Shown: one piece after another, positions 1 to 64,000 of the stretch
Layout of the letters: every line of letters begins with the position of its first letter
How positions within the stretch are numbered: the stretch's first letter is position 1
Assembly: GCF_021261325.1 (NCBI RefSeq)
Contig: NZ_JAJSBI010000011.1
Span: forward strand, 1 to 64,000
DNA length: 64,000 bases
Reading direction: 5' to 3'
From: Streptomyces guryensis
GTDB taxonomy: Bacteria; Actinomycetota; Actinomycetes; Streptomycetales; Streptomycetaceae
Made by a program: the position numbers and the translations under genes
The notes under the pieces: model-generated
Told to the model about the DNA's origin: nothing
The model's database searches: none
Seen by the model: only the letters and a program-made list of their open reading frames with translations

Positions 1-120
1 CGTACCGGCCCCGCCCTCCCACAGCATTCCAGCAGTACCTCGACGCACGCGACTTACCCCGGCCACTGTGGTGGCGCCAAGGGAAGTGACGCCCGTCCTC
101 AAGATTCCCGACAGAGTCGC

Positions 121-216
121 TCAATGAGGACGTCCGTCGAAAGTCACCAGCAACCGGCCGCACAGCCGGTACGCCTCCCGCAGCACCGGATCAGTAATCC
201 CAGCCCGATCCAGAGC
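121..216 (-). pseudogene. possible phytoene synthase N-terminal scrap
   Basis: A short stretch reads LDRAGITDPVLREAYRLC, which resembles the opening of actinobacterial squalene/phytoene synthases (LDRAGITDPxLRxAYxxCRxLN). The similarity stops after about 20 residues and is followed directly by LVTFDGRPH and a stop, so the rest of the roughly 300-residue enzyme is missing. No other carotenoid gene is in the window. The resemblance is from memory of the family and is weak. Confidence 0.25.
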
Positions 217-841
217 ACCCCGGTCACCCAACACTCGGCTCCACCCTTCGGTCAGTACCTGCCAGGGAAACGAAAGCCGGCAACGCCCGGCCCCATGGCA
301 ACGCCGCTGCTCAAGCCAGGTCACGCCCAAAACGCCCGTCACTGGCTTCGGCGTCTCTGGGTGCCTTGAGGCGGGTACAGCCGGAACGCTGGTCGCATGC
401 CGTACGGCTCCACACGGTCGTCACGACTGCGTACGTCACCTGGTACGGCCGCGCCCCTCAACGGTGCTGTCCTGCCACACGCCGGCACCGCGGCACCGGC
501 CATTCGTCGGCACCCGGAACATGCGCACGAACACAGGCCGCTACCGACAAGGTCGTTGGACGGACACGACCGTACGGTCATCGGCCCGCGGAGGGCGGAA
601 AGTGCGCACGTCAACGGACCGCATAACGCACCTTGACCGGGCCCAATGGTTTCGTGCGCTTCTGGGCGCCGAGAGGAGGCATCGAGGCCCTGATCCTCGT
701 CAAGCCCCGGGCTTCCAGCACCTCAGACCCGTACCCCGACGCGGAAGGGAGGCGGAAGGGAAGTTTGCGCCGGGGCTGTGGCACTCGACGTTCGTCCGGG
801 ACGCCACCTGTTCATGACCCACCCAGCTTCCCGTTTGTCAT
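217..841. other. no supported gene
   Basis: Several overlapping open frames exist on both strands but none shows a recognisable domain, a ribosome binding site or a convincing start. I see nothing here beyond the 3' flank of the GH59-like gene. Confidence 0.5.
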
Positions 842-886
842 GTCTCAGGGGCTGGGCGCGCGGTTCTGCGGCCCAGCCCCTGAGAC
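842..886 (-). terminator. hairpin terminator of the GH59-like gene
   Basis: GTCTCAGGGGCTGGGC at 842-857 and its exact reverse complement at 871-886 form a 16-bp perfect stem with a 13-nt loop, 13 bp past the stop of the GH59-like gene. GC-rich hairpins without a U-tract are the usual Streptomyces terminators. Confidence 0.8.
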
Positions 887-899
887 CGGCACTGCTCGC

Positions 900-3380
900 C
901 TACGGCAGCGTCCACCGCTGGTTGGCGCCACCGTCGCAGGCCCAGATGTCCAGCTGGGTGAGGTTGGCGGTGCTGCTGTTGGGGTCGTCCAGGCAGCGTC
1001 CGGACTGCATGCCGCGCAGGCTGCCGTCAGCCTGCTGCGTCCACTTCTGGTTGTCTCCGCCGTTGCAGGTCCAGATGTCGACGGGGGTGCCGTTGGTCAC
1101 GCCCTGCTTGACGACATCCAGGCATTTTCCGCCGATGGTCAGGGTGCCGTCGGGATTGTATGTCCAGTTCTGTGACCCGGGCTTCTGGTTGCAGTCGTAG
1201 AGCTGAACCGCGGTGCCGTTGGTGGTGTTGCCTGTGTTGAGGTCGAGGCACTTGCCGGAGATACCGGAGCGGACGGCGCCGGAACGGGTGGGGATCGGGT
1301 TGCTCCCCGGGGTGACGGAGAAGTTGTCGAACTGCTGTGTCTGGTATCCGCCCCCGTTCACGCTACTGGTGGAGTCCGCGGTGCCCAGTCCGGCACGGCC
1401 GTGGGTGTAGCTGTTGTCCGTGACGCTGCCCAGAGCCGTGCCGTCGAGCGTGGCGCTGATGGTCGCCCCTTGCATCGTCAGTGAAACGGTGTGCCACCGG
1501 TTGGTGCCCAGTGCCGTCGTAGAGCCGCTGGCGAGGGTGGTGTACGCCCATGTGCTGTTGACGACATCAGACTTGAGAATCGACCACGTGCCGGTGCTGC
1601 TCACCCGCAGGTGGTACGCCTGCAGGCCGTTGTCGTTCCGACCTTGCATGCCGATACGGCCCAGCAACTCCACCGCTCCGGACTGCGCGAGCATCGTGTC
1701 CGCCGTGACGGTGTAGTTGCCCCATGACTCGTCGCCCATGACGGTGTACGGCGCGTAGTAGTTCTCGTTGGTCCAGCGGACAGGAGTGGTTTGCGCCGTT
1801 TGCTGGAGGCAGGTTCCGGTGCGCCCTGCGCCGCAGGCCGCGGTCTGGAAGGCGCCGTTCATGTCGGTGAAGTACTTCGGGGACGTGGTGGTCGCCGGGG
1901 TCTCGAAGTTGTTGGAGTACGGCAGGCTCAGCGGGGCCGCCGGGGGCGAGGTGGCGGTTCCCTTGCTCTGCCCGGTCGTCGTGGTGACCGTGTACACGTA
2001 GCCGGGTTGCAGTGTCAGCGTGTAACTGCCGCCGGAGGGGGTGACGTCGGTGGTGTGCACGAAGTGTTCGCTGTCGTTGGGCGACTTGAGATTGGTGCCC
2101 CAGACGTGGACCTGGCCGGTGGACAGGCCGCCCGTGACGTGAACGGTCAGGGTCTGCGCGGCCGTGGCGTCCACCGTCTCGATGACGGTGCTGTAGTCAC
2201 TGTGGTTCGGCGACTTCAGTGTCACGTAACTGCCGTTGGACTGAGCGCCGCCCAGGTAACCGCTGGCCGAGTCCTGGTACTGCCAGCCGATCTGCGCGAA
2301 CTGGGACGTGTGTGCGAGGACCCAGGCCGTCTTGGCGATGCTGTAGTGGCCCGACCAGGGCTGGTTGGCGACGGCCAGCCCGTTGAAGGCGAAGTAGGTG
2401 TTGGGATACAGCGCGGCGACGAGCGGCCAGTTGTAATAGGCCGTCATACGGCCGTCGATGTAGTCCCGGTTGACGGCCCTTGCGACCGCCACCGCGCCGG
2501 CCTCGGCATCCTCTGACCCGTTCTCACTCGCCCACAGCGGTTTGCCGAGGTTCTGGGCGTTGCTGGTGCTCGGGCAGTTCTTGAAGTCGGACTTGTTACC
2601 GATGGCCGCGCCGTTGACGTAGCCGCAGGGGTAGTGGACGCCCACGATGTCCACCGCGCTCTTGAACGTCGGATCGCCGGCCATCGCGTCGGCCACCGAC
2701 CAGTTGTCGTCGGCCGCGACCAGCTTGGTGGCACCGTAGCCCTTGGCGACCAGGGCGGACTTGAGGTTCTCGTACCAAGTCGCGTTGTAGCCGCGCTCGT
2801 TCCAGCCACCGAGGTAGTCGATGGTCAGTTTGTGCTGGGCGGCGCAGCCCATCCAGTCCGTCAGGTAGCTGATCGCGTTGGGGGTGAAGAAGGTGTTGCT
2901 GCCGCTGCCGACCCAGCCGGGTGAGCCCCAGGCGAGCCCGTAGAGTCTGATGCTCGGGTTGCGGGCTTTGGCCTGCTCCGCGAGCCACCACTCGTAGCCC
3001 TGGTTGCAGTCGACCACGCCCTGTGTGTGCTCGTGGCTGGCCTCGGCGCCGTCAGTGGTGTTGGTGTCGCCGCCTATTTCGATCTTGAGGGACTGCAGCG
3101 AGGCGCCGTAGCCGGGCTTGAACAGGTAGTCGAGGATCTGGCTGCGCTGCGGCTCTGGATAGTCGATCAGCAGCCGGGTGTTGCCGCCGCCACCGGAGAT
3201 CGCGCCCACACCGTCGAAGGTCCGACCCGTGCCGTTGCCGTCGACGGTGATCGAGGTCGCGGTGGCCGCCTGTGCCGTCGGCGCGGACCAGTTCACCAGG
3301 GCAGCGACGGTGAGGGACAAGGCGGCCAGGAGTGATGTCCGTCTTGAGAGTCTTCGGCGGATCGGGGATCTGAGGTTCAT
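900..3380 (-). CDS. secreted GH59 galactocerebrosidase-like enzyme with ricin B lectin module
   Basis: 826 residues. A signal peptide (twin-Arg-like basic start, hydrophobic 17-31, cleavage near AQA-AT at 38) precedes a GH59 catalytic domain (about 40-390). WNERG (Glu195) fits the acid/base and WASEN (Glu286) the nucleophile of this retaining family. A beta-sandwich, concanavalin-like region follows (about 480-690), then a C-terminal ricin B/CBM13 module with three QxW repeats (SQNW, NQKW, NQRW). Family knowledge suggests hydrolysis of beta-D-galactosyl linkages outside the cell, with the lectin binding galactose-containing glycans. The start is supported by GGAGG 4 nt upstream of ATG. The gene is monocistronic, with its own terminator. 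Confidence 0.88.
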   Translation of the reverse strand: MNLRSPIRRRLSRRTSLLAALSLTVAALVNWSAPTAQAATATSITVDGNGTGRTFDGVGAISGGGGNTRLLIDYPEPQRSQILDYLFKPGYGASLQSLKIEIGGDTNTTDGAEASHEHTQGVVDCNQGYEWWLAEQAKARNPSIRLYGLAWGSPGWVGSGSNTFFTPNAISYLTDWMGCAAQHKLTIDYLGGWNERGYNATWYENLKSALVAKGYGATKLVAADDNWSVADAMAGDPTFKSAVDIVGVHYPCGYVNGAAIGNKSDFKNCPSTSNAQNLGKPLWASENGSEDAEAGAVAVARAVNRDYIDGRMTAYYNWPLVAALYPNTYFAFNGLAVANQPWSGHYSIAKTAWVLAHTSQFAQIGWQYQDSASGYLGGAQSNGSYVTLKSPNHSDYSTVIETVDATAAQTLTVHVTGGLSTGQVHVWGTNLKSPNDSEHFVHTTDVTPSGGSYTLTLQPGYVYTVTTTTGQSKGTATSPPAAPLSLPYSNNFETPATTTSPKYFTDMNGAFQTAACGAGRTGTCLQQTAQTTPVRWTNENYYAPYTVMGDESWGNYTVTADTMLAQSGAVELLGRIGMQGRNDNGLQAYHLRVSSTGTWSILKSDVVNSTWAYTTLASGSTTALGTNRWHTVSLTMQGATISATLDGTALGSVTDNSYTHGRAGLGTADSTSSVNGGGYQTQQFDNFSVTPGSNPIPTRSGAVRSGISGKCLDLNTGNTTNGTAVQLYDCNQKPGSQNWTYNPDGTLTIGGKCLDVVKQGVTNGTPVDIWTCNGGDNQKWTQQADGSLRGMQSGRCLDDPNSSTANLTQLDIWACDGGANQRWTLP

Positions 3381-3886
3381 GTCGCCTCCAAGGGTGCTGG
3401 TTCAGCAATTTGGAACAGGTACGAACGGTCCGAGGCCGCGGAAGGCTTGGCGTGCCTACGGACAGCGGCGGAGACGCCACTGGGTACGAGTGCGGTACAG
3501 AGGACCCCGGGATCTCCAGGGGGGGCCGTCACTCACGCTGAGCCTTCGTCGGCGCGTGGGACTATTTGTTTGCACTCGTTCGGTAACGTTGTTTCGCGTT
3601 GCAGAGTGTGGAGCTGTCGACGATTGCCGTCAAGGGTTTCGGTGGGATTGGGTTCCCGGCCCGCGGCTGTCCCACGCGAGTCACCCGTCCCGCTCACCAG
3701 GTGGCGGCTTGACCGAAGCAAATCAGGACCGGGCGTTGGTGGGGCGCGTTCGCAGTGCCGTCGTGAGCGGCGCGTGCGTGGGATCGGCGGCCGGTCGGCG
3801 CGCTGGTCGCCCGGCCGGAGACGACGGCGCGAGCCGCGGCGCCCGGGAGTACTTCACCATCGCCGACTGAACCCGCGTCCCTCGCG
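3381..3886. other. upstream region of the GH59-like gene
   Basis: No coding signal. It should hold the promoter of the GH59-like gene. An imperfect dyad centred on AACGTT (CGGTAACGTTGTTTCG, around 3580-3600) would suit a LacI-type sugar regulator, but this is only a possibility. Confidence 0.4.
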
Positions 3887-4184
3887 TCAGCTCGATTTGA
3901 GGATGATCGCCTGGCCGCCCGCGGGAGCCATCGCCACGTTCAGCGTGGCGGCCGAGGTGACCGTCCGGGTGCTGACCACGACGGGTCGCCGCGCCGAGAC
4001 TGACCGGGTTGCGGTCGATGGGGCAGAGACTGATCTCGGTGCCTTCCCAGGGTTCGGCGAGTGCGTAACGGGCGGCGGTGCCGCGTACGTGCGGCAGCAC
4101 GGCGCTTCCCAGTCTGTCGGCGACCCCGGCCGCAGGTGTCCCGAAGACCACGACGGGACTGGACGCGAAACAAGAAGACGTCAA
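3887..4184 (-). pseudogene. glycosidase C-terminal remnant
   Basis: Two frames on the minus strand look protein-like and would join by a frameshift near 4000. One contains YALAEPWEGTEISLCPIDR, the other ends VTSAATLNVAMAPAGGQAII plus LKSS and a stop at 3887. A C-terminal beta-strand tail closing with MAPAGGQAIIL is typical of several glycoside hydrolases, but I cannot name the family. It lies between two glycosidase genes in the same orientation, so it may be the end of a third, deleted enzyme. Confidence 0.35.
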
Positions 4185-4361
4185 GGCGCAAGCGGGGACT
4201 GGCCGTCGACGTGCTGGGACTGGTCATCGGCGGCGTCGTCCTGGCAGCCTCCGCGCGGTACTCGGCGGCGCGTTCGGTGAACCTCGGCGATGTCCGGCCC
4301 CCCGTGGTCGGCACTACGAGCGTGCGGGATCGCGTCGTCGGGGCTCTCCGTGACCACTTGC

Positions 4362-4389
4362 CGGGGCCGGGGGAGAGTCCCCGGCCCCG
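4362..4389 (-). terminator. hairpin terminator of the GH95-like gene
   Basis: CGGGGCCGGGG (4362-4372) pairs with CCCCGGCCCCG (4379-4389) across a 6-nt loop, 7 bp beyond the stop of the GH95-like gene. Confidence 0.75.
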
Positions 4390-4395
4390 CGATGG

Positions 4396-7197
4396 TCAGA
4401 CCTTGCTCCAGCGCTGGTTGGCGGCCCCGGTGCAGGTCCAGAGCTGGAGCTTGGTGCCGTTGGCGGTGGCGCCCGCGGTGACGTCCAGGCACAGGCCGGA
4501 CTGCACGCCCTGGATGCTGCCGTCAGCCTTGAAGGTCCATTGCTGGTTGTCGGCACCGCTGCAGGTGTAGATGATCACCTTGGTGCCGGGTGTGGTTCCG
4601 GCGCCGCTGGCGTCCAGGCACTTGCCCAGGACGGTCAGGGTCTTACTGGATGTGGGTGTCCACTTCTGGTTCGTACCCCCACCGCAGTCCCAGATGTCGA
4701 TCTGGGTGCCGTTGGTGTTGCTGCCGGACGGGTCGTCCATGCAGCGGTTGGACGCGGCGCTGACCAGGCTGCCGGTGCCGGTCAGGCCGATCGACACCGA
4801 GCCGAGAGTGCGGGACTGGGTGGCGGGGGTGCCCGTCACCGGGGTCACCGCGCGTCCGCCGACGGGGTCGGAGACCTGCTGGACGAGGTACGAGCGGCCG
4901 TTCACGGCGGGGACGGCGATCTGGGAGGCGGTGGTCGAGGCGACCACGACGGTGCTCTCGTCGTTGCCGTCGACGACCTGGACCTGCTGGCCGGGCCAGG
5001 GGTTGCGGACGTTGATGGTGCCGGTGGAGCCGGCGTTGATGCCGACGGTGGTCACCGTTCCGCCGCGGACCTGGACGGAGACCTTGCTGCCGCCCTGGAT
5101 GAACACCGTTCCGTCGGCGCCCCAGCCCGAGGGCAGGGCGGGGGCGATGCGTACCAGCCCGTCGTAGTCCTGCACCAGCGCCTCGCTCAGCGCTGCCGCG
5201 ACCACGCCCTGCTGCTCGCCGTACGGCTCGCTGCCCACGAAGGTCGCCAGGCCCGAGGGGAGTGTCTGGTACTTCTTGGTGAGCCCGATGAGGGTGTTGG
5301 CGACCTCGCTGCCCATTCCGAGGCGGGCGGCCTGGATCGGGTCGTTGCTCCAGTCGTTGACCATCTTTTGCGGGCGGTTGGTGAAGGTGCGCTTGGCCAA
5401 GCCGGACATGCTGCCCGAATCGCCGATCAGGTTGTAGGGCCACACCGGCTCCAGGCCGATGTTCTCGCTGTTGTGCTTGGTGGCGGACGGGTCGTAGGAG
5501 GGCGCGATGACGTCGTTGCCTGCGGCGTCGTCGGATGGGGTGAGCAGCTGCGACTGCGTCGAGGCGTCGGTGCGGGCGAACGGGCGGATCTTGGGGATCG
5601 CGGCGTTCAACTGGGTGACGAGGTCGGCGTCCTGCCCGAGGGTCTGTGCCGCCTGGACGGTCACCGGGAACAGGGCCTGCATGGCGGCGATGTCGGTGGT
5701 GGGGTCGTGGACGTCCCACTGCGTCTCGTGCGCGTTGGAGGGGAAGGTGTGCAGGAAGCCGTCGGCGCCGGTGGTGGAGTAGGCCAGCAGGAAGCGGGCA
5801 GCCTCTGCCATCAGCGGGTAGTTGGCGGACAGGAAGGACTGGTCGCCGGTCATCTTGTACTGCTGCCAGACCCACAGGCCGACCTCGGCGCCGGTGCTGA
5901 TGGTGCGGGCGTTCCAGGTGGGGCTGGCCCCGGAGTCACAGTTCAGCGCGACGTAGTTGCTTCCGTTCTCGTAGCCGACGCCGTTGAAGCGCATCGTCTC
6001 CGGGACGCAGATGCCGGCACGGTTGCCCATGTGGGCCTTGGTCCAGGCCTGGATGTTGCTCAGGTTGTCGCGGTAGAGGCGGAAGTAGGGGGTGTTGAGG
6101 TCGAAGGCACCGGCGGAGAGGTTTGCCTGGACCTGCATGCGGGTGTTCCAGTGCCACCAGGCGCCCGGGTCCCACCTGTGGCTGTCCTGGTAGGGGGAGA
6201 ACAGGTCGGCGATTCCGGCCTGGGAGCCGGGGTAGGTGTCGCGGCTCTCCGCGGCGGCGCCGTACAGGTCGAGGACGCGCAGGTTCTCCATGTAATCGGC
6301 GCTGCCGTCGGAGGACGAGAGCTTGATCAGACCGACCCGGCCCCAGAAGGAGTGCCACCAGGACAGGTGGGGCGCCTTCAGAGTGGAGGAGGCGGTGGTC
6401 GCGTCGCTGCCGAGCAGGGTCGTGGCGGCGGCCTGGGCGTCCCCGCCGGTCCAGTGCGGGGCGGCGGCGACGACCCGGAAGCTGCCGTCGGCGTTGGGCG
6501 TGAAAGAGACCTTGACGGTCTTGGAGTCGACGACGCTCGCGCTCACGACCTGCCCGTTGGCGGTGATCGCGCCGAGGGAGCCGAAGGTCGCCCCGGTCGC
6601 CCCGCTCTGGGTGTTGTCCACCCAGGTCTCACCGAGGGTGGCGATCTTGCCGGAGGCCAGCGCCTGTGGGGAGCGGCCCGACCACAGGGCCAGCTGCGCG
6701 GTCTGCGCGGAGGCCGGATCGGCCCCGGTGACATCGACGACCAGTTCGTTCTTGTCCGCGCGGGTGTAGATGGTGGCGGTCATGCCGCCCCCGGACTCGA
6801 TCAGCGTCCCGTCGTAGAGGTCCAGGCGGGCGGAGAAGTCGGGAGCGCTGGTGAGCGCGGCCAGCCCCGGTATGGTCAGCCAGCCCGGCGACTTGCGCTG
6901 CGGAAAGGTGTCGGAGCGGTTGAGCTGGGCGGTGAAACCACCCGCCGCCCAGACCGCAGCGCCCAGCGTTCCGTTGCCGAGCGGCATGAACTGCGACTGG
7001 GCCGTGTTGGGTCTGCCCAGTACCACGTCCGAGCGGCGGACCAGGTTCGGGGCGTCGACCTGGAACGCCCCTGCCTGCCAGGCGGTCGTCGCCGTTGCAG
7101 CTTCGGCGGAAGGGGCGGGGGACGAGAGGGACAGCGCTGCGGTCAGCGCGATGCTGAGGCAGGCGCCCAGTGCTGCCGCTCTTCGGTTACCGGACAT
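4396..7197 (-). CDS. secreted GH95-like glycosidase with ricin B lectin module
   Basis: 933 residues from the chosen start. The Met at 7197 follows AAGGAAG by 11 nt and opens a normal signal peptide (MSGNRRAAALGACL..., Ala-rich cleavage region). The upstream in-frame ATG at 7224 has no such site. The N-terminal beta domain contains FMPLGNGTLGAAVW, and the (alpha/alpha)6 region contains WWHWNTRMQ and QWDVHDPTTDIAAMQALFP, matching the WNxNxQMN and DxQ regions around the catalytic residues of GH95 and related clan members. The last 140 residues are a ricin B module with NQKW, NQQW and NQRW repeats. GH95 enzymes act on alpha-L-fucosyl or alpha-L-galactosyl ends; the real substrate is unknown. A long open frame on the opposite strand (4540-7311) is an artefact of GC bias. 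Confidence 0.8.
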   Translation of the reverse strand: MSGNRRAAALGACLSIALTAALSLSSPAPSAEAATATTAWQAGAFQVDAPNLVRRSDVVLGRPNTAQSQFMPLGNGTLGAAVWAAGGFTAQLNRSDTFPQRKSPGWLTIPGLAALTSAPDFSARLDLYDGTLIESGGGMTATIYTRADKNELVVDVTGADPASAQTAQLALWSGRSPQALASGKIATLGETWVDNTQSGATGATFGSLGAITANGQVVSASVVDSKTVKVSFTPNADGSFRVVAAAPHWTGGDAQAAATTLLGSDATTASSTLKAPHLSWWHSFWGRVGLIKLSSSDGSADYMENLRVLDLYGAAAESRDTYPGSQAGIADLFSPYQDSHRWDPGAWWHWNTRMQVQANLSAGAFDLNTPYFRLYRDNLSNIQAWTKAHMGNRAGICVPETMRFNGVGYENGSNYVALNCDSGASPTWNARTISTGAEVGLWVWQQYKMTGDQSFLSANYPLMAEAARFLLAYSTTGADGFLHTFPSNAHETQWDVHDPTTDIAAMQALFPVTVQAAQTLGQDADLVTQLNAAIPKIRPFARTDASTQSQLLTPSDDAAGNDVIAPSYDPSATKHNSENIGLEPVWPYNLIGDSGSMSGLAKRTFTNRPQKMVNDWSNDPIQAARLGMGSEVANTLIGLTKKYQTLPSGLATFVGSEPYGEQQGVVAAALSEALVQDYDGLVRIAPALPSGWGADGTVFIQGGSKVSVQVRGGTVTTVGINAGSTGTINVRNPWPGQQVQVVDGNDESTVVVASTTASQIAVPAVNGRSYLVQQVSDPVGGRAVTPVTGTPATQSRTLGSVSIGLTGTGSLVSAASNRCMDDPSGSNTNGTQIDIWDCGGGTNQKWTPTSSKTLTVLGKCLDASGAGTTPGTKVIIYTCSGADNQQWTFKADGSIQGVQSGLCLDVTAGATANGTKLQLWTCTGAANQRWSKV

Positions 7198-7263
7198 GTA
7201 CGTGATCACTTCCTTGTGAAGCACGACCCGACTTGGGGAGCGCTCGGTCGGTCAACATGCCTC

Positions 7264-7292
7264 GAAGGAACAGCATCACTTGACGTTCCTTC
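7264..7292. promoter_or_regulatory. candidate operator upstream of GH95-like gene
   Basis: GAAGGAAC (7264-7271) and GTTCCTTC (7285-7292) form a perfect 8-bp inverted repeat with 13-nt spacing, about 70 bp upstream of the GH95-like start. Placement fits a regulator site or a 5' leader hairpin. No cognate regulator is adjacent. Confidence 0.35.
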
Positions 7293-8476
7293 AGGAGGCC
7301 CTAGCAGATAGCTCCGATGACTGAGGTCCAGGCATTTGGGGTGTCGGCGTGGAGCCACAGGGGATACCGTGCAACGCAAGTGGATTCATCGGACGTCTTG
7401 CGCCCGTGGGAGCGTACGTTCAGATCACGCCCACAGCAAGAGGAACGAGCGGGTCGAGCGCGTGAGCGTTGCTGCCCTCCCCTCCCGGGTCTCTCCGGAG
7501 GCAGAACGGGAGATCGCCCAGAAAGTCCTGGCCACAGCAGGCGAGTTCAGCGACCGGATGGCGGTCGTCGCGGGGTGACCCCGCCCGCGCTGCCGGCACA
7601 TCGCCCGAGCCGCGCCCTGCCCCAGGACGTGGGCCAAGCCGCGCGAAGAGCGGCCCGGGGAGGTGGAGTCCCAGGCCGTGCCGGACGTTCGACGGCCTTG
7701 CCACGGGACCACTCGCGCACTGCGGCGAAGCGGGAGCGCAACCGCCTCCAGCCGTGCCGCCAGGCGACAGAAGTGAACGTCGAGGCACCGAGGCCGACGG
7801 CCAGTGCAGCCATCGAGGGCGCGGGATCTCGGTGGCACGGCGGGGGCCGGCATCCGAGCCCAGTCGCCTCTCCGCTCGACCTGTCAAGCCAAACACATCC
7901 TATGAATCACGTCACTTAGCCCGGAACTCGAACGCGTCTGTCAGCTGCGATCTCGGGGTTCTGGCAATTTCCGTCGAGACCCTAGACAGACCACCGACTG
8001 ATGCTCGTTAATACATCCGATGTTACTCCGCTGAACACACGCTGTGTTTAAGGCCTTCCATGGCAGCGTGTGCTGTCCTGCGAACTGCCAGGAGAAGACC
8101 TTGTCAGAGCCGATCACCCGCCGAAGGGGCGCTCGTCGGCATGGCGGTCACCCACAGCGGGCTTCACCGTTGCGTCCGGGGCCCTGTATCGAACGGAAGA
8201 CCTGCTGCCCAGCGCGCCGTAACGCATGTGCCGGCCGCCTCACTTAGGGGGTTCACGCCGCTCCCACCGCACCCAAGCTGCCGTACATCGACGCCGCTCT
8301 CACGCCGTCCGCGCACAGGTGGGCAACCGCCGTTGCCCTGGCCGTCATCCAGGTGGCGCCCGACAGCGGCAGTCGTGCATCCACCCGCTCCGGCACGGCG
8401 CCACCTGCGCCACGCCTCCGTCCAGCGACGTCCCCACCGGCACGCTCACCTGCAACGGCTTCCCGCACTCGGCGAC
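7293..8476. other. long intergenic stretch, degenerate
   Basis: About 1.2 kb with no recognisable intact gene. A 38-codon plus-strand frame at 7462-7578 (GTG start, SPEAEREIAQKVLATAGEF) has coding-like composition but no family I know. Around 8281-8400 a frame reads PYIDAALTPSAHRWATAVAL, protein-like but without start or homology I recognise. It probably contains gene debris leading into the lectin remnant. Confidence 0.4.
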
Positions 8477-8611
8477 ATGACCGGCGCGACCGTCCACCTC
8501 GCCGGCTCCTGGGTCGCCAACTCGGCCTCCGCCGACGGGGCCGCGCTGGTCCAGTAGCCCTGTGGAAGCCGGCTCAACCAGCAGTTCACGCTCCGGAGCG
8601 TCGCCTCCTGA
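8477..8611 (+). pseudogene. ricin B lectin C-terminal remnant with internal stop
   Basis: The frame reads TGATVHLAGSWVANSAS...DGAALVQ, then TAG at 8555-8557, then PCGSRLNQQFTLRSVAS and TGA at 8609-8611. The pattern DGxxLVQxxCxxxxNQQF is a ricin B repeat end in which the codon after LVQ has become a stop. The N-terminal part of the protein is not recognisable upstream. Confidence 0.55.
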
Positions 8612-8709
8612 GCGCCCCAGCCCCCTCGACCCGCACGTCTCCACGAACAAGACGCGCACGTCCCCACGCGGAAGAACCGCGCGTCCCCACGCAGAAAGAA
8701 GCGCCGCAC

Positions 8710-10344
8710 ATGCACACCTCCCGAAGACTCTCCGCCAGACTCACGGCCACGGCATCCGCCACCTGCCTGGCCGCCGCCGGACTCGCGCTCATCCCGGCGG
8801 CAGACGCCTCGGCCGCGGGCGCGCCGCAGGGCGGCCACGTCTACGCGCTGACGGCGGCCAACAGCGGCAAGAACGCCGCCGTGCTGTCGGACTCCCTGGC
8901 CAACGCAGCGGCGGTCGTGCAGAAGACCGCCTCCGGCGGCCCCGGCCAGCTGTGGGAGGCGGTCGACCACAGCGACGGCACCTTCTCACTGGTCAACATC
9001 AACAGCGGCAAGTGCATGGACGTCCAGAGCGGCTCCTCGGCTCCGGGAGCCGCGATCATCCAGTGGCCCTGCACCGGCGCCGGCAACCAGAGCTGGACTG
9101 TCAGCGGTTCGGCGATAGTCTCCGCCCACAGCGGCCTGTGCCTGGACGTCTCCGACGGCTCCACCGCGGAGGACCACGCGATCATCCAGTGGACCTGCAA
9201 GAACACGACCAACCAGCAGTGGAGCCTGACCGAGCGCCCGCGCTCGGCGAGTTGGGGCCCGGCCATGGCCAGCGGCGGCCAGAGCTTCAACGCGCAGACC
9301 ATCCGGATGGTCGTCCACAACAACACCTCCGGCGCGGGGCTGCGCATCCGGCTGTCCAATCTGCGCAGCACGACCGCCCTCCCGGTCGGGGCCGTCACGG
9401 TGGCCGTCCAGTCCAGCGGCGCCACCGCGGTCGCGGGCACCACGCACACCGTCACCTTCGGCCGGTCGGCCACGCCGACCATCCCCGCCGGGCAGGAACT
9501 GACCAGCGACGTCATACCGATGCCGGTCGCCGCGGAGCAGAACCTGCTGGTGAGCGTCTACCTCCCGGGCAACACCGGCGCCTCCACCTACCACTACGAC
9601 GCCCACCAGACCTCCTACCTGTCCGCCGCGGGCACCGGCAACCACGCCGCCGAGGAGGCCGCGACGAACTTCACCTCCACCACGAACCACTGGTTCTACG
9701 TCGCCGGACTCGACGTCGTGTCACCCACGGCCAAGGGAACCGTCGTGGCCATCGGCGACTCCATCACCGACGGCTCCCTCGCCACCGACAACGCCAACCA
9801 GCGCTGGCCCGACTACCTCGCCCGGCGTCTGCAGGCCGAGTCCGGCGGCCAGCGCCTCGGCGTGGCCGATGCGGGCATCGGCGGCAACCGGGTGGTCACC
9901 GACAGCCCGTCCGCGCAGCAGGGCATCGCGGCCGTCACCCGGTTCTCCCACGACGTCCTGACCCAGCCGGGCGTGAAGGACGTCATCCTGCTGGAGGGCA
10001 TCAACGACATCAACACCACCACCGTCACCGCCGACCAGATCATCGCCGGCTACCAGACCATGATCAACCAGGCACACACGGCCGGTGTCCGGATCCTCGG
10101 CGGGACCATCCTGCCGAACTCCACGGAGACCACCGCCAAGGCCGCCATCCGTGCCCAGGTCAACGACTGGATCCGCACCAGCGGCGCCTTCGACGCGGTC
10201 ATCGACTTCGACGCGGCGCTCCGGGACCCGGCCAACCCGGCGCAGCTGCTCCCCGCCTACGACGGCGGCGACCATCTGCACCCCAACAGCGCGGGCATGC
10301 AGGCCATGGCCAACACGGTGAACCTCGCGCTGCTCACCTCCTGA
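8710..10344 (+). CDS. secreted SGNH/GDSL esterase with N-terminal ricin B module
   Basis: 544 residues. Signal peptide with cleavage near ADASA-AG (about 36); ricin B module about 41-175 with QLW, NQSW and NQQW repeats; linker/beta region to about 340; SGNH hydrolase domain to the end. Block I is GDSITDG (349-355, Ser351), the Gly of block II lies in GGN (391-393), Asn432 is in GIND and Asp521/His524 are in DHLH. All four SGNH catalytic positions are present, so an extracellular esterase or deacetylase, perhaps on acylated polysaccharide, is likely. ATG 8710 gives the signal peptide directly. With the two preceding lectin-bearing glycosidases it forms a secreted glycan-degrading set. Confidence 0.88.
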   Translation: MHTSRRLSARLTATASATCLAAAGLALIPAADASAAGAPQGGHVYALTAANSGKNAAVLSDSLANAAAVVQKTASGGPGQLWEAVDHSDGTFSLVNINSGKCMDVQSGSSAPGAAIIQWPCTGAGNQSWTVSGSAIVSAHSGLCLDVSDGSTAEDHAIIQWTCKNTTNQQWSLTERPRSASWGPAMASGGQSFNAQTIRMVVHNNTSGAGLRIRLSNLRSTTALPVGAVTVAVQSSGATAVAGTTHTVTFGRSATPTIPAGQELTSDVIPMPVAAEQNLLVSVYLPGNTGASTYHYDAHQTSYLSAAGTGNHAAEEAATNFTSTTNHWFYVAGLDVVSPTAKGTVVAIGDSITDGSLATDNANQRWPDYLARRLQAESGGQRLGVADAGIGGNRVVTDSPSAQQGIAAVTRFSHDVLTQPGVKDVILLEGINDINTTTVTADQIIAGYQTMINQAHTAGVRILGGTILPNSTETTAKAAIRAQVNDWIRTSGAFDAVIDFDAALRDPANPAQLLPAYDGGDHLHPNSAGMQAMANTVNLALLTS

Positions 10345-10370
10345 GCGGTGCCCACCTCCCGGACGGCGTA

Positions 10371-10416
10371 GTTCCGTTCGGCGCCCCCTCTCCGCGTACG
10401 GGGCACCGGACGGAAC
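10371..10416 (+). terminator. hairpin after the SGNH esterase gene
   Basis: GTTCCGTTCGGCGCCCC (10371-10387) pairs with GGGGCACCGGACGGAAC (10400-10416) with two mismatches and a 12-nt loop, 26 bp after the stop. Confidence 0.65.
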
Positions 10417-10711
10417 GGCCCGTCATCCGTACGCCTGCGGGCAGCTACTGCCGCGGACGATCAGGTGGCGCAGGACGACCGAACGCATCCAGGAGCAACG
10501 GACGCCCGTGGATGTGGTCGAGCACATTGGTTTTGGGGTTTGCCGGTGGCGGGCGGCTGGGCCTGGTAGTTGTCGAGGGTGGCACGTGGTGATCTCTCGG
10601 ATGCCGAGTGAGCCGTGCGCATCGTGAAGTTGCAGGTCATGGGTCTGGGGTGCACAGGCGTCGGTGTGCTCGGGCCGGTCATGGGCGTATGACTCTCGCG
10701 AAGATCATCGG

Positions 10712-11163
10712 TCAGCGGGCGACTTCACGGTTCGTCAGGACCAGCAGGGCCCGTACCAGCGCGGTCGCGCATTTCGGGTCGGTGCGTACGTTGCCCAGGA
10801 CGCGCCAGTTCCTCTGGTGCGCGAAACCGTGCTCGACCGGGGCGCGCACCGCGGCCAGTGCCTTGTTGGACAGCTTCTGGCCATGATGAGGGGCCGGTTC
10901 CGGGCGGCCTTGCAGCCGGTGATCACCGCCAGGTCGGCGTCCGGGCCACTGTCGTCGAGCCCGACGAATCCCAGGTCGGCGATCGCGCCGAGCCCTGCAG
11001 CCCGCAACTTCTGCGTGAGCTTGTCGTGACGGCAGGCGGTGACCGCCGAGGTCCGCGCGGGTCTGACCGCGGAGACCGATACCAGCCGGCCCCGGTCGTC
11101 GGTCAGCGCGATCACGAGCAGGCCATGGCATTTGCTCTTGCCCGAGGGCGATCTCCGACACAA
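10712..11163 (-). pseudogene. DDE transposase 3' remnant, frameshifted
   Basis: The minus strand encodes a transposase C-terminus in two frames. From 11163 one frame gives DLGFVGLDDSGPDADLAVIT; after a shift near 10900 the other gives LAAVRAPVEHGFAH, NWRVLGNVRTDP and ALVRALLVLTNREVAR before a stop. The HGFAHxKNWRVLxKxRTD block is typical of DDE_Tnp_4-type IS5-family transposases. The N-terminal half is absent. Confidence 0.7.
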
Positions 11164-11672
11164 CCTGCTCGGCGACCACCATCCGCAACCGCCGCGACGA
11201 GTGGATCCGGCTCGGCGTCTTCGCCCGCCTCAAGCAAATCGAGCTTGAGTCCTACGACCGGATCGTCGAGCTCGTGCTCGACCAGATCGCCGTCGACGGC
11301 TCCATCACCAAGTCCCCCGGCGGCGGAGAGGCGGCCAGGCGTTCACCGGTCGATCGCGGCAAACAGGGCCCGAAACGCTCCGGCATGACAGACGGTTATG
11401 GGATCCCACTCGGCGGGGTCCTCGCAGGAGCGAACCGCCACGACTCCCCACTGCCGGCCCCCACCCTGGACCGGCTGGCGGACCTGGGACCGCTACCCGA
11501 GGACATACCGTGCACCTGGACGCCGGCTACGACTCGGACAAGACCCGCGCCGAACTCGCCGCGCGGGGCTTGCACGGCCACATCACGCACAAGGGCGAGA
11601 AGGCGCCAATCCAGGCGAGCCAGCGGTGGCACGTCGAACGCACCCACGCCTGGCAGAACGCCTTCCACCGGC
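11150..11672 (+). pseudogene. IS5-family transposase central/3' fragment (copy A)
   Basis: The frame at 11274 reads VDGSITKSPGGGEAARRSPV and GKQGPKRSGMTDGYGIPLGG (DDE domain with VDGS). After a shift near 11505 it continues LDAGYDSDKTRAELAARGLHG and KGEKAPIQASQRWHVERTHA. The second Asp (LDAGYD) and the Glu (VERT) of the DDE triad are visible. The N-terminus is missing and a frameshift splits the frame, so it is inactive. Confidence 0.72.
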
Positions 11673-11675
11673 TCG

Positions 11676-12005
11676 CCTCGACCACTACGCCGACCTCGCC
11701 AAGACGCTGGGCCCACTGCCCGAGCAACCAGCGCTGAGCCTGGATGCGGGCTACGACTACCGGCCGGTCTACGCCGATCTCTACACACGCGGCATCACCG
11801 CGAAGATTGCCAAACGAGGCCAACGCACCCCGATCCAAGCCGACGGACGGTGGGTCGTAGAGCGCACGAACTCGTGGATGAACAACTTCGGCAAGCTCCG
11901 TCGGTCACCGAACGTCGCCGCGTCTGCGTCGAGTTCTTCATCGCGCTCGCCGCAGCGATCACCACCATCCGTAGCCTCATCCGCCGGGCGTGGCCCCACC
12001 GCTGA
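11676..12005 (+). pseudogene. second, different IS5-family transposase tail (copy B)
   Basis: Directly behind copy A a second tail begins with LDHYADLAKTLGPLPEQPAL followed by LDAGYDYRPVYADLYTRG and VVERTNSWMNNFGKLRR, then after a shift near 11910 FFIALAAAITTIRSLIRRAW to a stop. It repeats the same DDE segment as copy A with clearly different sequence, so two related elements were fused within one domain. Copy B lacks its 5' half. Confidence 0.7.
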
Positions 12006-12116
12006 CCCAACCGCCCCCGAAGCCCCCGCATCCGGTGACCCAGGGCCTGTCTGGAGTCGTGATCAATGCGGTTCGGTCGCATGCGCCGGAGCACTCTGGG
12101 GTGGTAGAACGCTCTG

Positions 12117-12187
12117 GTGACGCGCGGCGGACTGAGCAGTGGCGATCGGGAATGTTCGAGCCGCTCCTGCCGACGAATGCGAAGTAG
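12117..12187 (+). pseudogene. IS5-type transposase N-terminal scrap
   Basis: GTG-ACG-CGC reads VTRGGLSSGDRE and, one frame over, MFEPLLPTNAK with a stop. This matches the VTRGDLTDxExxxxEPLLP opening of IS5-type transposases and the start of the remnant at 13415. The upstream bases (TAGAACG-n-TC-nn-GTGAC) are also shared with that copy. Confidence 0.5.
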
Positions 12188-12215
12188 GTCCTGCGCCAGA
12201 GCGAGGGGGCGTGCT

Positions 12216-13376
12216 GTGGCTGAGACCCGAGATGAGCAGCCTGTGCGAGCAGTCGAAGCCGAACGGCTCAGGCTACTGTTCCGGTTTTTCAGTGCGACAC
12301 AAGGTGCTGGCCGCTCCGCGGTGTACGAGACCCTCAGCGAAGGCGTCGCAAGTGACAACGGCCTCCTTGCTCTTCTTCTCGACGCCCCGGAGCAGCAGCG
12401 ACGGCCCAGCCTCCTGTTCGCCGCGGTGAACTCGCTTCTCGCCTCACGCCGAGGCTCGGACCTGGCTGCCTACTACCCGATCCACGGTGGGCACCGAGCG
12501 GTCGACGATCAGCTGGTGCCGGCGTTCTCCGCCTTCTGCGGCCAGCATCGCGACGACCTGACTCGCCTTCTGGCGCAGCGATCCACCCAGACCAACGAGA
12601 TCCGCCGATGCGTCGCCCTGCGCCTTGGGATCGACCACGTCCAGCGCCATTGGCCGGGTCCCGTTGCCCTGGTCGAAGTAGGCGCCAGCGCCGGACTCAA
12701 CCTGCTGTTCGACCGCTACGACTATCGCCTCGACGGCGAAGCATCTTCCGCAGCCGCCTCCTCGGCCGTGGTGTCCTGCGAAGTCCGGGGCTCGTCCGGC
12801 ACGAACATCCTCCGGACACCGCCGACGATCACCCGGCGACTCGGCATCGACCAACATCCGATCGACTTGTCCGATCCCGATGCCCGAGCCTGGCTGGAGG
12901 CGTTCATCTGGCCTGAGCAGGTCGAAGAACTCGCAACTTTGCGGGGTGCGATCGACCTCGCGGCTACTACTGCGGCGGCGAGTGTGGTGACGGGCGATGC
13001 GACCACGGACACCGCTCGAATGCTCAGCGAGCTGCCAGGCAGCGAGCCGGTAGTCGTGTTCACCGCTTCGCTGCTCAGCTACCTCACCGGCCAGGCTCGT
13101 AATGCCTTCGTCGCCCAGCTTCGAGAAGCCGCCCACCGACGCCCGGTGGCATGGGTCTTCGCAGAGGCCCCCGGCCTGCTGGCGACCACCGCACTCGACG
13201 TCCCTGCTCTGCGCGGCCCCCTCGCTCAGCGCAACTCCAGGTACCTGGTCGGAGCCAGCCTACGCAGGGCCGATCAACATCATGATCAGTTGCTCGGCCT
13301 GGCTGACCCGTACCTGCGCTGGTTCTCTCCAGCCCGTGATTCCACTGATGACTTCCAATGGATCCCGACGGACTGA
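12216..13376 (+). CDS. DUF2332 family protein
   Basis: 386 residues from GTG 12216, which has GAGGGGG 7 nt upstream. The longer in-frame start at 12117 belongs to a transposase scrap. Motifs visible: HGGHRAVDDQLVPAF, EVGASAGLNLLFDRYDY (an SAM-binding-like glycine loop) and VVVFTASLLSYL, all characteristic of DUF2332 proteins, which have an unproven methyltransferase-like fold. The frame is intact although flanked on both sides by same-oriented IS5 5' ends, and its codon use (more GAA, CGA, ACT) is less GC-biased than neighbours, suggesting transfer as cargo. Confidence 0.82.
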   Translation: MAETRDEQPVRAVEAERLRLLFRFFSATQGAGRSAVYETLSEGVASDNGLLALLLDAPEQQRRPSLLFAAVNSLLASRRGSDLAAYYPIHGGHRAVDDQLVPAFSAFCGQHRDDLTRLLAQRSTQTNEIRRCVALRLGIDHVQRHWPGPVALVEVGASAGLNLLFDRYDYRLDGEASSAAASSAVVSCEVRGSSGTNILRTPPTITRRLGIDQHPIDLSDPDARAWLEAFIWPEQVEELATLRGAIDLAATTAAASVVTGDATTDTARMLSELPGSEPVVVFTASLLSYLTGQARNAFVAQLREAAHRRPVAWVFAEAPGLLATTALDVPALRGPLAQRNSRYLVGASLRRADQHHDQLLGLADPYLRWFSPARDSTDDFQWIPTD

Positions 13377-13414
13377 CTATGAGGGCGGCCCGTTGAGCGC
13401 GATAGAACGGTCAC

Positions 13415-13830
13415 GTGACTCGTGGTGACCTGACTGATGGCGAGCGGGAGTTGGTCGAGCCGCACCTCCCGATGGGTGCGTTTGGTCGATCCCTGACCTG
13501 CGTAGAAACTTCAACGCGGTGATGTGGCGGTTTCGGACCGGCAGTCCCTGGCGGGACGTGCCGCAGAGCTATGGCTCCTGGTCAACAATCTACGACCGGT
13601 TCCGCATGTGGGCTCGCGGCGGGATCTTCCGGACCCTCATGGAAGCGATGATCGCCGAGGCGGCGGCCCGCGACGACGTCGATCTCAGCCTGGTCAGCGT
13701 GGACTCGACCGTTGCCCGCGCACATCACCACGCGGCGGGCATGGTCGTCGACCCGGAGCTCCTTCAGGACCTGGAGAAGGTAGCGGCGGAAGAAAAGGGG
13801 CTACATCAAAGGGGCAAAACGACCCCGTAG
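13415..13830 (+). pseudogene. IS5-type transposase N-terminal part, truncated
   Basis: Starts VTRGDLTDGERELVEPHLPM, shifts frame near 13480, and continues NAVMWRFRTGSPWRDVPQSY, GSWSTIYDRFRMWARGGIF and VSVDSTVARAHHHAAGM (first catalytic Asp). It stops after EEKGLHQRGKTTP where the DDE domain should continue. The 3' two thirds of the element are missing. Confidence 0.78.
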
Positions 13831-14183
13831 GCGAGGGGGCCGCGGTCAAGGAGGACCCCGAGCGCGAACAGCCGTGCGTCCCATCGTGCCGTCGGCCACG
13901 CGTGGGTGTCTCCTTCCCATGAGCCGGACAGCACGCCTGCTTCCAGGGTTCCCTGCGTCCCAGGGGCAATCTGCGGCGTCCGAGGGCCACGGGGTGCGGC
14001 CGGGTGCCGACGGTGGCGCGATGGAACGAGACGACGCCCGCCCCGGCTGGTCGGCCGGGGAGCTGGCACGCAGGACAGGTTCGTGAGGAGGCCCATGAGT
14101 GACGACGCCTTCTACCATCCGACGACACCGACAGGTCCATGCCTGGCGGGAGCACCTCGCGCCAGGAGTCCACGACGCGTTCG
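13831..14183. other. no intact gene
   Basis: Short frames only. A plus-strand frame at 14020-14085 ends GWSAGELARRTGS, which recalls the first helix of MerR-type regulators, and ATG 14096 (MSDDAFYHPTTPTG) has GAGGAGG upstream, but both end within a few codons. I regard them as debris. Confidence 0.35.
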
Positions 14184-14428
14184 AGGCTTTGCGAGGGCGG
14201 CCCGCGCCTGCTCGGGCATCTGGTCGGTGAGGGCCTGCTGGACGAGCTGTTCTGGACCGTTTCCCCGGTGCTGGCCGCCGTAACGCAAGCCCCCGCCCTG
14301 GCCTGGTCGACGGCCGGGAACTGCTGCCCGGCCAGCTGGTGCGGTCCGAGACGGTGAGCGTGCGGCGCCGGGCGTCGTACCTGTTCCTGCGTTACCGGTT
14401 CCCGCGCCACGGCCCTGAGCAGCCATGA
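14184..14428 (+). pseudogene. RibD C-terminal domain (pyrimidine reductase-like) remnant
   Basis: One frame reads LCEGGPRLLGHLVGEGLLDE and LFWTVSPVLA. After a shift near 14280 another reads PGLVDGRELLPGQLV and SVRRRASYLFLRYRFPRHG to a TGA at 14426. ExGPxLLGxLxxxGLxDELFLTxxPVLAG is the signature of RibD_C/dihydrofolate-reductase-like proteins. The first two thirds of the roughly 250-residue protein are absent. Confidence 0.7.
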
Positions 14429-14447
14429 CCTGGCAGCGGATCGTCGG

Positions 14448-15689
14448 TCAGGCAAGCTCCAGAGCGGAGTCGAGGGGCACGACGGGATCGGTGAGTCGGC
14501 CGACGTCGACCGGGCGGCTGGCGCGGACCAGTGCCTGAATCTGGTCGTTGACGTCCCAGATGTTGACGTTCATGCCTGCCAGCACCCTGCCGCCGGCCAG
14601 CCAGAAGGCGATGAACCGGCGCTCGGCGGCATCACCGCGGAAGACGACCTGGTCGTAGCCGCCCGGCTCCACGTATCCGGCGTACTCCATACCCAGGTCG
14701 TACTGGTCGGTGAAGAAGTAGGGCACCCGGTCGTAGACCGCATCCTGGCGATCGAGCATCGCCTTGGCCGCCGTGTGGGGCTGGTGCAGGGCGTTGGCCC
14801 AGTGCTCGACGCGGATGTGTTTGCCGAGCAGGGGGTGGAACGCGTTCGCGACGTCACCGGCGGCGTAGATGTCCGGGTGGGATGTGCGCAGGTGTTCGTC
14901 AACGCGAACACCGTCGTCGACCTCCAGGCCCGCCTGCTGGGCGAGCCCGGTGTTGGGGGTGATGCCGACGCCGACGATGACCACGTCGGCGTCGAGATGG
15001 GTACCGTCGGTCAGCCGTACCCCGTCCGCCGCGCCGCCACTGCCGGTGATCTCGGCGACCTGCGCGCCGCACCGTAGGTCCACTCCGTGGTCGCGATGCA
15101 GGTCCGCGAAGATCTGGGCCACCTCGCGGCCCAGCACGCGCAGCAGCGGCAGCTCGCCCCGCTCCACCACCGTGACCTCCAGACCGGCCGTGCGGGCGGC
15201 GGCCGCGGTCTCCAGGCCGATCCAGCCCCCGCCGATCACCACCGCCCGGGACGCCGACTGGAAGGCAGCCTTGATCCGATCACTGTCCGCCACCGTGCGT
15301 AGATACAGCACCCGCTCCAGGTCCGCGCCCGGTGCCGGCAGGCGGCGCGGGGAGGAGCCGGTGGCCAGCAGCAGCCTGCCGTAACCGACCCGGCTGCCGT
15401 CCGCGAGGGTCACCTCGTGCGCGGCCGGGTCGACGGCCGTTGCGGCGGTGCCCGGGCGCAGATCGACGTCGTGTTCGGCGTACCAGGTGGACGGGTGTAC
15501 GTAGATCTGCTCCCGCGGGTCCTTACCCATCAGGTAGCCCTTCGACAGCGGGGGCCGCTCATACGGCCGCTCACTCTCCTCGCCGATCAGGACCAGCGCC
15601 CCGTCGAAGCCCTCCTCACGGAGCGCCTGGGCTGCCTTGGCTCCGGCCAGACTCGCACCGACAATCACGCACGCGCTGTTGGTCGCCAT
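14448..15689 (-). CDS. FAD-dependent ferredoxin/rubredoxin-type reductase
   Basis: 413 residues, the usual length for class I aromatic-dioxygenase-type ferredoxin reductases. The N-terminal FAD loop is VIVGASLAGAKAAQALREEG (9-28), the NAD(P)H-binding loop GGGWIGLETA (153-162), and PDIYAAGDVAN marks the second FAD contact. A C-terminal reductase domain is present. It should pass electrons from NAD(P)H to a ferredoxin or rubredoxin, but no such partner lies beside it. Its start is 2 nt after the transaldolase stop, and its ribosome binding site (GGGAG) lies inside the end of the transaldolase gene, so the two are translated from one mRNA. Confidence 0.87.
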   Translation of the reverse strand: MATNSACVIVGASLAGAKAAQALREEGFDGALVLIGEESERPYERPPLSKGYLMGKDPREQIYVHPSTWYAEHDVDLRPGTAATAVDPAAHEVTLADGSRVGYGRLLLATGSSPRRLPAPGADLERVLYLRTVADSDRIKAAFQSASRAVVIGGGWIGLETAAAARTAGLEVTVVERGELPLLRVLGREVAQIFADLHRDHGVDLRCGAQVAEITGSGGAADGVRLTDGTHLDADVVIVGVGITPNTGLAQQAGLEVDDGVRVDEHLRTSHPDIYAAGDVANAFHPLLGKHIRVEHWANALHQPHTAAKAMLDRQDAVYDRVPYFFTDQYDLGMEYAGYVEPGGYDQVVFRGDAAERRFIAFWLAGGRVLAGMNVNIWDVNDQIQALVRASRPVDVGRLTDPVVPLDSALELA

Positions 15690-15691
15690 GG

Positions 15692-16813
15692 TCAGCTCCC
15701 TTCACGGGCGTCAGGACGGGTGCGAAGCCGGTCGGCGAGTTGCCCGGCGAGCTGCTCCCAGCTGGCGTCGAACTTCGCCACACCGTCGTCCTCGAGGGAC
15801 TGTACGAGGTCGTCGTAGTCCACACCGACCGCGTGCAGTTCGCCGAGCACCCGGCGCGCGTCGTCGTAGTGGGCGCGCACCGAGTCGGCGGGCACCTGTC
15901 CGTGGTCGGCGACCGCGCGCAAAGTGGCCTCCGGCATGGTGTTCACCACGTTCGGAGCCACCAGGTCGCTCACATAGCGCGTGTCCGGGTAGGCGGGGTC
16001 CTTGACGGAGGTGGAGGCCCACAGCAGCCGCTGCGGACGAGCCCCCGACTGTTGCAGGGACTTCCAGCGAGCAGAGGAGAGCACCCGCTCGTAGTGCCGG
16101 TAGGCGAGCCGGGCGTTGGCGATAGCCACCTGGCCGCGCAGGTCGGCCGCCTTCGCTGCGCCGGTCTTGTCCAGCCGGACGTCCGCCTCGGAGTCGACCC
16201 GGGAAACGAAGAAGGAGGCCACCGAGGCGATCTCGGACAGCTCCCGGCCCGCCGCACGGGCGCGTTCCATCCCGTCCAGGAACGCCTCCACCACCTCGTC
16301 GTAGCGGGCCAGGGAGAACAGCAGCGTGACGTTGATACTGATCCCCTCGGCCAGGCACTCGGCGATCGCCGCCAGACCCTGCCGGGCCGCCGGGATCTTC
16401 ACGAAAAGGTTGGGCCGGTCAACCAGCCACCACAGAGCCCGCGCCTCGGCGACCGTCGCCGACGTCTCGTGCGCAAGCCTGGGATCGACCTCGATCGAAA
16501 CCCGCCCGTCGACGCCGCCCGTCGCGTCGTAGACCGGTCGCAGCACATCGCACGCCCACCGCACATCGAACGTCGTCAGAGCCCGCAGCGCCTCACCCAC
16601 CCCGACGCCGCGGGCTGTCAGGTCACGGATCTGGCCGTCGTACGCCTTCCCGTGCGTGATCGCCTTGGCGAAGATTGTCGGATTGGTGGTCACCCCCACC
16701 ACCCGGTCCCGCGCGACCAGTTCGGCCAGGCTCCCGGAGATCAGCCGCTCCCGGCTCAGATCGTCCAGCCAGATGGACACTCCGGCATCGCTCAGTGCGT
16801 TCAACGGATTCAT
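15692..16813 (-). CDS. tal: transaldolase
   Basis: 373 residues from ATG 16813 ([20 protein letters not shown]), the standard transaldolase start; the open frame extends upstream without coding character. [13 protein letters not shown] (40-52) and FVKIPA with Schiff-base Lys139 identify the enzyme, which exchanges dihydroxyacetone units in the non-oxidative pentose phosphate pathway. Length fits the long actinobacterial type. It is transcribed first, followed by the FAD oxidoreductase, and downstream of the remains of a GAF-phosphatase gene. It does not sit in the usual tkt-tal-zwf cluster, so it is probably a secondary copy. Confidence 0.92.
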
Positions 16814-17018
16814 GACACCGCCGCTTCTCCCCGCCGCCGGCCGGAGAGCACAGTGCCGTTTCTTTCCTTGCCCTCCGCGGCCCGCGGCAGAGCTTGATGT
16901 CGTTCCATCGTCCGCCCGGGGCCCAGCGGCCCGCAAACCGCTCCCGGGGCGGCGCGGGCTCGCGGGTCCCTGTCCCTGGGTACAGTGCCGATACGCATGA
17001 TGTGCCGGTGGAATTCCA

Positions 17019-17507
17019 GATCTCCGCTGCCAGGGTGGGTGGCCGGGAGCGTTTGCCCCAGGTGTAGAGGTCGGTGAAGCGCCCGTTGGCGATCACGACG
17101 TAGGCCAGCACGTGGGCGGCTTCCCCGACCGCTGCCAGGACGTCCGGGTCGGGGGTGGCCGGCAGGAGCAGTTCCAGCAGCCCGATGGCGTCTCCGCGGT
17201 TGGTGACCGGCAAGATCACCCGCTGCCCCATGTCGGTCGCCTCCTGACACAGCCGCTGGGTCCGGATCACGACCTCGTAGACGCTGCCGTAGAGCGGGAT
17301 CCGCTGCACATCCGGCCCCTCCTGCGGTTCCCCGGCTGTGGACACCCGTGCCACTGCCTTCCCCGTCAGGTCGACGATGAGGAACGACACCTTCGTGGCG
17401 CCGAAGCGCCGCCGCAGCTCCTCTGCGAACACGTCGACGGCCTCCACCGGCGCCGCCGTCTCCGCAGCCGTCAGCAGCTCGGGATACCCGCTGCGCCCAC
17501 CACTCAC
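17019..17507 (-). pseudogene. GAF domain of an RsbU-type PP2C phosphatase, truncated
   Basis: From GTG 17507 (GGAAGGA upstream) the frame gives a GAF-like sensor domain (about 20-145), then [20 protein letters not shown], the conserved linker that in Streptomyces RsbU/SpoIIE-family phosphatases leads to QYQLLPP and the PP2C domain. Here it changes at residue 163 into [15 protein letters not shown] and runs out of frame over the transaldolase gene. The phosphatase domain is lost, so anti-anti-sigma dephosphorylation is no longer possible. If expressed, it would be an isolated GAF protein. Confidence 0.68.
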
Positions 17508-17585
17508 GACCGCGGTCCTTCCACCAGCCCCCGCTAACCAGCGCGGAAGCCGAAGTCGTGAGTGTCAACCGCGGCCCAGGGCGGG

Positions 17586-17632
17586 AGACGCCTCGGCCGC
17601 GGGCGCGCCGCAGGGCGGCGACGTCTACGCGC
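17586..17632 (+). repeat. 47-bp copy of the SGNH esterase signal-peptide region
   Basis: This segment matches 8802-8848 at 46 of 47 bases (single difference at 17620/8836). It encodes the GDASAAGAPQGG junction seen in the esterase (ADASAAGAPQGGHVYAL), then diverges on both sides. It is a scrap of a second ricin-lectin protein or a displaced duplicate. Confidence 0.7.
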
Positions 17633-17726
17633 CACGGGCAGTGCTTGCTTCGACTGCACCGCCGCGATCAAGCGGCGGCCTCGTTCGCTGACGGTCAGGA
17701 TTCGGCCCACGGCCGGTGTGCTCGAG
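17633..17726. other. debris downstream of the lectin scrap
   Basis: GATCAAGCGGCGGCCTCGTT and flanks show no coding signal. It separates the lectin scrap from the MerR-type gene. Confidence 0.3.
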
Positions 17727-18068
17727 TCAGGCTGAGGTCTTCGGCTGCGCCCCGCCCTGGGTGCGCAGTTGCTCGTTGATGCGCTGGGCTTCTTCGAGCT
17801 GGTCTTCGAGAACGACGATGCGGCAGGCGGCCTCTATGGGTGTGCCCCCGTCGACGAGTTCGCGGGCGCGGGCCGCGATGCGCAGCTGGTAGCGAGAGTA
17901 GCGGCGGTGGCCGCCTTCCGAGCGCAGAGGCGTGATCAGGCGATGTTCGCCGAGGGCACGGAGGAAGGCGGGGGTGGTGCCGAGCATCTCGGCGGCCCGG
18001 CCCATGGTGTAGGCGGGGTAGTCGTCATCGTCGAGATTGTCGACGGGACGGGGATCGCCAGGGGGCAT
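17727..18068 (-). CDS. MerR-type helix-turn-helix regulator (HspR-like group)
   Basis: 113 residues from ATG 18068 (AAGAAGAGG just upstream; a longer start at 18119 lacks a site). [19 protein letters not shown], then [19 protein letters not shown] is a MerR winged HTH (about 15-85), followed by a short coiled-coil tail ([17 protein letters not shown]). Small proteins of this kind accompany stress genes in Streptomyces and resemble HspR without its typical C-terminus. Its target is not evident: it stands alone here, with a 450-bp upstream region. Confidence 0.82.
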
Positions 18069-18590
18069 AGACCTCTTCTTTCGCGGACGCGCCGGGGGGC
18101 CCGGGTGCCGTACTGGCACCCGGGCCCCGAGCTTTCAACACCATCTACCGGCACACGGCGCCGGCCTTGTTCGTCCGCAGGGGCCGCCTGGGAGGGCAGG
18201 GCTGCGGGGATCGCGAATGCGTGACCGGGGACCACCTTCCAATCCGGGGCCTGCGGTACCCGGGCGGACTGCTTTCTCGCCCGGGCGATCCTGATGGCGT
18301 TCGGCTCCTTACCTTCGGTTACTCGATTGCACTGCTGGATACCGCGGGTACTACTCACGGCCCCTCGGGGTCGTGTCCTTCTTGACCTGCTCGCACGGCA
18401 GTTCATGTCTGCCGTGCCCACTTCGACTTCCTGGGTACGCGAAAACAGTAACCCCACGATGAGCCAATGTCTACTCTCGCCACAGCAGGTTTTCTTCTGA
18501 GCTGATGCATGCACCTCTACGGCATGCACACCCAGAAGAGTGCTGCCTTGGGTGCCATTGCCGTGCCATTGCCGACTCGAAGAGCAGCGC
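18069..18590. other. upstream region of the MerR-type gene, otherwise empty
   Basis: No convincing gene. It should contain the MerR-type promoter. I looked for a HAIR-type CTTGAGT-N7-ACTCAAG element and did not see one. Confidence 0.4.
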
Positions 18591-18700
18591 CTGGGTGCGC
18601 GGGTCGAAGGGCAGGCGAGTCTGCACGATCCGGTGCAGAGCAGCGTTGGCCTGCCGGGCACCACCACGGTTGAGATGGCGGTCCTGCCGACTTCCCGACT
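18591..18700 (-). pseudogene. IS110-family transposase scrap
   Basis: The minus strand reads DRHLNRGGARQANAALHRIV followed by QTRLPFDPRTQ. This is the conserved C-terminal segment of IS110/IS116/IS902 transposases (NRGGDRQANxALHRIVxxRLxxDPRTQxY). The rest of the element is missing on both sides. Confidence 0.75.
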
Positions 18701-18857
18701 ACGAATGGACCAGTGCCGAGCCCCACCGGGAGGCCGCGAGCGCCGGAAACTCGACAGGGTGCACTAGATCCTCTCCGGCACCGGGCGAACGGTCCGGCCA
18801 CGGAAGCTCGTCCGACCAGCAAGCGCCGCCAGTCACTGTCCGAGGGAAAGGACAGCG

Positions 18858-18989
18858 ATGACCACCACCCAGCGCTACCCGCACCCCGACGTAGGCAAGA
18901 TCACGACCGCCGGGGCGGCGCGCTCCGCACACCTCAGCGCGCTCCGCGCACCTCGCTCACTGCCGAGCCCGATCGCCGTGACCCGCTGA
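18858..18989 (+). pseudogene. tyrosine integrase C-terminal remnant
   Basis: A 43-codon frame, TTTQRYPHPDVGKITTAG through SAHLSALRAPRSLPSPIAV, matches the very end of Streptomyces tyrosine recombinases, where the Tyr of T-T-Q-R-Y is the catalytic nucleophile and a short ALSAHLxxLRAPRSLPG tail follows. The stop lies 98 bp from the 3' end of the tRNA-Pro gene, the usual position of int next to attL/attR in pSAM2-type integrative elements. All upstream integrase sequence is lost. Confidence 0.7.
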
Positions 18990-19035
18990 CCTGGGTCAAG
19001 GACGCCGGTCCCCAACTGGTCCCCAAGAATGATCA

Positions 19036-19068
19036 AGGGCCGGTTTCGGATGCTCCGAAACCGGCCCT
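19036..19068 (-). terminator. intrinsic terminator of tRNA-Pro
   Basis: AGGGCCGGTTTCGGA (19036-19050) and its exact complement (19054-19068) form a 15-bp perfect stem with a TGC loop. Read on the minus strand it lies 19 nt after the tRNA and is followed by TTGATCATTCTT. Confidence 0.85.
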
Positions 19069-19087
19069 GACCTGCAACTGTCTCCAG

Positions 19088-19161
<74 letters not shown>

Positions 19162-19318
19162 GTGCCTGTCTGACCTGGGGTTTCCCCCGGCCGAACGTGC
19201 ATGGAAACCATACCGCACTCGGGTCGATGGTCGCGCATGGCTTTACCTGGGGCCTGACGAGGAGCGGCCCGTGGCAGCGCTTGACCTGAAGCTTGATTGA
19301 GGTTGCACGATCGTCCGC

Positions 19319-19722
19319 ATGACGATCACCGAGGAACAGCGGCATACGTACGCCTACGACGACCTGCCCAGGCTCATGGGGATGATGACCGGCGACGAGA
19401 AGCACGGCCCCGCGGCCACGTCCACGCTGGACGTGCTGTGGGTGCTGTACGACCGGGTGCTCCAGGTGGGGCCGGAGCGGATGGGTGACCCGGAGCGGGA
19501 CCGCTTCCTGCTGTCGAAGGGGCACGGCCCCATGGCGTACTACGCCGTGCTCGCAGCCAAAGGCTTTGTGCCCGCGGACTGGCTGCCGGGGTACGGCTCC
19601 TACGACTCTCCGCTCGGTCACCACCCCGACCGCGTGCTCGTGCCGGGGTCCGAGATCGGCAGTGGGTCGTTGGGGCACGGGCTGCCGATCGGTGTGGGTA
19701 CGGCGCTCGGGCTGCGTGAACA
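19319..19722 (+). pseudogene. transketolase N-terminal subunit, truncated
   Basis: Starts MTITEEQRHTYAYDDLPRLM and proceeds through LLSKGHGPMAYYAVLAAKGF and GSLGHGLPIGVGTALGLR, the thiamine-diphosphate-binding N-terminal region of split transketolases. At residue 135 (EQ|HR) the sequence abruptly becomes the reverse complement of an MFS transporter gene. The GDGE...N diphosphate/Mg site that should follow is gone, so no active enzyme can form. Confidence 0.8.
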
Positions 19723-20200
19723 GCACCGCGGCGAGGGACTGGGTGCCGAGGCGTACGAGGTCGGCACCGATCATCAGCTTCTGTGTACTGAAGCGGTCGG
19801 CGATCACCCCGCCGAAGACCACCAGCCCGGCGAAGGCGACCGAGGTCGCGGCCATCGCGAGGCCGACCGCGCCCGCTCCGTACCCGTGCCGCAACAGGCC
19901 CGCAGCGAGGGCTACGGGCAGCATGGTGTCGCCGAGTCGGGCGACGGCGCGGGCCACGAAGAAGAGTGCGAAGTCCCGCGACCACACCAGTCGCATGTCC
20001 CCCGGTCGGCGTCCTTTGCCGCCCGCCGCTTCGGCTTCGGCTTCGGCTTCGGCTTCGGCTTCGGCTTCGGCTTCGGCTTCGGCTTCGGCAACGATGTCAA
20101 GCGGTCCGCCGGCCGCTCCTTCCGAGCTGCCCTGCGGTCTCCCCGCACCTGCCTCGCCCCCGGCCCCCAGGTCCGATGGCTGTGATGACTTTCCGGTCAC
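19718..20200 (-). pseudogene. MFS transporter N-terminal part, truncated
   Basis: From GTG 20200 (GGGGAGG upstream) the frame gives a hydrophilic leader with an (EA) run, then SRDFALFFVARAVARLGDTM, GLAMAATSVAFAGLVVFGG and VIADRFSTQKLMIGADLVRL: transmembrane helices 1-3 and motif A of a DHA3-like MFS exporter. After LAAVLF (residue 161) it turns into antisense of the transketolase gene. About 60 percent of the transporter is missing. Confidence 0.78.
20029..20088. repeat. hexanucleotide tandem repeat (CTTCGG)10
   Basis: Ten perfect CTTCGG units encode Glu-Ala repeats in the hydrophilic leader of the truncated MFS gene. Because the unit is six bases, changes in copy number keep the frame. Confidence 0.95.
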
Positions 20201-20344
20201 CCCCTACGCCTCCCCTCCCCGCTGCCGCTACCCCCACAAGCCCCGCGCCCCGACGTCGTGGTGGCAGCCGAAGCCCCCTCCGCCCCGGCTCCCACACTCG
20301 ACTTCGGATCATGCCACGCGCCACTGACAACACTCGAAGCGTTT

Positions 20345-20704
20345 TCAGTCCGCGTCCGGAAGCCCCAACTCCGGGTAGGCGTCCAGCAGTCGGGGCGGGG
20401 CCGCCTGGCGCCAGGAGTCGGCGAGGATGTCGCGCAGTTCGCCCTCGTCCTCGATCGCGGCGAGGCGGGCCCTCACCCAGGCGAACTGCGCCTCGTGGTC
20501 CGCGATCCAGAACTTGCCCGGCTCGGCCAGCACCAGTTCGTCGCGCTCCTCCTTGGGGCAGCGCACGGCGATGGAGGTCTCGTCCTCGGGCAGCGTGGCG
20601 AACATCTTCCCCGCCACCCGGAACGTGGGCATGCTCCAGGCGACCTTCTCCGTCGTGTCCGGCAGAGCAAGGCAGATACGGCGTACGTCTTCGGCATCCG
20701 GCAT
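20345..20704 (-). CDS. MmcQ/YjbR family protein
   Basis: 119 residues from ATG 20704 (MPDAEDVRRICLALPDTTEK). KVAWSMPTFRVAGKMFATL and GKFWIADHEAQFAWVRARL are the conserved blocks of MmcQ/YjbR (CyaY-like fold) proteins, small DNA-binding-like proteins of unknown role. A TTG or GTG start slightly upstream is possible. It stands alone. Confidence 0.82.
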   Translation of the reverse strand: MPDAEDVRRICLALPDTTEKVAWSMPTFRVAGKMFATLPEDETSIAVRCPKEERDELVLAEPGKFWIADHEAQFAWVRARLAAIEDEGELRDILADSWRQAAPPRLLDAYPELGLPDAD

Positions 20705-20781
20705 GCTCCGCACCGTAGCCGCCGCCACTGACAATCACCTGGTGAGGCCATCGGGCGACAACCTGGTGAGAACGCAGGCAG

Positions 20782-21315
20782 CTACCGGGCGCGCGCGACG
20801 GGCGTCAGTTCCTTGAAGAAGATCGACGTCGGGCGCAGCACGCCGTCCGGTGCGGCGGCGTAGTCCGGTATCGCGCCGATCCGGGTCCAGCCGGCCGCAC
20901 GGTAGAGGCGCTCGGCGAGGCTGTCGGTCTCGGTGTCGAGGTGCAGCAGGGTGAGGCCGGCCGCGGCTGCCGCCGCCTCGGCGGTGGTCAGGAGTGTGCG
21001 GCCGAGGCCCTGCCCCCGGGCGTCCCGGTGCACCATCAGTTTGACCAGTTCGGCGCGGTGGCGGCTGTTGGGCTTGTCCGGGAAGGCCAGGCTGACGGTG
21101 CCCACCAGTCGCTCCCCGTCGTGCGCCGCCCACACGGCGAGCTGCCCGGCGGCGACGCCCGCGGCGCGCTCCCTCCACCAGGCGAGGGCCTCCGCGCGGT
21201 CGAGCGGTGCGAGAAAGCCGACGGAGGCACCGCCGTCGACCGTGTCGACCAGGAGGTCGGCCAACGCGTCCACGCGCGCGTGCAGTTCATCGCAGTCCAG
21301 CCGGTTCACGATCAC
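20782..21315 (-). CDS. GNAT family N-acetyltransferase
   Basis: 177 residues. GTG 21315 overlaps the stop of the upstream regulator by 4 nt (GTGA), indicating coupled translation. The acetyl-CoA loop is visible as HRDARGQGLGRTLLTTAEAA (R/QxxGxG/A), followed by LHLDTETDSLAERLYRAAGW, the usual strand-helix pair of GNAT domains. The substrate is unknown; co-expression with an XRE-cupin regulator suggests a small inducible detoxification unit. Confidence 0.88.
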   Translation of the reverse strand: MIVNRLDCDELHARVDALADLLVDTVDGGASVGFLAPLDRAEALAWWRERAAGVAAGQLAVWAAHDGERLVGTVSLAFPDKPNSRHRAELVKLMVHRDARGQGLGRTLLTTAEAAAAAAGLTLLHLDTETDSLAERLYRAAGWTRIGAIPDYAAAPDGVLRPTSIFFKELTPVARAR

Positions 21316-21896
21316 GGCAGCACCACCGCCAGGACGTATCGCACGTCGTCCGGTCCCGCGCACCGGAACCTCGTCGGCCCCCACACCCGCAACCGTAGAC
21401 AGTCCCCGGTGGCGAGGTGGTGCTCCACCTCCTGTGCCGTCACCTCCAGTGCTCCTTCCAGAACCCAGATGTGCTGTTCCAGGCCGCGCACGGGGGGCCG
21501 GTCGTAGGCGATGTCGGCGCCCGCGGTCAGCCGGCCCTCGACGAGTTCGCCGCGCAGCCCGGCATGCGGCGGCGACACGGAACGTCGTACGAAACCGGAG
21601 GCCCGGTCCTCCCACACCTGTTGCTCTGCGGCGGGTACCAGCAGCGTGGGTTCGGCCTCCACCTCGCTGAGCAGCTGCGACATGGTCCGCCCGTACACGC
21701 CGCACAGACGGTTCAGGAGCGAGGCGGTGGGGCTGATCTCGGCCCGCTCGGCGCGGGAGAGGGTCGAGCGGCTGACCCCGCTGCGTTCCGCCAACTCCCC
21801 CAGGGACCAACCTCGTTCGGCCCGTAGCTCGGCCAGGCGCGCGCCCAGCCGGGTGTCGACGGGGTCCGGCCCCGCCTCAACAACGCCCTGTTTCAT
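21312..21896 (-). CDS. XRE-family regulator with C-terminal cupin domain
   Basis: 194 residues from ATG 21896. The HTH (about 15-70) includes LRAERGWSLGELAERSGVSR and STLSRAERAEISPTASLL. The C-terminal part contains LEQHIWVLEGALEVTA and ATGDCLRL, the two cupin motifs of HipB/SutR-like sensors. The longer ATG at 21965 would run through the promoter dyad and is unlikely. It is translationally coupled to the GNAT gene and probably controls it, possibly together with itself through the dyad at its start. Confidence 0.85.
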   Translation of the reverse strand: MKQGVVEAGPDPVDTRLGARLAELRAERGWSLGELAERSGVSRSTLSRAERAEISPTASLLNRLCGVYGRTMSQLLSEVEAEPTLLVPAAEQQVWEDRASGFVRRSVSPPHAGLRGELVEGRLTAGADIAYDRPPVRGLEQHIWVLEGALEVTAQEVEHHLATGDCLRLRVWGPTRFRCAGPDDVRYVLAVVLP

Positions 21897-21900
21897 ATTC

Positions 21901-21913
21901 GGGATGCTATCCC
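21901..21913. promoter_or_regulatory. dyad at the start of the XRE-cupin gene
   Basis: GGGATGCTATCCC (5-bp arms, 3-bp spacer) ends 4 bp upstream of the ATG. It overlaps where the start-proximal promoter must lie and suits autoregulation. The mRNA may be nearly leaderless. Confidence 0.45.
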
Positions 21914-22005
21914 ATATCAAGGACGCGTAGGCGGCTTGATGTTTTCGCGCTGCAAGTGGCCGCACGCTGCATGTTCGCGGCAGGTTGCCGTGCCCACGCC
22001 TCCGC

Positions 22006-22908
22006 CTACACCCGCGCCGCCTCGTCGAGCGCGTCCAGCACAGGCCGGATCAGCGGGTGCTCCTCGGCTCCACGGCGTACCGCCGCGAAGACCCGGCGGG
22101 TGGGCGCGAGCCCGTCCACCGGCCGTACGACCACGCCCGTGAGGTCCATTCCGCGGAGCGCCGAACGCGGTACGAGGGCCACGCCCGCGTCCGCCGAGGC
22201 CAGCGCGACGACGGCCCGGAAGTCGTCCGAGGAGTGCTCCAGGCGCGGCTGGAATCCGGCGCTCTCGCAGGCCAGCACGACCACTTCGTGGCAGGGGTTG
22301 CCGGGGTACGGGCCGATCCACGGGTCCTTGGCCAGGTCGGCCAGCGGGATCTCGGTGGCGTCGGCCAGCCGATGGCTCACCGGGACGACCGCGTCGAAGG
22401 GCTCGGCGTACAGCGGTACGTGGGTCAGGCGCGGGTCGTCCGCGGACGGCGCCCCGCGGTACTCGACCGCCACCGCGACGTCGACCTGGCGGTCCAGGAC
22501 CATCGGCAGGCTGGCGTCGCCCTCGGCGTCCTGGACGCGGATGCGGATGCCGGGTGCGGAGGAGGCGAGGCGCGCCACAGCCGGCGCCACGACCTGGGCG
22601 ATGCCGGTCGCGAAGGACGCGACGGTGACCGTGCCGGCTGCGCCCGACCCATATGCGGCGAGCTCGGCCTCCGCCCGCTCCAGTTGGGCGAGGACCGCGT
22701 TGGTGTGGCTGAGCAGGATCTCGCCGGCCGGAGTCAGCCGTACGCCCTTGGCGCTGCGCTCGACCAGGCGATGGCCCGTCTCCTGCTCCAGCGCCGTCAG
22801 CTGCTGGGAGACGGCGGAGGGCGTGAGATACAGCGCGGCGGCAGCCGCCGTCACCGTGCGGTGGTCGGCCACCGCACGGAGGATGTGGAGCCGCCGCGCT
22901 TCGATCAT
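22006..22908 (-). CDS. LysR-family transcriptional regulator
   Basis: 300 residues. The N-terminal HTH is MIEARRLHILRAVADHRTVT followed by AALYLTPSAVSQQLTALEQE; the effector domain starts near 90 (GTVTVASFATGIAQVVAPAV). It follows kbl by 36 nt on the same strand, so it is probably co-transcribed with tdh-kbl and may respond to threonine, glycine or aminoacetone metabolism; this link is inferred from position only. Confidence 0.88.
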   Translation of the reverse strand: MIEARRLHILRAVADHRTVTAAAAALYLTPSAVSQQLTALEQETGHRLVERSAKGVRLTPAGEILLSHTNAVLAQLERAEAELAAYGSGAAGTVTVASFATGIAQVVAPAVARLASSAPGIRIRVQDAEGDASLPMVLDRQVDVAVAVEYRGAPSADDPRLTHVPLYAEPFDAVVPVSHRLADATEIPLADLAKDPWIGPYPGNPCHEVVVLACESAGFQPRLEHSSDDFRAVVALASADAGVALVPRSALRGMDLTGVVVRPVDGLAPTRRVFAAVRRGAEEHPLIRPVLDALDEAARV

Positions 22909-22944
22909 GGGATCGATTATCTCAATATGTCCGGGACGGCCGGA

Positions 22945-24138
22945 TCAGGCCTCCAGTTCCGCCCGCGCCGCCACGAAGGCGTCGACGGCCCGGTTGACGT
23001 CGTCCGTCGAGTGCGCGGCGGACAGCTGGACGCGGATGCGGGCCTGGCCCTGCGGCACCACCGGGTAGGAGAAGCCGATCACGTACACGCCCCGCTCAAG
23101 CAGCAGCTCCGCGAGGCGGCCTGCCCTGGTCGCGTCGCCGATCATCACGGGTGCGATGGCGTGGTCGCCGGGGAGGATCTCGAAGCCCTCCTCGGTCATC
23201 CGGCGGCGGAACAGCGCGGTGTTCTCGGCGAGCCGGATGCGCAGGTCGTCGGCCGACTCCAGCAGGTCGAGGACCTTGAGGGAGGCCGCGGCGATCACCG
23301 GGGCGAGCGTGTTCGAGAAGAGGTACGGCCGCGAGCGCTGGCGCAGCAGGGCGACGATCTCGGCGCGCGCCGCGACGTAGCCGCCCGAGGCTCCGCCGAG
23401 CGCCTTGCCCAGCGTGCCCGTGATGATGTCGACGCGGTCCATGACGCCGTGCAGTTCGGGGGTGCCGCGGCCGCCGGGTCCGACGAAGCCGACGGCGTGT
23501 GAGTCGTCGACCATGACCATGGCGTCGTAGCGGTCGGCGAGGTCGCAGATCTCGCGCAGCGGGGCCACATAGCCGTCCATGGAGAAGACGCCGTCGGTGA
23601 CGATCAGGCGGCGCCGGGCGTCGGACGCGTCCTTCAACTGCCGTTCCAGGTCGGCCAGATCGCGGTTGGCGTAGCGGAAGCGGCGGGCCTTGGACAGTCG
23701 GATGCCGTCGATGATCGACGCGTGGTTCAGGGCGTCGGAGATGACGGCGTCCTCAGGGCCGAGCAGCGTCTCGAAGACACCTCCGTTGGCGTCGAAGCAG
23801 GAGGAGTACAGGATCGTGTCCTCCTGGCCGAGGAAGGCGGAGAGTCGCGCTTCCAGCTCCTTGTGCACCTCCTGGGTGCCGCAGATGAAGCGGACCGACG
23901 CCATCCCGTAGCCCCAGCGGTCCAGGGCCTGGTGCGCGGCGGCGACGACCTCGGGGTGGTCGGCGAGGCCGAGGTAGTTGTTGGCGCAGAAGTTGAGGAC
24001 CTCGCCGGGGCGGCCGCCCGCGGTGACGTTCACGGTCGCGGACTGCGGGGTGCCGATGACGCGCTCGGGCTTGTGCAGGCCGGCGGCGCGGATCTCGTCG
24101 AGGGTGGCGCGCAGGTCGTCGCGCACGGAGTCGAACAT
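22945..24138 (-). CDS. kbl: glycine C-acetyltransferase (2-amino-3-ketobutyrate CoA ligase)
   Basis: 397 residues, the family's usual length. The PLP-binding Lys245 lies in [15 protein letters not shown]; the DDSHAVG motif (211-217) and [15 protein letters not shown] are also present. The enzyme cleaves 2-amino-3-oxobutyrate with CoA to glycine and acetyl-CoA. It is encoded 36 nt after tdh with its own AGGAG site, forming the classic tdh-kbl threonine degradation pair. Confidence 0.95.
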
Positions 24139-24174
24139 GGGGAGGCTCCTGAAAGTGCTGGCGGGTGAAGGGGG

Positions 24175-25203
24175 TTACACGGTCCAGTCGAGGATGACCT
24201 TGCCGCCGCGGCCGCTCGCCGCGTCGGCGAACGCCGCCTCGAAGTCGCCGTACCCGTACCGGCCGGTGATCACGGGTGACAGGTCGAGGCCGCCTTCGAG
24301 CAGCACCGACATGGCGTACCAGGTCTCGAACATCTCCCTGCCGTAGATGCCCTTGATGGTGATCATCGAGGTGACGACGCGGGCCCAGTCGACCGGGAAC
24401 TCCTGGGCGGGCAGTCCGAGCATGGCGATACGGCCGCCGTGCGTCATGTTGGCGATCATGTCGCGCATGGCCTCGGGGCGGCCGGACATCTCCAGGCCGA
24501 TGTCGAAGCCCTCGCGCAGCCCCAGCTCGCGCTGCCCGTCCGCGATTTCCGACTCCGCCACGTTCAGCGCGAGGCTCACGCCGATCTTCCTCGCCAGCTC
24601 CAGCCGCTCCTCGCTGACGTCGGTGATCACGACGTTGCGGGCGCCCGCGTGCCGTGCCACCGCGGCGGCCATCAGACCGATCGGTCCGGCCCCCGTGATG
24701 AGCACGTCCTCGCCGACCAGCGGAAAGGAGAGCGCCGTGTGCACGGCGTTCCCGAACGGGTCGAAGATCGCGGCGATGTCGAGGTCCACCGGCACCCGGT
24801 GCACCCACACATTGGACGCGGGCAGGGCGACGTACTCGGCGAAGGCCCCGTCCCGTCCGACGCCGAGCCCGACGGTGGCCCGGCACAGGTGCCGCCGCCC
24901 GGCGAGGCAGTTGCGGCACTTCCCGCAGACGAGGTGCCCCTCGCCGCTCACCCGGTCGCCTATGGCGATGTCCGCGACATCACGCCCGGTCTCCACGACC
25001 TCGCCGACGAACTCGTGCCCGACCACCAGCGGCGTTCGGATGGCCTGCTGCGCCCAGCCGTCCCAGGCCCGGATGTGCAGATCGGTGCCGCAGATGCCGG
25101 TGCGCAGCACCTTGATCAGTACGTCGCCGGGTCCGACGGCCGGCTCCGCGACGTCCGCGAGCCACAGCCCGGGCTCCGCCTTCTCCTTGACCAGCGCCTT
25201 CAA
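24175..25203 (-). CDS. tdh: L-threonine 3-dehydrogenase
   Basis: 342 residues from TTG 25203, chosen because AGGAG lies 8 nt upstream and the protein then begins [17 protein letters not shown] like other Tdh enzymes; an ATG at 25242 would add a non-conserved leader. Catalytic zinc Cys38 and His43 occur in GICGTDLH, the structural zinc cysteines in [15 protein letters not shown], and the NAD loop is [13 protein letters not shown]. It oxidises L-threonine to 2-amino-3-oxobutyrate for Kbl. Confidence 0.95.
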
Positions 25204-25744
25204 CGCTACGGCTCCTGTGGGTGCGACCCCGGGCCCGGGCATGCCGAAGGCGCCCGTATCCGGGGAGAGGGGTGGAATCGCGTAGCAATCTGCCGTACGA
25301 CGCCACCCCCGGTCCATCGAGGATTTCTTAACCCGCGCCGCAGCTGCGCTTCACGCCCGGCCCGCCCGCCTCATGCCTGCTCCCTCGGCATACGCGGCCA
25401 ACTCCCCGTCCGGCGCCGGAATCTCAGCTACGACGCCGCCTCACGACAAGGCCGACTCGATCATGGTTGTGCTTCTGCGGGTTCGCCTGCTCGGACTGGT
25501 CGTCCGTTCTCGCCTGGGAGAGCGGCACGGGGCGCGGATCCGCCCAGCCCGGCACACAGGTGGTCGAGTGGATCGTGGACTGAGTCACGGCCGGGCTGAG
25601 GGCTCCTGACTGCCCGCGCGGCGCGGTGGGCAGCGGGGTGCGAGTCCGCGGACTCCTCGCTCCAGGTGCTTGCGTGCGCATGGCGTGGAAGTGGACATCG
25701 ACCGTGCGTCCTCCTGCCTGGAAGCCGCATGCTCCCAGCCCGAG
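25204..25744. other. tdh upstream region
   Basis: It holds the tdh promoter side and the 3' flank of a LysR gene. No frame in it shows a recognisable domain on either strand. Confidence 0.45.
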
Positions 25745-26683
25745 TCAGCCCGGGAGCGCGTATGGATCGTCGGCTGGCAGCCAGGCGTCCGCGGCGTGGA
25801 TGCCGAGGTCGCCGACGTCCTTGCACAGGGCGTCGGCGGCGGCGAGGACTCCGGTGCGGTCCTCGGTCTCGCTCCAGACCAGGGACCACGTCCAGTAGAC
25901 CTTCGGGGCGACGATCTCGCGGCGGACCAGGTCGGGTGGGAGCGGAGTGGCCTGTCCCTTGGGCGAGTTGAGGATCGGGCGGCGGCAGCGGCGGACGTGG
26001 TCGAAGAAGGCGGGGCCGGTGACGGCGCCGTCGGAGATGCGTACCTTGCGGGCCCCGGTGGCCTGCGCGAGCTCCTCGGCGTACACGTTCCAGGAGGCCC
26101 AGGAGGTGAGGTCGTCGTCGATGAGGACGTCGGTGTCCTGGACCGCCACATCCGGCACGTCTTTGGTGTCGCCGCCCTTGGCGACGGCGTACAGCCGGTC
26201 GGCGCCGATCAGCCGGGCCCGCAGCCCGAGCCGCTTGAGATCCTCGGCCCGCAGCCAGCAAACGGCGAGGTCCAGGCTGCCGTCGGCGACCCGGGCGGCC
26301 TGGGTGTGCGAGGGGGCGACCCAGGCGTCGACATGCACGCGGGCGACCGCGGCCGTACGTGAAGTCAGGTCCGGGGGAAGCCAGTTGACGTAACCGAGCC
26401 GTACCGACTGGGAGCCGGACAGTCGGCCGGCCCGGCGTTTGAGGTCGTCGGCCCGTTCCAGCAGGGCACGGGTGTGCGGGAGCAGGTCGGCTCCGGCGGG
26501 GGTGAGGGAGACCGAGCGGCGGTCCCGGTCGAACAGCCGGACGCCCAGGTCCCGTTCGAGGGCCTTGATCTGCTGGGAGAGCGAGGGGCCCGCGATGAGC
26601 AGCCGCTCGGCGGCCCGGCCGAAGTTCAGTTCCTCGGCGACCGCGACGAAGTAGCGCAGCTGGCGCAGTTCCACGCGCGCCAT
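25745..26683 (-). CDS. LysR-family transcriptional regulator
   Basis: 312 residues. HTH: LRQLRYFVAVAEELNFGRAA and GPSLSQQIKALERDLGVRLF. The effector domain begins near 92 (QSVRLGYVNWLPPDL). It is transcribed divergently from the isomerase-MFS pair starting at 26792, with 108 bp between them, the standard layout for a LysR regulator and its target operon. Confidence 0.9.
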   Translation of the reverse strand: MARVELRQLRYFVAVAEELNFGRAAERLLIAGPSLSQQIKALERDLGVRLFDRDRRSVSLTPAGADLLPHTRALLERADDLKRRAGRLSGSQSVRLGYVNWLPPDLTSRTAAVARVHVDAWVAPSHTQAARVADGSLDLAVCWLRAEDLKRLGLRARLIGADRLYAVAKGGDTKDVPDVAVQDTDVLIDDDLTSWASWNVYAEELAQATGARKVRISDGAVTGPAFFDHVRRCRRPILNSPKGQATPLPPDLVRREIVAPKVYWTWSLVWSETEDRTGVLAAADALCKDVGDLGIHAADAWLPADDPYALPG

Positions 26684-26791
26684 GCTACGCGCGCTGGGAG
26701 GCTGCGCCTATCAGAAGCGAGGAAGCCGGTCGTGGCATCGGTGCTGGTCACGGGCGCACGATGGGCCCACCTACGACGATCGGAGCACATC

Positions 26792-27097
26792 ATGCGCGAG
26801 TTCCTGGTCGAGATCACCACCACCGTCCCCGAGGGCACCGGCCAGGACGACGAGGTCGACCGGCGGCGGGCCGCCGAGGCCGTCTGTGCGCGGGAGCTGG
26901 CCACCACCGGCCATCTGGCCCGACTGTGGCGCCCCGTGGGCGAGTTGCGCAGTATCGGCGTGTGGCGGGCCGCCGACGAGGAGGAGCTGCACGAGAAGGT
27001 GCTCGGCACGCTGCCGCTGCGCCCGTGGATGACGGTCGCCGTCACCCCGCTCGAGTCACACCCCAACGATCCGGGGCGGGTCGACGGCAGCCGATGA
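26792..27097 (+). CDS. muconolactone delta-isomerase-like protein
   Basis: 101 residues. MREFLVEITTTVPEG and WRPVGELRSIGVWRAAD plus LPLRPWMTVAVTPLESHP match the ferredoxin-like muconolactone isomerase fold. In actinobacteria such stand-alone proteins often accompany transporters and need not take part in catechol degradation. Its stop overlaps the ATG of the MFS gene (ATGA), so both are made together, probably under the divergent LysR regulator. Confidence 0.8.
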   Translation: MREFLVEITTTVPEGTGQDDEVDRRRAAEAVCARELATTGHLARLWRPVGELRSIGVWRAADEEELHEKVLGTLPLRPWMTVAVTPLESHPNDPGRVDGSR

Positions 27098-28332
27098 GCA
27101 CCCCCTCCTCTCCCTGGACCCATGTCGCCCGGGCCGCGGCAGCGCTCGCGGCGGGCATGGGAGTCGGCCGCTTCGTCTACACGCCGATCCTGCCCCTGAT
27201 GCACACCCAGACAGGCTTGTCCGCCGGTGCGGGAGCCGACCTGGCTACCGCCAACTACGTCGGCTATCTCTTCGGGGCGCTCGCGGGCATCCTGCTGCCC
27301 ACCCTGGTGCGATCGCGTAGTGTCCTGCGCGGTTCCCTGCTGGCGCTGACGGCGACACTGGCCGCGATGCCGCTCACCCACAGCACCGCGGCGTGGGGCG
27401 TGCTGCGGCTGCTGGCCGGGGTGGTGAGCGCCCTGGTGTTCGTGGTCGCGGCCAGTTCCCTCCTCCACCACCTGCGCGGGCACCCGGCGCACCTGCCCGG
27501 CTGGGCCATCGGCGGCGTCGGCGCCAGCATCGCGCTGTCCGGCCTGCTGCTCCTGGTGCTGCGGTCCGTCGCGGACTGGCGGGCCGCCTGGTGGGCCTCG
27601 GCCGCGCTCACCGCGCTGCTCACCGTCGGCTCGTGGAACCTGCGGCCGGAGACGGCTGCGCCGGTGAGCCGCGAGAGGTCGGACAGTACGGCGCCTCGCA
27701 CGCACCGCTGGTTCGGTGCGCTGCTCGTGAGCTACTCCCTGGAGGGCATCGGCTACATCGTCGCCGGTACCTTCCTGGTCGCGGCGGTCGGCCAGGGCTC
27801 CCCCGGCTGGGTCGGCAACGGCTCCTGGGTGCTGGTGGGACTGGCCGCCGTTCCGTCCCCGGCGCTGTGGGCGTGGCTGGGACGCCGCTGGTCCCGGCCC
27901 TCGCTGCTGCTCACCGCGCTGGTGGTGCAGGCGCTCGGCATCGCCCTGCCCGCCCTGGTCGGCGGAACGGCTGCCGCACTCGTCTCGGCGGTGCTGTTCG
28001 GGGGCACGTTCCTGGGCATCAGCATGCTCGCCCTGACCACCGGGGTCCACCTGCGCTTCCCCCGCTCGGTGGCGCTGCTGACCGCCGGATACTCCGTCGG
28101 CCAGATCCTGGGCCCGCTCGCCGTCGCCCCGCTGCTGCACCACGGCTACCACCGGGCGCTGCTACTGGCCGCTCTCGTGGTCCTCGCCGCGGCGGCGGCC
28201 GCCGCCGTGCTGCGGATCGGCTTCCCGCACCACATGGTCGTAGTACGACACACAACGCCGCCGCAGCAGCGAGAATCGACCGAGGACGTCCGGCCCGCTG
28301 AGGGCCTGTCCGGCGGACCAGGGCGGCTGTAG
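27094..28332 (+). CDS. MFS transporter, YbfB/YjiJ type
   Basis: 412 residues with about 12 transmembrane segments. ALAAGMGVGRFVYTPILPLM is the hallmark start of the YbfB/YjiJ group of major facilitator proteins, and the second half opens with LEGIGYIVAGTFLV. Substrate unknown. The C-terminus carries a 40-residue hydrophilic tail. ATG overlaps the upstream isomerase-like gene by 4 nt. Confidence 0.88.
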   Translation: MSTPSSPWTHVARAAAALAAGMGVGRFVYTPILPLMHTQTGLSAGAGADLATANYVGYLFGALAGILLPTLVRSRSVLRGSLLALTATLAAMPLTHSTAAWGVLRLLAGVVSALVFVVAASSLLHHLRGHPAHLPGWAIGGVGASIALSGLLLLVLRSVADWRAAWWASAALTALLTVGSWNLRPETAAPVSRERSDSTAPRTHRWFGALLVSYSLEGIGYIVAGTFLVAAVGQGSPGWVGNGSWVLVGLAAVPSPALWAWLGRRWSRPSLLLTALVVQALGIALPALVGGTAAALVSAVLFGGTFLGISMLALTTGVHLRFPRSVALLTAGYSVGQILGPLAVAPLLHHGYHRALLLAALVVLAAAAAAAVLRIGFPHHMVVVRHTTPPQQRESTEDVRPAEGLSGGPGRL

Positions 28333-28574
28333 GTAACGTCGCCTTGCAGCCGGGCGGAGCGGGTCCGGCGCGTGCAGCTGCTGGGCGGCGGAGGGTGTCG
28401 ACGCGAAGCGTCGGCAACCGACGACTACACCGCTGGGGCGGCGCCTCCACGCCTTTACGGCAGCGGGGGCGGGCGTGCCGGCCCCCGCCCCGCCGGCATG
28501 ATCCGCCGGACAGGCCCCTGAGGCCGGCTCCGACGCTCTCGCCCCGCACTCGGCCAACTGACATGGAGCCGCCG

Positions 28575-29180
28575 ATGAACACCGCACGGGACCTCGCGAT
28601 CGTCGCCCTGGACGCGGCGCCCAGCCGCCATGTCCACCAGGGCGAACTGTCGCTCGCACTCGCGGGAGCCGAGGTGCTCGACCTCATCGAGGCCCTGGCG
28701 CTCGCCCTGGACGGTGACCGTATCCACCCCAGCGCCCCGTCACCCACGGGCGACCGCCTGTTGGACGAGGCCGCCTCCTCCCTCCTACGACACGAGCCGT
28801 ACGAGTCGGTCGAGGAGTGGCTGTGGCGCAGGGGCCGCGGGTTGTCCTCGGCCTACGTCGACGACCTGGAGCGGGCGGGGCTGACCGCCCGGCCGCGCGG
28901 GCGCCGGATTCCGCTGCGGAGCGGGCGGGCCGAGCTGGTCGACTCAGCGGCCCGCCGCCAGGCCGAGGAGCGCTGGGCATCGGGCGAACCGGTCCTCGCC
29001 GCCCTTGCTGCCGCCGCCGGGATCCACGAGGAACAGGCCGAGGACCAGGACGGCCTCTCGGGTGAGGCGGTCACGACCGTACTGGCCGCCGTCGGCGACG
29101 CGGTGATGGAGCTGGAGGCCGTACGACAGCGGAAGGCGATCGAGGACGCGGCGTTCGACAACGTCTGGCGCGGCTACTGA
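28575..29180 (+). CDS. GPP34/GOLPH3-like phosphoprotein
   Basis: 201 residues. MNTARDLAIVALDA, QGELSLALAGAEVLDLIEAL and the helix-rich remainder match the GPP34 (Vps74/GOLPH3-like) family, many copies of which occur in Streptomyces with unknown function; eukaryotic relatives bind phosphoinositides. ATG 28575 has GGAG 6 nt upstream, itself within a possible earlier ATG at 28563. It is monocistronic. Confidence 0.85.
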   Translation: MNTARDLAIVALDAAPSRHVHQGELSLALAGAEVLDLIEALALALDGDRIHPSAPSPTGDRLLDEAASSLLRHEPYESVEEWLWRRGRGLSSAYVDDLERAGLTARPRGRRIPLRSGRAELVDSAARRQAEERWASGEPVLAALAAAAGIHEEQAEDQDGLSGEAVTTVLAAVGDAVMELEAVRQRKAIEDAAFDNVWRGY

Positions 29181-29359
29181 GCGCTCCGCGGGCTGTGCCG
29201 ATGTGTGGCTCCGCCGCGGGGCTGCGATGGGCCGTCAGCCGTCAGCGGCTCCGTCGTGGCTGTTCACGCCGTTCCCCGCGCCCCATCGGGGGCGTCGCCG
29301 AACCGCGGCGGGCTGCGCCTTGGCCCAGCTCAGCTCCGGGAGAGGCTGCCGTACAAGCG

Positions 29360-29941
29360 TCACAGCAGCGGGAGCCCGTCCGCCTCCCGTCGCTCCAGCC
29401 GGGCGACCAGGTCGGCCGCGGTCGACTTGATGGTCTCCAGGCCGGGCCTGCCCCAGGGCCGTGGCTCCACGTCGACGACGCACACGGTGCCGAGCACCAT
29501 CCCCGTGCTGTCGATCAGCGGGGCGCCCAGATAGGAGCGGATGCCGAACTCGTCGACCACCGGATTGCCCGCGAACCGCGGGTAGTCGCAGACGTCCTCC
29601 AGGACCAGCGCCTTGCGCCGGACCACCACATGCGGGCAGAAGCCGTGGTCGCGGGCGAGTTCACGGCCCAGCACCGGCGTGGTGCCGTCGGCCTTCACCA
29701 CGGGCCGGGCGACGTCCGAGAGGTGCAGACCCGCGAAGAACTGCCGGTTCTCGTCGATGAAGTTGACCATGGCGTATGGCGCCCCGGTGAGCTCGGCGAG
29801 GTGGTCCGCGTAGGCGTCGAGGGCGGGGTCCGGGTGTTCCGCGAGGCCCAGTTGGCCCAGGCGCCGGGCCCGGGCGGGGGCCTCCTTGTCCTCGGGGGTG
29901 AGCAGCAGACGACCGGCCGGGCGCGCCGGGTCGTACCTCAT
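29360..29941 (-). CDS. GAF-domain protein linked to the conservon
   Basis: 193 residues, almost all one GAF domain (about 40-185): YAMVNFIDENRQFFAGLHLS, GFCPHVVVRRKALVLEDV, GIRSYLGAPLIDSTGMVLGT. Some conservons carry an additional gene after cvnD; a GAF protein is a plausible sensor or scaffold for the CvnA-D signalling complex. It lies 60 nt behind cvnD with GGAG near the start, the last gene of the operon. Confidence 0.85.
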   Translation of the reverse strand: MRYDPARPAGRLLLTPEDKEAPARARRLGQLGLAEHPDPALDAYADHLAELTGAPYAMVNFIDENRQFFAGLHLSDVARPVVKADGTTPVLGRELARDHGFCPHVVVRRKALVLEDVCDYPRFAGNPVVDEFGIRSYLGAPLIDSTGMVLGTVCVVDVEPRPWGRPGLETIKSTAADLVARLERREADGLPLL

Positions 29942-30001
29942 GGGCGGGCTCCGTCACTGTGGACGCAGGGCATATACGGGCTCCGTGGAGGTGTGCGGGG
30001 A

Positions 30002-30601
30002 TCACATGTGGGCGCCGTGGCTCGGCGCGTGTGCCGGGGCGTGGGCGATGAGGTGCCGTACGAGGGTCAGCAGGGTCTGCACTCCTGAGCTGGAGATCCG
30101 GGCGTCGCAGCGCACGACGGGGATCGCCGGGTCGAGGTCGATGGCGGCGCGGACCTCCTCGGGGTCGTAGCGGTACGAGCCGTCGAACTCGTTGATCGCG
30201 ACGATGAAGCCGAGGCCGCGCTGCTCGAAGAAGTCGACCGCCGCGAAGCACTCCTCCAGGCGGCGGGTGTCGGCGAGGATGACCGCGCCGAGCGCGCCCT
30301 CGGAGAGCTCGTCCCACATGAACCAGAACCGCTCCTGCCCGGGCGTGCCGAACAGATACAGCACATGCTCCGGGTCGAGTGTTATCCGGCCGAAGTCCAT
30401 GGCCACCGTCGTCTCGACCTTGTTCTCGATCCCTTCGAGACTGTCGGTCGCGGCGCTGACCGTGGTGAGCAGCTCCTCAGTACTGAGCGGCGCGATCTCG
30501 CTGACCGCGCCCACGAAGGTCGTCTTGCCTACTCCGAACCCGCCCGCCACAAGGATCTTGAGTGCGGTGGGGAAGGGGTCAGAGCTGTCGTCGTAGTCCA
30601 T
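30002..30601 (-). CDS. cvnD: conservon small GTPase CvnD
   Basis: 199 residues. The P-loop is GGFGVGKTTFVG (20-31) and the switch II/DxxG-like region LFGTPGQERFWFMWDEL; the guanine specificity loop is INEFDG rather than NKxD, as in other CvnD proteins. In conservons, CvnA-D form a membrane-associated complex resembling eukaryotic G-protein-coupled systems. The start overlaps the end of cvnC by 23 nt. Confidence 0.93.
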   Translation of the reverse strand: MDYDDSSDPFPTALKILVAGGFGVGKTTFVGAVSEIAPLSTEELLTTVSAATDSLEGIENKVETTVAMDFGRITLDPEHVLYLFGTPGQERFWFMWDELSEGALGAVILADTRRLEECFAAVDFFEQRGLGFIVAINEFDGSYRYDPEEVRAAIDLDPAIPVVRCDARISSSGVQTLLTLVRHLIAHAPAHAPSHGAHM

Positions 30602-30956
30602 CGAGCACTGCCTCCAGAAGGGCCCGGTCAGTCGGGTTGTGGTGGAACTCGGGGGGCTTGGTGGTGAGCGCCCCGCAGTCGACGAGGTCGGACAGCAGCA
30701 CCTTGGTGACCACCGCCGGCAGCTTCAGTTGGCCGGCGACCTCGGCGACCGAGACGGGCGCGCGGCACAGGTCGAGCGCCTGCGCGTGTTCGGGGCCGAG
30801 GTAGCCGAGGGGGGTGGCTCCGGTGGCCATCACGTGCGACAGGAGGTCGAGCGCGATGGTGGGCCGGGTGCGTCCGTTGCTGACCGTGAAAGGGCGCACC
30901 AGGCGACCGGCCGCGTCGTCGAGCCAGGGCCCGTCGCCGACCGCCGCCACGCTCAA
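30579..30956 (-). CDS. cvnC: conservon DUF742 protein CvnC
   Basis: 125 residues. VRPFTVSNGRTRPTIALDLL and LPAVVTKVLLSDLVDCG are the DUF742 signatures. A TTG start at 30956 overlaps the cvnB stop (TTGA); a GTG two codons later at 30950 is an alternative. DUF742 proteins have a winged-helix-like fold and act in the conservon complex. Confidence 0.92.
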   Translation of the reverse strand: MSVAAVGDGPWLDDAAGRLVRPFTVSNGRTRPTIALDLLSHVMATGATPLGYLGPEHAQALDLCRAPVSVAEVAGQLKLPAVVTKVLLSDLVDCGALTTKPPEFHHNPTDRALLEAVLDGLRRQL

Positions 30957-31387
30957 GGCCTCATCGCCGTGGGTTCGACGGCGTGCTGCCGGGGCGCGGT
31001 GACCAGGTAGGGGCGGACGCTCTTGACCAGCATCGCCATCTCGTAGCCGAGCACGGCCGCGTCGGCCTCGCGGCCGGCCAGTACGGCGAGACAGGTGCCG
31101 GAGCCGGCGGTGGTCACGAACAGCAGGGTCGAGTCGAGTTCGACGACGACCTGGCGGACGTCTCCGCCGTCGCCGAAGCGGACTCCGGCGCTGCGGCCGA
31201 GGGAGTACAGGCCGGAGGCCAGCGCGGCCATGTGGTCGGCGCTGTCCGGGTCGAGGCCGTGGACCGACTTCACGAGCCCGTCGCAGGAGAGGAGTACCGC
31301 ACTGGTCGTGTGGGGTACGCGCTGCACGAGGCCGCTCATCAGCCAGTCGAGATCGGATACATGGCCGGTCGGCGCATCGCTCGCCAT
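30953..31387 (-). CDS. cvnB: conservon roadblock/LC7 protein CvnB
   Basis: 144 residues from ATG 31387, which follows AAGGAG by 10 nt and gives the usual CvnB length and beginning (VSDLDWLMSGLVQRVPHTTS). An ATG at 31471 overlapping the cvnA stop (ATGA) would add 28 Pro/Thr-rich residues and cannot be excluded. The roadblock/LC7 fold (SAVLLSCDGLVKSVHGLDPD, SAGVRFGDGGDVRQVVVEL) is typical of GTPase-regulating partners of CvnD. Confidence 0.92.
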   Translation of the reverse strand: MASDAPTGHVSDLDWLMSGLVQRVPHTTSAVLLSCDGLVKSVHGLDPDSADHMAALASGLYSLGRSAGVRFGDGGDVRQVVVELDSTLLFVTTAGSGTCLAVLAGREADAAVLGYEMAMLVKSVRPYLVTAPRQHAVEPTAMRP

Positions 31388-31467
31388 GGTGGATCGACTC
31401 CTTGGGGTACGAAGGTCCGCGGGAGCGGTGGGGGTGGGGGCGGAAACGGGGGTGGGGACAGAGCTGG

Positions 31468-33702
31468 TCATCCGGCTGGTGCGCTCCCGTCGTGCCGGGT
31501 GGGGTGGTCGGTGCCGCGCGCGGACGCGGGGCGCGCCTCGGCTATGTGGGCCGGGTCCATGTGCGATACGTCAATGGAGGGCGGCGGACTGGTGGCGGTG
31601 ACGTCTGTGTGGAGAACGTCGAGGGGCGAGCTCGGAAGGATGGAGGCGGCCTCTGTATGGGCCGGGTCGGTGAGCGGGCGCGACTCGAAGCGCGTCGCCT
31701 GCCCCATGGGCTCGGAGACCATGTGTGCCGACTCCGTGCGGGGCGCCTGCGGATGTGCCGACTCCATGTGCGCCGACTCCATGTGTGTCGACTCCACGTG
31801 CGCCGACTCCACGTATGTCGGCTCCACGTGTGTCGAAGCCATGTGTTCCGGTTGCCAGTCCGGTTCCCAGTGCGCCGACGACGTGTGTACGGCCCCCGTG
31901 TACTCCGCGGACTCCGAGTATTCCGAGTGCTCCGACTCGAGGTTCTGCTGTGCCTCCGCCAGGCCGATGCCGCGCTGGAAGGCGGCCATCAGGCCCGGGT
32001 CGTGGGCGGCGAGGTACTCGGACTCCTGGCGCGGCGCCGGGCCGTCCCGCAGCTGGGGCGCGATGTGCTCCTGGGCTCGGCGGCGCGGGAGCTGGGGCTT
32101 GCCCATGGTGCCGCGGACGGTGCCGGTTCGGGGCGTGGGCGGCGTGGCCGCGTTCTCCGCGACGAGCCGCCGGTCGTCCGGCCGGACGCCGGGCACGGCC
32201 TCCGCGGGATTGGCCCGCTCCTCGTGGGCGCCGCGTACGGGGAGCGGTGCCGGTCCGCTGCCGCCCGCCGTGCCGCCGTTGAGTGCACTGCCGTTCGGCA
32301 CGGCGGCGGGCGGTGTGGCCTCCCGCGGCTGCGTACCTCGCGGTGCGGACGGCGGGGGCGCTACGCGGTGCCCGACGGCCTCGGGGTGGGGGCCGGGCGG
32401 AACCTGCGGCTGGGACCGCGGTGGTACGGACGGCGCGGGTACCCCCATCACACCCGTGACACCGTGCGGCTGCGCCGCGCCCCCGGGAACACCGGGGGGC
32501 GAGCCCAGCAGCCCCTGCGGTACGACGAGCACGGCCTGGACTCCGCCGTAGATGTTGGTCTGCAAGCGGACGTTGATGCCGTGCCGCCGCGCGAGCTGCG
32601 AGACGACGAACAGGCCGATGCGGCCGTCCGCGAGCAGGCTGGCGACGTTGACCTGGTCGGGGTCGGCGAGCAGGGCGTTCATCTTCTTCTGCTCGCCGAC
32701 CGGCATGCCGAGGCCGCGGTCCTCCACCTCGACGGCGAGTCCCGAGGTGACCAGGTTGGCACGCAGCAGGACCTGGGTGTGCGGGGCGGAGAACACCGTG
32801 GCGTTCTCGACGAGTTCGGCCAGCAGGTGGATGACGTCGGCGACGGCGTGGCCGCGCAGCGTGCCGTCGATCGGGGGCACCAGCTTGACCCGGGAGTACT
32901 GCTCGACCTCGGCGATGGCGGAGCGGAGCACCTCGGTCATGGAGACGGGGTTGCTCCACTGCCGGCGGGAGACGGCTCCACCGAGGACGGCGAGGTTCTC
33001 GGCATGGCGGCGGATCCGGGTGGCGAGGTGGTCGACGTGGAAGAGGCCCTTGAGCAGGTCGGGGTCCTCGATCTCGTTCTCCAGCTCGTCGAGGATGGAG
33101 ATCTCCCGGTGCACCAGCGACTGCAGGCGCCGGGCGAGGTTGACGAAGACCTCCAGCTTCTGTTCGCTGCCCGCCTGGCTGGAGAGCTGGGCGGCCTGGA
33201 CGACGGCGGTGACGGCGCCGTCGTACGCGCGGGTCAGGTCGGCAGCGAGCAGCTCGAAGTCGTCGGCGTCGTCCGCGGGAGAGCTGCGCGGCTTGCGCGG
33301 GGGCGGGGTGTCTCCGCGGCGCAGCGACTCGACGAGGGCGCGCAGGTCGGCCTCGCCGCGGGCGCTGACGCGACGCAGGGCGCCGATGCGCTCGCTCACG
33401 GATCTGGCGGTGCGCTGGGCGGCGACGGAGGCGATCAGGATGCCCGAGAGGGCCACCAGGGCGGCGCCGGCGAGCACGCCCCACAGGGCGAGGCCGGGCC
33501 GTGCTCCGGTGCTGCGGACCGTGAAGAGGACGGCCGCGCTCGCGCTCAGGGCGACCGCGATCGGCGGCAGCACGGCGAGCCGCAACAGCTGGGGCCGTAT
33601 GTGCGTCTCGGGCAGCGGGGGCACTGGACGGGCAACCGGCCGTCCGTGCCGCCCGCCCTCGCGGCGGTCTGCGCGTGCGGCCGGTGCGCGAAGGTGAGAC
33701 AT
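31468..33702 (-). CDS. cvnA: conservon sensor kinase-like protein CvnA
   Basis: 744 residues from ATG 33702 (GAGGA upstream). Two transmembrane helices (about 39-61 and 72-94), a cytoplasmic helical region, and a HATPase_c domain with LLAELVENATVFSAP (N box) and VEDRGLGMP (G1), then DGRIGLFVVSQLARRHG (G2). It lacks an obvious phospho-accepting H-box, as usual for CvnA. The last 350 residues are low complexity, rich in Pro, Ala, His, Glu and Ser, and include a 5-residue tandem repeat (MESAH/VESTH). It begins the operon cvnA-B-C-D-GAF. Confidence 0.92.
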   Translation of the reverse strand: MSHLRAPAARADRREGGRHGRPVARPVPPLPETHIRPQLLRLAVLPPIAVALSASAAVLFTVRSTGARPGLALWGVLAGAALVALSGILIASVAAQRTARSVSERIGALRRVSARGEADLRALVESLRRGDTPPPRKPRSSPADDADDFELLAADLTRAYDGAVTAVVQAAQLSSQAGSEQKLEVFVNLARRLQSLVHREISILDELENEIEDPDLLKGLFHVDHLATRIRRHAENLAVLGGAVSRRQWSNPVSMTEVLRSAIAEVEQYSRVKLVPPIDGTLRGHAVADVIHLLAELVENATVFSAPHTQVLLRANLVTSGLAVEVEDRGLGMPVGEQKKMNALLADPDQVNVASLLADGRIGLFVVSQLARRHGINVRLQTNIYGGVQAVLVVPQGLLGSPPGVPGGAAQPHGVTGVMGVPAPSVPPRSQPQVPPGPHPEAVGHRVAPPPSAPRGTQPREATPPAAVPNGSALNGGTAGGSGPAPLPVRGAHEERANPAEAVPGVRPDDRRLVAENAATPPTPRTGTVRGTMGKPQLPRRRAQEHIAPQLRDGPAPRQESEYLAAHDPGLMAAFQRGIGLAEAQQNLESEHSEYSESAEYTGAVHTSSAHWEPDWQPEHMASTHVEPTYVESAHVESTHMESAHMESAHPQAPRTESAHMVSEPMGQATRFESRPLTDPAHTEAASILPSSPLDVLHTDVTATSPPPSIDVSHMDPAHIAEARPASARGTDHPTRHDGSAPAG
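31754..31843. repeat. 15-bp tandem repeat in cvnA
   Basis: Six imperfect 15-bp units (consensus TGYGYCGACTCCAYG on the plus strand) encode the pentapeptide series VESAH-VESTH-MESAH-MESAH in the disordered CvnA tail. A degenerate seventh unit lies just outside, near 31725. Confidence 0.9.
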
Positions 33703-33949
33703 CGGTGTCCTCGTCGTACTGATCCGTCGGTGCCTGGGGCGCGTGCTGCGCGGTCCGGGCATACGTTGCCCGATGGGCACTGACAGTAGTCGGCAACGCA
33801 TCATGTGCGGTGGGCAGTTGACAAAGTCCCACGCACAGCGTCCCGCTCTGGTATGAGGACTCGTACGACAGACCGATAAACCCAGCGAGTGCGTGATCCA
33901 GCTGGATAATGGATCGATCAGAGCTGGTCAGAAGCGCTCAGCAAGAAAG
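33703..33949. other. cvnA upstream region
   Basis: Contains the conservon promoter. A lower-GC patch near 33840-33925 (GATAAACCC, ATAATGGATCGATCA) would suit promoter elements. No gene is seen. Confidence 0.45.
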
Positions 33950-33987
33950 GGCGAGGGCCGGGGAGCGCGCGCTCCCCGGCCCTCGCC
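33950..33987 (-). terminator. long palindromic terminator after the VOC gene
   Basis: A perfect 38-bp palindrome with 19-bp arms (left arm GGCGAGGGCCGGGGAGCGC) and no spacer. On the minus strand it lies 100 bp past the VOC gene and is followed by CTTTCTTG, so it most likely ends that transcript and isolates the cvn promoter. Confidence 0.8.
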
Positions 33988-34086
33988 GAATGCTCTTTTC
34001 TGTCCACCCGACAGCCCGCCGGGACGGTTTCGGGACGCTCACACACCTCCAGAAGTCATCCCCCGAACGTCACTCAGCGTATTGCG

Positions 34087-34497
34087 CTAGGCCTTCGGCT
34101 GGGTGAAGCGGATGCTGTTGCCGAAGGGGTCGCGCAGACCGCAGTCGATTCCGTACGGCCGTTCGGTGGGCTCCTCGGTGAACTCGACGCCCTTGGCCCT
34201 CAGCGTCTCGTACGTCTTGCGGCAGTCCTCGGTGCGGAAGATGAGGAAGCCGCCCGTCGCGCCCTTGGTCAGCAGCTCGCGGACCTGCTCCGCGGTCTCG
34301 TCGGACAGCCGCGGCGGACCGGGCCGCTCCAGCAGTACCTCACGGTCCGGCTGGCCGGGGACGTTGATGGTGAGCCAGCGCATGAAGCCGAGGTCGGCGT
34401 CGGTGTTGACCTCCAGGCCGAGCTTGCCGACATAGAAGTCGAGGGCCTCGTCCTGGTCGAGAACGTAGATCTGCGAGTGCGTGATTGCTGTGAACAT
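34087..34497 (-). CDS. VOC/glyoxalase-fold protein
   Basis: 136 residues from ATG 34497 (GAGG upstream; an earlier ATG at 34539 gives a non-conserved leader). SQIYVLDQDEALDFYVGKLG, then WLTINVPGQ and RDPFGNSIRFTQP are the paired beta-alpha-beta-beta-beta units of vicinal oxygen chelate proteins. Metal ligands are suggested by His7 (THSQIYV) and the acidic residues at the strand ends. It is likely an inducible small-molecule-modifying or resistance enzyme, next to an AraC-type regulator in the same orientation. Confidence 0.85.
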   Translation of the reverse strand: MFTAITHSQIYVLDQDEALDFYVGKLGLEVNTDADLGFMRWLTINVPGQPDREVLLERPGPPRLSDETAEQVRELLTKGATGGFLIFRTEDCRKTYETLRAKGVEFTEEPTERPYGIDCGLRDPFGNSIRFTQPKA

Positions 34498-34608
34498 GTG
34501 CCTCACGCTACGAGCCCGGCACCACGAAAACTTATCCAAAACTGCTCTGTCGGCCGAATGACGAGCAGAAGGACAAGCTGAAGAACGAGCGGAAGGACGA
34601 GCGGACTG

Positions 34609-35001
34609 TCAGGCGCTCGGCCGCATCCACGCCATCGTGAAACAGGTGGGGACGTTCAGGGCGACGGCCTGTTTGCGATACTCCCTCGGTGAGCGGCCGA
34701 CGACGTCGCGGAAGGTGCGGCTGAAGGTGCCCGGGCTGCCGAAGCCGACCTCGAAGCAGACGTCCGTGATGCTGCGGTCGGTCTCCCGGAGCAGGAACAT
34801 GGCGCGTTCGACGCGGCGGCGCTGGAGATAGCGGTGCGGTGTCTCGCCGAACGTGGCGCGGAAGGTGCGGGCGAAGTGCGCCGGGGAGACATGGGCGATA
34901 CGGGCCAGGGCGGGCACGTCCAGCGGCTGCGCGTAGGCGCGGTCCATGGCGTCCCGGGCCCGCAGCATGCGGCGGTTGGTCTCTTCTGCGGCGCGGCTCA
35001 C
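34609..35001 (-). CDS. AraC-family regulator
   Basis: 130 residues from GTG 35001, essentially only the double-HTH domain: LDVPALARIAHVSPAHFART, then ITDVCFEVGFGSPGTFSRTF and GRSPREYR. A longer open frame upstream is antisense to the DUF429 gene and is not coding. It lies 111 bp upstream of the VOC gene on the same strand and probably activates it. No obvious ribosome binding site, so the start is uncertain. Confidence 0.8.
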   Translation of the reverse strand: MSRAAEETNRRMLRARDAMDRAYAQPLDVPALARIAHVSPAHFARTFRATFGETPHRYLQRRRVERAMFLLRETDRSITDVCFEVGFGSPGTFSRTFRDVVGRSPREYRKQAVALNVPTCFTMAWMRPSA

Positions 35002-35155
35002 GGCGCCATCACACCATGGCTCGCCACTGAGGGGATGCGGTCGGGGTTCGTCCGCACCGAACCCGTCGTCCTCCCCGGCGCCTTGGGGGTGGAGTTCGGC
35101 CCGGCCGGCTACGTGCCGAGCTGGCGGCTCCCGCACACCCCCGTCGGCGATGTCG

Positions 35156-35944
35156 TCAGCGAAGGGCCGCGAGAACCCCGCCCGGCAGGTGGATCCAGCC
35201 CTCCTGCCCGGCGGCTGCGCGCTCCTCCGCAGTCTCAGGCCACCGCGTGTCCCCGACCAGGACGGCCCTCGCGACCAGTGCGCAGAGCAGGGCGTCGAGA
35301 TGGTCGTGGCTGTCGGTGCACGTAGAGCGCACGGGCTCGGAGAGGGCCAGTCCCAGGCCCTCCTCGACCGCGAGAACGATGTGCTCGCGGACGTCGCGCG
35401 CTTCGGGCGTGGCACTCTTGTAGCTGCGGGCCGGGCGGATGCCCCACCGCCGCAGCGCGGCGGCCGGGTACACCTCGGCGACCTGGCCCGAACCGTCCCG
35501 GGGCACAGGAGTGCCGGTGGCCGCGAGTGCGTCCAGGAGACGGGCCGCGCGCAGCGCCACGACGCCCAGCAGATCGGTGGACACCGACAGCGGAGGGCGC
35601 ATCGAGGTCGCCTTCCAGGTGAGGTCGTCGGTCAGCCGGAAACGCAGCGCGTCCAGTCCGGGCCGGCCGTCCGGGCGCCCCTCGAACCGCGCCGACGGCG
35701 GCAGACGCAGGCCCTGATGGTGGGCGAGGACCGTGGCCACGAAGCTCGACGGCCAGCCGATCGGGCAGTCGAGGCCGGTCTTGTCGGCGGCCCGGACCAG
35801 CGCCAGCAGGTCCTCGTCCCCTTCCGGCACGATGAACTCCACCGTCGGGGCACCGTCGGCTGCCCACACCGCACAGCACACGGCGGTACGCCGTGCACTC
35901 GCCGCCAGGTCGACCCCGACCGTCACCGTCTGCTGGTCCCTCAT
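35156..35944 (-). CDS. DUF429 family protein
   Basis: 262 residues from ATG 35944 (AGGAGAGG upstream). VTVGVDLAAS, GLDCPIGWPSSFVATVLAHH, FRLTDDLTWKATSMRPPLSV, AEVYPAAALRRWGI and DSHDHLDALLCALVARA are the acidic-residue blocks of DUF429, an RNase H-like nuclease fold of unknown biological role. It stands alone between the AraC gene and a broken TetR gene. Confidence 0.85.
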   Translation of the reverse strand: MRDQQTVTVGVDLAASARRTAVCCAVWAADGAPTVEFIVPEGDEDLLALVRAADKTGLDCPIGWPSSFVATVLAHHQGLRLPPSARFEGRPDGRPGLDALRFRLTDDLTWKATSMRPPLSVSTDLLGVVALRAARLLDALAATGTPVPRDGSGQVAEVYPAAALRRWGIRPARSYKSATPEARDVREHIVLAVEEGLGLALSEPVRSTCTDSHDHLDALLCALVARAVLVGDTRWPETAEERAAAGQEGWIHLPGGVLAALR

Positions 35945-35997
35945 GCCCGGGATCCTCTCCTGGCATGACGGCCGGCTCACGGCCGCCCCCGTCGAAA

Positions 35998-36327
35998 TCA
36001 GCCCGCCGATACCGTCTCGGGCTCCCCGGTTCCCTCCGCGGACTTGCCCTGCGCCGCGTAGCCCGCCTCGGCCTGGGCTTCGGCGCCGGAGTCGGCGGCC
36101 GTCTTGATCGCCGCCTTCGTGAGCACGTCCGCCGTCGGCCAGCCGCCCGCCGGGGCCCGTGCCTGCTTATTGCTGAAGTGCCGGGCGGAGGCGGCGTGGC
36201 TGACGCCGATGTCTCGACTGATCTGCCGCAGCGACAGGTTCGCGGATCCCTTTTCACGCAGCACGCGTTCCGCGCCGGCCAGCAGGACGGCCCGCAGGTC
36301 TCCATGGTGGTAGGGGCGTTGCGACAC
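35998..36327 (-). pseudogene. TetR-family regulator, C-terminally truncated
   Basis: GTG 36327 with GAGGGAGG upstream opens VSQRPYHHGDLRAVLLAGAE and SLRQISRDIGVSHAASARHF, a TetR HTH. After SNKQ (about residue 56) the sequence no longer resembles the family: the ligand-binding helices are replaced by a 50-residue Ala-rich tail of unknown origin. DNA binding without ligand response is conceivable but decay is more likely. Confidence 0.65.
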
Positions 36328-36564
36328 AGGCCCTCCCTCGCCGTTGCGTTTGCGCTGCCGGTCTTGGAGGGAGCACGGGCGGGGACTGATCGCCCGCCAC
36401 CGCCTGGTCGGCTCAGGCGGTGTCAAGCCGGCTCGGACAGGACCGGGACGACAGGCGCTCCGCCTCAGTCACTGCTGATCCTGCGGTCCCACGGCGGCCA
36501 TCGCCTTGTCGACGGCCGCCGCGAAGGTGCCGCTGGAGCCGCTCTCCAGCCACGCCTGCTGTGC
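36328..36564. other. debris between broken genes
   Basis: A minus-strand frame ending at 36469 (FAAAVDKAMAAVGPQDQQ, stop) looks protein-like over 25 codons and may be the end of another lost gene. Nothing else is recognisable. Confidence 0.3.
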
Positions 36565-36996
36565 ATGGGCGGCAAGCTGGTCACGCCTCTGGGCGGCTGG
36601 TACCACGCCAGCAAGTACGCCGTCGAGGCGCTCAGCGACGCCCTGCGCATGGAGACCAGGCAGTTCGGGATCAACGTCGTGGTCGTCGAGCCCGGCTCGA
36701 TCCGCACCGAATGGGGTGCCATCGCCGCCGAGACGCTCAAGGAGACCTCCAGCAAGGGCGCGTACTCCAACCTGGCCGAAGGCGTCGCCACGACCCTCGC
36801 CGCCAGCTCGCAGCCCGACGCGAAGATGACCTCCGCTCCGTCCGTCATCGGCAAGACCATCGTCAAGGCCGCAGGCGCCCGCCGCCCGCGCACCCGTTAC
36901 CGGGTCGGCTTCGGCGCCGCCCCCACGATGTTCCTGCGCTGGCTGCTCCCGGACCGCGCCTTCGACTTCGTCATCCGCCGCGCCTTCGGCATCTGA
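36565..36996 (+). pseudogene. short-chain dehydrogenase C-terminal half
   Basis: MGGKLVTPLGGWYHASKYAV contains the SDR catalytic YxxxK (YHASK); INVVVVEPGSIRTEWGAIAA is the following PG motif strand, and the C-terminal region ends at TGA 36994. The Rossmann half with the TGxxxGIG cofactor loop and the catalytic Ser is missing: the sequence before 36565 is unrelated. It might be expressed from ATG 36565 but cannot bind NAD(P). Confidence 0.75.
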
Positions 36997-37056
36997 CCCC
37001 CATCCGAACCATCGGAACCCATCTGATCCCGGAAGGGATCTGTGAAGGACACGGCC

Positions 37057-37150
37057 ATGTCAGCACTGACCAACAGCGTCCCTGTCGTCACGGGCGGACG
37101 TATCGGTCTCGGGCGCGCCCCTGTGCTCGAGGCCGCCCGCCGGGGCGCCA
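37057..37150 (+). pseudogene. short-chain dehydrogenase N-terminal scrap
   Basis: MSALTNSVPVVTGGRIGLGR and VLEAARRGA recall the first strand, cofactor loop (TGGxxGLGR) and helix of SDR proteins, after which the frame is lost. It is 60 bp behind the SDR C-terminal half in the same orientation, so this is not one gene split in order: it would be the start of a second SDR. Confidence 0.6.
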
Positions 37151-37174
37151 CGAGGTCGCCTACGCCTTCTGGGG

Positions 37175-37261
37175 ATGGTCACCTCCAACGGCAGCACGGC
37201 ACACCTCGAGGACACCCCAGGGGGCGGGCTGACCGTCGTACTGGATCTGCCTGCCACTGTG
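37175..37261 (+). pseudogene. histidine kinase C-terminal scrap
   Basis: NGSTAHLEDTPGGGLTVVLD followed by LPA matches the last beta strands of a sensor kinase HATPase domain (HGGTxxLEDTPGGGLTVVLxLP, as in KdpD-like and similar kinases). No N, G1 or G2 box precedes it. The reading frame then continues into non-homologous sequence. Confidence 0.55.
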
Positions 37262-37470
37262 GCCGGAACGCGGGCACGAACACGGTGTCGCGTCGTTGAA
37301 GAGCGGCCCGAATCGGACCACCGGGCCCTGAAGGCGACGGGACCCGCACGGTGGGACACCGAGATCTTTACCTGTTCTGAAGAAGACGTGAGCAAGTTCC
37401 TCCGCGCCGTCAGCACAGCCTGGAGGTGCACGCAGCCGATTCGGGCCGCCGATTCACCAGGAGCCCCGCC
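37262..37470. other. upstream region of the redox operon
   Basis: No gene. It should contain the operon promoter. CCTGTTCTGAAGAAGA near 37371-37386 is a local AT-richer patch. Confidence 0.4.
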
Positions 37471-37854
37471 ATGGCACCCCCGTCCGACGACTTCCACCAC
37501 ACGCCCTCCCCCGCCGGTTCCCCGCGCTCCCGCGATAACGGCCTGCGGCGCAGCCGCCGTCTGAACCGGTGGATCGCCGTCACCGCCGTGGCCGGTGCGG
37601 CAGCCCTGGGCGGCCTCTTCACCCACCTGTTGCCGGGCGGTTCGGCCGCCTCCGCGCCGCCGGGCCCAGCCGTGCAGCACTCCGCCGCTTCCACCGTCGC
37701 GACCACAGGAGGGGGCGACCGGGAACACGGGGAGGCGGGCGACCACGAGGACGACGGCGGCGCGGCGCCGGTCACGCAGCCGACACCGCAGCCCCCGGCG
37801 CAGCCGCCCGCCGCCACCCAGCAGCAGCCGCACACCACGACGGGGGCGTCATGA
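37471..37854 (+). CDS. membrane-anchored acidic/proline-rich protein, first gene of redox operon
   Basis: 127 residues; AGGAG 7 nt before ATG 37471. A basic N-terminus (RRSRRLNRW) is followed by one transmembrane helix (about 34-55, IAVTAVAGAAALGGLFTHLL), then a low-complexity extracytoplasmic tail rich in Asp/Glu/His (GDREHGEAGDHEDDGG) and Pro/Gln. No FMN-binding domain is visible, although ApbE substrates in similar operons carry one (D/S-G-A-T/S). The ATGA overlap with apbE shows it belongs to the operon. I do not recognise a family. Confidence 0.75.
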   Translation: MAPPSDDFHHTPSPAGSPRSRDNGLRRSRRLNRWIAVTAVAGAAALGGLFTHLLPGGSAASAPPGPAVQHSAASTVATTGGGDREHGEAGDHEDDGGAAPVTQPTPQPPAQPPAATQQQPHTTTGAS

Positions 37855-38810
37855 CCACGCGCACCCCGTCACCAGCGCAGACCGTCTTCCCCGCACTGGG
37901 CACCACGGCCGCCCTGCTCGTGACCGTCCCGAGCACGCTGCCCGCGGCGGAAGAGGTCCTGCGCGCCGAACTGGCCGCCGTCGACCTCACGTGCAGCCGC
38001 TTCCGGCCAGACTCCGAACTCACCCGCGTGAACCTGAGCGCAGGCTCCCCTACGACGGTGAGTGAGCGCTTCGCCGAGGCTCTGCAGACCGCCCTGCGTG
38101 CCGCCCGGATCACCGACGGCGCCGTGGACCCGACCGTGGGCAGCGCGGTGATCGCGCTCGGCTACGACTGCACCTTCGCCTCCCTGCGCCCCGACGACGC
38201 CCGCCCCCTGCCCGTGGCACGTCCGGTGCCCGGCTGGCAGCGCATCCTTTTTGACCCACGCACTCGCCGACTGCGCCTGCCCCCGCACGCCCTACTCGAC
38301 CTGGGTGCCACCGCCAAAGCTCTCACCGCCGACCGCGCCGCCCGGCTCGCCGCCGCCGTCACCGGAAGCGGGGTCCTGGTCAGTCTCGGAGGCGACCTGG
38401 CCACGGCCGGGCCGGCGCCCGAGGGCGGCTGGCGGATCGCGCTCGCCGACGACCACGCGCAGCCCGTCACGGAGCAGGTCCCCGCTGTCACCGTGACCAG
38501 TGGCGCACTGGCGACCTCCGGCATCCGGGTGCGCACCTGGCGGCGCGACGGGCGCACCCTGCACCACATCGTCGACCCGGCCACCGGTGAGCCCGCCGCG
38601 CCCGTGTGGCGCACGGTCACCGTCGCGTCCGCCACCTGCGTGGACGCCAACACCGCCAGTACCGCCGCGATCGTGCTGGGCGACCGGGCCGAGGCCTGGC
38701 TGCGCGGCACCGCCCTGCCCGTGCGGCTGGTCGGCCTCGACGGCGAGGTCGTACGCCTCGGGGGCTGGCCGCCCGATTCCCACGTTCCCGCCCGGGGAGG
38801 ATGGCGATGA
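37851..38810 (+). CDS. apbE: FAD:protein FMN transferase (ApbE)
   Basis: 319 residues. FPALGTTAALLVTVPSTLPA, CSRFRPDSELTRVNLSAG, DLGATAKALTADRAARL and GVLVSLGGDLATAGP are the conserved ApbE segments; THHI-type LHHIVDPATGEPA and CVDANTASTAAIVLG follow. ApbE attaches FMN through a phosphoester bond to Ser/Thr of membrane redox proteins. No lipoprotein signal is visible. It overlaps both neighbours by ATGA, so it is made in step with the membrane subunit that follows. Confidence 0.92.
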   Translation: MTTRTPSPAQTVFPALGTTAALLVTVPSTLPAAEEVLRAELAAVDLTCSRFRPDSELTRVNLSAGSPTTVSERFAEALQTALRAARITDGAVDPTVGSAVIALGYDCTFASLRPDDARPLPVARPVPGWQRILFDPRTRRLRLPPHALLDLGATAKALTADRAARLAAAVTGSGVLVSLGGDLATAGPAPEGGWRIALADDHAQPVTEQVPAVTVTSGALATSGIRVRTWRRDGRTLHHIVDPATGEPAAPVWRTVTVASATCVDANTASTAAIVLGDRAEAWLRGTALPVRLVGLDGEVVRLGGWPPDSHVPARGGWR

Positions 38811-39493
38811 CGACCCTGGCTCTGACCGGCAGCCCCCTGTGGTACGCCAGCCGTGCGAGCGGCACCCTCTCCCTGATCCTGCTCACCGCCACCCTGGTGC
38901 TCGGGATCACCTCCGGCGGGCGCTCCGCGCCACGCCGGATCGGCCGGTTCGAGATCGGCCTGCTGCACCGCAACCTGTCCCTGCTCACCCTCGTGTTCCT
39001 CGCCGTGCACGTGGTGACCGCGGTGCTCGATCCGTTCGTGCACCTGGGATGGGCGGTGTCCCTGGTGCCGTTCGGGGCGTCCTACCGTCCGCTCTGGCTC
39101 GGGCTGGGCACGGCTGCCCTCGATCTGCTGCTGGCGGTGCTGGTCACCAGCGCACTGCGGCTGCGGCTGGGGGTGCGGCGCTGGAAGGCGGTGCACTGGC
39201 TGACGTACGCGGCGTGGCCGCTCGCCCTCTTCCACGGCGTCGGGACCGGCACCGACACCCGGCTCCCGCTCCAGCTGTGGCTCTACGCCGCCTGCCTGGC
39301 CTCGGTGGTCGGTGCCGTGTGGTGGCGCCTGGCGAAGGCGGGCCCTGGACGGGCCGCGGGGCGTCTGGTGGCCGCCGTGGCCGCGACCGCCGTACCGGTG
39401 GTGCTGGCGGCGTTCCTCGCCACGGGGCCGCTGCAGCCCGGCTGGGCCCAGCGCGCCGCCGCGACGACGGTCCTGCTCGGGGGTGGACGGTGA
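38807..39493 (+). CDS. ferric reductase-like transmembrane subunit
   Basis: 228 residues, six or seven transmembrane helices. LWYASRASGTLSLILLTATL, EIGLLHRNLSLLTLVFLAVH and VHWLTYAAWPLALFHGVGTG resemble the ferric-reductase-like/MsrQ haem-binding fold, with His in helices (LHRN, AVHV, VHWLTY, LFHG) as candidate haem ligands. Start ATG 38807 overlaps the apbE stop and has GGGGAGG 6 nt upstream. It probably carries electrons across or to the membrane using haem. Confidence 0.87.
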   Translation: MTTLALTGSPLWYASRASGTLSLILLTATLVLGITSGGRSAPRRIGRFEIGLLHRNLSLLTLVFLAVHVVTAVLDPFVHLGWAVSLVPFGASYRPLWLGLGTAALDLLLAVLVTSALRLRLGVRRWKAVHWLTYAAWPLALFHGVGTGTDTRLPLQLWLYAACLASVVGAVWWRLAKAGPGRAAGRLVAAVAATAVPVVLAAFLATGPLQPGWAQRAAATTVLLGGGR

Positions 39494-40834
39494 ACTCCTC
39501 GACCGCCGCTCCCTTCGCGCCCCACCACCTCACACCCCAGCCGGACTCCCCCACCGGCGCCCGACTGCTGGCGGGCTGGTACGCCACCGGCCGGCCGGCC
39601 ACCCTCACCGATCACCTCCGGCGCTACGGGCCGGCCCCGGTCGCCATGGCCCTCGGCAGCCCTGAGTCCATGCCGCTGGTGGAGGCCGTCGAGGCTGCGG
39701 GGCTCACCGGACGCGGCGGCGCCGGGTTCCCCACCGCCCGGAAACTGCGTGCCGTCGCGGAGCGCCGTGGCCGCGCCGTGGTCGTCGTCAACGCCATGGA
39801 GAGCGAACCCGCCAGCCGCAAGGACCAGTTCCTGCTCGCCGTCGCACCCCACCTCGTCCTGGACGGTGCCGTCCTGGCCGCGACCGCCGTCGGCGCCGAA
39901 ACCGTCCACGTGTGCCTGCCCCGCACCCGCTCCATCCAGTATTCCCAGCTCACCGCCGCCGTGGAGGAGCGCCGCCGCGCCCGCCTCGACCGGGTTCGGC
40001 TGCGCCTGCACGCCCTGCCGCACGCCTACGTCTCCAGCGAGTCGACCTCCCTGGTGCGCTGGCTCAACGGCGGCCCGGCCCGCCCTCAGGGCAGCCCGCC
40101 ACGCACCCACGAACGCGGCATCGGCCGCCGCCCCACTCTGGTCCACAACGCCGAGACCCTCGCCCACCTCGCCCTCATCGCCCGCCACGGACCCGACTGG
40201 TTCCGGCAGGCGGGGACCCCGGACGAGCCCGGCACCACGCTCGTCACCGCCTCCGGCAGCGTCGCCGCCCCGGGTGTCCTGGAGGTCGCGCTCGGCATGC
40301 CCCTCGCCATGCTCCTCGACCTCGCCGGAGGCCGCACCGAAGCCCTGCAGGCAGTCCTGCTCGGTGGTTTCGCCGGCACCTGGCTCCCCATGAAGCAGGT
40401 GCACACGGCTTTCACCCGGCGCGACCTCGCTCCGCTGGGCGCCACACCCGGCGCGGGCGTACTCGTCGCACTCCCCCACTCAGGCTGCGGGCTGACCGAG
40501 ACGGCCCGGATCCTCGCCTACCTCGCCGCCCACAGCGCCCGCCAGTGCGGCCCCTGCCACTTCGGGCTGCCCGCCGTGGCCGAGGACTTCACCGCGCTGG
40601 CCGCCGGACAGGCCGACGCGGGACCTGTTGTCCCGGCTGCACCGGCGGATCGGTCTGCTGCCGGACAGGGGAGCCTGCCGCCACCCCGACGGTGCCGCCC
40701 GCCTCGCCGCCTCCGCCCTGCGCACCTTCGCCGACGACGTCGACCAACACCTCACCCAGGGCGCCTGCCCCGCCGCCAGCCGACCACCCCGGCTGCTCGT
40801 TCCAGCCGCCTCGCCCCCGGAGACATGGCGATGA
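39490..40834 (+). CDS. NuoF-like flavin/iron-sulfur protein, with a one-base frameshift
   Basis: GTG 39490 overlaps the previous stop. LTGRGGAGFPTARK (72-85) is the FMN-loop signature of complex I 51-kDa subunits and NAMESEPASRKD follows; RQCGPCHFG holds two of the cluster cysteines. After GQADA an extra G in GGG at 40620-40622 throws the frame: the continuous frame becomes Arg/Pro-rich nonsense running into the next gene, while the other frame continues correctly as LLSRLHRRIGLLPDRGACRH and ALRTFADDVDQHLTQGACP to a TGA at 40832. About 447 residues if repaired. Either a sequencing slip or a recent mutation. Confidence 0.8.
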
Positions 40835-41043
40835 CCCCCGCCCGGACCCTGCGCATCGACCGCATCGCCTGCACGGGCCAGGGCCTGTGCGCCGAACTGC
40901 TCCCAGAACTGATCGACCTCGACGAATGGGGCTACCCCGTCATCAAGGACCGAGCCGTCCCCGACCATCTGCGCACCCACACCCGCCGGGCGGTCCTCGC
41001 CTGCCCCCGCCTTGCCCTCCACGCCGACGACGGCCCAGCGTGA
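40831..41043 (+). CDS. small ferredoxin, three-cysteine type
   Basis: 70 residues. Cys14, Cys20 and Cys58 (ACTGQGLC ... ACP) give the C-x5-C-xn-CP pattern of a single [3Fe-4S]-type actinobacterial ferredoxin; a fourth ligand is absent. ATG 40831 overlaps the NuoF-like stop in the repaired frame and repeats the GGAG-n-ATGGCGATGAC arrangement seen before the membrane subunit. It is the last gene of the redox operon, a likely carrier between the NuoF-like protein and another partner. Confidence 0.87.
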   Translation: MTPARTLRIDRIACTGQGLCAELLPELIDLDEWGYPVIKDRAVPDHLRTHTRRAVLACPRLALHADDGPA

Positions 41044-41435
41044 CGCGCCGTATGTCCCGCGCCATGTGCACCAGGCGTATCTGTCGCACCCTCAGCACGC
41101 CCGCCTCGCCGGCCCGGAACAAGAACGTGCGCGTCAGCGTGGCGCGGCGCAGGTCCAGGGTGTGCCGGTGGTCGAAGGGCTGCCGTACGTCGGGAGAGAA
41201 CCACCGGCCCGCCGCTCCCTCGGCGGAGCGCGGACGGAACCGCAGGAGCAGCCAGTTCGGGAGGTTCACCAGGTCCTCGTTCATCGCCTGGCGCCCCGCC
41301 ACGGTCGACTCCCGCTCGGCACTCGGGCACCGCGCCGCGGGTGGCGAAGTGGCCGTTGCCCAGCGTGCAGAGCGACTCGCGCAGCCGCTCGGCGGCGGGG
41401 TCGTACCCTTCGTACTCCCAGGTCCACTCCGACAT
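41044..41435 (-). pseudogene. GH65-type glycoside phosphorylase/hydrolase N-terminal remnant
   Basis: MSEWTWEYEGYDPAAERLRE and CTLGNGHFATRGAVPE mark the start of GH65 proteins. After a shift near 41320 the other frame reads LVNLPNWLLLRFRP, FDHRHTLDLRRATLTRTFLF and RQIRLVHMA. It then ends against the ferredoxin gene, so the catalytic domain (residues 300 onward) is lost. The two genes are convergent and meet end to end. Confidence 0.75.
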
Positions 41436-41476
41436 CCGTCGGCCTCACCCTCTCCCGCCACCGCACGTGCGGGAGT

Positions 41477-42200
41477 TCAGGCTCGCTGCGGGACGACGGC
41501 CACCGGGCACTCGGCGTGATGCAGCAGGGCGTGGGCGACCCTGCCGAGTTGCAGGCCGAAGTGGCCGTGCCGTCGCAGGGCGCCGACGATCACCAGGTCG
41601 CGTCGGCCGCAGCGTCCTGGAGGACCTTGTGGGCGGGGCCTTCCACCGCCCGGCGGTGTACTTCGACCCTGGGGTGATCCCGTACCGCGTCACGCAGTGC
41701 TTCGGTGAGGGTGGAGGCGCGTTCCTCGTGGACACTGGCGGCGCCTTCGAGCTGGGAGTCCCCCGGACGGAGTCTGAGGGAGATTGATCCATGTGCTCAT
41801 GAGCAGGGGAGCGCCAGGCCCGCACGGCATCCAGGACGCAGCCGCGCACCTCGGCCTCGTGAAAGGCGAACCGTACGGCGGCCGAGCCCTCGGTGGAACC
41901 GCCGACCCCGAGCACCATCCGGCCGAAGGAGCCCTGCCGGTTCCGTTCCCCGCCACGGACCACGATGACCGGGCACACGGCGCGGGCCGCGACCGTGAGG
42001 CTGACCGAGCCCAGCAGCATCCCGGTGAGCTCGCCACGGCCGCGAGAACCCGTGATCAGGGCAAAGGAATCATGGCCCGCGTGCAGCAACACGGACGCGG
42101 CGTCGTCGGGCGGCACCTCACTCGACACCTTCAGCTCCGGCTTGCGGAGCTGGGCACCTTCCGCGCCGGACGCAGCGATGTGCAGGCGATCGGCTTCGGG
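41477..42200 (-). pseudogene. universal stress protein, degraded
   Basis: The minus strand preserves KVSSEVPPDDAASVLLHAGH, ITGSRGRGELTGMLLGSVSL and VLGVGGSTEGSAAVRFAFHE of a two-domain UspA protein, then loses the frame, and later shows LVIVGALRRHGHFGLQLGRV and LLHHAECPVAVVPQRA in another frame. The N-terminal ATP-binding strand (VDGS) is missing. Compare the intact copy at 47670-48491, which has the same layout. Confidence 0.78.
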
Positions 42201-42415
42201 AGCAGACCTCCGTCCCGGTTGCACCACGCCCGTTTGCGGCGATCGTGGAATTACGGCCCGGAGGAACACAGCGGTGAGGCACCCCATCGCCAACGCGGCC
42301 CTCAAGCCGACGAAGACCACGGCCCACAGGGTGAGATGTCCATGACCGGATGCGAAGCCGACCGGACACGAAGCCCGGCCTCCACCTTCGAGGCCATGGA
42401 GAAGGGAAGGCCATC

Positions 42416-42874
42416 GTGGTGACCAGGCCCGGCGTTTTCGGCGCCCTGACCCCGGAGCATCGCGAGCAGCTCATGGCAGTCGCTCGCGAGGTGTCGTTCG
42501 AGACGGGCGAGCGCATCTTCAACGAGGGCGGAAAAGCCGACCGTTTCTGGATCATCCACACGGGCACGGTCGCACTCGACGTTCACGTGCCCGGTCGGCA
42601 GGCAGCGGTCATCGAGACTCTCGGCGTCGGCCGACTGCTGGGCTGGTCCTCGCTGGTGCCTCCCCATCACTGGCATATGGGGGCCGAGGCCGCCAGCCCG
42701 GTGCGCGCCTACGAGTTCGACGCGGCGGCGGTCCGTGAGATGTGCGCCAAGGACCCGGCGCTGGACCACGAGCTGTGCACCTATGTCACCGGCGTGATCG
42801 CGCGCCGGCTCAGGTCCGCCCGGGTGCGCCTGCTCGACCTCTACGCGCCCCACGGCGCGGGCGAGGTGCCCTGA
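42416..42874 (+). CDS. cyclic-nucleotide-binding domain protein without HTH
   Basis: 152 residues from GTG 42416 (AAGGGAAGG upstream; GTG 42419 is equally possible). FGALTPEHREQLMAVAREVS, FETGERIFNEGGKADRFWII and HTGTVALDV form the CNMP-binding beta barrel. LLGWSSLVPPHHWHMGAEAA occupies the phosphate-cassette position. A Crp-type HTH is absent; the protein ends with a helix. Such proteins occur with Usp and CBS genes in Streptomyces stress islands and may sense a nucleotide. Confidence 0.84.
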   Translation: MVTRPGVFGALTPEHREQLMAVAREVSFETGERIFNEGGKADRFWIIHTGTVALDVHVPGRQAAVIETLGVGRLLGWSSLVPPHHWHMGAEAASPVRAYEFDAAAVREMCAKDPALDHELCTYVTGVIARRLRSARVRLLDLYAPHGAGEVP

Positions 42875-42898
42875 CGAGACAGGACGAGCTGCCTGGAC

Positions 42899-43330
42899 AT
42901 GCCCGACACCCCGCACGTCGTGGGCGATGTGGTGACCCAGACAGTCGTGGCGATCGGACGCGACGCCCAAGGAGGAGTTCCGCGAGAGCGACCCGAGCCT
43001 CTACGAGCAGCGCCGACGGCTCTCCGACGTCGCCAAGGCCGGCGCGGTGGCGGCGGATGAGCTCATGAGCACCCCCGCCATCACCGTCCACCCCGACGTC
43101 ACCCGGCCCATGGGGCCCATGGGGCCCATGCGGCCCATGCGGCCCATGCGGCCCATGCGGCCAGGATCATGGCCGTCCGGCACGGCAAGCGGCCATCCAC
43201 ATCAACGTGCACGAGGGAGTCGTCACCCTCCGCGGGCACATCCGCGACACCTCGCTCATCTCGGTCGCCGTGCGCCTGGTGCGCGCCGTGGAGGGGGTCG
43301 TGGACGTCGAGTCCCACCTCACCGCCGAGT
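42899..43330 (+). pseudogene. CBS-BON domain protein, broken
   Basis: ATG 42899 opens MPDTPHVVGDVVTQTVVAIG, the first CBS strand, but most of the first CBS pair has been deleted: the sequence jumps to PKEEFRESDPSLYEQRRRLS and ADELMSTPAITVHPDV in another frame, then a 9-bp repeat tract, then a BON domain in a third frame (HEGVVTLRGHIRDTSLISVA, VRAVEGVVDVESHLT). Compare the intact relative at 44571-45245. Confidence 0.75.
43104..43157. repeat. 9-bp tandem repeat
   Basis: Six units of SGGCCCATG (two with GGG, four with CGG at the first triplet) encode GPM/RPM tripeptides exactly where the second CBS motif of the broken CBS-BON gene should continue. A partial seventh unit follows. Confidence 0.9.
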
Positions 43331-43446
43331 CCGCCACTCACGCGGAACCGGGACAAACCCTCAAGCCCGTAAGCGGAAGGTCCAAGCCCGAAGGCGGGAG
43401 GTCCAGCCTGCAGCAGTTCAGGGCGGGGCAGACAGGAGCTCCTCCC

Positions 43447-44385
43447 TCACCTCTGGGCCGAAGTGATACGGCGCCCCGTGATGCGGGTCGGCTGGATCGA
43501 CACCCACATCTCGCGTTCCCTCCCCGCCCACGGCTTGGAGTGGGCGCGATCGACCAGCTCCCGCACCTCGTGAGGGTCGGTCACCTCGCGCGCAGGTCCG
43601 ACGACGAGCACGCTCCAGCCCTGGCTCATGGCCTCGTCGATGTGGTCGACCTCGAAGGCGACTTCCGACCCCACTGCCCTCGCCGGGACCGAGTCCGGCG
43701 CGGTCCGGAACGCGATCGCATCGCCTGCGACCTCGTAGTTCACCGGAACCACCGCCGGGCCTTGCGATGTCGACACCGCGACGCGCCCCACCCCGTACGC
43801 GGACAACCGGGCGCGGCATTCATCGGGGCCGAGGTCCAGCAGCTGAGGATGCAGGAGCGCCTGACCGCCCTGTCCGGGCGGCAGATCCATGCCGCCGCCG
43901 CGCAGCGCGACGATGGTGGTGCCCAGCGCGTCAGCCAGTCGAACAAGACTGGCGGTGGTCGGGTTGGCCGGCCGTTCTTCGACGTACGCCAGATATGCCG
44001 GTGCCATCCCGGCGCGGCGGGCCGTCTCTTCACGGGTCAGTCCTCGGCGCGTGCGTTCGGCGGCGACGCGGCGGCCGACGTCACCGGGATCGGGCGGCCT
44101 GCGCGGCGGGCTTGCAAGGGCCTGGGCGCTGCTCGGCCTGCCCGGCTGGTCCCCGGGTGGCCGGGCAGGTTCGTGTGCGCTACCGGGCCCGTGCTCGTGC
44201 TCGATGTGACGGATGTGCGCGTCGGGCCCCGGGAAGACCAGCGTCACGTCGTCCGTGTCCGACCAGCGCACGTCGTAGGGCGGTGTGCCATCCTCGTGGT
44301 GGAGTCCCACAATCTCGCCATCGCGCCTGGTGGCGCCGGTGGAAGGGCTTTCGATCACAAGTTGGTCGCCGAGTTGAGCTCGCAT
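43447..44385 (-). CDS. DUF1918 - XRE HTH - flavin-binding (PPOX-type) fusion protein
   Basis: 312 residues from ATG 44385. Domains in order: DUF1918 (1-60: MRAQLGDQLVIESPSTG, DVRWSDTDDVTLVFPGPDAH); XRE HTH (about 100-160: LTREETARRAGMAPAYLAYV, RLADALGTTIVALRGG); a PNPOx-like split-barrel (about 190-300: GRVAVSTSQGPAVVPVNYEV, AFRTAPDSVPARAVGSEVAF, SVLVVGPAREVTDPHEV) of the F420/FMN-binding kind. A redox- or flavin-sensing repressor is a reasonable guess. It is transcribed divergently from the CBS-BON gene (185 bp between starts). Confidence 0.87.
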   Translation of the reverse strand: MRAQLGDQLVIESPSTGATRRDGEIVGLHHEDGTPPYDVRWSDTDDVTLVFPGPDAHIRHIEHEHGPGSAHEPARPPGDQPGRPSSAQALASPPRRPPDPGDVGRRVAAERTRRGLTREETARRAGMAPAYLAYVEERPANPTTASLVRLADALGTTIVALRGGGMDLPPGQGGQALLHPQLLDLGPDECRARLSAYGVGRVAVSTSQGPAVVPVNYEVAGDAIAFRTAPDSVPARAVGSEVAFEVDHIDEAMSQGWSVLVVGPAREVTDPHEVRELVDRAHSKPWAGREREMWVSIQPTRITGRRITSAQR

Positions 44386-44570
44386 GATCGCCACCGTTTC
44401 CTGAGAATGTTGCTGTAACCCAACGTGCCACGCACGACGTGCCCACGCACGAGATGAGACATCCGGTGATCCGGACACAGCCGACGGCCCCCGGACAGCC
44501 GGACGACCGCTCAGGGGCAGGTCCAGCACCTGCACCGCTGGTTGTCTCACGCAGGGAACGGAGAGGCGAC

Positions 44571-45245
44571 ATGCACCACCGTACGGTCGCAGAGCTCATG
44601 ACCCGGGACGTCGTGCGGGCCAGGCGCGACATGCCGTTCAAGGAGATCGTCAAGCTGCTCGCAGAGAACGACGTCACCGCCGTGCCCGTGGTCGACGAAC
44701 TCGACCACCCCCTGGGCGTGGTGTCCGAGGCCGACCTGCTGCGCAAGTCCTCCGCCCAGGCCGACCCGTCCGGCCTGACACCGGTCCCCCACCTTGAGGA
44801 ATGGGAGCGTGCCAAGGCCCAAGGTGCCCGGGCCGAGGAGCTGATGTCGGCTCCTGCCGTGTGCGCGCGTCCCGAGTGGACCGTGATCGAGGCGGCTCGC
44901 CTCATGGCGGCCCAGAACGTCAAGCGACTGCCTGTGGTGGACGAGGCGGACCGGCTGCGGGGCATCGTGAGCCGCGGTGACCTGCTGAGGATCTTCCTGC
45001 GCCGCGACGACGCCATCCGCGACGAAATCACGGTCGACGTACTGCGCGGGACACTCGGCCCTGCTGCCTCGGAGGTGACGGTCGAGGTGCGCGAGGGGCA
45101 GGTCGCCCTGGGCGGATCCGTCGAGGCCAAGGCCCTGATCCCGGTGATCGAGCGGCTGTGCCGGAGTGTGGACGGCGTGGTCTCGGTCTCCGGGCACATC
45201 GCGTGCCGGACAGAAGGCTCCCGTGCTTCCCACCACGGCACATGA
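44571..45245 (+). CDS. CBS-BON domain protein
   Basis: 224 residues; GGAGAGG 4 nt before ATG. Two CBS motifs (VAELMTRDVVRARRDMPFKE, VPVVDELDHPLGVVSEADLL; then MSAPAVCARPEWTVIEAARL, LPVVDEADRLRGIVSRGDLL) followed by a C-terminal BON domain (VTVEVREGQVALGGSVEAKA). CBS pairs bind adenosine nucleotides; BON domains bind membranes. Related proteins are found in dormancy-associated gene sets of actinobacteria. Confidence 0.9.
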   Translation: MHHRTVAELMTRDVVRARRDMPFKEIVKLLAENDVTAVPVVDELDHPLGVVSEADLLRKSSAQADPSGLTPVPHLEEWERAKAQGARAEELMSAPAVCARPEWTVIEAARLMAAQNVKRLPVVDEADRLRGIVSRGDLLRIFLRRDDAIRDEITVDVLRGTLGPAASEVTVEVREGQVALGGSVEAKALIPVIERLCRSVDGVVSVSGHIACRTEGSRASHHGT

Positions 45246-45298
45246 CCCCGTTACGGTGATGCGCAGTCAGCCGCTGATCCCGATACGCAGTTGCCGAG

Positions 45299-45757
45299 TC
45301 AGCCGGTGATCTCGACGCGACGCGGTTTGGCCTTCTCGGCCTTCGGAACGCGCACGGTGAGCACTCCGTTGGTCAGGTCGGCGCTGATGTGCTCGGTGTC
45401 CGAGTTCGGCGGCAGACTCGTGCGGTAGTCGAACTGCCCGATGTGCCGGGCCTGTCGCCGGACCACACCGGCGCGTTCCTTCTCCTTGATCTCGCCGTGG
45501 ACGTCGATCTCGGACTGCGAGACCTCGACGGTGATCTGGTCCTTGTCCACGCCGGGAAGCTCCAGCTCCACCAGATACGCGTCCTCGGTGTCCTCGATGT
45601 CGGCCAGCGGCGCCCACACCCCGGCGACTCCCGGTTCACCGCCACCGGGGAACGCGGACTGCATCAGCCGGTCCATGCGGGTGTGCAGTTCCTCAAGTTC
45701 GCGGAAGGGGTCCCATACCGGGAAAGCACCCCTGCCATGACGGACGGGCAGTGTCAT
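45299..45757 (-). CDS. small heat-shock protein Hsp20
   Basis: 152 residues. FPVWDPFRELEELHTRMDRL at the N-terminus, then the alpha-crystallin domain (about 52-145) with YLVELELPGVDKDQITVEVS and the closing GVLTVRVPKAEKAKPRRVEI, an ATP-independent chaperone. Its ribosome binding site AAGGAGG lies in the last codons of the upstream DUF1876 gene (start 3 nt after its stop), so the two are co-translated. Confidence 0.94.
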   Translation of the reverse strand: MTLPVRHGRGAFPVWDPFRELEELHTRMDRLMQSAFPGGGEPGVAGVWAPLADIEDTEDAYLVELELPGVDKDQITVEVSQSEIDVHGEIKEKERAGVVRRQARHIGQFDYRTSLPPNSDTEHISADLTNGVLTVRVPKAEKAKPRRVEITG

Positions 45758-45760
45758 CGG

Positions 45761-46072
45761 TCATCCTCCTTGTGTCTGATCCGGCAACGGCCATCCGGTC
45801 TCCGGCCGGGCACTGCGCCCGGTGGCGGGCGCGTCCTCGCCCTCGATGTCGCGCTCTGCGAAATCCACCAGCTGCCGGCCGAGGTCGTGCATCGCTCTGC
45901 CCGCCGCCAGTTCGTCTCCGATCTCGGGCACGTCCGCGTCGGCGGGGTTCCGGTGTGCGGCACCGTGCCCGGTGAGCTCCGTGGTTCCGGTGTCCAGCAC
46001 CACACGCGCTTTGGTCGTTCCCTCTTCCTCGAAGAGATAGAGGCGGACCTTCCATTCAACGGTATGCGGCAT
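45761..46072 (-). CDS. DUF1876 domain protein
   Basis: 103 residues from ATG 46072. MPHTVEWKVRLYLFEEEGTT, KARVVLDTGTTELTGHGAAH and ADVPEIGDELAAGRAMHDLG are the DUF1876 blocks (small alpha-beta protein; mycobacterial members belong to the DosR dormancy regulon). It lies between the truncated nicotinate phosphoribosyltransferase gene and hsp20 in one apparent operon. Confidence 0.88.
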   Translation of the reverse strand: MPHTVEWKVRLYLFEEEGTTKARVVLDTGTTELTGHGAAHRNPADADVPEIGDELAAGRAMHDLGRQLVDFAERDIEGEDAPATGRSARPETGWPLPDQTQGG

Positions 46073-46083
46073 CACGTTCCTCC

Positions 46084-46875
46084 TCATCCCGGTACGGAGC
46101 ACTGTGGTCCGGATGCGCTCGGCTCACGGCTTCGCAGGTCCGCGTCCGAGGCCCGGACGTCGTCCTCGGTGTCGTAGGTGTCCACCAGGAACGTCACCGG
46201 AACGGGTTGCGAGCGGGCGAAGGCACGGAACGCCTCCTCCTCCGCGGCGAACGCCTCGATGTAGGAGTGGGCCATCGTGCCGACGGCCGTCAGCCCGTCG
46301 GCGGTGGCCGCGGCGACGTTACTCGTTCCCGCGAAGCCGACCACGGCGCTCAGCCGGGCGGCCTGGTAGCCGGCTTCGGGGCCGTGGGCGCGTCGCAGGG
46401 AGAAGGCGCGTCGCAGGGAGAAGTCCACGACCGGGTGTCCGGCTGCGGCCAGGACGCAGCGGGCGGCCTTCGAGGCGATCGTCGTCTGGTGGTTGACCTG
46501 GTCGAGTACGTACGTTTCGACCAGCTGTGCCTGCGGGAGCGGGGCGGTCACCTCCAGCAGGGGCTCTCCCGCGAGGACGATCCGCCCCTCCGGAACCGCC
46601 CGGACCTGACCGGTGAACTCCATGCCGAGCAGCGGTTCCAGATCGCGGGCGGGCCGGTGCAGCGCGGAGGCGAAGGCGTCGACGTCCTCGACGGTGATCC
46701 GGCAGCCGGAGAGGAAGTCGAGCGACGACTCCAGGCCGGCGGCCACGAGAAAGCCCCGGTCGGGCGGCATGTCACGGACGAAGAGACTGAACGTCGCCGG
46801 GCCTGTCAGGCCCTCCTTCAGGTACGACATCGCCATCGTGACCTCGTACAGATCAGTGGTCGTCGCATCGGACAT
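46084..46875 (-). pseudogene. pncB: nicotinate phosphoribosyltransferase, C-terminally truncated
   Basis: ATG 46875 follows GGAGG by 8 nt. TTDLYEVTMAMSYLKEGLTG, LDQVNHQTTIASKAARCVLA and VGFAGTSNVAAATADGLTAV identify PncB, which makes nicotinate mononucleotide in NAD salvage. The protein stops at about 263 residues, after FLVDTYDTEDDVRASDADLR, where roughly 170 further residues with the phosphate site are expected. It also carries a six-residue duplication (FSLRRAFSLRR) in the conserved DFSLRRxHG segment. Activity is unlikely. Confidence 0.8.
46388..46423. repeat. 18-bp direct duplication in the pncB remnant
   Basis: GCGCGTCGCAGGGAGAAG occurs twice in tandem (46388-46405, 46406-46423), inserting six residues into the active-site region DFSLRRxHGPEAG of PncB without changing the frame. 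Confidence 0.9.
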
Positions 46876-46914
46876 CGACGTCACCTCCCGGACGCCATCC
46901 CCGGCCCCGGCCTG

Positions 46915-47532
46915 TCACCCGTGGAACCGGGCGGACCACAGCGGCTCCACCAGGTCCCATTCGGCGTCCCACTGCGCGTACCTTCCGCAGTTCAGCGCCA
47001 GCCGCACACCTTTGCGCGCGGCGACGAAGCCGACGTACACGCCAAGCGCTGTGAGGCCGCCCGTCAGCCAGCCGGTGGCTGTCGCATTGCTCGCGGACAT
47101 CGGTGGATCCTGTACGGTTCCCTCCCGGTCCACCCAGATCCGCACGGTCGAACCCGCGGTTTTGTCCAGTGGTACCTGGGCGGTTCCGGTCCGCTGCCGG
47201 CCGCCCTTCCCGGTCCAACTCACGTGCGCAGTCTGCTTGTTGTGCGCGACACTGCCCGGTGCCGCCTCGGGGGCCGAGGTCACTCTCGCTGTGATCTGGT
47301 GCCGCTGCGCGGACTGGGCCTGGACGGTGCGCATCGTGGAGTCGTAGGCAGCCAGCCCCACGGTCACCGAAGCCAGCGGCAGTCCAAGGGCGAGCAGCAG
47401 GAGCAGCAACCTCGAGCACCAGGCTTCGACGCGGTCGGACGTACGCCGCAGCGGGTTCCCGCCCTTGGCCGGGTGCTGCTCCTGGTGCGGCCGGTGCGGA
47501 CCGGATGCGTGCGGCGAATCCTGAGTGCTCAT
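46915..47532 (-). CDS. Rv1733c-like two-helix membrane protein
   Basis: 205 residues from ATG 47532 (GGAGG 7 nt upstream). Basic segment NPLRRTSDRVEAWC, a transmembrane helix (about 39-62), a large extracytoplasmic beta-rich part with VRIWVDREGTV and TAQVPLDKTAGSTV, and a second helix (about 155-177). This is the layout of the Rv1733c family, a DosR-regulon membrane protein of unknown function in Mycobacterium. It is upstream of pncB in the same direction and probably heads that operon. Confidence 0.85.
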   Translation of the reverse strand: MSTQDSPHASGPHRPHQEQHPAKGGNPLRRTSDRVEAWCSRLLLLLLALGLPLASVTVGLAAYDSTMRTVQAQSAQRHQITARVTSAPEAAPGSVAHNKQTAHVSWTGKGGRQRTGTAQVPLDKTAGSTVRIWVDREGTVQDPPMSASNATATGWLTGGLTALGVYVGFVAARKGVRLALNCGRYAQWDAEWDLVEPLWSARFHG

Positions 47533-47669
47533 GGTCTGGCCTCCAGCTTGTCGCTGGTGCATCCCCCGCCACGTCCGGCTTCCTCACCACCTTCCAAGGG
47601 CAGTGGGACTCGGTCACGGGGCCGAAGGTCCCTGTCGGCCGGCACTCGGCCCACCCCGCCCGTCACCGG

Positions 47670-48491
47670 TCAGATCTGGGGGACGACCGCGATCGGGCAC
47701 GGGGCGTGATGCAGCACCGCGTGGTTGACCAGCCCCAGCTGCAGACCGAGGTGCCCATGCCGCCTCCGGGCTCCCACGACGAGCAGATCAGCGCCGGCCG
47801 CGGCGTCCAGGAGCGCCGCTCGTGCCGGGCCCTCGACCACCTCGCTGCTCACCGGCACGTCCTGATACCGCTCCGCGCTCTCGCGCAGCGCCTCGGCGAG
47901 CACCTGCGCCGGCGGGCGTCGCAGGGCTTGGAGGGCGTATCCGGACAGGCCCGGAGGCCCGGGGTTCCCGACCGGGACACTCCAGGCGTGCACCGCCACC
48001 AGCCGGCAGCGCCGCACGTGGGCCTCGCGGAACGCGAACTCCACGGCCGTACCGCTGCCCTCCCCGTCCTCCACACCGACGACGATGTTCCCGTACCGGC
48101 CGGCCCGGTGCTCCACCCCGCCGCGCACGACGACGACCGGGCAGTCGGCGTGGGCGGCGACGGCCAGGCCGACCGAGCCCAGGAGCATCCCGGCGAGGTC
48201 TCCGAGCCCCCTGGACCCGAGCACCAGCGCGAAGGCGTTACGCCCCCGTACGACCAGGGCGGACGCCGCCTCCTCGTGGAGCACCTCGCTCGACAGCCGA
48301 GCTGTGGGAGCAGTCTTGGCGGCACGTTCCGAGGCTGCGCCGATCACGTCGGACGCCTCGCGGTCCCCGGCCACCGCGTGCAGGAGGTGGAGCGGCACCC
48401 CGTGCCGGACCGCCTCGGCGGCGGCCCAGTCCACTGCCTCCAGGCTCGCCTCCGACCCGTCGACACCGACCACCAGGGGAATCGTCACCAC
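47670..48491 (-). CDS. universal stress protein, two UspA domains
   Basis: 273 residues from GTG 48491 (GAGGAGA upstream). First domain: IPLVVGVDGSEASLEAVDWA ... GSRGLGDLAGMLLGSVGLAV; second: NIVVGVEDGEGSGTAVEFAF ... VVGARRRHGHLGLQLGLVNH ... LLHHAPCPIAVV. The ATP-binding G-2x-G-9x-G(S/T) pattern is visible in domain 1. Divergent from another usp gene, with a repeated element in the shared upstream region. Confidence 0.92.
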   Translation of the reverse strand: MVTIPLVVGVDGSEASLEAVDWAAAEAVRHGVPLHLLHAVAGDREASDVIGAASERAAKTAPTARLSSEVLHEEAASALVVRGRNAFALVLGSRGLGDLAGMLLGSVGLAVAAHADCPVVVVRGGVEHRAGRYGNIVVGVEDGEGSGTAVEFAFREAHVRRCRLVAVHAWSVPVGNPGPPGLSGYALQALRRPPAQVLAEALRESAERYQDVPVSSEVVEGPARAALLDAAAGADLLVVGARRRHGHLGLQLGLVNHAVLHHAPCPIAVVPQI

Positions 48492-48508
48492 CCCTGTCTC
48501 CTCTCTGT

Positions 48509-48572
48509 GCCGGGTTCCGCTTCTACCGGGTTCCGCTTGTACCGGATTCCGCTTGTACCGGATTCCGCGCCC
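48509..48572. repeat. four 16-bp iterons between divergent usp genes
   Basis: Units RCCGGRTTCCGCTTST at 48509-48524, 48525-48540, 48541-48556 and 48557-48572; the last loses identity in its final four bases. They start 17 bp upstream of the minus-strand usp start and could be a regulator-binding array or a recent slippage product. Confidence 0.85.
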
Positions 48573-48743
48573 GAGGCACCTCCTCCACAGGTCCACATGC
48601 GCCGAGGAAGGGATTGGGGTACTCCTCGAATGAGAGAACGCACCACTCGGCATGTCGGCGCCGTCCGGACCATCCACGCCATCGGACTCGTTCACCGTCA
48701 TCCACCGTCGTTTCCAGCTTCCTACGAGACGGAGACCGCCGCC

Positions 48744-49613
48744 ATGGAGCCAGTCGTCACCGTGGGCCTCGACGGCTCACCCGAGAGCCTTGCCGCTGCC
48801 CGCTGGGCTGCCGACGAGGCGGAGAAACGCAAGCTCACCCTGCGCCTGCTGCACGCGTGGCCGCTGCTGGTGCCGGAACCGACGAGCATCCCCTCGGAAG
48901 TCGATCAGAACTACTGGGCGAAACGTCTCGTCCACACCGCGCGGGCGGAGCTCCAGGCACGCCACCCGGGCCTGTCCGTCATCGGGAACCTCGTCGCCGA
49001 CGACGCCCAGAACGCCCTGCTCGAAGCCGCATCGGACTCCGAGATGCTCGTGCTCGGTTCGCGGGGGCTGGAGTCCGTCGAGAGCTACTTCCTGGGCGAC
49101 GTCAGCATGCCCGTCGCGGCACGGGCCGAGCGGCCGGTGGTGCTGGTCCGCGCCGACGCCCAGGAGGAAGGACCGCCCCAGGCATCCGTGAGCCGCGTGG
49201 TCGTGGCCTTGAAACTGCACGGATCCTCCGACGACCTGCTCGACTTCGCCTTCCACACCGCTGCCGCCAGAGGCGCTCCTCTCCTGGCCGTCCACGGCCG
49301 GAGCGTGCCGCTCCATGCACGCGTGCCCTGGGGGGTGGATCACGACGTCACAGAGGAGATGACGAGGGACGCCCAGAAGCGGCTGGGCAAGGTGCTGCGC
49401 CTGTGGCGCGAGAAGTATCCGCAGGTGGACGTGGCCGACAGCATCCGTCTGGCCGGCCCCGCCAAGGCCGTCGTGCGGGCTGCCGAAGGCGCCGCTCTGC
49501 TGGTCGTCGGCCGGCGCAAGCATCGTCCGGACCTGGCGCCGCACCTGGGTCCGGTGGCGCAGGCCGCCATTCATCACGGACGCTGCCCCGTCGCCGTCGT
49601 TCCTCATGACTGA
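48744..49613 (+). CDS. universal stress protein, two UspA domains
   Basis: 289 residues; GGAG 9 nt before ATG. Domain 1 starts MEPVVTVGLDGSPESLAAAR and has LGSRGLESVESYFLGDVSMP; domain 2 starts RVVVALKLHGSSDDLLDFAF and closes with LVVGRRKHRPDLAPHLGPVA and HHGRCPVAVVPHD. Domain 2 lacks the first Asp of the nucleotide motif. Its end overlaps the start of the next gene by 8 nt, coupling the two. Confidence 0.92.
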   Translation: MEPVVTVGLDGSPESLAAARWAADEAEKRKLTLRLLHAWPLLVPEPTSIPSEVDQNYWAKRLVHTARAELQARHPGLSVIGNLVADDAQNALLEAASDSEMLVLGSRGLESVESYFLGDVSMPVAARAERPVVLVRADAQEEGPPQASVSRVVVALKLHGSSDDLLDFAFHTAAARGAPLLAVHGRSVPLHARVPWGVDHDVTEEMTRDAQKRLGKVLRLWREKYPQVDVADSIRLAGPAKAVVRAAEGAALLVVGRRKHRPDLAPHLGPVAQAAIHHGRCPVAVVPHD

Positions 49614-51192
49614 GAACGGCTTCCGCGGGACATCGGTCCGGCCGATGCCTCGGGCCGAGGCGTCCGCGCCGCCGTCCGGTGCCTGGCACGACGACCGGCC
49701 GCTGCCACGCGCAGGGGTATGCGAGACACACACCGCGATCGTGTTCTTCGCTGGTGGCCGCGCCTACAAGATCAAGAAGCCGGTCGATCTGGGGTTTCTG
49801 GACTACACCACGGTGACGGCTCGCCGGGCCGCGTGCGAGCGCGAAATCGCTCTCAACCGCCGCTTCGCCCCCGACGTCTACCTGGGCCTGGGCGAGATCC
49901 GCAGCCCCGATGCCACAGAAGCCGAACCGATGGTGGTGATGCGCCGCATGCCCGCGGACCGCCGCCTCTCCCGGCTGGTACGAGAAGGGGCCGCCGTCGA
50001 CGATGTCCTGCGGGCCGTCGCCCGGCACCTCGCCACGTGGCACGCGGAAGCGCCCCACAGCCGCGACGTGGACGAACAAGGCACGCGGGACGCTCTGTCA
50101 TCGCGCTGGGAAGCAAGCTTCGCGCAGGTCCACGAGCTGGCCGACGACGGCTTCGCCCCCGACGGGGTGACGGAGGTCGAGCGGCTCGCGCGCCGCTACC
50201 TCGCCGGCCGCGAGCGGCTGTTCGACGCCCGCATCGAGCAGGGGCGGGTGGTCGACGGCCACGGCGACCTGCTCGCCGAGGACGTCTTCTGCCTCGACGA
50301 CGGCCCCCGCGTGCTGGACTGCCTGGAGTTCGACGACCACCTCCGCTACGTCGACGGCCTCGACGACGCCGCCTTCCTCGCCATGGACCTGGAACAGCTC
50401 GGCGCACCGGATGCCGCGGCGTACTTCCTCGCCCGGTACAGCGAGTACTCCGGCGACCCCGCGCCCCCTTCCCTGTGGCACCACTACGTCGCCTACCGCG
50501 CGTTCGTCCGCGCCAAGGTCTCCCTGATCCAGGCACACCAGGGCGCGCCGGGCGCGGAGACGGCGTCGCGGCGGCTGGTCTCGACGACGCTGCGCCACCT
50601 GCGCACCTCCGCCGTCGGCCTGACGCTCGTCGGCGGGCTGCCGGGCAGCGGGAAGTCCACTCTCTCGGGAGCCCTGGCCGACCGGCTGGGCGTGACGCTG
50701 CTCAGCAGCGACCGCCTTCGCAAGGAGCTGGCGGGCATCCCCGCGGAGCAGTCCGCCGCGGCCGGCTACGGCGAGGGCCTGTACACCCCTGAGTGGACCG
50801 CCAGGACCTACGCCACCCTGCTCGACCGCGCGGCGACCCTGTTGTCCTCCGGTGAATCCGTCGTCCTGGACGCCACCTGGTCCGACGCGGCACAGCGTGA
50901 CGCGGCCCTGCGCATGGCCGAACGCACCAGCGCCGACCTGGTGGCGCTGCACTGCCATGTGCCGGGCGACGTGTCAGCGGCCCGCCTGACCATGCGCGCT
51001 CCCGGCCCCTCCGACGCCGGCCTCGACATCGCGACCGCCATGGCTGCCCGGGAATCGCCGTGGCCGGAGGCCGTCGCGGTCGATACCAGCGGCCCGTTGG
51101 AGTCCGCGGTCGCCCAGGCACTGGCCGCCGTACGCCCGTGGGGCACTGGTCAGGCGCCGGTCTTCCGCCGCCCCTACATGGAGCCGGACTAG
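49606..51192 (+). CDS. kinase-like / P-loop ATPase fusion protein
   Basis: 528 residues. The N-terminal half (about 35-300) resembles aminoglycoside phosphotransferase-type kinases: GGRAYKIKKPVDLGFLDYTT (ATP Lys), VVDGHGDLLAEDVFCLDD (catalytic HGD) and VLDCLEFDDHLRYVDGLDD (metal Asp). The C-terminal half is an AAA-type P-loop domain with GGLPGSGKST (about 343-352), VVLDATWSDAAQRDAAL as a Walker B-like strand, and an arginine-containing lid. Such proteins occur beside usp genes in Streptomyces and mycobacterial dormancy regions; the substrate is unknown. Confidence 0.88.
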   Translation: MTENGFRGTSVRPMPRAEASAPPSGAWHDDRPLPRAGVCETHTAIVFFAGGRAYKIKKPVDLGFLDYTTVTARRAACEREIALNRRFAPDVYLGLGEIRSPDATEAEPMVVMRRMPADRRLSRLVREGAAVDDVLRAVARHLATWHAEAPHSRDVDEQGTRDALSSRWEASFAQVHELADDGFAPDGVTEVERLARRYLAGRERLFDARIEQGRVVDGHGDLLAEDVFCLDDGPRVLDCLEFDDHLRYVDGLDDAAFLAMDLEQLGAPDAAAYFLARYSEYSGDPAPPSLWHHYVAYRAFVRAKVSLIQAHQGAPGAETASRRLVSTTLRHLRTSAVGLTLVGGLPGSGKSTLSGALADRLGVTLLSSDRLRKELAGIPAEQSAAAGYGEGLYTPEWTARTYATLLDRAATLLSSGESVVLDATWSDAAQRDAALRMAERTSADLVALHCHVPGDVSAARLTMRAPGPSDAGLDIATAMAARESPWPEAVAVDTSGPLESAVAQALAAVRPWGTGQAPVFRRPYMEPD

Positions 51193-51373
51193 AGGAGTGG
51201 TCATGCCCGCGGGTGCTCGGGGGCGAACGCTGGTTGCCGCGCCGCGCCCAGGTTTCGCGGGAGGTGGCGGATTCCCTCATGGTGGGTTGTACGAGGTAAC
51301 TCCGGCCGGCAGGGGCGGCGGCAGAGCCCGGCATCATGCCGTGCCCGTTACGGCTCCTCGGGAGGAGGCCACC

Positions 51374-51943
51374 ATGGGCGATCAGAGACCGCTCGCCCCC
51401 GGCGAGGCATGGCGGGCCGTTGCCTCATGTTTCCTCGCCACGTTCGCGCTGCTCGCGCGGCACCGGATCCGCCTGCCGAACGAACGGGTGGGAATGCGGC
51501 TCCGCTTCGCCGACGGCACCTCGGCCCGGGTGTACCGGGAGACTCGCCTCGGCAGCGGCCTGGCGAAGGACCCGTGCACGCTGGTGGTCACCTTCCGCCT
51601 GCGGCTGGTACGCGGCGGGCCTGGGCACACGCTGTTCCGCAGGGAGAGCCTGCTGAACACCCCGCTGTTCGTCGGCTTCCCCGGTTTCACCTCGAAGCTG
51701 TGGCTGGCCCACGACCAGCAGGGCCGCTACCGCGGCGTGTACGAGTGGGACGACCCGCAGCGCGCCGAACACTACGCGCGTTCCCTGTGGCGGGTTCTGG
51801 CGCTGGTCAGCGTGCCTGATTCGATCAGCTATGCCGTTGTGCCCGGGGTGCACCGCGACGACATGATCACGGGCTCCGGTCTGGCCGAGGGCCTTGTGTC
51901 GCCCGACGCCACAGCATGGTGGCGCGTTCAGGCCGGGGTGTGA
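51374..51943 (+). CDS. hypothetical protein coupled to a flavin monooxygenase
   Basis: 189 residues from ATG 51374 (GGAGGAGG upstream; an earlier GTG at 51197 is not supported). LPNERVGMRLRFADGTSARV, FRRESLLNTPLFVGFPGFTS, KLWLAHDQQGRYRGVYEWDD and AEHYARSLWRVLALVSVPDS suggest a dimeric alpha-beta barrel fold like YdhR-type monooxygenases, but I cannot assign a family firmly. Its stop overlaps the GTG of the FAD monooxygenase, so it probably works with it. Confidence 0.75.
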   Translation: MGDQRPLAPGEAWRAVASCFLATFALLARHRIRLPNERVGMRLRFADGTSARVYRETRLGSGLAKDPCTLVVTFRLRLVRGGPGHTLFRRESLLNTPLFVGFPGFTSKLWLAHDQQGRYRGVYEWDDPQRAEHYARSLWRVLALVSVPDSISYAVVPGVHRDDMITGSGLAEGLVSPDATAWWRVQAGV

Positions 51944-53562
51944 CGACAGCGGTGGACATCCTGGTCGTCGGGGCCGGCACGACCGGCCTCACCCTGGCGC
52001 TGCAGGCCCATGACCACGGAGCGCGGATCCGGGTCGTCGAGCGCCGTACCGAGCCGTTCCGGCCCTCCCGAGCGCTCATCCTGCACCCGCGCACCCTGGA
52101 AGTCCTGCGCCCACTCGGCGTCACGGACGACCTGCTGGAGCTGGCGGACACCGCCCCGACGGCCCATCTGCATCTCGGCTCCCGCGTCGTCGAAACCCGG
52201 CTCGCGGACCTCGCACTGCCCGACACCGCCTTCCCACACCTGTCACTCCTGCGGCAGATGGACGTCGAAAGAGTGCTGACCCGGGCGCTCGCCGACCGCG
52301 GGGTGACGGTCGAACGGAGCACCGAACTGCTCACCGCCCGCGACGACGGGGACAGTGCCCGTGCCGTACTGCGATCGCACAACGGCATCGAGGAGATCCA
52401 CTGCCCCTTCGTCGTCGGCTGCGACGGCCCGGCCAGTACCGTGCGGGGCTGCGCCGGCATCGGGTGGCACGGCAGGCCCTACGCCGAAGAGGTGGTCCTC
52501 GCCGACCTCGACCTCGACGGCATGTCCGGCCTCTCCGGTGCTTCCGGTGCTTCCGGTGCTCAGGTGTACGCGGGGCGCCAGGGACTGTTGTTCCTCTTCC
52601 CGCTCGGAGAGCAGGCCACCTGGCGGCTGCTGGCCACGCGGGCCTCCACCGGCGGGGCCGACCAGAACTTCGGCCGGCCCGGACCCGCCGTCCCGCGAGA
52701 CGAGCTCCAGCGCCTCCTGAACGAGGCGGGGATGCAGGCACGGATCGAGCGTCTCGCGTGGTCCGCGCAGGTGCCGCTGCAGTGCCGCCTCGCCCGGCGG
52801 TTCCGGCGAGGGCGGCTCTTCCTGGCGGGGGACGCGGCGCACAACTACTCACCGGCCACCGGCCAGGGTATGAACGCCGGTATCCAGGACGCGGTGAACC
52901 TCGGCTGGAAGCTCGGCTTCGCGGCAGGCCGCTCCAGGGGAGAGTCCGCGGACGGGACAGGTGCCGAGACCGGGCCAGGCGCCGACATACTGCTCGACTC
53001 CTACGACAGCGAGCGCAGATCGGCTGCCCACCGCCGGCTGATCCTCACGCACACGGCGTTCTGGGCAGAGGCATCCACCGGCCGGATCCCCTCATGGCTG
53101 CGCGCTGTGGCCGCTCCGCGCGCAGCCCCGGCCATACCCGCTCTCCTGGACCGGCGACGGCTGGTCGCCGAAGCCATCCGTCTCATCTCCCAACTGCGCG
53201 TGAACTACCGGCACAGCCCCCTGTCGGTGGAGGGAACATCGCGCCTGCGTGGCGCTCCTCGCCCGGGAGACCGTCTGCCGGACGCGACCGTCAGCGTCGG
53301 AGGAACCCCCACGCGGCTGCACGAACTGCTGGCCCGTCCGGGCGTGCACGTGCTGCTGCAGCGCGACGCCGACTCGCCGCCGGACGCAGTGCCCGGCCCC
53401 CTGGTCACCGTCGTCCGGCTGACGAACAGCCCCGGTCGCGGTCTGCTGACCGTCCGCCCGGACGGACATGTCGGCTTCCGGAGCGGGAGCGCCGACCCGG
53501 CCGGGCTGACCGACTGGCTGTCACTGGTCGGCGCAGCGACATCTCCACCCGTCCGGCCATGA
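51940..53562 (+). CDS. FAD-dependent aromatic monooxygenase (PheA/TetX-UbiH type)
   Basis: 540 residues from GTG 51940, overlapping the preceding stop (GTGA); ATG 51916 is an alternative. GxGxxG: VDILVVGAGTTGLTLALQAH; DG motif: VVGCDGPASTVRGCAG; GD motif: FLAGDAAHNYSPATGQGMNA; a C-terminal thioredoxin-like domain (about 440-530) is typical of phenol-hydroxylase-type group A monooxygenases. It would hydroxylate an aromatic substrate with NAD(P)H and O2. A 9-bp repeat (TTCCGGTGC) gives GASGASGA near residue 200. Confidence 0.88.
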   Translation: MTTAVDILVVGAGTTGLTLALQAHDHGARIRVVERRTEPFRPSRALILHPRTLEVLRPLGVTDDLLELADTAPTAHLHLGSRVVETRLADLALPDTAFPHLSLLRQMDVERVLTRALADRGVTVERSTELLTARDDGDSARAVLRSHNGIEEIHCPFVVGCDGPASTVRGCAGIGWHGRPYAEEVVLADLDLDGMSGLSGASGASGAQVYAGRQGLLFLFPLGEQATWRLLATRASTGGADQNFGRPGPAVPRDELQRLLNEAGMQARIERLAWSAQVPLQCRLARRFRRGRLFLAGDAAHNYSPATGQGMNAGIQDAVNLGWKLGFAAGRSRGESADGTGAETGPGADILLDSYDSERRSAAHRRLILTHTAFWAEASTGRIPSWLRAVAAPRAAPAIPALLDRRRLVAEAIRLISQLRVNYRHSPLSVEGTSRLRGAPRPGDRLPDATVSVGGTPTRLHELLARPGVHVLLQRDADSPPDAVPGPLVTVVRLTNSPGRGLLTVRPDGHVGFRSGSADPAGLTDWLSLVGAATSPPVRP

Positions 53563-53602
53563 CCGGCGGCGACGGCGCCGACGGGCCGGAGGAGTTCAAC
53601 CA

Positions 53603-54229
53603 GGTGTGGGGCACCATCGCCTCCAGCGCCTGGGCCGTGCGCTCGGCCGAGTACTCCTGGGCGAAGCCGAGGGCGGCGTTCAGCACCACGACCGCCAGGA
53701 CCGCCACCGCCACCGCCACCGCCACCGCCACCGCCACCGCCAGCTGCAGGGTGCCCACGTCCCGCGGCTCCCGAAGCCCGTACGCCAGGAAGGTGATCCC
53801 CGACGCGACGATCAGCACCACCGCGAAAAGGTCCGTGAACTGCGCTCCCAACTGCCGCCACACGGCGCGGCGCCGCGCACGGGGCAGCTCGTTGGCCCCG
53901 TACCGCTCCAGCCTGTCCTGTGCCTGCGCCGCCGACAGGCCGCGCCGGGACGTGTCCAGTGCGGTGAAGACATCACCGGCGGCAAGTTCCCCTACCGGAG
54001 GACGCGGACCGGCACCGGACGTACCGCCGGCCCCGTCATCCTTCCCCGCGCCTGGCACCAACGGATCCGTGCCGGTGCGCATCATCCGGGCCTGTACGGT
54101 GGCGAAGTCTTCGTCGGCGACGGGTTCGGCCGGGTTGGGCGGAGGATCTTGACTGGGGCTTCCATCACGGACTCCAGGGAGCTCGGCGTACATCTCGCCG
54201 GTTCGCCGCCCTCTATCGGCGGCGCTCAC
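53603..54229 (-). pseudogene. P-type cation ATPase N-terminal part, truncated
   Basis: An actuator-type N-terminus (LDTSRRGLSAAQAQDRLERY, GANELPRARRRAVWRQLGAQ) leads to two transmembrane helices (FTDLFAVVLIVASGITFLAY and a helix containing a (VA) run) and QEYSAERTAQALEAMVPHT. There the sequence stops matching and runs antisense into the end of the FAD monooxygenase gene. The phosphorylation site DKTGT and all later domains are missing. The start may be ATG 54193 or the GTG/ATG at 54229. Confidence 0.75.
53701..53742. repeat. hexanucleotide tandem repeat (CCGCCA)7
   Basis: Seven perfect units encode alternating Val-Ala in a predicted transmembrane helix of the truncated P-type ATPase. The preceding bases (CAGGACCGCCA) are part of a degenerate extension. 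Confidence 0.92.
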
Positions 54230-54267
54230 TCATCGTGTGCCGGGCCGGCCGACGCCACCAGGGCCGT

Positions 54268-54284
54268 CCGGGACAGGGTCCCGG
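54268..54284 (-). terminator. small hairpin after the single-domain usp gene
   Basis: CCGGGAC (54268-54274) pairs with GTCCCGG (54278-54284) across AGG, 14 bp beyond the stop of the usp gene at 54298. Confidence 0.45.
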
Positions 54285-54297
54285 GCCGTTCGCCGCC

Positions 54298-54735
54298 TCA
54301 CGCCGGGACCGTGATGACGGGGCAGCGGGTGTGGTGCAGCACTCCCTGGCTCACCGAGCCCAGCAGCAAGCCCGTGAACCCTCCATGCCCCCGGGTTCCC
54401 ACGACCAGCCCCAAGGCGTGTTCCGAGGCTTCCGTCAGCACCTGCACGGGGTGACCGCGGACGACTTCGTGGTGCAACTCCACCTCCGGGTGCGTCGCGG
54501 TGCGACCCGCGACCGTCTCGGACAGCACACGGCGGCACTCCCGCACCGCGGCGTCCTCGTCCAGCACACCGAGGAGCGGCGGATGCCACACATACAGGGC
54601 GCGCAGGAGCGCTCCGCGCAGGGCCGCCTCCTCGAACGCCACATCCACCGCCGCCGCCGAATGCGGGCTGCCGTCGACCCCGACCGGGGCCGGAGCCGGT
54701 TCGATCGCCTTCCGCTGGTGCATCAAGACCTTCAC
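54298..54735 (-). CDS. single-domain universal stress protein, probably a truncated paralogue
   Basis: 145 residues: one UspA domain with APVGVDGSPHSAAAVDVAFE, GLVVGTRGHGGFTGLLLGSV and LHHTRCPVITVPA, containing the complete ATP-binding G-2x-G-9x-GS motif. The other usp genes here have two domains; this one begins at the inter-domain position, and its first codons (MKVLMHQRKAIE) are antisense to the ClC gene. A recombination event has therefore probably removed domain 1. It could still be functional, since single-domain Usps exist. Confidence 0.8.
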   Translation of the reverse strand: MKVLMHQRKAIEPAPAPVGVDGSPHSAAAVDVAFEEAALRGALLRALYVWHPPLLGVLDEDAAVRECRRVLSETVAGRTATHPEVELHHEVVRGHPVQVLTEASEHALGLVVGTRGHGGFTGLLLGSVSQGVLHHTRCPVITVPA

Positions 54736-56338
54736 GCGCCTCCTCTCCGGCCACGACGACTACGCGGCCTCCCCCGGCGCGGACAATCCGCACGTGCCGT
54801 GGCTCGGCCCGTACTTCGTGCTGCTGGCCCCGGTGATCGGCGGCCTGCTGTACGGGCCGCTGGTGAACCGGTTCGCCAAGGAGGCCCGCGGTCACGGGGT
54901 GCCCGAGGTGATGCTGGCGGTGGCGCAGCGCGGCGGCCGGATCAGACCGAAGGTCGCCGTGGTCAAAACGCTCGCTTCCGCCCTGTGCATCGGCTCCGGC
55001 GGCTCGGTGGGCCGCGAGGGCCCGATCGTGCAGATCGGCTCGGCCCTCGGATCCACGCTGGGCCGGGCGACGAAGGTGACCGAGGGCCGGATGAAGCTGC
55101 TGGTCGCCTGCGGCGCGGCAGGCGGCATAGCCGCCACTTTCAACGCACCGCTGGCCGGCGTGTTCTTCGCGATGGAACTGATCCTGGGCACCTTCAGCGC
55201 GGAAGCCTTCGGCGCCCTCGTGCTGGCCAGCGTCACCGCGAGCATCATCGGGCGGGCCGCCTTCGGCGACAACGCCTTCCTCAATCTCCCCGGCTTCCAC
55301 GTCGACCATCTCGCCCAGTACGGCCTGTTCGCCGCGCTCGGCGTCGTAGCCGCGGTGGCCGGGGTGGGCTTCTCCCGGTTCCTGTACCTGATCGAGGATG
55401 CCTGCGACTGGCTCTGGCGCGGCCCGGAATGGCTGCGCCCGGCGGTCGGCGGGCTGGCACTCGGCGTGCTCCTGCTGGCCCTGCCGGAGATGTACGGGGT
55501 CGGCTACCCGGTGCTCCAGAAGGCGACCGAGAGCGGCTACGCGGTCGGCTTCCTGCTCCTGCTGCTGGTGGGCAAGATGCTGGCGACCAGTCTGACCATC
55601 GGTATCGGCGGCTCCGGCGGGGTGTTCGCCCCCAGCCTCTTCATCGGGGCGATGCTGGGCTCGGCGTACGGCATCGGCGTCCACCACCTGATGCCCCACT
55701 CCGCCGGCGCGGTGGGCGCGTACGCGCTGGTCGGCATGGGCGCGGTCTTCGCCGGCGCGGCGCGCGCGCCGATCACCGCCGTGGTGATCCTCTTCGAACT
55801 CACCGGCGAGTACTCGATCATCCTGCCCCTGATGCTCGCGATCGTGCTCGCGACCGCCACCAGCCGCCTGATCACCCGCGACACCATCTACACCCTCAAG
55901 CTGCGCCGCCGGGGAATCGACCTCGAAGGCCCCGCCCCCGGCGCCCGGATCGGCACCCAGCAGGTCGGCGCCGTCATGGAAGCGCTGCCCTCTTCCCTGC
56001 CCGCCTCCGCGACACTCGCGGACGCCGCCGACCTGCTGAGCCTGTCCGGACACGGCACCCTTCCGGTGGTCGACGGCGCCGGGGACTACGCCGGCGTCGT
56101 CACCGCGCAGGCGGTGGCCGAGGCCCTCGCGGAACAGCCGGAGGACGCGCCGACCCGGGTCGGACAGCTCGCCGAGCCGCCCGCCTCGGTCACTGCCGAG
56201 CAGCCCCTGGCACAGGCGCTGCACGCCCTGCTGTCGGCCGCCGGGACCGGGCTGCCCGTCCTCGACTCGGAGCACGGCAAACCGGTCGGCTGGCTCAGCC
56301 ACCAGAGCGCTCTGCGCGCGGTGCACAAGGCCCCTTGA
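54701..56338 (+). CDS. ClC chloride channel/antiporter with CBS pair, native start lost
   Basis: From the recognisable SIAFRWC the protein runs about 545 residues: LCIGSGGSVGREGPIVQIGS (selectivity filter GSGGS and gating Glu in GREGP), CGAAGGIAATFNAPLAGVFF, GIGGSGGVFAPSLFIGAMLG and AGAARAPITAVVILFELTGE are all intact, followed by two CBS motifs. The usual 25-40 residue N-terminus and half of the first helix are missing; upstream is antisense usp DNA with no in-frame Met until 54500. GTG 54794 is the nearest usable start and would shorten the protein further, so functionality is doubtful. Confidence 0.82.
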   Translation, partial: SIAFRWCIKTFTRLLSGHDDYAASPGADNPHVPWLGPYFVLLAPVIGGLLYGPLVNRFAKEARGHGVPEVMLAVAQRGGRIRPKVAVVKTLASALCIGSGGSVGREGPIVQIGSALGSTLGRATKVTEGRMKLLVACGAAGGIAATFNAPLAGVFFAMELILGTFSAEAFGALVLASVTASIIGRAAFGDNAFLNLPGFHVDHLAQYGLFAALGVVAAVAGVGFSRFLYLIEDACDWLWRGPEWLRPAVGGLALGVLLLALPEMYGVGYPVLQKATESGYAVGFLLLLLVGKMLATSLTIGIGGSGGVFAPSLFIGAMLGSAYGIGVHHLMPHSAGAVGAYALVGMGAVFAGAARAPITAVVILFELTGEYSIILPLMLAIVLATATSRLITRDTIYTLKLRRRGIDLEGPAPGARIGTQQVGAVMEALPSSLPASATLADAADLLSLSGHGTLPVVDGAGDYAGVVTAQAVAEALAEQPEDAPTRVGQLAEPPASVTAEQPLAQALHALLSAAGTGLPVLDSEHGKPVGWLSHQSALRAVHKAP

Positions 56339-56380
56339 CCATGTGCCACGCGACGGCCGCCCGAATCCGGACACCAACTT

Positions 56381-56393
56381 TTGCGCTATGCAA
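56381..56393. promoter_or_regulatory. MarR-type palindrome, site 1
   Basis: TTGCGCTATGCAA, one mismatch from the TTGCATNATGCAA dyad, lies 43 bp after the ClC stop. It may mark the far end of the glxA-like upstream region or the promoter of a lost gene. Confidence 0.5.
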
Positions 56394-56850
56394 AGCTGGG
56401 TACAGGGATCTGGCGCCCGGATGGCTCCAAGGAGGTGGGCCATGCACACAGACCACGCCCAGGCCATACACACAGACCACGTCCAGCGCGCCTACTCGTT
56501 CGTGTGCCTCCACCGCCGGGCACGGCTGGGAGAACACATACGAGATCGACGTGACCGTGGACGAGCACGCGAGGACCACCGCGACCTACCACCTCGGCGC
56601 CAGGCGCGTACCTTCGCCGCTGCAGGCGCGTGGGCCTACCAGGCCGTACTCTTCGCACCGGGACCGGTGAAGACCACGGCCCCGTATCGGCCACTGATGC
56701 AGCTCGCCGTGATCATCGGGTTCTTCCCGGGCTTGCCGGTCAACCACCGCTGGGCCGGGCCGGGCCGGCTGGAGGGAACCGATGCGACCGCGGCCGGCCT
56801 GCGTCGCCCGCAGGCCGCCAGGCACGGCCACATTGCTCACATCGGATTAT
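56394..56850. other. region between two operator-like sites, no assignable gene
   Basis: Plus-strand frames give protein-like pieces (GWENTYEIDVTVDEHARTTA near 56530-56590; WAYQAVLFAPGPVKTTAPYR near 56630-56690) without a common frame or family I recognise. The segment ACACAGACCACG occurs twice within 30 bp near 56443-56485. Probably decayed. Confidence 0.35.
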
Positions 56851-56865
56851 TTTGCATAGTGCAAA
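56851..56865. promoter_or_regulatory. MarR-type palindrome, site 2, upstream of glxA-like gene
   Basis: TTTGCATAGTGCAAA is a perfect inverted repeat (6-bp arms, 3-bp spacer) 88 bp upstream of the oxidase start. It is the best conserved of four similar sites between 56.3 and 61.2 kb. Confidence 0.7.
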
Positions 56866-56952
56866 CGAGAGTGTCTCCCGGGATCCCGGGGGTGTGCGAG
56901 GTAGTGGTCGGTACGTCCACGCCCGACCGGCCCGCAGCGGAGGCACTCCCCG

Positions 56953-58905
56953 ATGGCCCAGCGCACCTCCCGCCCCACCACCCGGAAGACCCTGTTCGCC
57001 ACCGCGGCCGTCGTCACCCTCGCCGCGCTCAACGCCCCGGCCGTGGCGGGCTTCGCCCAGCACGCCTACCACCACTACGAGATCAACCAGCCCGAGTACA
57101 AAGCGGCCTACGGCCACTGGGCCCTTGCCACGCTGCCGGGCCAGTACCAGCTCAACTCCATCCACGCGATCCTGCTCCACACCGGCAAGGTGCTGCTGAT
57201 CGCCGGAAGCGGAAACAACGTCAAGCACTTCGACGGAGGCGTCTTCAAGAGCACCCTGTGGGACCCGGCGACCAACACCTTCAAGAAGATTGACACCCCG
57301 GCCGACCTCTTCTGCAGCGGCCACACCCAGCTCCCCGACGGCAAGATCCTCATCGCCGGCGGCACCGCCCGCTACGAGGTCCTCCAGGGCGACGTGAAAC
57401 GCGCCGGCGGCGCCATGCTGGTCAAGAACAACGACCCTGACCGCGGTCGCACCTTCCCCAAGGGCACCGTCTTCCGCTCCCCCGCCGGCGTCGAGTACCG
57501 CTCCCAGTTCGCCGTGCAGGTACCCGCCGCAAAGAAGACCTCCACCGGCAGCATCGGCAACGCCACGGTGACCGCGAGCCAGGCCCGCGTCTTCGTCGAG
57601 GCGGTCGAACAGGGCCCGCTCGGCATCACCAACACCACCGAGCAGTACGAGATCCAGGGCTTGAGGGGCAAGGACGCCAACAACGTCTACGGCGTCGCCA
57701 ACAAGCTCGGCCTTGACAAGAAGGACTTCCAGGGCATCAAGGACGTCTACGAGTTCGACCCCGTCACCGAGAAGTACACCAAGGTCGGCTCGATGAGCGA
57801 GGCCCGCTGGTATCCGACCTTGACGACGCTTTCCGACGGACGTGTCCTGGCCGTCTCCGGCCTCGACGACATCGGCCAGGTCGTCCCCGGCAAGAACGAG
57901 ATCTACAACCCGGCGACCAGAGCCTGGTCGAAGGCCCCGACGCGCTACTTCCCCACCTACCCCTCCCTCTTCCTCACGGGCAAGGGCAAGATCTTCTACA
58001 GCGGCTCCAACGCCGGTTACGGACCCGCCGACAAGGGCCGCAAGTCCGGCCTGTGGGACCTGACGGCCAACTCCTTTACCCCGGTCCCCGGTCTGAAGGA
58101 TCCGGACATCCTGGAGACCTCCTCCTCCGTCCTGTTGCCGCCCGCCCAGGACAGGAAGGTCATGGTGCTCGGCGGAGGGGGCGTCGGGGAGTCCCGGGCG
58201 GCCACCTCCCGCACGGCGATCGTCGACCTCAAGGCCACGCACCCCACCTTCACGCCCGGCCCGCACCTTCCGGAGAACACCCGCTACCTCAACAGCGTGC
58301 TCATGCCGGACGACACCGTCTTCACCACCGGCGGCAGCAGCGGCTACCGCGGCAAGGGCGCCAGCGACATCCTCAAGGCCCAGTTCTACGACCCCGCAGC
58401 CAACGCCTTCATCCGGGCCGCCGATCCGGCCGTCGGCCGCAACTACCACACCGAGGCCCTGCTCCTGCCCGACGGCCGCGTCGCCGTCTTCGGCTCCGAC
58501 CCGCTCTTCGCCGACCAGGACGACTCCCGCCCCGGACACTTCGAACAGCGCGTCGAGGTCTACTCCCCGCCCTACCTCTTCCACGGCGCACGCCCTCGTC
58601 TCGACCTCCACGGAAGGACCTGGGCGCACCGCGGGGACGACATCACCCTCGGCTCGGCGGACGCCGCCGGCATCACCCGCGTCCGGCTCATGCGACCCGG
58701 ATCGGCCACTCACGTCACGGACTTCGACCAGCGCTCCGTCGCCCTGAAGGTGATCCGCCGCACCGGCACATCACTCACGGTCCGGATCCCCGACGATCCG
58801 TCACTCGTTCCCTCGGGCTGGTACACGGTCGTCGCCACGGACGGCAACGGGACACCGTCGAAGGCCCTGTGGCTGGGGGTCCGCCACGCGTCAGCGACTC
58901 CATGA
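56953..58905 (+). CDS. GlxA-like copper radical oxidase (galactose oxidase family)
   Basis: 650 residues; GGAGG 9 nt before ATG. N-terminal membrane anchor or signal (about 12-34), seven-bladed kelch-type barrel, C-terminal DUF1929 domain. Cofactor residues are conserved: Cys121 (LFCSGHTQL) and Tyr287 in RWYPTL for the thioether link, Trp286 stacking beside it, Tyr498/His499 (GRNYHTE) and His587 (SATHVTD) as copper ligands. S. lividans GlxA works with the CslA glucan synthase in hyphal tip polymer deposition; no cslA is nearby, so this is a paralogue with its own context. Ends 5 bp before the next operator-like site. Confidence 0.92.
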   Translation: MAQRTSRPTTRKTLFATAAVVTLAALNAPAVAGFAQHAYHHYEINQPEYKAAYGHWALATLPGQYQLNSIHAILLHTGKVLLIAGSGNNVKHFDGGVFKSTLWDPATNTFKKIDTPADLFCSGHTQLPDGKILIAGGTARYEVLQGDVKRAGGAMLVKNNDPDRGRTFPKGTVFRSPAGVEYRSQFAVQVPAAKKTSTGSIGNATVTASQARVFVEAVEQGPLGITNTTEQYEIQGLRGKDANNVYGVANKLGLDKKDFQGIKDVYEFDPVTEKYTKVGSMSEARWYPTLTTLSDGRVLAVSGLDDIGQVVPGKNEIYNPATRAWSKAPTRYFPTYPSLFLTGKGKIFYSGSNAGYGPADKGRKSGLWDLTANSFTPVPGLKDPDILETSSSVLLPPAQDRKVMVLGGGGVGESRAATSRTAIVDLKATHPTFTPGPHLPENTRYLNSVLMPDDTVFTTGGSSGYRGKGASDILKAQFYDPAANAFIRAADPAVGRNYHTEALLLPDGRVAVFGSDPLFADQDDSRPGHFEQRVEVYSPPYLFHGARPRLDLHGRTWAHRGDDITLGSADAAGITRVRLMRPGSATHVTDFDQRSVALKVIRRTGTSLTVRIPDDPSLVPSGWYTVVATDGNGTPSKALWLGVRHASATP

Positions 58906-58910
58906 GCAGC

Positions 58911-58925
58911 TTGGCATAGTGCAAT
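58911..58925. promoter_or_regulatory. MarR-type palindrome, site 3, upstream of DUF4142 gene
   Basis: TTGGCATAGTGCAAT matches site 2 at 13 of 15 positions and is followed by CTTTACC. It lies 80 bp upstream of the DUF4142 gene. A decayed copy (GGCATGCAATTTTTACC) precedes the duplicated pseudogene near 59808. Confidence 0.65.
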
Positions 58926-59004
58926 CTTTACCTGGAGCAAGGGTTTCCTTTCCGTTGCCGGCCCGTACCTGCCGACGTACCCGCCGCCCGCTCCAGGAGG
59001 CACG

Positions 59005-59775
59005 ATGCCCCTCTCGCGCAACACGATCGGAACCGTCTTCGTGGGCGGCGCGCTGAGCGTGACGCTCGCCGCCCTGGCCTACCCGAGCATGCTCGGCATC
59101 CAGAACGCGTCCACCAACCAGTCCCGCGTGATCGCCAGCACCCAGTGGGGGCCGCTCACCGAGGCCGACCGCAACTTCGTCGTCTTCGTGCGCTCCGCCG
59201 GACTGTGGGAGGGCCCCTCCGGCGACCTGGCCATGCAGAAGGGAACGACCCAGGCGGTGCGCGAAGCCGGCCGGCACCTGGTCATCGGGCACGCCGCACT
59301 CGACGCCAGCTGCCGCAAGATCGCCCCCGAGCTGAACATCACCATCCCCAACCAGCCCACTCCACAGCAGCAGGGCTTCCTGGACACGTTCAAGTCGGAC
59401 ACCGGCAAGCAGTTCGACTCCGACTTCGCCAACACCCTGCGCGTCACCCACGGCTCGATCTTCAACACCATCGCCAAGATCCGCTCCACCACCCAGAACA
59501 CCCTCGTACGCCAACTGGCCGACCAGGCCAACGACGTCGTCCTGGACCACATCACGCAGATGGAGAACACCGGGCTCGTCAACTTCACCCAGGTCAACAA
59601 CCAGGAGACGAACCCGCCCAAGCTCCCGTCCAGCCAGGCCACCCCGCCGGTGCCACAGCCGGGGGCACCGATGGTCACCCTCACCGTGCCCCCCGGACTG
59701 CCGACCGACGGAGTACCGACGGGCCCCGCCACGACATCCTCACCCTCGCCGTCACCCTCCCCCACAGCCGGATGA
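59005..59775 (+). CDS. secreted DUF4142 (ferritin-like) protein
   Basis: 256 residues; AGGAGG 4 nt before ATG. Signal or anchor helix at 8-28. WGPLTEADRNFVVFVRSAGL, AVREAGRHLVIGHAALDASC and LRVTHGSIFNTIAKIRSTTQ are DUF4142 helices, a four-helix bundle related to ferritin-like folds but without an obvious metal set. The last 45 residues are Pro/Ser/Thr-rich (SSPSPSPSPTAG). It follows the GlxA-like gene and carries the same operator type, suggesting joint control. Confidence 0.87.
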   Translation: MPLSRNTIGTVFVGGALSVTLAALAYPSMLGIQNASTNQSRVIASTQWGPLTEADRNFVVFVRSAGLWEGPSGDLAMQKGTTQAVREAGRHLVIGHAALDASCRKIAPELNITIPNQPTPQQQGFLDTFKSDTGKQFDSDFANTLRVTHGSIFNTIAKIRSTTQNTLVRQLADQANDVVLDHITQMENTGLVNFTQVNNQETNPPKLPSSQATPPVPQPGAPMVTLTVPPGLPTDGVPTGPATTSSPSPSPSPTAG

Positions 59776-59815
59776 CCTCGCCCATGTGACGCACAACACA
59801 GGCGGCATGCAATTT

Positions 59816-60239
59816 TTACCGCGCCCTGGGCCTGACCCTCACCGCGCTCGCCTACCCTGCGATGCTCGGCGTGCAGACCGTGTCAAGCGACCCGAACCGC
59901 ATCGTCGCCAGCACTCAGTACGGCCCGCTCACCGAGGCCGACCGCGACTTCGTCGTGAAGGGCCGCTCAGCAGGACTGTGGGAGTACCCGCTGGGCGAAC
60001 TGGCGCTGTAGAAGGGCTCGACGGAGGAGATGAGGGAAGCCGGCAGGCACCTGATCGTGGGGCATGCCGGACTCGACGAGCTGTGCCGCAAGATCACCCC
60101 CGAGCTGAACATCACGCTGCCCCACCAGGCCACCCCGCAACAGCAGCAGTTCGTGCCGACATCGGCGGCCGTCCTCACCGCTCGCCGCGACCTGAACATG
60201 AACACCGCCTCGCCGACACCCAGTTCTTCGGCCGACTGA
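59816..60239 (+). pseudogene. decayed duplicate of the DUF4142 gene
   Basis: The translation (LTLTALAYPAMLGVQTVSS, TQYGPLTEADRDFVVKGRSA, REAGRHLIVGHAGLDELCRK) parallels the intact gene. An in-frame TAG at 60009-60011 replaces the Gln codon of DLAMQKG, the first 15 codons and ATG are absent, and the last third is deleted (joins QQQQFV to PTSAAVLTARRDL). Tandem duplication with loss of the second copy. Confidence 0.85.
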
Positions 60240-60275
60240 TCAAGCGAAGGATGGCGCCGCTCTCCGGCCCGGGCA

Positions 60276-60962
60276 CTAGGCCGTGGGACGCGACAGCCGG
60301 TAGGAGCGGACGACGGCGACCACGCTCCCGGCGACGAGTGCTGCCGACCATGGGGCCAGGTCGCGCAGCGGCCCCGGGACTCCAGCCCCCGTCTCCGCAC
60401 CGCGAGTTGGCACCGAGCCCTTGGGGTCGTACACGACGGCGAGCGCGTCTCCGGGCCGGGTGGCCCGTCCGCAACCGCGCCAGATGCGGACCTTGAGCGG
60501 TATGCCGTCGGTGTCCGCCACCGAACAGAGGTACCGGGCACGCCCACCGTCTGTCGCCCGGCCGTCCTCGACCGAGGTCACCACCACGGACTGCACCTGC
60601 TCGCGTTCCGCCAGCACCATGCCGGCGGCGACCTGCGGTGCCTGCAGCGCAAGGCATGCGCCGAGCAGCGCCGCAACAGCGACGGGCGCACGTCCGGCCC
60701 CCACGAAGGACAGGTACAGAGCAAGGGCTCCCGCGCAGACCAGGCCCGCCTCGCCGTCGGCCAGCGAGGGCCTCCCCGTCCAGGCGCCGTAGAGCGCCGT
60801 ACCGACGATCGCCACGGAGGCGAGGCCCCCTGCAAGGATCCCCTCCGCGACCAGCCACCGGGGCGGCAAGCCGACGAACTCCGCGGGCCCCCACACCGTG
60901 GTGCGCAGATGCGCCATCAGAGGCAGTTCAGCAGAGGACGAGGGCCGAGGCCTTCGGCGCAT
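60276..60962 (-). CDS. integral membrane protein of unknown family
   Basis: 228 residues if ATG 60962 is used (GGGTGA upstream); ATG 60917 gives 213 residues but has no ribosome binding site. About four transmembrane helices: LVAEGILAGGLASVAIVGTA, LVCAGALALYLSFV, VAVAALLGACLALQ and SAALVAGSVVAVVR. Between helices 3 and 4 there is a roughly 70-residue extracytoplasmic part (VVTSVEDGRATDGGRARYLC, GDALAVVYDPKGSVP) reminiscent of DUF3592-type proteins. The operator-like site 4 lies 169 bp upstream. Confidence 0.72.
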   Translation of the reverse strand: MRRRPRPSSSAELPLMAHLRTTVWGPAEFVGLPPRWLVAEGILAGGLASVAIVGTALYGAWTGRPSLADGEAGLVCAGALALYLSFVGAGRAPVAVAALLGACLALQAPQVAAGMVLAEREQVQSVVVTSVEDGRATDGGRARYLCSVADTDGIPLKVRIWRGCGRATRPGDALAVVYDPKGSVPTRGAETGAGVPGPLRDLAPWSAALVAGSVVAVVRSYRLSRPTA

Positions 60963-61130
60963 CCGTGTCACCCGCCCCGCATCCTTCCCTGGTTGATCAG
61001 CGACGATCGGTGCCGCCACCCAGGAGGCGCGACCGCACTGCCCTCGACCGGACACACTCATGTGGCGCGTACTGCCGGAATCCGGCAGCGAAACCCATGT
61101 CCCCCAGCAAACCCATAGTCCAGAATACTC

Positions 61131-61143
61131 TTGCATTATGCAA
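61131..61143. promoter_or_regulatory. MarR-type palindrome, site 4
   Basis: TTGCATTATGCAA is a perfect inverted repeat (6-bp arms, one central base). It sits between the MarR gene end (61204) and the membrane-protein gene, in the position of the latter's promoter. Confidence 0.65.
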
Positions 61144-61203
61144 AATCCGCCGGACCCGGAAAGGAGCCGCCCGGAAACCCGTGCCGTCCGCCCGGGAAGA
61201 ACG

Positions 61204-61740
61204 TCACGCGTCGTGTGCCATCGCTCCGTCCACGACCCAGCCGAGCGGGTGCGGCTCCGGGTCGTCCAGGGCGGGGGCCGGGGGCTCTCCTCCGGCTCGG
61301 TTGAAGGCACTGAGGGCCTCGATGAGCGCCAGCCGCTGCGTCGGGCCCAGCCGCGCCACGATCGTGGCGATCTCGGAGCGGCGCCGGGCGGTGACGTCCT
61401 CGACGGTACGGCGCCCCTCCTCGGTGAGCTGGAGCAGGGTCTCGCGGCGGTTATCGGGGTTGGTCTGCCGGTCGGCAAGCCCGGCGGCGATCAGCCGGTC
61501 GACCATCCGCATCGCCGTCGACGGCGCCACCTGCAGCAGATCGGCGAGCGCCACCAGCTTGGTGGCGCCCCGGGTGGCCAGCACCACCAGCATCCGGAAC
61601 TGCGGCAGCGTCACCCGCTCCTCGACCTCGGCGAGCGAGCGGGCGGAGACCGCCACCAGCAGGCGGGAGGCGGTCAGCACCGCCCTGGTGACCGCATCGA
61701 CGTCGTCCATCGCCCCGGCGGGGTTCTCATGCTCCGGCAT
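61204..61740 (-). CDS. MarR-family transcriptional regulator
   Basis: 178 residues. The winged HTH (about 40-125) includes VTLPQFRMLVVLATRGATKL, LLQVAPSTAMRMVDRLIAAG and ADRQTNPDNRRETLLQLTEE, the wing with DxRxxxL. The extended C-terminus (after 150) is Pro-rich. It is the only regulator near the four TTGCATA-type dyads, whose size and symmetry suit a MarR dimer, so it is the best candidate to bind them. No such dyad is visible in its own upstream region. Confidence 0.88.
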   Translation of the reverse strand: MPEHENPAGAMDDVDAVTRAVLTASRLLVAVSARSLAEVEERVTLPQFRMLVVLATRGATKLVALADLLQVAPSTAMRMVDRLIAAGLADRQTNPDNRRETLLQLTEEGRRTVEDVTARRRSEIATIVARLGPTQRLALIEALSAFNRAGGEPPAPALDDPEPHPLGWVVDGAMAHDA

Positions 61741-61978
61741 GTGTCCTTTCTACCGTGCCGAAGTCGCTGCTCACTCATCCGATGGGAACAGATTTTCCTT
61801 CCCCATGACCGTGGTACCGGAGCAGCAGCATGGCGGCATCTCCAACTCCCGGGCCACGCTCCGCTCCAGCCGCTCGCCCAGCCCCACCAGGCCGGGCTCG
61901 TCGTGGGCCGCCTCCCGGAAGGCGCCGAGCACCACGGCGGCCGTCTCCACCGCGGCCAGCCCCGCACACCGCCGGCGA

Positions 61979-62102
61979 CCACATCACGACCATCTACACC
62001 GAGGTCAACCGCTATTCGACCTACCTGCCGATCGCCCTGGGCGCGCTGATTCTCGCGCTCGTGGCCCGTGCCGTACTGCGCCGCCGCCGGGCGAAGGGCT
62101 GA
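61979..62102 (+). pseudogene. membrane-anchor tail of a lost protein
   Basis: The frame ends GDHITTIYTEVNRYSTYLPI, ALGALILALVARAVLRRRRA and KG with a stop: a short ectodomain piece, one transmembrane helix and a basic stop-transfer sequence. No start or upstream domain is recognisable. Confidence 0.45.
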
Positions 62103-62335
62103 GCATCCTGCGCGTTTCGCCTGGTCCGAGTACGGCAACGGGTGGCTCTTCTGTGTCATGTGACTTTGCCCAGGGGTGCTTGCCGTCACATGCCCGGCAC
62201 CACCTAGTCTTACAACTTGTAGTAGTTGCCAAGGGTACTAGCCGACCCCAGGCCAGGCCCCCCGCCCCGCACCACGGCGGGCCGGCCGGTTTCGCCACGG
62301 TGGGTGGGCCTGTGCCTGGCTGAGGAGTGGCGAGT
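62103..62335. other. upstream region of the penicillin-binding protein gene
   Basis: No gene. Contains CATGTGAC (62157-62164) and its complement GTCACATG (62185-62192) as a spaced inverted repeat, and the BlaI-like dyad listed separately. Confidence 0.5.
62211..62221. promoter_or_regulatory. BlaI/MecI-like dyad upstream of the PBP gene
   Basis: TACAACTTGTA (5-bp arms, one central base), within TTACAACTTGTAGTA. BlaI/MecI-type repressors recognise TACA-n-TGTA dyads upstream of beta-lactamase and PBP genes. It lies 115 bp before the PBP start. No blaI gene is in the window. Confidence 0.45.
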
Positions 62336-64000
62336 ATGAGTGAACACCGGCGCCGATCGTCGGGGAGGACCGGGCCGTCCGGTGCGGGCGGCATACCGCG
62401 CGGCGGCCGGGCAGAGGCGCGCAGGGCCGCCCGGTCCGGCGGCGGGCGGGGCCGCCGCGCGGCGGCCCCGCGACGTGCGGACGCCCTACCCACCGGCCGC
62501 CGCCGTCTCGTCGACTACCCGCGTGCGGGCAAGCGGGGCGTGCGGCGGTGGCTGCCCTCGTGGAAGCAGGTGCTCGGCACCTTCCTGCTGTTCTCCGGCG
62601 GCGTGCTGGGCCTGTTCTGGTACGCCTACGCCACCACGACGATCCCGAGCGCGAACCCCAGCACCCAGCAGCAGAGCAACACCTACTACTGGTCGGACGG
62701 CTCGGTGATGGCCACGCAGGGGTCGATGAACCGGCAGAACGTCGACCTCGCCCAGATCCCGAAGGCCGTGCAGTGGGACTTCCTCGCCGCGGAGAACGCC
62801 ACCTTCTACACCGACCCCGGCGTCGACACGCAGGGCATGCTCCGCGCCGTCTACCACATGGCCACCGGCGGTGAGGTGCAGTCCGGGTCCACCATCACCC
62901 AGCAGTTCGTGAAGAACACCTACCTCAACCAGAACCAGTCGGTCACCCGCAAGCTGCGGGAGATCCTGATCTCGCTGAAGATCGGTGACCAGATGTCCAA
63001 GCAGCAGATCCTGCAGGGCTATCTGAACAGCTGCTACTACGGTCGTGGCGCCTACGGCATCGAGGCCGCGGCCAACGCCTACTACCACGTGCACGCCTCC
63101 CAGCTGACCGTCAGCCAGGGCGCGTTCCTCACGGCCACGGTCAACGAGCCGAGCGTGATGATGCTCGCCGGCACCGACCCGCAGGCCAAGACCCAGGCCA
63201 CGGCGCGCTGGAAGTACGTACTGGACCGCATGGTCACCATCCACCAGATCAGCCAGGCCCAGGAACAGCAGTACCTCACCGCCGGGTTCCCCACGCCCAA
63301 GCCCTACACGCCGTCGGCGGGGATGTCCGGGCAGTCCGGCTACCTGATGCAGATCGCGGAGAAGTACGTCGAAGCCCATTCATCGGCCACCGAACAGCAA
63401 CTCGGACACGGCGGCTACCAGATCTACACCACCTTCGACAAGAAGAAGGTGAGGGCGCTCGCGGCGTCCGTCAAGGCGATGGAGCACAAGCACCTCGACC
63501 CGGGGCACCGTGCCGCGGACAAGAACGTCCAGGTGGGCGCGGCATCGATCGATCCGTCGACCGGCGCGGTCGTCGCCCTGTACGGCGGCGCCGGCTGGGA
63601 CAAGGGCCACTGGACCGACAACGCCGAAGCCACCGGTGTGCCGGTCGGCTCCACCTTCAAGCCCGTAGACCTGGCCGCCGCCCTCGACCACGGGGCCGTT
63701 CTCTCCCCGGGTCAGCCGGCCTCACCGATCACCCCGGACTCCAAGTTCAACGGCGACGACCGCCTCACCATCAAGAACCAGCAGGGCCAGGAAATGCCGG
63801 ACCCGGGCGACCCCACGGGGCTCCTGCACCAGCGCAACGACGTGACCACGAAGTGGGGTTACATCACCCTGCGCAAGGCGATGGAGCAGTCGGTCAACAC
63901 CCCCTACGTCCAGCTCGGCGAGTACGTCGGCTACTCCAACGTGGAGAGCGAAGCCCTCAAGGCAGGTCTGCTGCGCACGAGCCTGCAGTACGACACCCCC
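62336..64000 (+). CDS. class A penicillin-binding protein (transglycosylase/transpeptidase), partial
   Basis: 555 codons in the window, running off its end. From ATG 62336: a 75-residue Arg/Gly-rich cytoplasmic tail, one transmembrane helix (about 82-102, VLGTFLLFSGGVLGLFWYAY), a GT51 transglycosylase domain with AAENATFYTDPGVDTQGMLR (catalytic Glu), GSTITQQFVKN and REILISLKIGDQMSKQQILQ, then the transpeptidase domain with active-site Ser in GVPVGSTFKPVDLAAAL and SVN in MEQSVNTPY. The KTG motif would be beyond the end. It polymerises and cross-links peptidoglycan outside the membrane. Confidence 0.93.
   Translation, partial: MSEHRRRSSGRTGPSGAGGIPRGGRAEARRAARSGGGRGRRAAAPRRADALPTGRRRLVDYPRAGKRGVRRWLPSWKQVLGTFLLFSGGVLGLFWYAYATTTIPSANPSTQQQSNTYYWSDGSVMATQGSMNRQNVDLAQIPKAVQWDFLAAENATFYTDPGVDTQGMLRAVYHMATGGEVQSGSTITQQFVKNTYLNQNQSVTRKLREILISLKIGDQMSKQQILQGYLNSCYYGRGAYGIEAAANAYYHVHASQLTVSQGAFLTATVNEPSVMMLAGTDPQAKTQATARWKYVLDRMVTIHQISQAQEQQYLTAGFPTPKPYTPSAGMSGQSGYLMQIAEKYVEAHSSATEQQLGHGGYQIYTTFDKKKVRALAASVKAMEHKHLDPGHRAADKNVQVGAASIDPSTGAVVALYGGAGWDKGHWTDNAEATGVPVGSTFKPVDLAAALDHGAVLSPGQPASPITPDSKFNGDDRLTIKNQQGQEMPDPGDPTGLLHQRNDVTTKWGYITLRKAMEQSVNTPYVQLGEYVGYSNVESEALKAGLLRTSLQYDTP

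Follow-up and report, generated by a model that had tools for sequence, protein, structure and literature searches.

In this study, we describe a five-gene redox cluster at positions 37471-41043 of a 64,000-nucleotide stretch of Streptomyces guryensis DNA (the window). A previous sequence-only reading had claimed five genes here, and all five are recovered as open reading frames, four of them with Pfam matches, the first protein being without one. The features of the locus, all on the + strand, are as follows.

37175..37258, +: remnant of a sensor histidine kinase C-terminus (tblastn with kinases from contigs C77 and C56 and from locus L059; matches of 26-35 residues)
37471..37854, +: anchor protein of 127 aa (translation), with an N-terminus rich in Arg, a single membrane helix predicted at about residues 34-54 and a 73-aa low-complexity tail
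37831..37851, +: proposed C-terminal ApbE acceptor tail, codons for H-T-T-T-G-A-S, the last Ser being the proposed FMN site
37851..38810, +: ApbE-family FAD:protein FMN transferase (PF02424, 1e-54)
38807..39493, +: ferric-reductase/MsrQ-like membrane protein, FRD (PF01794, Ferric_reduct, 6e-9)
39490..40617, +: NuoF-like NAD(P)H-dehydrogenase subunit, part in the original frame, 376 aa (PF01512 and SLBB)
40618..40834, +: shifted 3' portion of the NuoF-like gene, holding the latter half of PF10589 in a different frame
40831..41043, +: small ferredoxin (Fer4_15, 5.1e-13; conserved C14, C20 and C58)

Consecutive genes meet in start/stop overlaps (ATGA at 37851, ATGA at 38807, GTGA at 39490 and ATGA at 40831), which suggests translational coupling; overlaps of this kind do not show that the products are made in fixed proportions, as had been proposed. 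The accompanying claim that all junctions overlap by 4 nt stands for the first three and is not confirmed for the last, at 40831, because the NuoF-like frame is shifted: opened at 39490, it has no stop before 41043, and PF10589 is divided over two frames. Alignment with loci L056, L063, L068 and L072 and with the C56 copy of the cluster in the same genome shows that the window has a single additional base near 40618-40626. This frameshift may be either real or a sequencing error and, since the frame from 39490 runs past 40831, the last overlap is real only if the extra base is an error. In view of the frameshift and the kinase remnant, the window's copy of the cluster is probably impaired. Kinases like the one from which the remnant derives were found upstream of other cluster copies, with kinase domains confirmed in the one on C77. 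The same genome carries a second, apparently complete cluster copy on contig C77 and a further copy on C56.

The order anchor, ApbE, ferric-reductase-like, NuoF-like and ferredoxin was directly observed to be conserved in many actinobacteria, and variants of it occur in Chloroflexi/Dormibacterota bins. Among 80 related loci with 82 cluster starts, which constitute our comparison set, ApbE lies directly before FRD in 70, after the ferredoxin in 4 and elsewhere in 2, and none was seen in 4; 69 of the 70 loci with ApbE directly before FRD also contain NuoF and ferredoxin. A NuoF-like match was present in 79/80 loci, the exception being L091. The search for the same gene order in other actinobacteria, which had been suggested as a check, therefore establishes that the genes are co-conserved.

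The membrane protein FRD has four histidines (His54, His68, His130 and His143) that are invariant in 17 aligned sequences; the pairs His54/68 and His130/143 would make up two bis-His heme sites, and the protein is probably di-heme. The AlphaFold model of FRD is of mediocre quality (pLDDT 67.5), fold comparison gave weak hits to STEAP/NOX (E 0.04-0.14) with nothing in the PDB reaching 0.001, and a phmmer search against the PDB gave no match. The NuoF-like protein matches Complex1_51K (1.7e-33) and SLBB, and its best PDB match is 2fug chain 1. At the Fe-S site, the first Cys of the CxxCxxC motif is Ala in the window (SARQCGPC vs SCGKCTPC in 2fug), and the 3' part has two more Cys with a conservation of at least 90%. 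Against the RnfC profile the protein scored 55 bits, with a cut-off of 246.

No Pfam domain was matched by the window anchor, and Pfam detected no FMN_bind remnant in it or in eight homologues, which bears out the earlier statement that the first protein shows no FMN_bind domain. The anchor of L108 gave one TgpA_N match, below the Pfam cut-off. Matches of the anchor in NCBIfam (CU044_5270, MAP_0585, PepSY_MTB) were set aside as far below the cut-offs, and a twin-arginine signal was rejected because the homologue sequences, inspected by eye, have no conserved RR motif. The translated anchor ends in HTTTGAS immediately before the stop codon. According to the accessible part of PMC12052999, the ApbE motif is D-x-x-[ST]-G-A-[ST], with FMN added to its last residue; seven residues are enough for ApbE, replacement of the Asp by Ala has only a minor effect, and tags perform best when placed at either terminus. 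A scan of the first protein for this target, also suggested beforehand, located TTTGAS at the C-terminus: the [ST]-G-A-[ST] core is present as T-G-A-S and the leading Asp is replaced by His. Thus, the assertion that the cluster holds no other flavinylation candidate does not hold, given that the first protein's own C-terminus resembles an ApbE target, and its sequence makes it very probably the 'missing' one.

Conservation of this tail was directly observed at the protein level. Anchors, which were chosen by position, helix and low-complexity tail without the motif as a criterion, were identified for 74 of the 82 cluster starts, and in 71 of the 74 the pattern [ST]-G-[AG]-S ends at the very last residue. 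The tails are rich in Pro, Ser, Thr and Ala and measure 32-133 residues (median 73). The third motif place is taken by A in 40 anchors and by G in 32, and an Asp at -7 occurs in 13/74, all 13 being exact D-x-x-S-G-A-S. The eight starts with no anchor comprise four at contig ends (L057, the first cluster of L101, L115 and L134) and four that are not (L110, L121, L124 and L129); the anchors of L124 and L129 were found later at other positions, both with the tail, and stand outside the 74. No anchor was found in L110, L121, L144, L155, L156 or L158. The exceptions among the 74 are L091 (SGQS), L106 (SGGSGS) and L125 (SPSPKR), which nonetheless carry the Asn-type ApbE described below; outside the 74, they are L140 (SPWRDD) and L048 (TSKHG), the latter belonging to a different set of loci. 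In a class-wide sample, Asn-type anchors had the strict tail in 5/14 cases and the looser [ST]x[AG]S in 13/14, a pattern likelier by chance than the strict one.

Chance in Ser/Gly-rich tails was rejected for the strict pattern, since internal 4-mers of these tails predict 0.13 occurrences and composition predicts 0.20, vs 71 observed in 74; for the looser [ST]x[AG]S the expectation is 1.43. Ends of the form [ST]G[AG]S were absent from the other cluster proteins (ApbE 0/73, FRD 0/82, NuoF 0/80, ferredoxin 0/77; total 0/312) and from background open reading frames (0/166), and internal D..[ST]G[AG][ST] was found in 2/75 ApbEs and in none of the FRD (0/82), NuoF (0/82) and ferredoxin (0/78) proteins. 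It could be argued that the Shine-Dalgarno sequence of the next, overlapping gene has given rise to the tail as a side effect, because GGN-G[CG]N codons immediately precede the next start at many loci and 57/74 anchors have an A/GTGA-type stop. However, other cluster genes with the same type of stop have a tail-like end in 0/223 cases, the tail Gly codons vary synonymously (GGG 33, GGC 19, GGT 14, GGA 6), and the tail is kept in L129, where the anchor follows the ferredoxin gene, and in L124, where it is divergent. The tail is also kept in 7/8 cases where FRD, not ApbE, comes next, and in the 17/74 anchors without an A/GTGA-type stop, except L106. The same-overlap controls and the L129 and L124 arrangements led us to reject this artefact, which we regard as having a negligible chance of being correct; the tail is not a ribosome-binding site.

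We agree with the sequence-only reading that ApbE implies a covalently flavinylated partner. It is conceivable that the targets of the cluster ApbE are FMN_bind proteins from other loci and that the anchor tail has another use, for example in docking to the membrane cytochrome. FMN_bind domains are indeed encoded elsewhere in 24 of the 30 cluster genomes searched (30 of the 80 loci), and in the window's genome, where PF04205 is absent from the window cluster by Pfam and matches lie only on contigs C12 and C21. Near the cluster, FMN_bind was directly seen to be scarce (2/80 loci by tblastn with two queries; inside the cluster in L091 and about 4.5 kb off in L124). On the other side, FMN_bind genes are accompanied by a short Asp-type ApbE of their own. 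Among 40 ApbE loci taken from a longer list (28 one-piece, 11 short and 1 truncated), FMN_bind was found by tblastn of the fetched loci in 9/11 short-ApbE stretches vs 0/28 one-piece stretches. At the genome level, with the short or one-piece label assigned by reading a table of ApbE matches, the short Asp-type ApbE was present in 15/15 genomes with FMN_bind vs 2/13 without (Fisher p 3.6e-6). Moreover, eight genomes have a single ApbE, of the Asn type, and no FMN_bind match, and the anchor tail both resembles the ApbE motif and terminates at the acceptor residue. We therefore consider action on distant FMN_bind proteins unlikely.

The cluster ApbEs carry a subfamily signature that is directly observed. 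In the window enzyme Ser223 and His239 are kept and Asn267 replaces the Mg2+-binding/catalytic Asp, which is Asp285 in Vibrio cholerae and Asp301 in FmnB (accessible parts of PMC12052999 and PMC8906456). Among cluster ApbEs with a letter at these positions, Ser223, His239 and the Asn are each found in 75/75, whereas Asp occupies this position in 11/11 short ApbEs of the type that accompanies FMN_bind. The class-wide one-piece ApbEs (n=28) have Asn in 18, Glu in 8 and Asp in 2, and the Glu-type clusters are mixed. In Listeria FmnB, Ala at Mg2+-coordinating residues greatly reduces or abolishes activity (PMC8906456, accessible part), so the Asn-type enzyme might be inactive or have another role, for instance as a pseudo-enzyme, FAD hydrolase or FAD carrier that is no longer a transferase and for which the tail is a mere binding peptide. 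The retention of Ser223 and His239 in all 75 and the stop of the tail at the would-be FMN-accepting residue argue against such a loss, which seems to us improbable. Asn, too, could still ligate Mg2+.

A hydrophobic N-terminal stretch was not seen in the window ApbE, and a simple hydropathy scan, which is not a dedicated signal-peptide predictor, called no signal peptide in 64/66 ApbEs, with L080 and L084 only slightly over the threshold. There is an apparent mismatch of location, in that ApbE looks cytosolic and the tail looks extracytosolic. Since no signal peptide is apparent in ApbE, the tail would probably be modified in the cytosol and then exported.

We propose, with a probability of about 0.74, that the cluster encodes a module for exporting electrons across the membrane, in which a flavin attached at the C-terminal end of a disordered tail acts as the outer carrier. 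Electrons would pass from NAD(P)H to the NuoF-like dehydrogenase (FMN, Fe-S) and the small ferredoxin, then to two b hemes of the ferric-reductase-like protein, and from the hemes to an FMN that the cluster's own ApbE would link by a phosphoester to the anchor's final Ser. The single N-terminal helix would hold the anchor in the membrane, and the tail would let the flavin swing between heme and an outside acceptor, with Fe(III) as a first guess; flavinylation, topology, direction of electron flow and acceptor are what we infer from the genes. The neighbouring genes did not name an acceptor among the 30 of 60 listed upstream neighbours scanned (HATPase/HisKA 11, response-regulator domain 5) and the 56 of 105 downstream (P-type ATPase 9, hemerythrin 8, APH_6_hur kinase 9). 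We counted against the export module that the motif Asp is mostly absent (13/74) and that G stands for A before the last Ser in 32/74, and likewise that the tails end in Ser, whereas Thr is the acceptor preferred by ApbE (PMC12052999, accessible part). The Asn in place of the Asp, the exceptional and missing anchors, the mismatch of location between ApbE and tail, and the FMN_bind proteins found outside the cluster in most of the genomes searched also weigh against it.

It may be that the Asn-branch ApbE is specialised on acceptors ending in the modified Ser, with the C-terminal carboxylate serving as the missing metal ligand in a substrate-assisted transfer, although we hold this to be a tentative idea with the odds against it. 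If true, it would define a 'flavin on a string' carrier without a flavin-binding domain and explain some of the orphan apbE genes found in actinobacteria. A terminal Ser tail would mean that a covalently bound flavin needs no folded flavin-binding domain to take part in electron transfer. The replacement of Asp by Asn in this branch of ApbE provides a testable hypothesis of how the transferase reads a protein's end.

The suggestion that the cluster is a compact membrane electron shuttle outside the standard definitions is borne out in part. It looks like a compact route for electrons from NAD(P)H into the membrane. As in Nqr and Rnf, FMN would be bound covalently through ApbE and electrons would be transferred in the membrane. 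The cluster is neither of the two: no NqrB/RnfD, NqrC/RnfG or RnfC/NqrF is found among the five genes, and the membrane subunit is probably heme-type. The NuoF-like protein shares the Complex1_51K fold, SLBB and the Fe-S region with complex I NuoF, HydB and HoxF, but differs from NuoF of 2fug in the first Cys of CxxCxxC. On the other hand, the architecture has a precedent in the literature, as MsrQ-like flavinylation clusters with a NuoF-like gene (31 clusters) have been known since 2021 (Meheust et al., 2021; PMC8238504, accessible part). In those clusters apbE adjoins a PF01794 membrane cytochrome, broadly in Actinobacteria, and a subset has a NuoF-like PF10589 NAD(P)H donor. The window contains apbE with PF01794 and the PF10589 donor, in two frames; it lacks the FMN-binding domain gene that, according to the same part of that source, such clusters typically hold, and has in its place a disordered anchor whose very end resembles an acceptor. 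In the open PMC literature, taken without supplements, we found no description of such a terminal tail in these clusters or of an Asn-type ApbE branch. In FMN_red proteins, too, ApbE modifies an unstructured extension at the C-terminus (mSystems 2024; PMC11334425, accessible part), but there the modified sites are close to a genuine flavin-binding site within the protein itself, whereas no flavin-binding domain was detected in the anchor and its site would be the last residue. There is also a likeness to the engineered Flavin-tag, in which a 7-residue terminal motif suffices for ApbE (Tong et al., 2021, via the accessible part of PMC12052999), and of which the terminal Ser tail would be a natural counterpart.

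In this analysis, we show that the anchor, the first protein of the cluster, carries a C-terminal end that is selected at the protein level. The sequence-only reading had proposed a five-gene set running in one direction, and this is borne out by the open reading frames and by Pfam, with the anchor alone belonging to no family:

37471-37854, + strand: anchor, 127 aa, no Pfam family
37851-38810, + strand: ApbE, 319 aa, Pfam ApbE 1e-54
38807-39493, + strand: ferric-reductase-like protein (FRD), 228 aa, Pfam Ferric_reduct 6e-9
GTG start at 39490, + strand: NuoF-like protein, Pfam Complex1_51K 1.7e-33 with SLBB
40831-41043, + strand: ferredoxin, 70 aa, Pfam Fer4_15 5.1e-13

Anchors were chosen by position, hydrophobic helix and low-complexity tail, the end sequence not being used, and were obtained for 74 of 82 cluster starts. 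Seventy-one of the 74 read [ST]-G-[AG]-S and then a stop codon (the strict tail), whereas the number expected from 4-mers inside the same tails is 0.13; counted from the fourth-last residue to the last, S/T is found in 73, G in 72, A/G in 72, and S in 73 of the 74. The stop is of the A/GTGA type in 57/74 anchors. The strict end occurs in none of the other four cluster genes (0/73, 0/82, 0/80, and 0/77, 223 of these with an A/GTGA-type stop) and in 0/166 background ORFs, the tail codons vary synonymously among loci, and the end is kept where the anchor gene lies 3' of the ferredoxin gene (L129, TSGGS) or on the opposite strand (L124, VTGGS); it is therefore as protein that the end is selected. 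The three non-strict ends are SGQS (L091), SGGSGS (L106), and SPSPKR (L125), and their ApbEs still have Asn at the position of the Mg2+/catalytic Asp (Asn-type). Outside the 74, two ends lack the tail (L048, TSKHG; L140, SPWRDD), and no anchor was found in L110 and L121. A nitric oxide synthase oxygenase gene (L048:3100-4248; PF02898, 5e-136) lies just upstream of the cluster with the TSKHG-ending anchor.

Passages of a JBC review (PMC12052999) give the ApbE target rule as D-x-x-[ST]-G-A-[ST] with FMN attached to the last residue, and state that seven residues suffice, that Asp to Ala has minor effects, and that engineered tags perform best at a protein terminus. The scan of the first protein for this motif, proposed from the sequence, was partly successful: the window tail, H-T-T-T-G-A-S, has the T-G-A-S core at the C-terminus with His instead of Asp. 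The Asp is present in 13/74 anchors, all 13 of which read D-x-x-S-G-A-S. A looser pattern, [ST]x[AG]S, is expected 1.43 times by chance in the 74 tails, and by itself would be far weaker evidence than the strict one. In a class-wide sample, anchors were located for 14/18 Asn-type clusters; 13/14 have the looser pattern and 5/14 the strict.

Ser223 and His239 are retained in 75/75 aligned ApbEs, the window's included, and Asn267 stands at the Asp position in 75/75 (the L103 row ends before this position and lies outside the 75). Class-wide, one-piece ApbEs (n = 28) have Asn in 18, Glu in 8, and Asp in 2, and short ApbEs, the FMN_bind-associated kind, have Asp in 11/11. The Glu-type sister group (L136-L139, L142, L143, L146, L157) has a Lys four residues on in 6/8; its tails are mixed, with TTTAGS twice, TKTGAS once, TTTGASGVIK once (L142, motif not terminal), and the rest without. 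FMN_bind was matched in 9/11 fetched short-ApbE stretches versus 0/28 one-piece stretches, these reaching ~3 kb either side where the contig allows, and a short ApbE is present in 15/15 genomes with FMN_bind versus 2/13 without (28 genomes; Fisher p 3.6e-6). Moreover, eight genomes have a single ApbE match, of Asn type, and no FMN_bind match; of these, G066, G076, G083, G092, and G127 carry strict tails, G119 (TQGS) and G108 (THGS) carry looser ones, and for G054 no tail was located. Two of the eight, G076 and G083, come from metagenome binning and may be incomplete, and G092, G127, G119, G054, and G108 are listed as 96-100% complete. Taken together, the Asn-type branch, the tracking of FMN_bind with short ApbE, and these eight genomes suggest that the cluster ApbE probably has a substrate other than FMN_bind. 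Since an internal copy of the motif is nearly absent from the other cluster proteins (FRD 0/82, NuoF 0/82, ferredoxin 0/78, ApbE 2/75), the anchor tail is, judged from sequence, the sole recurrent candidate substrate within the cluster.

The tail is predicted to lie outside, because positive charge is greater on the N-side of the helix than on the C-side in 70/74 anchors. A hydropathy scan found no N-terminal hydrophobic stretch above threshold in 64/66 cluster ApbEs, and none was seen by eye in the short ApbE of the C21 contig of the same genome; this likeness suggests that modification ahead of export may be common in these ApbEs. In FRD, His54, 68, 130, and 143 are invariant (17 sequences), a spacing that we take to match the ferric-reductase superfamily; the structure model of FRD is of middling quality (pLDDT 67.5), and STEAP and NOX proteins head its PDB matches, though weakly (E 0.04-0.14, none at 0.001). 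The NuoF-like family retains the G-R-G-G...F-P and N..E.EP motifs. Conservation is at least 90% for Cys353, Cys356, and a further pair of Cys in the 3' part; in the window, Ala stands where the usual Fe-S motif has its first Cys. Three Cys of the ferredoxin (14, 20, 58) are conserved.

The four junctions read ATGA (37851), ATGA (38807), GTGA (39490), and ATGA (40831). That all junctions overlap by 4 nt holds for the first three; at the last, the NuoF-like frame, open from 39490 until 41043, runs past the ferredoxin start. Alignment with five homologous copies (L056, L063, L068, L072, and the C56 copy) places one surplus base near 40618-40626, which splits the NuoF-like gene, so that its first 376 codons continue into the ferredoxin frame; the iron-sulphur domain PF10589 is broken across two frames (profile positions 3-42 and 45-85). 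The surplus base is either a sequencing error or a true frameshift. The same assembly (10.49 Mb, 78 contigs, the window being contig C3) holds an apparently complete second copy on C77, with ApbE, FRD, NuoF, and ferredoxin 62-72% identical to the window's, an anchor ending TTSGAS, and a sensor kinase upstream. The third copy, on C56 (L038:4715-6233), has been shortened by a deletion that took part of ApbE, the whole FRD, and the NuoF N-terminus, so that ApbE residues 1-117 are followed by NuoF residues 244 onward; its anchor still ends TTTGAS.

The gene order recurs in other actinobacteria, as the sequence-only reading had asked. A search of named genomes with an FRD alignment gave 160 matching stretches, and among the best 80 ApbE directly precedes FRD in 70, 69 of which also have NuoF and ferredoxin; ApbE lies downstream of ferredoxin in four (L103, L106, L111, L124), elsewhere in two, and was not seen in four. 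These 80 loci come from Streptomyces, Kitasatospora, Streptacidiphilus, Catenulispora, Actinospica, Micromonospora, Acidithrix ferrooxidans, and Solirubrobacterales, as well as Chloroflexi and Dormibacterota bins. By tblastn with two FMN_bind queries, FMN_bind lies inside the cluster only in L091 (PF04205 barely above cut-off) and ~4.5 kb away in L124. In L091 (4063-6707) the FMN_bind protein occupies the usual place of NuoF, which is absent, and this cluster is possibly an intermediate between two acceptor kinds. Two loci of a related cluster (L037:5887-9011, L053:4624-7727) have a NuoF-ferredoxin fusion (Pfam basis for L037) and an FRD relative, with no ApbE match; a 504-aa partner ORF of L037 has no Pfam match, and a neighbour presumably resembles leucyl-tRNA synthetase.

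Hints to the electron acceptor come from the upstream sensor kinase or response regulator (in the window, only matches of 26-35 residues to such a kinase lie just upstream), from the downstream side of some Streptomyces loci, where a P-type ATPase and a hemerythrin domain occur together (found in 9 and 8, respectively, of 56 downstream neighbours scanned), and from the occurrence in the Acidithrix species. Neighbours like that of L056 may hint at metal transport, and iron reduction is our guess at the function. The L056 downstream protein (7310-9688) has a TPC motif.

Clusters with MsrQ-like proteins were catalogued by Meheust et al. 2021, parts of which (PMC8238504) report 31 that include a NuoF-like gene, state that 17% of the genomes surveyed there encode ApbE but no protein with an FMN-binding domain, and give DUF2271 and DUF3570 as further substrates; Flavodoxin_4 and FMN_red proteins were added in sections of a 2024 mSystems paper (PMC11334425; preprint PMC10979944). 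No description of a terminal acceptor tail or of an Asn-type ApbE branch was found in the literature searched. The system is therefore of a known kind, and what looks new is its substrate class together with a matching branch of the enzyme.
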